A stretch of 22,986 nt of DNA from a virus. The notes under the pieces are model-generated. The model was not told the origin of the DNA. It searched no databases and saw only the letters and a program-made list of their open reading frames with translations. The translations under genes were made by a program, and so were the position numbers. Below are positions 1 to 22,986 of the stretch, piece after piece (the stretch's first letter is position 1; every line of letters starts with the position of its first letter). Where the stretch lies: the IMG/VR virus record IMGVR_UViG_3300031788_000112, positions 1 through 22,986 of that record. One strand, 5' to 3'.

Positions 1-1672
1 TCGGCTGGTCCCGATTAATGAACTGCGTGAATGCTGTCAGCCAATCCGGCACCGCGAAGTTACGCAACGCCACATAGTCCCAATAGACGATGTTGTTGAC
101 CGTGGACATCTTGACTTGGGTAATCGAAAAACTACCGTTGATCCCGATGTCCGACAGTACAATCGTCTGCAATTGACCTGTGGCCAACCCGCCGCGCAAC
201 GTGGTTGCCAGGACAGACAAAGGAGGCTCTCCATTTTGGTAAGCGTATGTCTCTGCATCCGCGAGTAGTTGGTTCGGCGTGAGTGGCTGAGTAACGTTGA
301 TAAGCCCCTCATAAGTACCACCCGCGCCCTCAACAATATTGCGCTCCGCAAATCCCGCGTCGTTGTAGGCCTGTGCGATGCGCGCCGCGCTGGCCTGCGA
401 GGTCACAATCAGCGAGTCAAGCGATGTCAGGATGGTCGCGCCATTGGCCTGCGTAATGGTAGTAGAGCCCTGCGACCAATACCAATCCATGCCTCCGTCC
501 ACGCCAAGAATGCCCACCGTCTGCGTCACGTTGTTGAGCGAGATGCCTGGCGGGTTAAGTAGGGCGGTGGGCACGTTGAATGTCGTGCTCACGCCGTCGC
601 CATTAAATGTCGTGGTGATAGCGCCGATATTGACGTTCTGTCCCAGCGCATAGACGATGTTGGCAAGCTGATCGTGGCTCGTGGTCGCGCTCACCGACAC
701 CAGGACATTGTTGTCGCTGCCCGCGGTGTCATCCACATTCCACGGCGCGGCCACACTGGTGTGCTTCGCAAATGTGACGTTGCGCCAGGCGTCAAATTTC
801 CAATACCACACAGTGGTGCCATCGTTTGCGTACTGACAAACCTGATCGAATAGCTGAGCGATCACCGCGCCGGCCGCGCCGGGCAACTGGATACTTGGGC
901 CGGTATCGGGGATGTTGACCGTCACTCCCTCATCAATGAGATTGATTAATGCGATCTGCTTGAACACCTGGTCGGCTGTCCCCGAGTAAGTCTGCGCGTA
1001 CTCGGGGCGCACAATGCGCTTGTTGGGAATCGAGTCCCAGGCGGCACAGTTGCACGTGTAGGTAAATGGCGTCGTCGCCGCTGCATTAGTCGCCGCGCCC
1101 AAGCCCCCGCTGCCCGGCTGGAGTTGGTTGCTCACCGTCAAGCTGTCAATCGAGCCGCCGAAGATCTCGCCCACTGCCGAGTTGCTCGATTTGAGATAGA
1201 CCGGCTGTCCGAGACAGATGATCTGATTACGGATGAAATACGGATCGGTCGCGAAGATCACCAGGTCCAACGTGTCCCGCGTCCCCGTCGCAATGCTCGA
1301 CTGATACGAGATGCTGTCGAGTTGCGTCCCGCACGGCCGGAAGACCGCCACATTGCCGACGCCCGAATTGTAGTAGGTCGTCACCGCATTGTCGGCGATC
1401 TGCACAGACGTCGGCGAAATGTACGCCGTGATGGTGCTGTGGATTGTGCCGCCGGGCGTGACGTAGGGCGGCGTTATCGGGTCCACCGCGCCGGCCCCGA
1501 TAATCATGATCGGCATACCCACATCGTCTGGGGTGAACTGCACCGCCGCCGACTGTCCCGGGAGCGCCGGGAAGTTGACCATATCGATCACGTTGGAGCC
1601 GGCGGTCGATCTGCCGGGCCCCCATGTACCCACGAAAAATTCTAGAGTCGTACCGTCGTCTGGAACGATCAT
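1..1672 (-). CDS. Baseplate hub / tail-tip protein (3' end outside window)
   Basis: An open frame of about 557 codons starts at ATG 1672 and runs off the left edge without a stop, so only the N-terminal part is seen. The start lies one base after the tape measure stop (TGA-c-ATG), with GAGG about 8 bases upstream. The first half has beta-rich text with motifs such as TDPYFIRNQII and FGGSIDSL. Around residues 215-370 comes a stretch (AWDSIPNKRIV, ADQVFKQIAL, WYWKFDAWRNVTF) that resembles the hub domain of Tal/gp27-type proteins, which close the tail tube at its tip and carry fibres. Position directly after the tape measure is where Dit, Tal or minor tail proteins sit in siphoviruses. No separate Dit gene is visible, so this may combine both roles. 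The hub assignment is from pattern and position, not from a diagnostic motif. Confidence 0.7.
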   Translation of the reverse strand, partial: MIVPDDGTTLEFFVGTWGPGRSTAGSNVIDMVNFPALPGQSAAVQFTPDDVGMPIMIIGAGAVDPITPPYVTPGGTIHSTITAYISPTSVQIADNAVTTYYNSGVGNVAVFRPCGTQLDSISYQSSIATGTRDTLDLVIFATDPYFIRNQIICLGQPVYLKSSNSAVGEIFGGSIDSLTVSNQLQPGSGGLGAATNAAATTPFTYTCNCAAWDSIPNKRIVRPEYAQTYSGTADQVFKQIALINLIDEGVTVNIPDTGPSIQLPGAAGAVIAQLFDQVCQYANDGTTVWYWKFDAWRNVTFAKHTSVAAPWNVDDTAGSDNNVLVSVSATTSHDQLANIVYALGQNVNIGAITTTFNGDGVSTTFNVPTALLNPPGISLNNVTQTVGILGVDGGMDWYWSQGSTTITQANGATILTSLDSLIVTSQASAARIAQAYNDAGFAERNIVEGAGGTYEGLINVTQPLTPNQLLADAETYAYQNGEPPLSVLATTLRGGLATGQLQTIVLSDIGINGSFSITQVKMSTVNNIVYWDYVALRNFAVPDWLTAFTQFINRDQP

Positions 1673-1673
1673 G

Positions 1674-4600
1674 TCAGAACCTCGCGCCAGCCGTCCGCAG
1701 CGCGCGCGTCATGCCCTGGAGCACAGCCTGTTGGACGGCATTTGGATTGGAATTGGCGAAATTGGCGCCCTGAAAATTGGCATTGACCACGGGCGCCGCG
1801 GTGGCTGCTGGAGCCGCCGTCTGAAACCGGCTGGGCGTCGCGATTGGACCGGCCATGTCCGGGCCAATGCCAGGCAACGAGCCCGTGACGGGCGCCTGGT
1901 ATCCGCCTCCCGTGTAGCTCCCCGCATATCCGTCGCTCCACGCGACGGGCGTCGTGCCGATGCTGAGTGTCTCTGCCGGCGCTGTGGCGCTTGTAGTAGA
2001 GCTCGTGCTCCCTGTTAGGTTGAGCGGCTCCCACGAGATCTGGGAGGCTGAAGCCGTGACCGCGGCAGCGCTGGAGACCACGGCCTGCCCAAGTTGCTGC
2101 ATCGCGCCCGCCACTGTCTGCATCGACGCGGCGGCAGCCGTCATGGCGTCTGCGGTGTCAGCGGCGCTCGCCGTGGCGGCCGTCGCCGTGCCGGCAGCCG
2201 TCGAAACCGTTCCACCGCCTAACGTCAGGAGCAGATCCGATACCGGCGTGCTGCCGTTGCTGCTGGCTGCCACCGCGGCGGCCGTCGCCGTGCCGATATC
2301 GACTGGCGTGCCTTGGTCATCCACGAGCTCCACCAAGAATATCGAGCCGGGTGCCTGATAGATATAGGAACCGCCCGTGGGCGCTGCCGCTGCGGTTGCC
2401 GTGCTCGCCGTCGCGGTGCTGTTGGTCGTCGACGTCATCGACGTCGGCGACGTCGTCCCCGACGTCGCGCTGGGGTTCTGGATCGCACTAGCGCTTGCCT
2501 GCGCCGCCGCGACTGCCGCCTGGGCCGTGGTCACAGCCGACTGCGCGCTCTGGAGTTGCTCTGCCGTCACCAGTCCGGAGCCCGAGGAATACGACGCGGA
2601 CAGGTCCTTCAACGCCGCCTGAGCCACCGCAAGCGTCACCGCGGCCAGTGTAGCGGGGTCTGTGAGATTCTTCGGATTGGCCTGCTGCGCCGCTGCGGCT
2701 TCGTCCTGCTGCTCTTGGAGCGCCAGGGCGGTCGCAGGGAGTGGTACTTCCGTGATGACAATGCCGCCCATCCCGGTCGACGGGCTCTCTTTGAGCGTAT
2801 AGCCAGATTGCGCGCTCAAGTTCATTGGGCTCGTGCCGGCGCCATTACCGATGCCCAGGAAGTCCTGAAGCGCTTCGGTATTTGCCACTTGCTGTGTGTA
2901 CTGCGCGTTCAGCGCTGCGGTATTTTTGATGATGGACGCTGTCGTCGCATCAATAATGCTCGGGGATGCCGCTTGCTGTGTGTCCAGGTTTTTCTGCGCT
3001 GTCGTCACGGCATTCTGCGCTGCCACCAAAACATCCAGCGAAACCTTCTGGTTCTGATATGCGGTGGTCACGTCCTGGAGTTTGGCTTGCGCCGTGGCCA
3101 ACTCAATCACCGCCTCGGAATACTGGTCAGTGAGACTCTGTACACCGGTGGCCGCCGCTGCGTTGTTTTCATCGACCGCAATCTGCGCATTCAGCACAGC
3201 CGTCGCAGCCGTCGCGTACTGATTGTAAGTGTCCTCACCCGCTTTATACGCCGCCGTCACGTCATCGAGCTTTGCCTTCGCTGCTGCCAGCGTCATTTCC
3301 GCGCCGGCCCACGCCGCAGTGTTGCCCTGCAACCCAGTGTTGGCCACCGCCTGTGCGGCATCCAGGTCTTCCTGCGCTTTCTCCACCGTCTTTACAGCGG
3401 CAGCGTACTTCGTGGCCGATCCCTCTCCGGTGTTCATCAGGTCCACTTGCTGCTGTAGTTTCGCCTGGGATTGTCCCAGCTCATTCGACAGCACGGCCAG
3501 CGCTGCGCCCTCCGTCCCAATACCGGCAGTCATGATGGCCTGAGACGCAACCATGTCCTGCTGGGCTATCGTCATTTGGGTGCGGTCGTTAATGAGTTTG
3601 ACCTCAGATGTGACTAAGTTCTCCTCTGCCGTTTGCAGATTTTTGGTGGCCGATGTCGACCCGTCTTGTGCCTGCTGCCAGTCCCGATACTGAGAGGTCA
3701 ACAGCATGACCTTGGCCTGGTCCGTGTCGAGCGTCGTGTTCAAGTCGAATAAGTGCGCCTGCTGCGAGACCGCAGCATCCGCCGAGAGTTGCTGCGCTGC
3801 CGCCAGCGTATTGGTGTTTGGACCCAGCGCTAAAGCCGCGTCGTTGATCGCCGCCATTGTGCCAGGCATCGGCGCGATGGCAATACCGGCCGCATTCGCA
3901 CTGGAAGTCAACCCCTGATAAGCCACGTCCACGTCATGTGCGCTGGCAGCCACACCGTTCGACATCGGAATGCCTAACTCATAACTGTTGAGCACCGCAT
4001 CATAGACAGCCTTCGACTGCTGATACGCTGCCGTCTGTTGTTGCGTCGTCTCGGTGAGCGATACGATTCCCTTCTGAAGTTCGCCAGAGGCGTCCGTGAC
4101 GATGTGCAAGTTGGCACCGATGGACGTGAGGTACTCGCTGAAGCCGTTGCCGACTGCCGCCTTTTCTTTGGTGTCGAGTTCCATCAAGAGCGCATTGTAT
4201 TGCGTCTGGGTGATGATTCCCTCCGCAAATGCCTTCGTGACCTGGGCCGAAGCCGCGGCTAGTTCTTGCGTGCTTGTTGCCGACGTCACGACGCCAGTAA
4301 TGTACTTCGAAAAATCTGCGTCTGTGAGGCCTTGTACGCTGGAGTGCGCTTGGTCCAGCCGCATCTTCAGATCTATGAGGCTGAACACGGCCGCCCCGAT
4401 GCCTATCACCAGCACGCCGCCCAGGATCGCGCCCAGGCCGCCCACTTCCACTCCGGCCGCCTCAGCCTCGGCGGCAGTGGTGGAGGCGGTAATCCCGAAC
4501 GTGCTCAGTAGTCCGGTGGCAGCAGGCAAAAGATTCTGGAGCCCCTGCACACCAAGCCCGATAGCAGCCAATCCCGCGGTCACTGGCACGGCTGCCGCAG

Positions 4601-5777
4601 CCAGCACCCCTGCCGCTACCACGACGTCCTTAATGGGCCCGGGAAGTTGATTGAACGCTTCCACTGTATTCGTAATGAACGGCACGATATCGGTCTTTGT
4701 GAACTGCACCAAGTCCGCGATGACAGGAAGCAGCGCTTGCCCCACCTGCTCCATGGTGGCATCCCAGGCATCCGCAAGCTCCTGCCATTGGCCGCTGAAA
4801 GTCTGGTTCGCGACCTGCTCCGCGGTGCCTCCAAGTTTCTGGAGCGCTGTATCCAAAACCTGAATACGATCCGTCTGCTCCATGGTCTTGAACATCTCGG
4901 ACACGGTGGACGCGGTGGCGTCGGCGCTCGGGTCCACTTGGTCCATGGCCGTCGCAAGAGACTGGAGCGACAGCCCGAGATTCTGCATGGTGCGCACGCT
5001 GGCAGTGCCGGCCGTCGCCATCTGGTCGAAACGCGCAGCGGCAGACACGATATCCGTGCCCATCAGCGCGGCACCATCGGCCACCAGCGCGAGCTGCGCT
5101 GTCACATCGGCGGTGGGCCCCAGCATCGCCTGCATGCGCGTGCCGGCGGTCAGCAGCGACGGGAAGGCCAACCCGTCCGACATGCCGAGTTGCTCCAGCC
5201 CCTCGATTGTGGTGTTGGCCGCTTCGCCGCTGCCCGTCAGTGTGGTGAGCGCGATACTCGCGTGCGTGACGTTATCCGCCGCCGTCAGTGCTTCGCTGCC
5301 GAACTCCTTGAGCCCTTCCGTGATGGCCAGCGCCTCGCCCACTGCGAGTAGCCCCTCTGCCATCTCGCCCAGTTTGCTGCCGGCCTCTCCCGCGCTTTCG
5401 GCCGCCTCGTTGGCCGCATCCGACATGCCACCGATGCCGCCAGCCGCGTCGTCTGCCGCGCCTCCGGCCGCCGCTGCCGCATCCCCGAAACCCGAGACTG
5501 ATCCGGCCGCAGTGTCCGCGCTGGTTCCCACTTCTTCCAGCATCGATGCGCACTGATCTATGGCGGATTCGAGCGTTGATCCAGATGCAACCAGCGCGGC
5601 CACCGCTGAGTCGAAATCCGTGGTCGCGCTGGCCGCCGTGGTGAACGATTGGGCAATGCTGTCGCCGGCCGCCGCGGCCGCCTGCTGTGCATCGCTGAAG
5701 GCGTCCTTGAGGTCGGAGTAGTCCGCTCCGATGGAGATATTTACGCCGCCAATATTCTCGCTGCCGTCATCAGCCAT
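1674..5777 (-). CDS. Tail tape measure protein
   Basis: A 1367-residue protein, by far the longest gene, placed after the tail chaperones as in lambda gpH and its relatives. It fixes tail length and is ejected with the DNA. Residues 1-340 are Ala/Ser/Thr-rich helices including a typical tape-measure core (LTTLTGSGEAANTTIEGL, QLALVADGAALMGTDIVSAA, FSGQWQELADAWDATMEQVG). Residues about 385-470 hold hydrophobic segments, possibly membrane-inserting on ejection. Residues about 760-1110 contain four copies of a helical repeat of roughly 60 residues. The C-terminus is low-complexity Ala/Thr/Ser, ending in a short conserved-looking tail (NFQGANFANSNP). At about 0.15 nm per residue the tail would be near 200 nm. 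The ATG overlaps the stop of the upstream chaperone frame by 8 bases, with GGTGA just before it. Confidence 0.95.
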   Translation of the reverse strand: MADDGSENIGGVNISIGADYSDLKDAFSDAQQAAAAAGDSIAQSFTTAASATTDFDSAVAALVASGSTLESAIDQCASMLEEVGTSADTAAGSVSGFGDAAAAAGGAADDAAGGIGGMSDAANEAAESAGEAGSKLGEMAEGLLAVGEALAITEGLKEFGSEALTAADNVTHASIALTTLTGSGEAANTTIEGLEQLGMSDGLAFPSLLTAGTRMQAMLGPTADVTAQLALVADGAALMGTDIVSAAARFDQMATAGTASVRTMQNLGLSLQSLATAMDQVDPSADATASTVSEMFKTMEQTDRIQVLDTALQKLGGTAEQVANQTFSGQWQELADAWDATMEQVGQALLPVIADLVQFTKTDIVPFITNTVEAFNQLPGPIKDVVVAAGVLAAAAVPVTAGLAAIGLGVQGLQNLLPAATGLLSTFGITASTTAAEAEAAGVEVGGLGAILGGVLVIGIGAAVFSLIDLKMRLDQAHSSVQGLTDADFSKYITGVVTSATSTQELAAASAQVTKAFAEGIITQTQYNALLMELDTKEKAAVGNGFSEYLTSIGANLHIVTDASGELQKGIVSLTETTQQQTAAYQQSKAVYDAVLNSYELGIPMSNGVAASAHDVDVAYQGLTSSANAAGIAIAPMPGTMAAINDAALALGPNTNTLAAAQQLSADAAVSQQAHLFDLNTTLDTDQAKVMLLTSQYRDWQQAQDGSTSATKNLQTAEENLVTSEVKLINDRTQMTIAQQDMVASQAIMTAGIGTEGAALAVLSNELGQSQAKLQQQVDLMNTGEGSATKYAAAVKTVEKAQEDLDAAQAVANTGLQGNTAAWAGAEMTLAAAKAKLDDVTAAYKAGEDTYNQYATAATAVLNAQIAVDENNAAAATGVQSLTDQYSEAVIELATAQAKLQDVTTAYQNQKVSLDVLVAAQNAVTTAQKNLDTQQAASPSIIDATTASIIKNTAALNAQYTQQVANTEALQDFLGIGNGAGTSPMNLSAQSGYTLKESPSTGMGGIVITEVPLPATALALQEQQDEAAAAQQANPKNLTDPATLAAVTLAVAQAALKDLSASYSSGSGLVTAEQLQSAQSAVTTAQAAVAAAQASASAIQNPSATSGTTSPTSMTSTTNSTATASTATAAAAPTGGSYIYQAPGSIFLVELVDDQGTPVDIGTATAAAVAASSNGSTPVSDLLLTLGGGTVSTAAGTATAATASAADTADAMTAAAASMQTVAGAMQQLGQAVVSSAAAVTASASQISWEPLNLTGSTSSTTSATAPAETLSIGTTPVAWSDGYAGSYTGGGYQAPVTGSLPGIGPDMAGPIATPSRFQTAAPAATAAPVVNANFQGANFANSNPNAVQQAVLQGMTRALRTAGARF

Positions 5778-6210
5778 TTGTCACCGCCTGCGCCCGCCCT
5801 GGGGGCACTCGTTGATTTGCGCGCGCCTGCGCCGCCGCAGCCGCCACTTCGAGCGCGGCGCGGAGCGCGGTCTTTTTGGCGGCCAAGGATTGCCGCGGCC
5901 AGCCTTTCGGCAGCCGTACCACCTTGCCATCCTTGGTTGTTCCGGTGGCATAGGGATCTTCGCCCCCGGCCGCCATGACCTTGACCCGGTGCAGCGCGTA
6001 GTACTCGCGCCGGGTGAGCGACCAGAAGCGTCGTTCAGACAGACCAAGGCCCACGGGAGATGTCCCGTAGGCCCAGAGGTCTATCCAGTAGTCCTCGCTC
6101 AGTTCGTCAGTGCCGGCGGATCCGCCGTCGCTGGCGGCGCCGCCGGAGGAACCGACGCCAGCAAGCGTTTTGATATTGCCTGATCGACCGCCTGGCAGAT
6201 CGCTTTCCAT
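5770..6210 (-). CDS. Tail assembly chaperone, T part of a G-T frameshift fusion
   Basis: This frame is open from about 6243 to its stop at 5770 and overlaps the 3' end of the upstream G-like gene by more than 100 bases in the -1 frame, the same arrangement as lambda G and T. It is probably made mainly as a fusion: 113 residues of G, a slip at the AAA codon 6170-6168, then 132 residues of T, about 245 in all. The T part carries the WIDLWAYG and RRFWSLTRREY signature seen in many phage G-T proteins, followed by a basic, Ala-rich C-terminus. Such fusions recruit tail tube subunits to the tape measure and are absent from the finished tail. The ATG at 6210 lacks a clear ribosome binding site, which also argues against independent translation. 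Confidence 0.85.
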   Translation of the reverse strand: MESDLPGGRSGNIKTLAGVGSSGGAASDGGSAGTDELSEDYWIDLWAYGTSPVGLGLSERRFWSLTRREYYALHRVKVMAAGGEDPYATGTTKDGKVVRLPKGWPRQSLAAKKTALRAALEVAAAAAQARANQRVPPGRAQAVTNG

Positions 6211-6506
6211 GCGGCCTGCGAGTCCGGTAAGTCTGAGATGGTCTTAGCCCACTCTTTCGCCGTTGGCGCCCGGTCTGTGTAGTTCTCGGAGACGCATGCC
6301 GCGAACATATCGCACATCGATGCCACGCCGCGCGGATCGGCCGCGCCGGCAAATCTCTGCGCGGTGAGGATCTGGAGGCATCCGGCCAGCGTCATGCCGG
6401 CCAACGAGAGTTGATACTCCGCAAAGAACGAGCAGCGTACCACCAGCGTGCGGTCACCGATGGTCACCAGGGGGTTGACCACTCCCGAGGTTTCGAGTTT
6501 GTCCAT
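6099..6506 (-). CDS. Tail assembly chaperone, G-like protein
   Basis: A 135-residue protein between the tail tube and the tape measure, the fixed position of lambda gpG. It coats the tape measure during tail assembly. The fold appears mostly helical (FFAEYQLSLAGMTLAGCLQIL, ENYTDRAPTAKEWAKTI) with a Pro/Ala-rich tail from residue about 117 that lies in the frameshift overlap. The start ATG has GGTGA five bases upstream. The 3' end overlaps the T frame, and the slip site with its hairpin lies at codons 112-113. Identification rests on position, size and the overlap architecture. Confidence 0.85.
   Translation of the reverse strand: MDKLETSGVVNPLVTIGDRTLVVRCSFFAEYQLSLAGMTLAGCLQILTAQRFAGAADPRGVASMCDMFAACVSENYTDRAPTAKEWAKTISDLPDSQAAWKAICQAVDQAISKRLLASVPPAAPPATADPPALTN
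6128..6173 (-). promoter_or_regulatory. Programmed -1 ribosomal frameshift site with hairpin
   Basis: In the G frame the codons read TCA-AAA-CGC (6173-6165). A tRNA on AAA can re-pair perfectly after slipping back one base. Three to five bases downstream a GC-rich hairpin forms: bases 6164-6156 pair with 6136-6128 (core GCTGGCG with CGCCAGC, plus T-A and T-G pairs), loop 19 bases. A shift of -1 is exactly what joins the G frame to the T frame. The heptamer is not the canonical X-XXY-YYZ, because the preceding TCA codon cannot re-pair, so the exact slip codon is an inference. Confidence 0.65.
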
Positions 6507-6523
6507 ACGTCACCGCCGCGCGA

Positions 6524-6961
6524 CTACGTGAAGAGCACCTGTCCGGTGATTGTGAATGTCACATCCGCGGTGACCACGCCGGCCACTGGCTCCTTGGTGC
6601 TCCATTTGGAGATGGACGCCTGGAAGTGCCAGTCGGTTTCCCCATCGCTGAACGCGAGTTGGAACCAGCGGATGCCGGAGAATCCATTGGTCGCGAACAC
6701 CGCCAACAGCGCCTGGTGTCCGGTGTCCGATGGAATAAAGTACAGCGGCAATGTCACGTCGCCGCCGTCGATCAGCGTGGTGATTTTCTCACGCCATGGA
6801 ACGGTGTTGCTGTGGCTCGTGACATCCACCACAGCCTTGCTCATGCCAGGACCGGTGTAGTCGCCGACGTTGGCGATGGGCGCGCCGTACGCCGGCGGCG
6901 ATGCAGTCGAGCCGAGGTATAGGTACGTGTTAATTGCGGGCAGTGCGATCGGTGTGCTCAT
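6524..6961 (-). CDS. Major tail tube protein
   Basis: A 145-residue protein with the layout of TP901-1/lambda gpV-type tube subunits: a short N-terminal arm, a beta-sandwich with KAVVDVTSHSNT, LIDGGDVTLPLYF and FQASISKWSTKEPV, and a final strand DVTFTITG. These subunits stack as rings to make the tail tube. It has the best Shine-Dalgarno site of the module (AAGGAGAG, 9 bases before ATG), which suits a protein needed in hundreds of copies. It lies between the tail terminator and the chaperones. Confidence 0.9.
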   Translation of the reverse strand: MSTPIALPAINTYLYLGSTASPPAYGAPIANVGDYTGPGMSKAVVDVTSHSNTVPWREKITTLIDGGDVTLPLYFIPSDTGHQALLAVFATNGFSGIRWFQLAFSDGETDWHFQASISKWSTKEPVAGVVTADVTFTITGQVLFT

Positions 6962-6978
6962 GGTCGTTTCTCTCCTTA

Positions 6979-7422
6979 TTACGTGTTGAGGTTGTTGAAG
7001 ACTCGGTACTCCAGTGTTTCGACGTATGCGGGCGGTTGGAGATTAAAATCCATCCCCGCCCGCTGATTGAGTTTGAAGCTCGGAAATTGCGGTGGCGTTG
7101 TCGGTGGACTTGCAAATTGCTGCGCGCTCATCAGATCGACGGTGCCAAACCACGTGTCAATGGCAGCCGCCACGCCGCGCGCCGTCTCGGCGTCGAAGTC
7201 CAGCACGTCTAGCTGTATCCGGATCTGCTCTGCTGCCAGGCGCCCGGAAGCGGCATACATTGGCAGCGTCGAGACGCGCAGCAGTCGGACACAGGCGCCG
7301 CGCTGGATATAGCCCTGGGGGAGTTGGCGGTCGAACCAGCGGAACAAGCCCGCGCTGGCGAGCAACCCCGATAGGGTGGGGTCCGCGCTGGCCAGCGTCC
7401 GCAGTTTGACCTCTGCCGTCAT
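6979..7422 (-). CDS. Tail terminator / tail completion protein (DUF3168-like)
   Basis: A 147-residue protein whose text matches the pattern of DUF3168-type tail terminators: an N-terminal helix (TLASADPTLSGLLASAGLF), a strand with RGACVRLLRVST, then IRIQLDVLDFDAETARGVAAAI and a C-terminal half ending in YVETLEYRVFNN. These proteins cap the finished tail tube and present it to the head. It starts inside the stop of the upstream DUF2778 gene (4-base overlap) and is followed 17 bases later by the tail tube gene. The family call is from pattern and position. Confidence 0.75.
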   Translation of the reverse strand: MTAEVKLRTLASADPTLSGLLASAGLFRWFDRQLPQGYIQRGACVRLLRVSTLPMYAASGRLAAEQIRIQLDVLDFDAETARGVAAAIDTWFGTVDLMSAQQFASPPTTPPQFPSFKLNQRAGMDFNLQPPAYVETLEYRVFNNLNT

Positions 7423-7784
7423 GCAGTCACCTTGAGGTCGCGATCCTTCGACCCCGAGATTTCGAGGCGCTCCGGTCGTGCCAAAATAATGCAGCCCTTC
7501 GACGCGCCGCCGGGGTGTTGGAACGAGTCGCCGTGGATCATGAATCCCGTGCGCCCGAAAGTCACCGTCCCTTTTTGCTCTGTCAAGTGCATCACCAGCG
7601 GCCCGTCAAAAGTCGAGTCGAACGCGCCGCCAATGGTCCACATGCCTTGCGGTATGGGTCCTACATCAGGCTCGCTTTGCAGTGCCGGCTTGTTCTTGCC
7701 GGCGCCGAAACCTGAGTAGCCGTAGCACAACAGCGTGCCGTCTGGCCGCTGCATTGCTCCCGTCGATTGGCTGTAGGTCCACAT
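7419..7784 (-). CDS. DUF2778 / Tlde1-like L,D-transpeptidase-fold protein
   Basis: A 121-residue protein that opens with MWTYSQSTGAM and contains GYSGFGAGKN (22-31), VGPIPQGMW (41-49) and the block IHGDSFQHPGGASKGCII (83-100) with a later R103. These are the signature elements of DUF2778, to which the type VI secretion effector Tlde1 belongs. That effector cuts or exchanges bonds in peptidoglycan stem peptides through a catalytic Cys. H84, D86 and C98 would be the active residues and all are present. There is no signal peptide. It sits in the neck-gene slot between head closure (TGATG overlap) and tail terminator (4-base overlap), so it may be virion-borne or used in lysis. The family is clear; its role here is inferred. 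Confidence 0.85.
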   Translation of the reverse strand: MWTYSQSTGAMQRPDGTLLCYGYSGFGAGKNKPALQSEPDVGPIPQGMWTIGGAFDSTFDGPLVMHLTEQKGTVTFGRTGFMIHGDSFQHPGGASKGCIILARPERLEISGSKDRDLKVTA

Positions 7785-8239
7785 CAGATCGTGCTCAGCC
7801 TCACTGTCATGCGAGTCATTTGGGACTGGGAATCGGACTCGACACCTAGGATGTCGTACAGATAGCCGTCGATTAGATTGCCGCTGCCATCGTTCGCACC
7901 GATCAACGCCGCCCAGGCGCCGGCCGGCGAGCCTTCACCGCGCCATCCCGCATCGAGTTGCGGGTACCATGCATCGAGGAGCACGTGATGCAACTCAGCA
8001 GCGGTGATTTCGGCGAGCGCCTTGACCTCGGTCGCCTGCACGCGCGCGCTGCTGGGAGGCGGCGCGGTGCAGGGGATCGCTACGAGCCCCGCCACGTCAC
8101 TGTACCGCCCGTCAGGGGCGCCGCTCGGGCCGAAGTTGCCCGATGGTGCCTGGATTGTGCAGAGGCTCACCAGGCGCCCTGTGGCCACCACCGCGGGCAT
8201 CACCATCTGGATTGCCATGCCAATACAGTCCTGGTTCAT
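7784..8239 (-). CDS. Head closure / neck protein
   Basis: A 151-residue protein in the position of head-closure (stopper) proteins, between the adaptor and the tail terminator. The text has a small beta-barrel look: RLVSLCTIQAPSGNFG, GLVAIPCTAPP, EVKALAEITAAELHHVLL, GYLYDILGVESDSQSQMTRM and VRLS at the C-terminus, as in many phage neck proteins where the last strands carry the linear-peptide DIxxVxxD-type pattern. It would close the portal channel after packaging and dock the tail. It overlaps the upstream gene by 4 bases and shares TGATG with the downstream one, so all are translated together. Confidence 0.7.
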   Translation of the reverse strand: MNQDCIGMAIQMVMPAVVATGRLVSLCTIQAPSGNFGPSGAPDGRYSDVAGLVAIPCTAPPPSSARVQATEVKALAEITAAELHHVLLDAWYPQLDAGWRGEGSPAGAWAALIGANDGSGNLIDGYLYDILGVESDSQSQMTRMTVRLSTI

Positions 8240-8583
8240 TCAATCGATACCGGCCTGTTCCGTTTGATGATTTCCTGGAGCAGGTCCACCACGGCGCCCG
8301 CTTCGACCGCGCGCCGCTCTGTGCAGTCCATCTTCGAGCACAGTCCTTCAAGTGTGGCCGACACGTGTTTGTTGATTTCGGTCTGCTCTGCAATAAACGT
8401 CTTCACCAGAATCAGAAGATCGGTGATGTCCTGAAATGTCTTCGCATTTTTGGTGGAGAGTTGCTCTTCACGTTGTTGTAGCACGGCCAGGTTGGATCGC
8501 ATCTGAGTTATCACGACAGTCAACGCCACAATGGAAGTCAAAAGAGACAGAGCCGTCCCAACAATACCGAAAATCGTGCCCAT
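8236..8583 (-). CDS. Small membrane-anchored coiled-coil protein
   Basis: A 115-residue protein of no recognised family. Residues about 4-26 form one hydrophobic membrane segment (FGIVGTALSLLTSIVALTVVI). Residues about 27-110 look like an amphipathic, charged helix with coiled-coil character (LAVLQQREEQLSTKN) and two cysteines near residue 82 to 86 (CSKMDC). GTGAGG lies upstream of the ATG, and the end overlaps the head closure gene by 4 bases. A holin-like or XhlA-like membrane role is possible, but the order (membrane segment first) is opposite to XhlA. A tail-anchored or membrane-docking protein is equally possible. Confidence 0.7.
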   Translation of the reverse strand: MGTIFGIVGTALSLLTSIVALTVVITQMRSNLAVLQQREEQLSTKNAKTFQDITDLLILVKTFIAEQTEINKHVSATLEGLCSKMDCTERRAVEAGAVVDLLQEIIKRNRPVSIE

Positions 8584-8608
8584 GGATCAGCCTCACCACG
8601 TCACCTAC

Positions 8609-9064
8609 TCAGCCGGTCGTCATCCCGCCCGACTGCCGCTGTATCTGCGCCCAGAATCTATCACGGAACCCCCATACGGTCTGACATTGCTCTGCGATGA
8701 AAAATGCGCCTGAATTGTCGTCCATGTCCAGGTACCGCTGTGCGGTGTCCTGGAGCGCCTTCACCGCCGCGCCGCCGCTCAGTTTGACATCGAGCAACTC
8801 GGCGACATTCGCCAACCGCGCCGCATTGCTCGCCAGCGCGTTGAGCAGTAGCGCCGCCGCGCGGAGATAATTGCTCGGGCACGTCGGAAAGTTCTGGCCG
8901 GCGGCCCCTGAGTAAAACTGCCCCGACTGGAACTGCATGCTGTTAATCAAGTACGCCGATTGGATCTCCGAGTCCTGGAATATGAACGTTGGCCCGGTGT
9001 CTGAAATCAGAAGCCGCGGCCAATCTATACTCGGATTCGCACCACCTAAATAAGTCGCTGCCAT
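8609..9064 (-). CDS. Head-tail adaptor protein
   Basis: A mostly helical protein of about 151 residues in the place where HK97 gp6-like adaptors sit, between capsid and head closure. Motifs include DWPRLLISDTGPTFIFQDSE and CPSNYLRAAALLLNALASNA, followed by a long helix ending with an aromatic-rich segment (WGFRDRFWAQIQ). Adaptors form a ring under the portal. The frame could start at TTG 9070, but that codon lies in the T-run of the hairpin, so ATG 9064 is chosen. No Shine-Dalgarno site is seen between the hairpin and this ATG. Confidence 0.75.
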   Translation of the reverse strand: MAATYLGGANPSIDWPRLLISDTGPTFIFQDSEIQSAYLINSMQFQSGQFYSGAAGQNFPTCPSNYLRAAALLLNALASNAARLANVAELLDVKLSGGAAVKALQDTAQRYLDMDDNSGAFFIAEQCQTVWGFRDRFWAQIQRQSGGMTTG

Positions 9065-9068
9065 AATC

Positions 9069-9112
9069 AAAAAGCCGCCAGACCACCCTCCCCCGAGTCT
9101 GGCCTGGCGGCT
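9069..9112 (-). terminator. Terminator-like hairpin after the capsid gene
   Basis: On the minus strand AGCCGCCAG (9112-9104) pairs with CTGGCGGCT (9081-9073), followed at once by TTTTT (9073-9069). The loop is a G-rich run. This is the form of an intrinsic terminator for transcripts leaving the major capsid gene. Because the next gene starts only 5 bases later, partial termination (attenuation) that keeps capsid mRNA above neck and tail mRNA is the likely use. Confidence 0.75.
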
Positions 9113-9140
9113 CCTTTCGATAGGGAGAATCGCAAAATCC

Positions 9141-10490
9141 CTATACGCTTTGCCCTGTGCTCGCTACCGTCGAGCGCCCATCGATCTGAGTGCCGCCCAT
9201 CACTGTCAGAATCTTGAGATCCTGATTCATCGTGAAAAAGTCACCCAACATCGGATCCACGCCGCCGCCCACGCGCTGGGTAGTCGGCACGCGGGAGAAC
9301 GTCTGCGGGGTCTCGTAGCCCTGCAGAAATCCGACTTCGATAGCTGGACGATTCTGGCTGTCCGGGTCTATAGTGATGCCCCAGACCGTGTGCTGCACGC
9401 CAGCCGCAGTGCAGACGATGGGGATATAGGGGTCCATCACCAGGTCCATGTCGTTGATCCAGTTGGCCACCTGGAGCCACTGACTCGGGAATCCGGTGGT
9501 GCCGGCCTGGTTGCCGCCTTCGACCGACAGTGAGATGGTCAGCGCGCGCTTCAGGTTTTGCGCCGTCGCAGTGAGGGCTGGGCCGTACCAGCAGCGCGGC
9601 CGCCCAGTGATCATGATCGGGTTGCCAGACGAATCGCGCATTCCGGCCAGGATCTTCATCCCGTCCATGATCCCTTGCGCCGACAGCGGCGGGTTATTGA
9701 TGCTCGCCCCGTTGGTGATGTTGATCAGATTGCCGTAGCCCGAGGTGTACAAGCTCGCGTGAGGGCCGGCGGCATCGACGTATAGACTGGTGATGAATTT
9801 GTTGATGCCCTGGTTGCCCGAGATGGCCAGTCGTTGCGCAAGGTCCTGGAAGATGCCCAAGTCATCGTCGACGATGGCCGACCAATTGACGCTCGTCATC
9901 GCCTGGTACAGCAACGGCGAGTACGTCACTGCGGCGGTACTAGTGGATGGCGTCGGCGGGCTGACTCCATTCTGCGGCGTCGGCCCCAACAGCGAGCGGT
10001 TCGGGATCTGTGCGCCCGGGTCGCTGGATGTCAACGGGCTGACCACACCGTCCATCATGTACCGTTTGACGGCGCGGAAATCGCGCAACGTCTTGATTTT
10101 GACCAGCGATTTGTTGGGGATCGGATAGCTGTTGTACCAGCCATAATACAGGCGGTCCAACACATCCACATAGAGCGCCTGGTAGTCGGTGACTGCCATC
10201 GTCTCACGTAATCCCAGCATCCTGCCGCCCGGATCGCCATAGAGGCCCGGATACTTCTCCATCAGGTGGCCGATGAAGAGGTCCGTCCGGGGATTCATGG
10301 CCTCCTGGAGCATCATCGGATGCTCGCGCCCGCGAAGCACGTCGGCGTACAGCCGAGCCGCCTCTCGAATGCGCCGTTCCTGCACCGCGCTCGCATTGCG
10401 CCGCGCCGCCGAGAATCCGTCAAGTGAGGAGTGCTGCGCCGTCCAGTTGTCCAGCGTGGCCGCTTGAGCAAAGTTTGTGATTTCGGGCAT
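9141..10490 (-). CDS. Major capsid protein (HK97-type fold)
   Basis: A 449-residue protein placed after protease/scaffold and decoration protein, as in phages with HK97-fold capsids. It has a helical N-terminal arm (residues 1-110), a middle region with DRLYYGWYNSYPIPN and TLRDFRAVKRYMMDG, a segment typical of capsid proteins in which the protein loops back (DDDLGIFQDLAQRLAISG, about 215-235), and a C-terminal domain ending in VGFLQGYETPQTF and GDFFTMNQDLKILTVMGG. The gene is followed by a hairpin terminator. There is GAGG 11 bases before ATG. No protease cleavage site can be fixed by eye, but the long N-terminal arm suggests a removable delta-type region unless the separate scaffold replaces it. 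Confidence 0.9.
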   Translation of the reverse strand: MPEITNFAQAATLDNWTAQHSSLDGFSAARRNASAVQERRIREAARLYADVLRGREHPMMLQEAMNPRTDLFIGHLMEKYPGLYGDPGGRMLGLRETMAVTDYQALYVDVLDRLYYGWYNSYPIPNKSLVKIKTLRDFRAVKRYMMDGVVSPLTSSDPGAQIPNRSLLGPTPQNGVSPPTPSTSTAAVTYSPLLYQAMTSVNWSAIVDDDLGIFQDLAQRLAISGNQGINKFITSLYVDAAGPHASLYTSGYGNLINITNGASINNPPLSAQGIMDGMKILAGMRDSSGNPIMITGRPRCWYGPALTATAQNLKRALTISLSVEGGNQAGTTGFPSQWLQVANWINDMDLVMDPYIPIVCTAAGVQHTVWGITIDPDSQNRPAIEVGFLQGYETPQTFSRVPTTQRVGGGVDPMLGDFFTMNQDLKILTVMGGTQIDGRSTVASTGQSV

Positions 10491-10494
10491 GGCG

Positions 10495-10890
10495 TTAGAT
10501 CCTCACCGGCGCTGACGTCACCGTCAGGCCGCTTCCCACGCCCGCCGAGTAGCTCGGGTCGAGCGTTCCGAATGCCGTATCGCCACTGGTCGCTGAGATC
10601 AGCAGACCGGTGGTCACGTTGGTGGTGTTGTCCAGCACGCCGCTCGCGTAGAGCAATGCCCCTGGAGCAATGGCCGCACCCGTGTACGGGCTGTGGCTCG
10701 TGGTGCCAACGACGGTGGTGTAAAACGTGCCGTTGGTATAAAACGTTGCGCCGCCGGTGTTGCTCTGATAATCGTTCAGAGCGAACGCCGGAATCTTGCC
10801 GAGCAAGACCGCGTCGCCGGCCTTGACCGTGCTAGGGCACAGTGCGAATCGCGGGCTGCTCGGTGTGCCCTGGAATGCCTGATTCTTCAT
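10495..10890 (-). CDS. DUF2190-like capsid decoration protein
   Basis: A 131-residue beta-rich protein with the DUF2190 pattern: an early AGDAVLLGKIPAFALNDYQS, then short strands separated by Gly/Thr turns (YTTVVGTTSHSPYTGAAI, APGALLYASGVLD) and a C-terminal strand SGLTVTSAPVRI. Related proteins form trimers that sit on the capsid surface as cement proteins. It overlaps the protease gene by 4 bases and lies 4 bases before the capsid gene, the usual order for this family. Confidence 0.85.
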   Translation of the reverse strand: MKNQAFQGTPSSPRFALCPSTVKAGDAVLLGKIPAFALNDYQSNTGGATFYTNGTFYTTVVGTTSHSPYTGAAIAPGALLYASGVLDNTTNVTTGLLISATSGDTAFGTLDPSYSAGVGSGLTVTSAPVRI

Positions 10891-11309
10891 GCCACCCTCC
10901 CGGCGAGCGCCAGCTTGGCCGCTTCCTTGTTGCCACCCATCAGCGATTCGAAGACCTTCAGGTCTTCTTCATCGCGCCGTTTGTTTTGGGCCTCGCGCCG
11001 CTCGGCTTCCCGCGCGTCGATCTCGACGGCTCCCGCGCTGGCGCCCATGCCGTACACGCGGGACGGCGCGACGGCCGCGAGATACTGCCCTTCGGCTTTG
11101 GCGGCGGCGTTGACGGACTCGGTAAGCCGCACCGCGTCCACCTCGCCATCTTTCGTGGGGACCTGGACCAGGACGGTCTCAATCACCCGCTGCTTTGCGG
11201 CCTCCGGTAGCGTGACTCCTGCGAGGATGCGCGTAGCTGCCTCCCGCGCATCTCCGCGGATCGCCCGCTCCATCAGCCGTGTGACCTGCTGCTGCTCGGC
11301 TGCGGTCAT
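10887..11309 (-). CDS. Internal in-frame start giving free scaffold protein
   Basis: Within the protease gene an in-frame ATG at 11309 is preceded by a perfect AAGGAGG (11326-11320), 10 bases away. The product would be 140 residues, the charged helical scaffold domain without the protease. Lambda does the same with Nu3 inside C. The Met begins MTAAEQQQVTRLMERAI just after a linker (AAGAAKPNQGG), so the start falls exactly at the domain border. Confidence 0.65.
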   Translation of the reverse strand: MTAAEQQQVTRLMERAIRGDAREAATRILAGVTLPEAAKQRVIETVLVQVPTKDGEVDAVRLTESVNAAAKAEGQYLAAVAPSRVYGMGASAGAVEIDAREAERREAQNKRRDEEDLKVFESLMGGNKEAAKLALAGRVA

Positions 11310-12575
11310 AGTTTCCGCGCCTCCTTGGTTTGGTTTGGCGGCGCCCGCCGCCTCGGTCAAAATCATTCCGCCTGCGCCGGCCCGTGTCACTACGTCTACG
11401 GACTCCGCGCCGGTCAGCTCTTTGAGCACTGGCTTGCCGTCACGCGTCTTGCCTGACTCGGCAATGCCAGATGCCCGGATACTCATGCCCACGTACGGCG
11501 CCTTCTCCTCGACCATCTGCGCGTGGTCTGCAAAGACTTTCATCCGCGCGTAGAGGCCCGGCCCCTTCGGTGCCCCCTCCTGATACTCAGCGGTCGAGGT
11601 AAGCACGCCCGCCAGGTTGCGCACGTCCCCTTCCGGCCGCGCGGCCTCTTCGGCCTGTGTGGCGTGATTGAGATAGACATGCGTGCCGGCGCGGAAGACC
11701 TTCGGTCCATCGCGCTCCAGCACCTCCTGCGGGTAGTAGGCCGATGCGCCCGCGCCAGGTGCGATGAGCTTGATCAGATAGTCGGCGCGCGCCTCCTGGA
11801 TGCGGATCGCCTCGACAGTGGCGGCGGATTCGATCAGACGGAGACCGTCGGTCTCTCGCGTTCCAGCGCCCGCGCCCTCCTTTGCATCGCTTCCGCCGCC
11901 CTGCCAAGCCTGTGGGAGATACTTCGTCCAGCCCTTTTTCTTGGCGATGCGGATGATGTTGGCCTTAAGTGCCGCAGGTCCGTAGTTGCCGGTTCCCGCG
12001 CGCCCCATCGAATGCACCGCCGCCATGATATCGCCGGGTTTGTTGATTGGAAAACTTTTGCCCTTGCCTGCGAAGTCTCCCTCATCCATGGTGTCGCGCT
12101 CTGCCTTGCTCACGAACCGCTCTACCAGTGGCAGCCCGCCGCGCGTGTACAGCGCGGCCTCGTACATGTTGGCCATGCCGTCGTCGTCCTCGTCGTCCGG
12201 CATGTCCTCGTAGGTCACCCGCGGCGAGACCTTCTTGGCCGAGTCGAGGTCGAGCTTGGCGGTGGCTGCCACGCCATCTCCGCTGCCCGTAATCTCATAC
12301 GGGCAACTCATCGTGTCGCCTGAGCAGGAGTAGATGACGTCCCCCGAGTCGTCGTCGCCGACATGGTCCAAGTACGACGCCCATTTGCCGGTGCCCTTGT
12401 GCGCGTCCGAGACCGCGGCCTGGAGCTTTTGGCCCACGCTGGATGCGGTCAGGCCGCTGGCCGCCTCCTGGATCTGGAGCGCCAGCGCAACGTAGCCGGC
12501 TTTGAGCTTGGCAACCGGCGCGGGCTGAACGACTGCATGCTGCTGTGCTTCGCGCGCCTCAACGAGTAGCGGCAT
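10887..12575 (-). CDS. Capsid maturation protease fused to scaffold
   Basis: A 562-residue protein. Residues about 75-140 are acidic. Residues about 172-218 (FPINKPGDIMAAVHSMGRAG, ALKANIIRIAKKKGW) match the pattern of DUF6582. Residues about 265-410 form an S78-like prohead protease: LNHAT with H304, LYARMKVFADHAQM, GMSIRASG with S365, and ELTGAESVDVVTRAGAGG. Residues about 423-562 are charged helices, a scaffold domain that contains its own start codon. Protease and scaffold together guide prohead assembly, then self-digest. The start abuts the stop of the ferritin-like gene (TAA-ATG). Fusion of protease and scaffold is common, whereas the DUF6582-like insert is less so. Confidence 0.88.
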   Translation of the reverse strand: MPLLVEAREAQQHAVVQPAPVAKLKAGYVALALQIQEAASGLTASSVGQKLQAAVSDAHKGTGKWASYLDHVGDDDSGDVIYSCSGDTMSCPYEITGSGDGVAATAKLDLDSAKKVSPRVTYEDMPDDEDDDGMANMYEAALYTRGGLPLVERFVSKAERDTMDEGDFAGKGKSFPINKPGDIMAAVHSMGRAGTGNYGPAALKANIIRIAKKKGWTKYLPQAWQGGGSDAKEGAGAGTRETDGLRLIESAATVEAIRIQEARADYLIKLIAPGAGASAYYPQEVLERDGPKVFRAGTHVYLNHATQAEEAARPEGDVRNLAGVLTSTAEYQEGAPKGPGLYARMKVFADHAQMVEEKAPYVGMSIRASGIAESGKTRDGKPVLKELTGAESVDVVTRAGAGGMILTEAAGAAKPNQGGAETMTAAEQQQVTRLMERAIRGDAREAATRILAGVTLPEAAKQRVIETVLVQVPTKDGEVDAVRLTESVNAAAKAEGQYLAAVAPSRVYGMGASAGAVEIDAREAERREAQNKRRDEEDLKVFESLMGGNKEAAKLALAGRVA

Positions 12576-13046
12576 TTACACCTCCACCAGGGCGCCGATA
12601 AAGTCGCCCGGCCCAATCCCTGCAATCAGCCGGAGCCACTGCTCCAGCTTGTTGATCTGGTGCTGCACCTCATCGATGGCGTGCTCGTAGAGGTCCGGCA
12701 CATAGTCTGCGCGGATGCTCCACGCCGCCGCGCGGAATCCGCAGAGCGCAGCGAAGGCCCGATTGAGCATCTCCGAGTCGCGCTGGATAAGCGTGCGCAC
12801 ATCCGCCGCCGTGGTAATCGAGCCGATCTGATAGTTTGGATCGGCGCCGAAATTCAGCAGTTGCTTGATGGCGCCGTTTAAATGGCACTCAATTGCCTGG
12901 TGCCAATGCGGATAGAATTTGTGCCCCAGGTCCTTGAGGCCGAGGTTGCGGATCTGGTAGCCATCGACTCGGTATTGTTCTGCGATTGTCGCCAAAATCC
13001 CGCATGTGGTCTGCAAGTCCGCCAGGACTTTCGGATCAGCCTTCAC
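12576..13046 (-). CDS. Bacterioferritin-like protein with lost ferroxidase site
   Basis: A 156-residue protein that aligns almost without gaps with bacterioferritin over its full length (compared with my memory of E. coli Bfr): MKADPKVL at the start, QY 24-25, NLGL 34-37, PN 70-71, DV 82-83, D90, DYV 114-116, LE 134-135, LI 140-141, IG 144-145. Of the six ferroxidase ligands, only H55 (Bfr H54) is kept. The equivalents of E18, E51, E94, E127 and H130 are Leu, Ile, Leu, Val and Gln, and the haem Met is Glu. The fold is therefore likely kept and the iron chemistry lost. GTG 13046 is chosen as start because it gives the family N-terminus and sits 6 bases after a TAnnnT box. It is the first gene of the capsid operon, directly abutting the protease gene. 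Confidence 0.8.
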   Translation of the reverse strand: MKADPKVLADLQTTCGILATIAEQYRVDGYQIRNLGLKDLGHKFYPHWHQAIECHLNGAIKQLLNFGADPNYQIGSITTAADVRTLIQRDSEMLNRAFAALCGFRAAAWSIRADYVPDLYEHAIDEVQHQINKLEQWLRLIAGIGPGDFIGALVEV

Positions 13047-13052
13047 GCCCAA

Positions 13053-13058
13053 ATCGTA
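13053..13058 (-). promoter_or_regulatory. Leaderless promoter -10 for the capsid operon
   Basis: TACGAT, then TTGGGC, then the GTG start at 13046. The six-base gap between box and start codon is the same as at four other unit heads. No good -35 is seen. A second, extended -10 (TGC-TATGCT, 13084-13076) with a weak -35 (TTAAAA, 13104-13099, spacing 17) lies just upstream and could give a transcript with a leader. Confidence 0.5.
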
Positions 13059-13101
13059 AGACGATTGGGCTCAAGAGCATAGCAATTCCGTAAAAATGTT
13101 T

Positions 13102-13107
13102 TAAACT
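13102..13107 (+). promoter_or_regulatory. Leaderless promoter -10 for the zinc-ribbon gene
   Basis: TAAACT, then CGAATC, then ATG 13114. It lies in an AT-rich stretch, divergent from the capsid operon promoter. No Shine-Dalgarno site is present, which fits a leaderless transcript. The -35 is not recognisable. Confidence 0.5.
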
Positions 13108-13113
13108 CGAATC

Positions 13114-13404
13114 ATGCCGAAACCGGAAAACGGATCACCCCTCTGCACCAAATGCGGTCTACGCCCGAAGTCGGGGAACTCGGAAGACGCAAATCCATGG
13201 TGTAAAGAGTGCCGCGCGGAATATCATCGCGAATACAAGGTGCGCGAGAATTGGCGCGCGGAGCGCCGGGGAATATTGCGCGGGATCCAGGCGATGCGCG
13301 AGGTGTTGGCTGGCCACTTCCGCAGGTTCCCCTCGGCGGTATTCACCGGCGCGGAGATTGCGCACACGACAGAAACCCTCGCGGGGCCGCCGGTCGCGGA
13401 CTAA
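13114..13404 (+). CDS. Small zinc-ribbon protein
   Basis: A 96-residue protein on the strand opposite to the structural genes. Two Cys pairs, CTKC (11-14) and CKEC (30-33), should bind zinc. They are followed by a basic helix (YHREYKVRENWRAERRGIL). The layout resembles the zinc-binding N-terminus of phage endonuclease VII-like and HNH-type proteins, but no nuclease motif follows, so a small DNA-binding regulator is possible. It is divergent from the capsid operon and converges, 6 bases apart, with the small secreted-protein gene. I do not recognise a specific family. Confidence 0.7.
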   Translation: MPKPENGSPLCTKCGLRPKSGNSEDANPWCKECRAEYHREYKVRENWRAERRGILRGIQAMREVLAGHFRRFPSAVFTGAEIAHTTETLAGPPVAD

Positions 13405-13410
13405 TTATTC

Positions 13411-13628
13411 CTAGCGATTCGCCCACACCGTGCCATTCCACCAGTATCCCCCGGCCAGTAAGTACCCCGAGTATCCCAGTTGCATTGCGTTGTATTGCGT
13501 AACTGCTCCGCTGCTTACCGTCGCTGCTGGGAGCCGCGCGCGTCGTGCCCCCACCCCCTGGTTCCGCCGCCAGTCGGCTGCGCGAGAGCGGCGCCGGCAA
13601 GCAGCAAGATCAGCCACAATCGCCGCAT
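13411..13628 (-). CDS. Small secreted protein gene with an apparent -1 shift
   Basis: The ATG at 13628 is one base after the stop of the upstream gene. The first frame encodes a clear signal peptide, MRRLWLILLLAGAALA with an Ala-x-Ala cleavage site, then Gln-Pro-Thr-Gly-rich text, and stops at 13515 after 37 residues. The -1 frame is open from well before that point to 13411 and reads as protein: TVSSGAVTQYNAMQLGYSGY, then AGGYWWNGTVWANR, rich in Gly, Tyr and Trp. The two join by a -1 shift at the run GGGGGTGGGGG (13558-13548), giving about 72 residues. Whether this is programmed slippage, a true mutation or an assembly error cannot be told. No lipobox Cys is present. Function unknown. Confidence 0.5.
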
Positions 13629-13629
13629 G

Positions 13630-13947
13630 TCACACCGCCCTCGCGACGCTGGCCACGTCGCCGCTCTTGATAATCACGTAGACCTGCGACAGGTCGTAGA
13701 CCTCCGGCAACGCGCTACTGACCGGAGCAAACTGCCCGTTGTTTGGCGTGCCAATCGGGATCCCGTTGGCGACCGACACGTTGATGTCGCCCACGCGCGT
13801 GATCCCGCTGGAGCTGAGCATCACGATCTGCCACCATTTGCATGCCCAGTTGTCCTGTACCTGCGCCACGCCGCCGACTTTGAGCAGCGATACGAGCTGA
13901 TGCTTTGCGCCGTCGCCGGTGATGTCGTCAAACGCTGAGATGTGCAT
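13630..13947 (-). CDS. Small protein of unknown function
   Basis: A 105-residue soluble protein: MHISAFDDITGDGAKHQLVS, then VQDNWACKWWQIVML and INVSVANGIPIGTPNNGQFA, ending DLSQVYVIIKSGDVASVARAV. Regular alternation of polar and hydrophobic residues suggests a beta-sandwich, as in phage decoration or fibre-associated proteins, but I do not recognise a family. It has its own promoter with a good -35, a leaderless start, and is followed one base later by the secreted-protein gene, with which it forms a two-gene unit. Confidence 0.7.
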   Translation of the reverse strand: MHISAFDDITGDGAKHQLVSLLKVGGVAQVQDNWACKWWQIVMLSSSGITRVGDINVSVANGIPIGTPNNGQFAPVSSALPEVYDLSQVYVIIKSGDVASVARAV

Positions 13948-13953
13948 GCCCGC

Positions 13954-13982
13954 AGTTTACACCCACGGAGCACGTGTGGCAA
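13954..13982 (-). promoter_or_regulatory. Leaderless promoter for the 13947 gene
   Basis: TTGCCA (13982-13977), 17 bases, TAAACT (13959-13954), then GCGGGC and ATG 13947. Five of six -35 bases and four of six -10 bases match the sigma-70 consensus with ideal spacing. The transcript would begin at or next to the ATG, so there is no room for a ribosome binding site. Confidence 0.65.
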
Positions 13983-14064
13983 AATGGACGACATGGTGCA
14001 CACGACTCGGGGATCATAAGGCTGGCGCTCGGAAGGCTCCAGCCCTCCCGAGGTTTTCCCGTGG

Positions 14065-14073
14065 TGGTATGCT
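14065..14073 (+). promoter_or_regulatory. Leaderless extended -10 promoter for the plus-strand neck unit
   Basis: TGG-TATGCT, then CGGGCC, then ATG 14080. The TGn element is the extended -10 form and can work without a -35, which is not seen here. The 132-base gap 13948-14079 otherwise holds the opposite promoter and short inverted repeats (GGCTGG with CCAGCC; CTCGGG with CCCGAG) of unclear meaning. Confidence 0.55.
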
Positions 14074-14079
14074 CGGGCC

Positions 14080-14241
14080 ATGGGACTGCAAGTCGTTTTC
14101 CTGATTGTCGCCCTGATCTTCTTTGCCTTCGGCGCATGGTCGCGCTGGTGGGCATCTCCCCAACCCTACTACCCCACATTGATTTCCGGTGGGCTGTTTT
14201 TCTACGTGCTGTCGCTGCTCTGGCCGCTACTGCACGTCTGA
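14080..14241 (+). CDS. Two-segment small membrane protein, holin-like
   Basis: A 53-residue protein with two hydrophobic segments: residues about 3-19 (LQVVFLIVALIFFAFGA) and about 34-51 (LISGGLFFYVLSLLWPLL), joined by a short Trp/Pro/Tyr-rich turn (WSRWWASPQPYYP). Size and topology resemble the smallest class II holins, though a basic tail is lacking. It is the first gene of a plus-strand unit, 7 bases before the next tiny membrane protein. I do not recognise a family, so holin is only one possibility. Confidence 0.65.
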   Translation: MGLQVVFLIVALIFFAFGAWSRWWASPQPYYPTLISGGLFFYVLSLLWPLLHV

Positions 14242-14248
14242 GGACACT

Positions 14249-14407
14249 ATGCTGATACTCTTGATTCTGCTTTTGCTTTTGCTGGGCGGCGGCGGCGGGT
14301 ACTGGGGATATGGTCGATGGGGCGCCGGCGGCGCGCTCGGCATTGTCCTTCTGGTGCTGCTGTTGTGCTGGATGTTTGGATCGATGGGCGGCTACTGGCA
14401 TCGATGA
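14249..14407 (+). CDS. DUF3309-like small membrane protein
   Basis: A 52-residue protein: hydrophobic stretch LILLILLLLLL, a Gly-rich turn with Tyr/Trp (GGGGGYWGYGRWGAGG) and a second hydrophobic stretch (ALGIVLLVLLLCWMF). This is the plan of DUF3309, a family of roughly 50-residue membrane proteins of unknown function found in bacteria. GAGG lies 7 bases before the ATG. The stop overlaps the start of the gp10-like gene by 4 bases, so the two are translated together. Confidence 0.65.
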   Translation: MLILLILLLLLLGGGGGYWGYGRWGAGGALGIVLLVLLLCWMFGSMGGYWHR

Positions 14408-14859
14408 ATATCCGGGCCACCAGCACGTTCCGCGCGGGTGACTTCGCCAGCACTGAATCGCTCATCGTGCCACGCATCAAGGCGGGTGTAGCCGGCGCCT
14501 GCGGCGCGGTGCTCGAAGAGGCATCCTCTCTCGCGCCGAGATCCGAATCGCCGAGCAGCGGCACACTCGCCACCAGCGGCAAAGCCCAGCAGCAATGGAT
14601 CGGCACGCGCGTAGATGGCAGCGTGGCATTCCTCGCGCCCTACTCTGCATTTGTCGAATTTGGGACTGGCATCCGCGGGCAAGGCACGTACCCGTATGCG
14701 CTACCGGTTGAGGGGGTGCCGTACACCGGAGGATGGGTCTATGACTTCAGGCGCCAGAACTGGCAGGGGCACGGAGCGCAGCCGTATCTTCGGCCCGCGC
14801 TCGACACCCGGCACGATGACATCCTGGGCGCATTCCGCGCCCAGGGGTTCCAGATTTAA
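14404..14859 (+). CDS. HK97 gp10-like neck / tail completion protein
   Basis: A 151-residue protein with the hallmark of the HK97 gp10 family: YSAFVEFGTGIRG (80-92) after a helical N-terminal half, and QPYLRPALD (126-134) near the C-terminus. These proteins help join tail to head and usually sit between the head closure and tail terminator genes. Here the gene is on the opposite strand about 6 kb away, behind two tiny membrane protein genes. ATG 14404 is chosen because it overlaps the preceding stop (ATGA) and removes an unlikely basic extension. The stop is one base from the stop of the convergent gene. Confidence 0.85.
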   Translation: MNIRATSTFRAGDFASTESLIVPRIKAGVAGACGAVLEEASSLAPRSESPSSGTLATSGKAQQQWIGTRVDGSVAFLAPYSAFVEFGTGIRGQGTYPYALPVEGVPYTGGWVYDFRRQNWQGHGAQPYLRPALDTRHDDILGAFRAQGFQI

Positions 14860-14860
14860 T

Positions 14861-15124
14861 TCAGCCGCGCAACTGCATGACCACTGTCGCCGGCACGATG
14901 CGCCAGTGCCGCACGTCGCCCACCGACTCCGGCCGGTACTCCAGCCCGCACGCCGGGCACACGAATTTCTCCGCGATGATCGAATGCCGGAAGAGATCTC
15001 CCAAACCGCGGCGGCAGCACTTGTCGGCGTCCTCATCCATGGTCTGGAGTTGGCCGATAGTAGCGCCAAGCAACAGCTTCACCGCGCTCTCGATTGCGCA
15101 TCGCAACTTCGTTTCATCCGTCAT
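14861..15124 (-). CDS. Small zinc-ribbon protein
   Basis: An 87-residue protein starting MTDETKLRCAIESAV, two bases after the stop of the MuF-like gene. A helical N-terminal half is followed by a CPACG knuckle near residue 57 and earlier Cys residues (DKCCRRG) that may complete a zinc site. It ends the portal operon and converges with the gp10-like gene one base away. No family is recognised. Similar small Cys proteins occur next to minor head protein genes in other phages. Confidence 0.65.
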   Translation of the reverse strand: MTDETKLRCAIESAVKLLLGATIGQLQTMDEDADKCCRRGLGDLFRHSIIAEKFVCPACGLEYRPESVGDVRHWRIVPATVVMQLRG

Positions 15125-15126
15125 TC

Positions 15127-15735
15127 TTAGTCGCCTCCATAGCCCTGTCGGTAATCGACTGAGCAGTCGCAATTTACGTGTCCGGGGGGATCATCGCCGA
15201 TAGGGAAATCATCATCCAGGCCGATCCATCCGGCGTCAATCTGCTCCTGGCACTCGTCGCAGCACTCTGTGCCATCGGCGCTCCAGCGCTTCTCCTCGTA
15301 GCCGAGCTGGTGCGCCATGGCATCCCGGCCGGCCACGTAGGCCTGGTTGACCTCCGTCTGTGCGATCATGCCGGCGCGCACGGAGGAAAACTGCTCGAAG
15401 GTATCCTGCACAGCCTGGACCACCTGGTCGTAGCTGCCGCCGGCCTGCCATGCGTCGGCAATGGCATTCTGGATCTGTTTCACGGACTCGCCGGAGAAGT
15501 TGCCAGTGAGCTTGGACAGACTGTTTTCTCGCAGGTAGCGGCCCGCGAAATCATCAGGGATGACTGCACCGCTCTTGACCTCCGCGGCCAGTACCGTTGC
15601 CGCCGCGGCGATTGCGCCGCCCAGCGCATCCGCGTAATCATCGAATTCGCCTTTCGTCACCGGGAAGCGCAGCGGGCTAACGCTGGATGGCAGGATGGTT
15701 TGCGCCACCTGCTTGGACAGCGGGGAGCGAGCCAT
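15127..15735 (-). CDS. MuF-like minor head protein
   Basis: A 202-residue protein with the C-terminal pattern of the Mu protein F family: AQTEVNQAYVAGR (125-137), W151-x-x-D-G155, a CC-x-x-C group (158-162) and PPGHVNCDCS (183-192), where the Cys and His residues are conserved in the family. A few copies are built in next to the portal and may enter the host cell with DNA. ATG 15735 shares TGATG with the preceding stop; GTG 15744 is an alternative. It is shorter than full MuF proteins; the preceding gene may supply the missing N-terminal part. Confidence 0.88.
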   Translation of the reverse strand: MARSPLSKQVAQTILPSSVSPLRFPVTKGEFDDYADALGGAIAAAATVLAAEVKSGAVIPDDFAGRYLRENSLSKLTGNFSGESVKQIQNAIADAWQAGGSYDQVVQAVQDTFEQFSSVRAGMIAQTEVNQAYVAGRDAMAHQLGYEEKRWSADGTECCDECQEQIDAGWIGLDDDFPIGDDPPGHVNCDCSVDYRQGYGGD

Positions 15736-16232
15736 CAGTTGCACCCGTTGGTAATAACGATGATTTCCTGACCCTCGACTTCATCGGTGCGAAGGTCAAA
15801 CGGCGAGTTGTCGGGAGTGCGGTTCATTCCTAGACCATCCGCCAATACCTGCTCGCTGCGATCGGCAATGCGCTGCGCCTCTTTTTTGGTCAGCACCTTG
15901 CTTTCCTTCGCGCGCTCAACACGATCACTCTTCGCTGCCGCGCCGCCGCCCAGTAATACTGGATGCCCGTGAATCGTCACCCACTCGCCACCGCCGCTAT
16001 CGGCCTCATGCACAGGCATCGCAGGCGGTGGATGTTGCGCCAGGATAGCAGCCAGACGTGGCTTGATCTCTGCCAGCACTGCCGCCTCCTGCCGCGCCCA
16101 GTAGTGCCGCAAGACTTTCTCGACATCGGCGCGCGCTGGTCCGATGTGCCGAGCATGACTCTTGTGCCTCAGGCCGCCGGCCTCCAGGAGACGCGCTGCC
16201 TCGTCTGCCAGGTCTGCGATATCAATGCCCAT
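15735..16232 (-). CDS. Portal-adjacent minor structural protein
   Basis: A 165-residue protein beginning MGIDIADLADEAARLLEAGG, with AGAGG 6 bases upstream and the start inside the end of the portal gene. Residues about 1-70 are helical, 84-96 hold the motif WVTIHGHPVLLGG, and 119-147 hold ADRSEQVLADGLG and PDNSPFDL. The last two recall the N-terminal part of a domain, found at the end of some phage minor head proteins, that continues into an ELKT-type nuclease-like motif. That continuation is absent here. A longer upstream extension of the same frame is rejected because it overlaps portal coding and is purely Arg-rich shadow. Role inferred from position only. Confidence 0.7.
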   Translation of the reverse strand: MGIDIADLADEAARLLEAGGLRHKSHARHIGPARADVEKVLRHYWARQEAAVLAEIKPRLAAILAQHPPPAMPVHEADSGGGEWVTIHGHPVLLGGGAAAKSDRVERAKESKVLTKKEAQRIADRSEQVLADGLGMNRTPDNSPFDLRTDEVEGQEIIVITNGCN

Positions 16233-18159
16233 CGAGTGCCTCTGCGAGCCGCCGTAGGCTCTGTGCTGCCTCTTTCGTCGAGGCGTCCGTCGGCGCGCTG
16301 GTGTCCTGTTGCACTGCCAGCGGCGATGGCTGGCCGCCAGGCTGCGCGGTAACGACCTGGTTTGGCTTCGGTTGCGTGCCGCCGGGTTGCGGCTGCATCT
16401 TCGGCACGGGGGGCGGGATCTCCTCCTTCGTGCGATCCGGGTCGTACTCCTTGTCCGGGTACTGGGCCTCGGCGAGCTCGTCACCGCCCTCGATATCGAG
16501 CAGCCGGTACAGGATCTTCATGCCCTCTTTTTCGTCGATGCCCGTAACTTGGCCGCCTTTGTTGCCGAGCGTCATCGCTTCGACCGTGGCGCCCACCATC
16601 GCCGGCACGTCGCCCTCGCGGATCGCCGGGAAGACCACGCGCACCTCAATGTCATCGTCCATCTGTTTGCGATTGGCCTCATACGTACGCCGCCCTGATG
16701 GTGCGCGCCGATACGCCGCCTCGCAGATGCGGATCGCTCCAGGATTGGGGCACGCCTCCCGCAGTCGGCCGCCGGGCGCCCGCAGGCTCACGCTGAGCAC
16801 GTAGGTGGCAATGACAGTCAGATCCTCCACCCACTCTTCTTGCAGCGCCAGCATCACCGTTTCGGTGGGCCGGTCTAGGCTCGTGGCTGTGGCCAGATTG
16901 CCTGTGGAGACGTCGCCGAGGAACGTCTCAGGCACGCCCTTGACCATGCAGCACATCAGCAGATAGCGACGCACGTCCTCCGGTGAGAATGTCGCGCCCT
17001 GGATTTTGAAGGCCTCCAACTTCGTCCCCGGCCCGCTCCCAAAGATACTCCCCGCGATTGCCGGCGGATTGACGTCCCACATTTGATTCGGCGGTCCCAC
17101 TGTCGTCTGGAGCTGCTGCTTTTGTGCTTCGAGCGCTTGCTGACCGCCTTTGCTGGTCAGCGTCATCGCGATCTGACTGAGGCTCTGGCGCACGCTGGCG
17201 CAGGCCTCCAGGAAGCGGCGCCCTTCCTTCGCCCAGCCGAGCATCGGATAGATGCGCGGGCAGCCAAAGAGCCATTTGCCGACCGCTCCAACCTTGCGGT
17301 GGTAGATAGGCGTGGCCCACATCACCGGCTTGCCGCCGATGGTGGGCTGTTGGACATCGGGATCATAGTTAAGCGCCGGATACCAGCAGTCCTGATACTC
17401 CGTCGTCTGTTGGCCGCTCACCACGTCCCACGATTTCGCGGACCACTGCCGGCGGTAGAACCATGGCTGGTCACTGTCCTCCGGATCCGTTATGATCTCC
17501 TGGATTTCCGTGGCGTCGACAGTGCGAACATCGACAGTGCCTTTGTTGGCAGCGTCCGAGAAAAAAGCGAAGAACAGATTTCCGTCTCGATCTTTGGATT
17601 TTTCCAGCTCGGTCAATGCGGTGTGCCCCAACACATGCCGATTGCGCTCGAAAAACTCCGTCAGCACCTCGTTGGCGTCTTTGTCGGAGGTCGTGACGTC
17701 CACGCCGCGGGCAAATACATACAACGCGCAAACATCCACCAGGCGCCGTACGATTGGGTTTTTGAGGTAGTAGAGTCGGCAAATCAGGACGATCGATTGG
17801 AGGCCCCAACGCGAGAACTCTAAAAACGAATAGTTGATTTCCCTCTTCCATTCCACGTTTTGGAGCATCAAATCGTACTCGCCGAAGGCGCCGATACTGG
17901 ACGCCGGGCCCGCCTCGCGGAGTCGTCCGACCTTGACTGGAGCATTGGCGTCAGAGCGTAGCCACGGCCCAGGACCGCACATCTCGCGCGCCTCGATCAG
18001 CTCAGAGAGCCGCTCGCGCGCCTGCCCTATGTCGTATGCCAACTTCTCCTGCGCGCTCGCCAAAGCGCTGGAAAGGGCATCTACTCTTGGCTGTAGATCA
18101 GGTTTCGGGCGCAGCCACATGAGCGCCCGGTAAAGCCATGTCTGGATTCGTCGCCGCAT
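16222..18159 (-). CDS. Portal protein
   Basis: A 645-residue protein heading the structural genes. After a helical N-terminus (residues 25-60) come a core with VEWKREINYSFLEFSRWG and YYLKNPIVRRLVDVCALYVFARG, a segment LTELEKSKDRDGNLFFAFFS, and the hallmark VKGVPETFLGDVSTGNLATA before the long helix of portals (TVMLALQEEWVEDLTVIATYVLS). The C-terminal 90 residues are Pro/Gln/Lys-rich and probably disordered. Twelve copies form the DNA channel at one vertex and seat the terminase motor. The start sits 6 bases after an extended -10 box. No terminase gene lies beside it, which is unusual. Confidence 0.92.
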   Translation of the reverse strand: MRRRIQTWLYRALMWLRPKPDLQPRVDALSSALASAQEKLAYDIGQARERLSELIEAREMCGPGPWLRSDANAPVKVGRLREAGPASSIGAFGEYDLMLQNVEWKREINYSFLEFSRWGLQSIVLICRLYYLKNPIVRRLVDVCALYVFARGVDVTTSDKDANEVLTEFFERNRHVLGHTALTELEKSKDRDGNLFFAFFSDAANKGTVDVRTVDATEIQEIITDPEDSDQPWFYRRQWSAKSWDVVSGQQTTEYQDCWYPALNYDPDVQQPTIGGKPVMWATPIYHRKVGAVGKWLFGCPRIYPMLGWAKEGRRFLEACASVRQSLSQIAMTLTSKGGQQALEAQKQQLQTTVGPPNQMWDVNPPAIAGSIFGSGPGTKLEAFKIQGATFSPEDVRRYLLMCCMVKGVPETFLGDVSTGNLATATSLDRPTETVMLALQEEWVEDLTVIATYVLSVSLRAPGGRLREACPNPGAIRICEAAYRRAPSGRRTYEANRKQMDDDIEVRVVFPAIREGDVPAMVGATVEAMTLGNKGGQVTGIDEKEGMKILYRLLDIEGGDELAEAQYPDKEYDPDRTKEEIPPPVPKMQPQPGGTQPKPNQVVTAQPGGQPSPLAVQQDTSAPTDASTKEAAQSLRRLAEALDGH

Positions 18160-18165
18160 GGCCTG

Positions 18166-18194
18166 AGGATATCACCAGCGCGCATCCGTGGCTA
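18166..18194 (-). promoter_or_regulatory. Leaderless extended -10 promoter for the portal operon
   Basis: TAGCCA (18194-18189), 17 bases, TGA-TATCCT (box 18171-18166), then CAGGCC and ATG 18159. Four of six bases match at each box, with a TGn extension and ideal spacing. The transcript should start at the ATG. Confidence 0.6.
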
Positions 18195-18200
18195 TTTCCA

Positions 18201-18290
18201 TGCCCCGCCATGCCAGGCCGTGCCATACCCGGCCGTGCCCGGCCGCGCCACGCCACGCATCGCCTTGCCTCGCCCGTCACGGCCGCGCCA
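18201..18290. repeat. Degenerate pentanucleotide array (NGCCN)
   Basis: Eighteen consecutive five-base units in perfect register on the plus strand, 15 of them with GCC at positions 2-4 (for example TGCCC, CGCCA, TGCCA, GGCCG). On the minus strand the unit reads NGGCN. It fills the gap between the glycosyltransferase cluster and the portal promoter and ends just upstream of the portal -35. No gene covers it. Confidence 0.8.
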
Positions 18291-18305
18291 CGATAAGGAA
18301 ATATC

Positions 18306-19025
18306 CTACGGAGCGGAAACCGTGTGCCGCCCATGTGGCCACTTTGCGCCCCACTTAGCAAATCCCAGACGATTGCTCTCAGTGATGTCGCCGCCGGCAC
18401 GCGCGTCACCGCGGAACGTGGAGCGCAGTCGCGAGTGGTCCACGAAACAGAAATCGCTGACACCCACCAGCAGCCCGGCATCACGCACTCGAAGGCAGTA
18501 GTCCACGTCTTCACCGCCGTAAGCCACGAATCGCTCATCGAGTAATCCCACCAGGTCAATCGTCCGCCGCGGGAGGTAGACGCACACGAAGGCGGCAATC
18601 TCGACCGCCCGAACCTGCGCCGCCAGGCGCTTCCACTGCTGTGGGTATCCGGTGACATTTGTCGTCGCGGCGATTATCCCCATGTCTTGTCGCGCGGCGT
18701 TGCACTGCGTATCGAGATGCGAAAATCCGAGATGGCTCTCCAGGAGCGCGTCGTCGTTGAGCAGCACAACGTCGCCGCGGCCGGCAGCGCGAATGCCCTC
18801 GTTGGCGTTGCGGGCAAACACAAATGGGCTGATACCTGGGATTCGGATGCAGGGCGCAGCGCCATGGAGCCAGCATGTCTCGCCATCCTGCATGTCCACC
18901 GGGATCTCGCCGAGCCCATCGTCCACTACGATGATGCGCGCCGTCTCGCCATGCTCTCGAACCGCACGGACGCAGGCAACTAAGTTGCTTGACGTCTTAG
19001 ACAAAATCACAATCGAGTAAGGCAT
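18306..19025 (-). CDS. Family 2 glycosyltransferase
   Basis: A 239-residue GT-A type enzyme. VDDG (34-37) binds the nucleotide, ARNANEG (71-77) is the usual helix after the second strand, LNDD (89-92) stands in the DxD place for metal and sugar-nucleotide binding, and GGEDVDYCLRVRDAG (170-184) holds the catalytic-base region typical of rhamnosyl- and related transferases. ATG 19025 is chosen because it has GAGG 8 bases upstream and begins with the family strand (MPYSIVILSK); the longer frame adds unrelated text. It overlaps the end of the preceding gene by 19 bases and is the last gene of the cluster. Confidence 0.88.
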   Translation of the reverse strand: MPYSIVILSKTSSNLVACVRAVREHGETARIIVVDDGLGEIPVDMQDGETCWLHGAAPCIRIPGISPFVFARNANEGIRAAGRGDVVLLNDDALLESHLGFSHLDTQCNAARQDMGIIAATTNVTGYPQQWKRLAAQVRAVEIAAFVCVYLPRRTIDLVGLLDERFVAYGGEDVDYCLRVRDAGLLVGVSDFCFVDHSRLRSTFRGDARAGGDITESNRLGFAKWGAKWPHGRHTVSAP

Positions 19026-19378
19026 TGTTGTGCCTCGGCATACGTAACGCCCCAGCGGATAATCCAAAACCTGCCTCCATCTCCGGGACAAGCCACAGAG
19101 ACATGCATCCCCTCCGCATCCATGAGGGACGCGGCTTCCCTGCACTCTGCATTGGCATCGTACCCAAATATCGCCTGAAACCGGAATGGCCGGAATTGCC
19201 TAATGCCTGCAAGCAAGTCCGCAGAGTTGACGAAGCCCCCCGCGCATATCAACCGCGCGGAACCAGGACGGAAATCGTGCGGTCCATCGCCGTCCCACTT
19301 CTCCTGCAACGCGAACCGCTTGGTATAGTAGACACCCAACATTTTGGCTATTTCTTTGCGGCCGTTATCGGTGCTCAT
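19007..19378 (-). CDS. Protein of unknown function in the glycosylation cluster
   Basis: A 123-residue soluble protein: MSTDNGRKEIAKMLG, RPGSARLICAGGFVNSADLL, FQAIFGYDANAECREAASLM and VACPGDGGRFWIIRWGVTY. Alternating strands and helices suggest a small alpha/beta fold. It overlaps the methyltransferase stop by 4 bases and the next glycosyltransferase start by 19, with AGAGGAAGG as ribosome binding site, so it is a real member of the cluster. No family recognised; a sugar-modifying partner is a guess from context. Confidence 0.7.
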   Translation of the reverse strand: MSTDNGRKEIAKMLGVYYTKRFALQEKWDGDGPHDFRPGSARLICAGGFVNSADLLAGIRQFRPFRFQAIFGYDANAECREAASLMDAEGMHVSVACPGDGGRFWIIRWGVTYAEAQQCLTRL

Positions 19379-19974
19379 GCCTTCCTCTCGGCGTGCCAGA
19401 TACCGACACTAGGCTCCGCGTGAAACAGCTCGACTTGTATCCAGTGCGACCGGATCTCCCAGTGATGGCGCTCCAACATTTGCCGAAAACTCTCAATCGT
19501 GAAATCGTGCAGGTGGTGCGGATTCTCGCCGACCGTCGGCCGGACTGGCACTGAGGCTATCAGGTGCCGCGCGGGGACCGTCGCCAAGAATTGCTCGGGC
19601 TCTGGCATATGCTCAAGTACCTCCAGTGCTACACATACGTCATACTGCGCACCACTCGGCACGGATCCGGCAAACACCAGCGCGCGGGGATGCAGATGGC
19701 GCTCGCGCGAGCGCGCCATCTTGAGCGCCGACATCGACGAGTCTACGCCGGTGACGTCGTTGCGGACGTGCCACAGCATCTCACTGCCGTACCCGACGCC
19801 ACACCCGAAATCGAGCACCCTCATGCCGGTGCACACACGGCACGCAAACACGTATCGCTCAATGTGCGCGCGGCGCTCCCAGCAGTCTGGGCATATGTCC
19901 ACGTCAAGCGCGCCGCCATCGGCAATCATCCACGGTGTGGTGTCAATTACCGGTAGTAAATTATCATAGATCAT
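19375..19974 (-). CDS. SAM-dependent methyltransferase (class I)
   Basis: A 199-residue protein with a Rossmann methyltransferase core: motif I VLDFGCGVG (53-61), the acidic residue ending strand 2 in GVDSS (76-80), and DVCVALEVLEHM (112-123) as motif IV/post-IV. A CPDC knuckle (28-31) with C45/C48 may bind zinc, as in sugar-modifying methyltransferases of this kind. ATG 19974 overlaps the preceding stop (ATGA) and has GGAG 6 bases upstream; MERE at 19986 is an alternative. Set among three glycosyltransferases, it probably methylates a glycan or sugar precursor. The substrate cannot be read from sequence. Confidence 0.85.
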   Translation of the reverse strand: MIYDNLLPVIDTTPWMIADGGALDVDICPDCWERRAHIERYVFACRVCTGMRVLDFGCGVGYGSEMLWHVRNDVTGVDSSMSALKMARSRERHLHPRALVFAGSVPSGAQYDVCVALEVLEHMPEPEQFLATVPARHLIASVPVRPTVGENPHHLHDFTIESFRQMLERHHWEIRSHWIQVELFHAEPSVGIWHAERKA

Positions 19975-20705
19975 CTCTCGCTCCATTCCCGCAAGCCATC
20001 CATCTCGAAGATGAAATTGTGGCCTCGCTCGATGTCCCGGTACTGCACGTGCCAATCGCGCCGGCCTTGCTTCTGGTCAAGCCACTGTCGCTCCCGGAAC
20101 ACTTTTCGCTCCCCTTGCACTTGGCTGCGGATCGGATAGTGTTTGCTCAGAAATTTGCCTGGGTAGATACGGCGCCCCGCGAACTGCACTTGGTGCCCAC
20201 CACTGTGGGCTAAGCTCACAGACCCGGGGTTTTGCCATGCCTTGACTTGGCCGATTGATTGGTTGAGCGGATCATCAGAGTAGTACGAGAAGAACTTCTC
20301 GGGGTCCTGGCTCCCGTCGTAGCCATCAACTGTCGGATGGAATGTCAGCACATTGTGATCGATAGCGTTATAGCCGGCCGCCTGCACGCGCGCAAACCCA
20401 TCGGTCAACGTCTCGCCGGGAACATCGCTGTAGCGCAGCTCGTCGGCGTCGCAGTGCACGCACCAGATCTGGCCGACATGGGATGTTAGGTCCTCAATGC
20501 GCCCCAGCATTGCGTGCCAACTCACAGGCGGCTTGGCATACGTCTGGATCACCGCGCCGGCGCGCTCCGCTATCTCACGTGTGCCGTCCGTGCTCTTACA
20601 ATCGACTACCAGCACATGACAACCCTGTCGCTTTAGATGGGCGACCGTCCAGCCAATGATATCGGCCTCGTTGTAAGTGCAGACAAATGCCAGCGCGGTA
20701 TTCAT
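19971..20705 (-). CDS. Family 2 glycosyltransferase
   Basis: A 244-residue enzyme with TYNEAD (10-15), VDCKSTDGT (34-42) and CDADE (85-89), the last being the metal-binding DxD. The C-terminal half has a conserved-looking HSGGHQVQF and YPGKFLSKHYPIRS that resemble the acceptor-side His motif of related proteins. AGGTGAT precedes the start, which overlaps the previous stop by 4 bases. It is translated together with the methyltransferase that follows. Confidence 0.87.
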   Translation of the reverse strand: MNTALAFVCTYNEADIIGWTVAHLKRQGCHVLVVDCKSTDGTREIAERAGAVIQTYAKPPVSWHAMLGRIEDLTSHVGQIWCVHCDADELRYSDVPGETLTDGFARVQAAGYNAIDHNVLTFHPTVDGYDGSQDPEKFFSYYSDDPLNQSIGQVKAWQNPGSVSLAHSGGHQVQFAGRRIYPGKFLSKHYPIRSQVQGERKVFRERQWLDQKQGRRDWHVQYRDIERGHNFIFEMDGLREWSER

Positions 20706-21418
20706 AACGCCATCACCTCACGACAGTAGGTATCATACTCCGGCGCGCGATTCCACTCCCGCGCCTCCGGCAATATCCGGCTACTGGTATTGTCGCCGTG
20801 AATGGCGGCGATCATACGGGGGCGGCCGCTGCCTCCCGCGGGAATGCTTGACACACCCTGCGGGTAAAGGCGCCGCTGCGACAGCCACCGCACGTCCTCC
20901 CCGCCTGGCGGCGTGATGTGCTCAAATTTGCAGGCCAACCAAGCCACAGACCGGTAGCAGAGCGACGTGCCCAACGGAAGGGCAGGGTTGCTCTGGCGGT
21001 ACTTCCACGCACCGGCGAACTGGCCGGGCACCGAATCCCAGAACAGCATCTCCGTATAGCCAACCACGCACGATGGCGCAATTAAAAGTGCGGCTAACTG
21101 CTCCTCAATCCGCTTAGGGTGGCTCCAGTCATCTGAGTCCCAGTGCACGATGGCATCGGGACGATACCTTTCCACCGCGCACCAGTTAGCAGTATTTCGC
21201 AATGCGCCGATGGTCTGGGCCCGCATATCTGGCATCCAAACCGTGGTGGCGTCCGTTTCGCCGTATGGGGTTCCGTGGACCTGCTCCGCGCCAGAGTCCA
21301 GCACCAACAACCGCTTCTTGGTGTACGTCTGTGCGCGCCAGCACTTGATAGCGCGATGCACCATCGCCTCTCTGCCGTTGACGAGCATGACGGCGCAGAC
21401 CACCGGATTGTTATCCAT
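20702..21418 (-). CDS. Family 2 glycosyltransferase
   Basis: A 238-residue enzyme. LDSG (40-43) is the nucleotide-binding acidic motif, ALRNTA (72-77) the following helix, and WDSDDWSHP (93-101) the DxD motif in the extended form common in GT2 proteins that act on surface glycans. PPGGEDVRWL near residue 180 is the catalytic ED region. The start overlaps the end of the zinc-ribbon gene by 8 bases and lies after a G-rich run. Confidence 0.87.
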   Translation of the reverse strand: MDNNPVVCAVMLVNGREAMVHRAIKCWRAQTYTKKRLLVLDSGAEQVHGTPYGETDATTVWMPDMRAQTIGALRNTANWCAVERYRPDAIVHWDSDDWSHPKRIEEQLAALLIAPSCVVGYTEMLFWDSVPGQFAGAWKYRQSNPALPLGTSLCYRSVAWLACKFEHITPPGGEDVRWLSQRRLYPQGVSSIPAGGSGRPRMIAAIHGDNTSSRILPEAREWNRAPEYDTYCREVMAL

Positions 21419-21638
21419 TCCGCCCCCCTATCTTGACCACGCGTCCGGCCCGCTTGCGCGTCGGCGCACTCACCAAGCGCACTGACTGCGGCGCCAACAG
21501 CGGTTTTATTGCTCCGCTCAGCGCGGGATGCTCGAATCGCTCCCCGCACCGGCGGCACTCGTAAGTCGTGCCGCCGGCAAACATAATGCGGACGTGCATC
21601 ATACGGCACCACATCCGCCGTAGTCGTCGCACTGTCAA
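21411..21638 (-). CDS. Small zinc-ribbon protein
   Basis: Up to 75 residues, basic. TYECRRCGERFEHP gives one Cys-x-x-Cys plus a His; the C-terminus is a basic, probably disordered tail. A TTG start at 21638 overlaps the upstream stop (TTGA), and an internal ATG within MWCRMMHVRIMF is an alternative that leaves about 65 residues. Placed between the His-rich protein and the first glycosyltransferase. Function unknown. Confidence 0.6.
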   Translation of the reverse strand: MTVRRLRRMWCRMMHVRIMFAGGTTYECRRCGERFEHPALSGAIKPLLAPQSVRLVSAPTRKRAGRVVKIGGRNG

Positions 21639-21937
21639 TCCACCACGGCAGCGGTGCCCCAGTCGGTCACCTCAGACTGGATCACCAATTCGTACTGTCC
21701 GGCCGGCACAAGCTGTGCCTTGTGCTCCTGGTGCACGAGCGCCACGCACTCGTCCTCAATGACCATCAAATACGTCTTGATTTTGTCGTCTTCCGTGGCC
21801 TCATACATCTGCGCCACATCGTTGATGTCGCGGCCCTCATCCAAGCACACCAGAGAGTGGTGATGCCCGGTCTTCTCGCCCAACGCCAGCGGGCGCAGTG
21901 CAATACGTTTTGCGTTTTTCGGAATCATACGTCTCAT
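21635..21937 (-). CDS. Small His-rich protein paired with the DUF6745-like gene
   Basis: A 100-residue protein with GEKTGHHHSLV (21-31), VALVHQEHKAQLVPAGQYEL and DWGTAAVVD at the C-terminus. The two His clusters (HHH and HQEH) in a beta-rich context suggest metal binding. I recall similar short proteins encoded beside DUF6745 genes, but cannot name the family. GGAG lies 4 bases before ATG 21937, and the DUF6745-like stop is 8 bases upstream. Confidence 0.7.
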   Translation of the reverse strand: MRRMIPKNAKRIALRPLALGEKTGHHHSLVCLDEGRDINDVAQMYEATEDDKIKTYLMVIEDECVALVHQEHKAQLVPAGQYELVIQSEVTDWGTAAVVD

Positions 21938-21945
21938 ACGTCTCC

Positions 21946-22986
21946 TTAACTGTGAGTTTGATCTACCTTGCGCACCAAAGACTTCAACATAACATCCCCC
22001 TGCCGCTTGTATGCGCCAGAGCGGTATTGCTTCTCCGTCATCCCGAAAGACGCGGCCACCCCCTCATAACAACGCTGGGTGTCGTGTGCCACCCGGAGAG
22101 TGTACCGGCGCCCTGTTGATGGATCGGTGAGGCGAACCAGGCGGATTGGGCGCCCCTCGAAGTCGGTCTGCTGGGTACACTCCAGCAGTTCCGCTGTCTC
22201 CTCGCCCGCGCGATATGATATTACCAGCCGCTGCGACGGCTCGATAAGATCACTCACAGGGATAGTCGGAAATTGCGACTCCAGTGCGTCGGCATGGATT
22301 ACTCGGACGCCAGCCTGCTCTGCGTAGCGGTCCCAACCCATGCGCTCCACCATCACACGCCGCACCTCCACGTCGTTTTCCGCGTGGACGTCCGCGGCGC
22401 ATAACGTTTCCGGCCGCATGATAATTTGCTCCGTCACTGCTACACCGTGCCAGTACCACAGGGACCAACCATCACGCCAGCGATGCGACGGCCCATTATC
22501 GCAATGTGGGCGATTTCCCGCGTCCACTTGGATCACCTCCGGAAAGTCGGATACCATGCAAAATTCGGGGTGCATGATTCGAAATCCGCCGTGGATCGCG
22601 ACTTGCTCCCAGGATCTGTATGCCGCGTGCGATGGCAGTCGCAGCCCCAGTACGTCCCGCCCGGCGGTCAAGTAAGAGTCCCAGGCTGACCACATATTAC
22701 CGCCCTGATACATACGCTGCCATCTCCGCGCACAGGCGAGCAAAAAAATAGCCTGGCGGGTCGCCTGGAGGGTCGCCAGGTCGGTCGCCTGGTCGGTCGC
22801 CTGGCGGGTCGCCTGGCGGGTCGCCTGGTAGGTCGCCAGGTCGGTCGCATGGTAGGTCGCATAGAGGGTCGCCTCGGCGGTCGCCAGGCGGGTCGCCAGG
22901 TCGGTCGCCATGTAGGTCGCCTGCTCGGTCGCCTGGCTGGTCGCCTGCTCGGTCGCCTGACGGGTCGCCTGGTAGGTCGCCTCGGC
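21946..22986 (-). CDS. DUF6745-like protein with AT-x-x repeats (5' end outside window)
   Basis: The frame is open to the right edge, so the start is not seen; ATG 22911 lies inside the repeat and is probably not the start. The first 80 visible residues are 19 tandem Ala-Thr-x-x units. After a hydrophobic AIFLLACARR come the DUF6745 features: MVSDFPEVIQVD, a DG-x-x-L-W-Y-WHGVAV segment, ENDVEVRRVMVERMGWDRY, and the C-terminal AASFGMTEKQY with QGDVM. DUF6745 proteins occur in bacteria and some phages, often with degenerate short repeats in front; no biochemical role is known to me. It heads the accessory cluster within this window. Confidence 0.78.
   Translation of the reverse strand, partial: AEATYQATRQATEQATSQATEQATYMATDLATRLATAEATLYATYHATDLATYQATRQATRQATDQATDLATLQATRQAIFLLACARRWQRMYQGGNMWSAWDSYLTAGRDVLGLRLPSHAAYRSWEQVAIHGGFRIMHPEFCMVSDFPEVIQVDAGNRPHCDNGPSHRWRDGWSLWYWHGVAVTEQIIMRPETLCAADVHAENDVEVRRVMVERMGWDRYAEQAGVRVIHADALESQFPTIPVSDLIEPSQRLVISYRAGEETAELLECTQQTDFEGRPIRLVRLTDPSTGRRYTLRVAHDTQRCYEGVAASFGMTEKQYRSGAYKRQGDVMLKSLVRKVDQTHS
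22751..22986. repeat. 12-bp tandem repeat encoding Ala-Thr-x-x
   Basis: About 20 units of 12 bases, continuing past the window edge. On the coding (minus) strand six bases, GCGACC, are nearly invariant and six vary (codons for Asp-Leu, Arg-Gln, Tyr-Gln, Glu-Gln and others). It is part of the DUF6745-like coding frame. Length 12 keeps the frame when units are gained or lost. Confidence 0.92.

Follow-up and report, generated by a model that had tools for sequence, protein, structure and literature searches.

The window, by which we mean the whole stretch of 22,986 nucleotides analysed here, encodes immediately before its head maturation protease gene a divergent relative of bacterioferritin (Bfr) that has lost the haem Met and all ferroxidase ligands but one. 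We tentatively propose, with a probability of about 40%, that this predicted chemistry-free bacterioferritin is an optional protein-protein module, which acts with the protease/scaffold in head assembly. Few protein cages are as well studied as the ferritins and, in bacteria, encapsulins are HK97-type shells tied to ferritin-like cargo. If true, our proposal would mean that nature has retained a cage fold purely for its structure, beside a phage head protease, and has drawn a ferritin fold into the making of virus heads. It would also offer a small testable system, with one gene that is cleanly present or absent in close relatives and with the first 240 residues of the protease as its candidate partner. 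The analysis covers three phage sequences, from uncultured tailed phages, and the counts of relatives given below are based on IMG/VR fragments. The features of the head region in the window are as follows.

9141..10490, minus strand: major capsid protein (Pfam Phage_capsid_4, E 4e-14)
10495..10890, minus strand: cement/decoration-like protein (Pfam Phage_cement_2, E 0.005, below cut-off)
10887..12575, minus strand: head maturation protease / probable scaffold, 562 aa (phrog_15531, E 1e-30)
12576..13046, minus strand: pseudo-bacterioferritin gene, GTG start at 13046, TAA stop, 156 aa
13047..13113, no strand: divergent intergenic region of 67 bp, between the pseudo-bacterioferritin and zinc-ribbon-like genes
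13114..13404, plus strand: zinc-ribbon-like gene (CxxC...CxxC, 96 aa), from blastp against related loci
13630-13947, minus strand: small conserved gene, between the MuF and pseudo-bacterioferritin genes
14317-14859, plus strand: Neck1/tail-completion-like gene (phrog_5, E 4e-10)
15127..15744, minus strand: MuF-like head morphogenesis protein (phrog_2468 / phrog_2662)
16222..18159, minus strand: portal protein (phrog_10963, E 1e-52)

IMG/VR contains two intact orthologues of the pseudo-bacterioferritin gene, L004:5688-6164 (66% identity) and L006:7531-8001 (63%), as well as a truncated near-copy of the window gene; further IMG/VR scans for more orthologues gave none new. The start codon, GTG at 13046 (MKADPKV...), is common to both orthologues, so that the coordinates given in the initial annotation, 12576-13046, match exactly the start used by all of them. 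A mechanical ORF call on the minus strand (12576-13052) begins at a TTG at 13052, which is not conserved in the orthologues. As first described, the gene abuts the protease/scaffold gene, its TAA running straight into the protease ATG; the two genes overlap in L006 (TGATG) and are separated by a 7 bp gap in L004. The order on the minus strand is portal, MuF, small conserved gene, pseudo-bacterioferritin, protease/scaffold, cement-like protein and major capsid protein. The gene is therefore first in the block formed by the protease, cement and major capsid genes, but not, as had been suggested, in the head region, where portal and MuF lie upstream on the same strand. The Neck1-like gene opposes this minus-strand region, and its homologues in L004, L005, L006, L010 and L012 are likewise inverted relative to the protease. 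Scanning for promoters and terminators yielded nothing exceeding chance.

Several other features of the region were observed. The MuF gene is split between frames -1 and -2 in the window (15127-16226, minus strand), whereas L005 and L006 encode it in a single ORF of ~311 aa; the split may reflect a frameshift, a sequencing error or a real division of the gene. An N-terminal histidine phosphatase domain (His_Phos_1) is found in MuF of L007:646-2049 (E 1.6e-13) and L011:5212-6492 (E 5.6e-9), is also visible by eye in L009, L018, L023 and L026, and is absent from L004, L005 and L006. Elsewhere in the window, positions 21946-22911 (minus strand) encode a DUF6745 protein (Pfam E 3e-21), the N-terminal end of which is a low-complexity run with ATxLATxQATRQAT-type repeats.

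Sequence searches point to bacterioferritin. The window protein on its own matches TIGR00754 with an E value of 4.3e-5 (9.3e-6 with the GTG start), and nearly all its phmmer matches in the PDB are bacterioferritins, the best at 6e-4. A profile built from the three phage sequences matches the PDB at E 2.2e-6, with residues 1-150 running collinearly onto residues 1-150, and its best matches are all Bfr/Ftn, a significant match to proteins of the ferritin fold. The window protein scores below both the TIGR00754 equivalog cut-off (25.7 versus 125.55 bits) and the Pfam Ferritin (PF00210) gathering score (16.8 versus 24.5 bits, E 0.007). On these scores, bacterioferritin homology exceeds chance and the protein is a divergent bacterioferritin relative, a member by neither curated cut-off. 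The initial annotation described a likeness almost residue for residue, which is true of the register, collinear over residues 1-150, but not of the identity, since the phage proteins are only 22-28% identical to true Bfrs, with a few one-residue indels. We assembled cellular Bfrs from 22 genomic loci found by the shared MKADPKV pattern; those aligned are 22-28% identical and nearly all have intact ligands. An origin as a host cage protein taken over by the phage is plausible. We dropped the attempt to name a cellular donor lineage because these relatives, picked by the shared MKADPKV pattern, are all ~22-28% identical. No close homologues were found among INPHARED phages, and the Bfr matches in that collection were discarded as they sit in records resembling a bacterial chromosome (e.g. 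'phage Y5').

Structural modelling is consistent with this assignment. AlphaFold2 run with the three phage sequences only predicts the Bfr helix order at a pLDDT of 47, with low-confidence helices at residues 5-34, 38-63, 80-112, 117-143 and 146-155. When 15 Bfr rows were added, the pLDDT rose to 90.7, in a model that depends on the claimed homology itself. With the same dependence, this model displays the four-helix bundle and short helix E of Bfrs, and it aligns to Bfr chains with a TM of about 0.92 in Foldseek and a Z of up to 23.5 over 155 residues. Its match to hetero-Bfr chains is as good as to homo-Bfr.

The predicted active site is dismantled in the same manner in all three phages. Four ligand changes (E18>L, E94>L, E127>V and H130>Q) reported for the window protein are indeed there and are fixed in L004 and L006, and the single ligand His said to remain is H54, kept in all three as H55 (window numbering). 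E51 and the haem Met52 are both replaced under either placement of a one-residue gap before H55. The losses first noted at these two positions therefore stand, although the exact residues (Ile for E51, Glu for the Met) depend on gap placement, MAFFT giving E51>A and M52>I in the window and E51>D in L004. The equivalent of the axial Met52 is E53 or I/L52, according to where the gap is put, and none of the three phages has Met at either position; L006 has M54, one residue beyond. No gap placement before H55 restores the predicted ferroxidase site. Aligned cellular Bfrs (n=15) keep at least 5 of the six ligands. The ligand loss is hence conserved among the phage homologues, all of which directly precede the capsid protease, and a search for phage homologues retaining all ligands, which would have spoken against it, did not refute it. 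A shifted ligand pair, E126-H129 (ExxH-like, in helix D), was considered and rejected, as the orthologues have S or D and H or S at these positions.

Residues of the haem pocket and two-fold interface are also rewired in all three phages (N23>E, F26>R, R30>Y, D56>N and E60>K). In Bfr dimers, R30 forms salt bridges with E60 and D56 (PMC12120770), and these three positions are Y30, N57 and K61 in the phage proteins. In SoBfr1, whose dimer contains no haem, the residues used are D23 and K52 (PMC12120770). Net charge is -2 to -4 in the phage proteins versus -9 to -21 in Bfrs. Positions L68 and E81, which we take to be Bfd contacts after the Pseudomonas BfrB-Bfd complex, are changed as well. Taken together, the ligand, haem, charge and Bfd-contact losses make iron oxidation, haem-mediated release and mineral nucleation by the phage protein all unlikely, as far as function can be read from sequence. 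A conserved run, IRADYVPDLYEH (residues 111-122, near the Bfr three-fold pore), was not retained as evidence for cage assembly, its permutation p being about 0.1.

Despite these losses, the gene is maintained. Among the phage orthologues dN/dS is 0.18-0.20, with changes mostly at third codon positions. These values, together with losses shared by orthologues that are 63-66% identical, show by codon comparison that the gene is kept under purifying selection in the three phages. The original observation, a dead bacterioferritin homologue at 12576-13046, is therefore confirmed overall, and the ORF is real.

The gene is optional. Among 12 resolved spots, it is present in three and absent from nine. 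In the non-carriers L005, L007, L010, L015, L018, L023 and L026, 59-74 bp separate the starts of the protease and of the zinc-ribbon gene, a conserved landmark upstream of the spot in about 12 relatives. In the carriers (the window, L004 and L006) the same starts are 538-553 bp apart, i.e. the gene plus 67-76 bp; in the non-carrier L027 the called starts of the divergent gene and the protease touch. A profile search of 22 records of related viruses, many of them fragments, detected the gene in L004, L006 and the near-copy only, and in none of these records is it found anywhere but before the protease. The gene is thus gained or lost precisely, and it is not shared by all relatives with the same head genes. 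Since most of them lack it, the protein does not count among the essential parts of the capsid or neck. Of the earlier interpretation, a place as a minor capsid, internal or portal-neck component is a conjecture only, while the other elements, i.e. a bacterioferritin-derived, ferroxidase-dead protein whose losses are conserved before the protease, were borne out. The spot is also variable in other ways. L006 has an extra ORF (L006:6249-7100), flanked by the small conserved gene on one side and the zinc-ribbon gene on the other, which makes the region 5' of the protease a variable-gene spot; this ORF has a CxxxCxxC-like motif, SRGCPCRCWFCGVWK, and is radical-SAM-like by eye, with no Pfam match. 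In the non-carrier L021, an HNH-like ORF (563-1009) stands where relatives have the zinc-ribbon gene, leaving about 60 bp.

Phylogenetic comparison ties the gene to one end of the protease. The three carriers group together in the protease tree (96/97), and in the capsid tree the window is apart from L004 and L006, requiring at least two changes. Over protease residues 23-240, the window is 70-80% identical to the other carriers versus 33-60% to full-length non-carriers. Over residues 241-420, L006 and the window are 52-54% identical, below most non-carriers. Sequence on both sides of the gene is common to the carriers. In its inheritance the gene has followed the neighbouring N-terminal region of the protease and not the capsid protein, which could reflect either physical linkage or functional partnership.

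Our preferred reading is as follows. The phage protein would keep the four-helix fold and probably self-associate, as a dimer or a cage, through a rewired, haem-free two-fold interface. It would be made together with the protease/scaffold, as the first gene of that transcription unit, and would have an optional accessory role in head assembly, most probably through contacts with the protease/scaffold and not by handling iron. The candidate contact is the N-terminal ~240 residues of the protease, with which the gene travels. A more specific version, in which the dead bacterioferritin, as a cage or dimer, would sit inside the procapsid and there assist the head protease/scaffold in assembly, is somewhat doubtful.

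The same distribution might be expected of an unrelated moron with some other late function, which found a convenient promoter before the protease and is co-inherited by linkage. A single gene present or absent at a divergent intergenic region of 59-74 bp, in 3/12 resolved spots, is what such an element would leave, and linkage would account for the neighbouring sequence that carriers share on both sides. However, the shared protease region spans ~240 codons, and all carriers keep the gene tight against the protease start, with no other location in any record. We consider this explanation unlikely, albeit one that carries real weight.

It is more improbable that the protein acts on the host, as a dead subunit that enters host bacterioferritin cages and, in the manner of a ferritin L-chain supplied by the phage, changes how iron is stored or released during infection. 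Mixed cages of this type exist naturally, since Magnetospirillum gryphiswaldense builds them with the ferroxidase-deficient subunit Bfr2 (PMC6529640), and co-expressed subunits of different Bfrs can mix (PMC12120770). The modelled fold, which fits hetero-Bfr and homo-Bfr chains equally well, would allow it. Against this, the residues of the two-fold salt bridges, R30, D56 and E60 (PMC12120770), are replaced in all three phages, the presumed Bfd contact positions L68 and E81 are changed, and the gene directly adjoins that of the head protease, whose evolution it follows.

A repurposed metal protein, with a putative new site made of the invariant residues H49, E53 and H55, possibly with E23 and N57, is very improbable. 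The initial annotation pointed to surplus histidines, of which H49 and H55 are invariant and H47 is variable. All five candidate residues are conserved even though the three sequences differ at about 35% of positions. Nevertheless, the Bfr register would put H49, E53 and N57 on the two-fold (haem) side and H55 in the bundle core, giving no obvious single cluster of H49, E53, H55 and N57 among the three sequences available (n=3). Lastly, the idea that the ORF is decaying or wrongly called and resembles a four-helix bundle by coincidence, as scores below the curated Pfam and NCBIfam cut-offs might suggest, is effectively refuted at the sequence level by the full-length collinear match to Bfrs and ferritins (E 2e-6), a MKADPKV start as in many Bfrs, three orthologues at the same place, and a dN/dS of 0.2 versus near 1 for a pseudogene.

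Compared with known systems, the phage protein most resembles Bfr (TIGR00754), for example that of E. coli (1bcf), in overall design. The two are collinear over their full length (156 versus 158 aa) and share MKADPKV, Y25, H54 and a predicted four-helix bundle with a C-terminal helix E region. They differ in that the phage protein lacks the haem Met and the ferroxidase ligands except H54, has a near-neutral charge, has changed two-fold salt-bridge and Bfd-contact residues, and is encoded in a phage head operon. Magnetospirillum Bfr2 has similarly lost ferroxidase residues and is still kept as a functional part (PMC6529640). Unlike the phage protein, Bfr2 keeps haem binding and has an active partner encoded alongside; no partner Bfr subunit gene was found in the records of the window or the other carriers, which are virus records with one match each. 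Ferritin-like folds are encoded by other phages, for example in orf120 of Lactobacillus phage LP65 and in 'DNA binding protein' genes of Streptomyces phages, but these are of the Dps or non-haem ferritin type, and orf120, which is not of the Bfr type, lies outside the head operon. We found no paper that treats ferritin together with a prohead protease, nor one that describes bacterioferritin as a structural protein of phages. A BFVD fold search returned long 'Dps' proteins of uncultured Caudovirales, and ferritin-like matches from the same group that are named 'Prohead protease' (A0A6J7XDU5, A0A6J7WPK9 and A0A6J7WIS1). The latter, known by name only, are 9-15% identical, and they would be one polypeptide, whereas here the two proteins are encoded by neighbouring genes. 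The entry names and fold matches suggest that ferritin-like domains may be joined to head proteases elsewhere. If these entries are true fusions, they would represent an independent tie of ferritin-like domains to head maturation.
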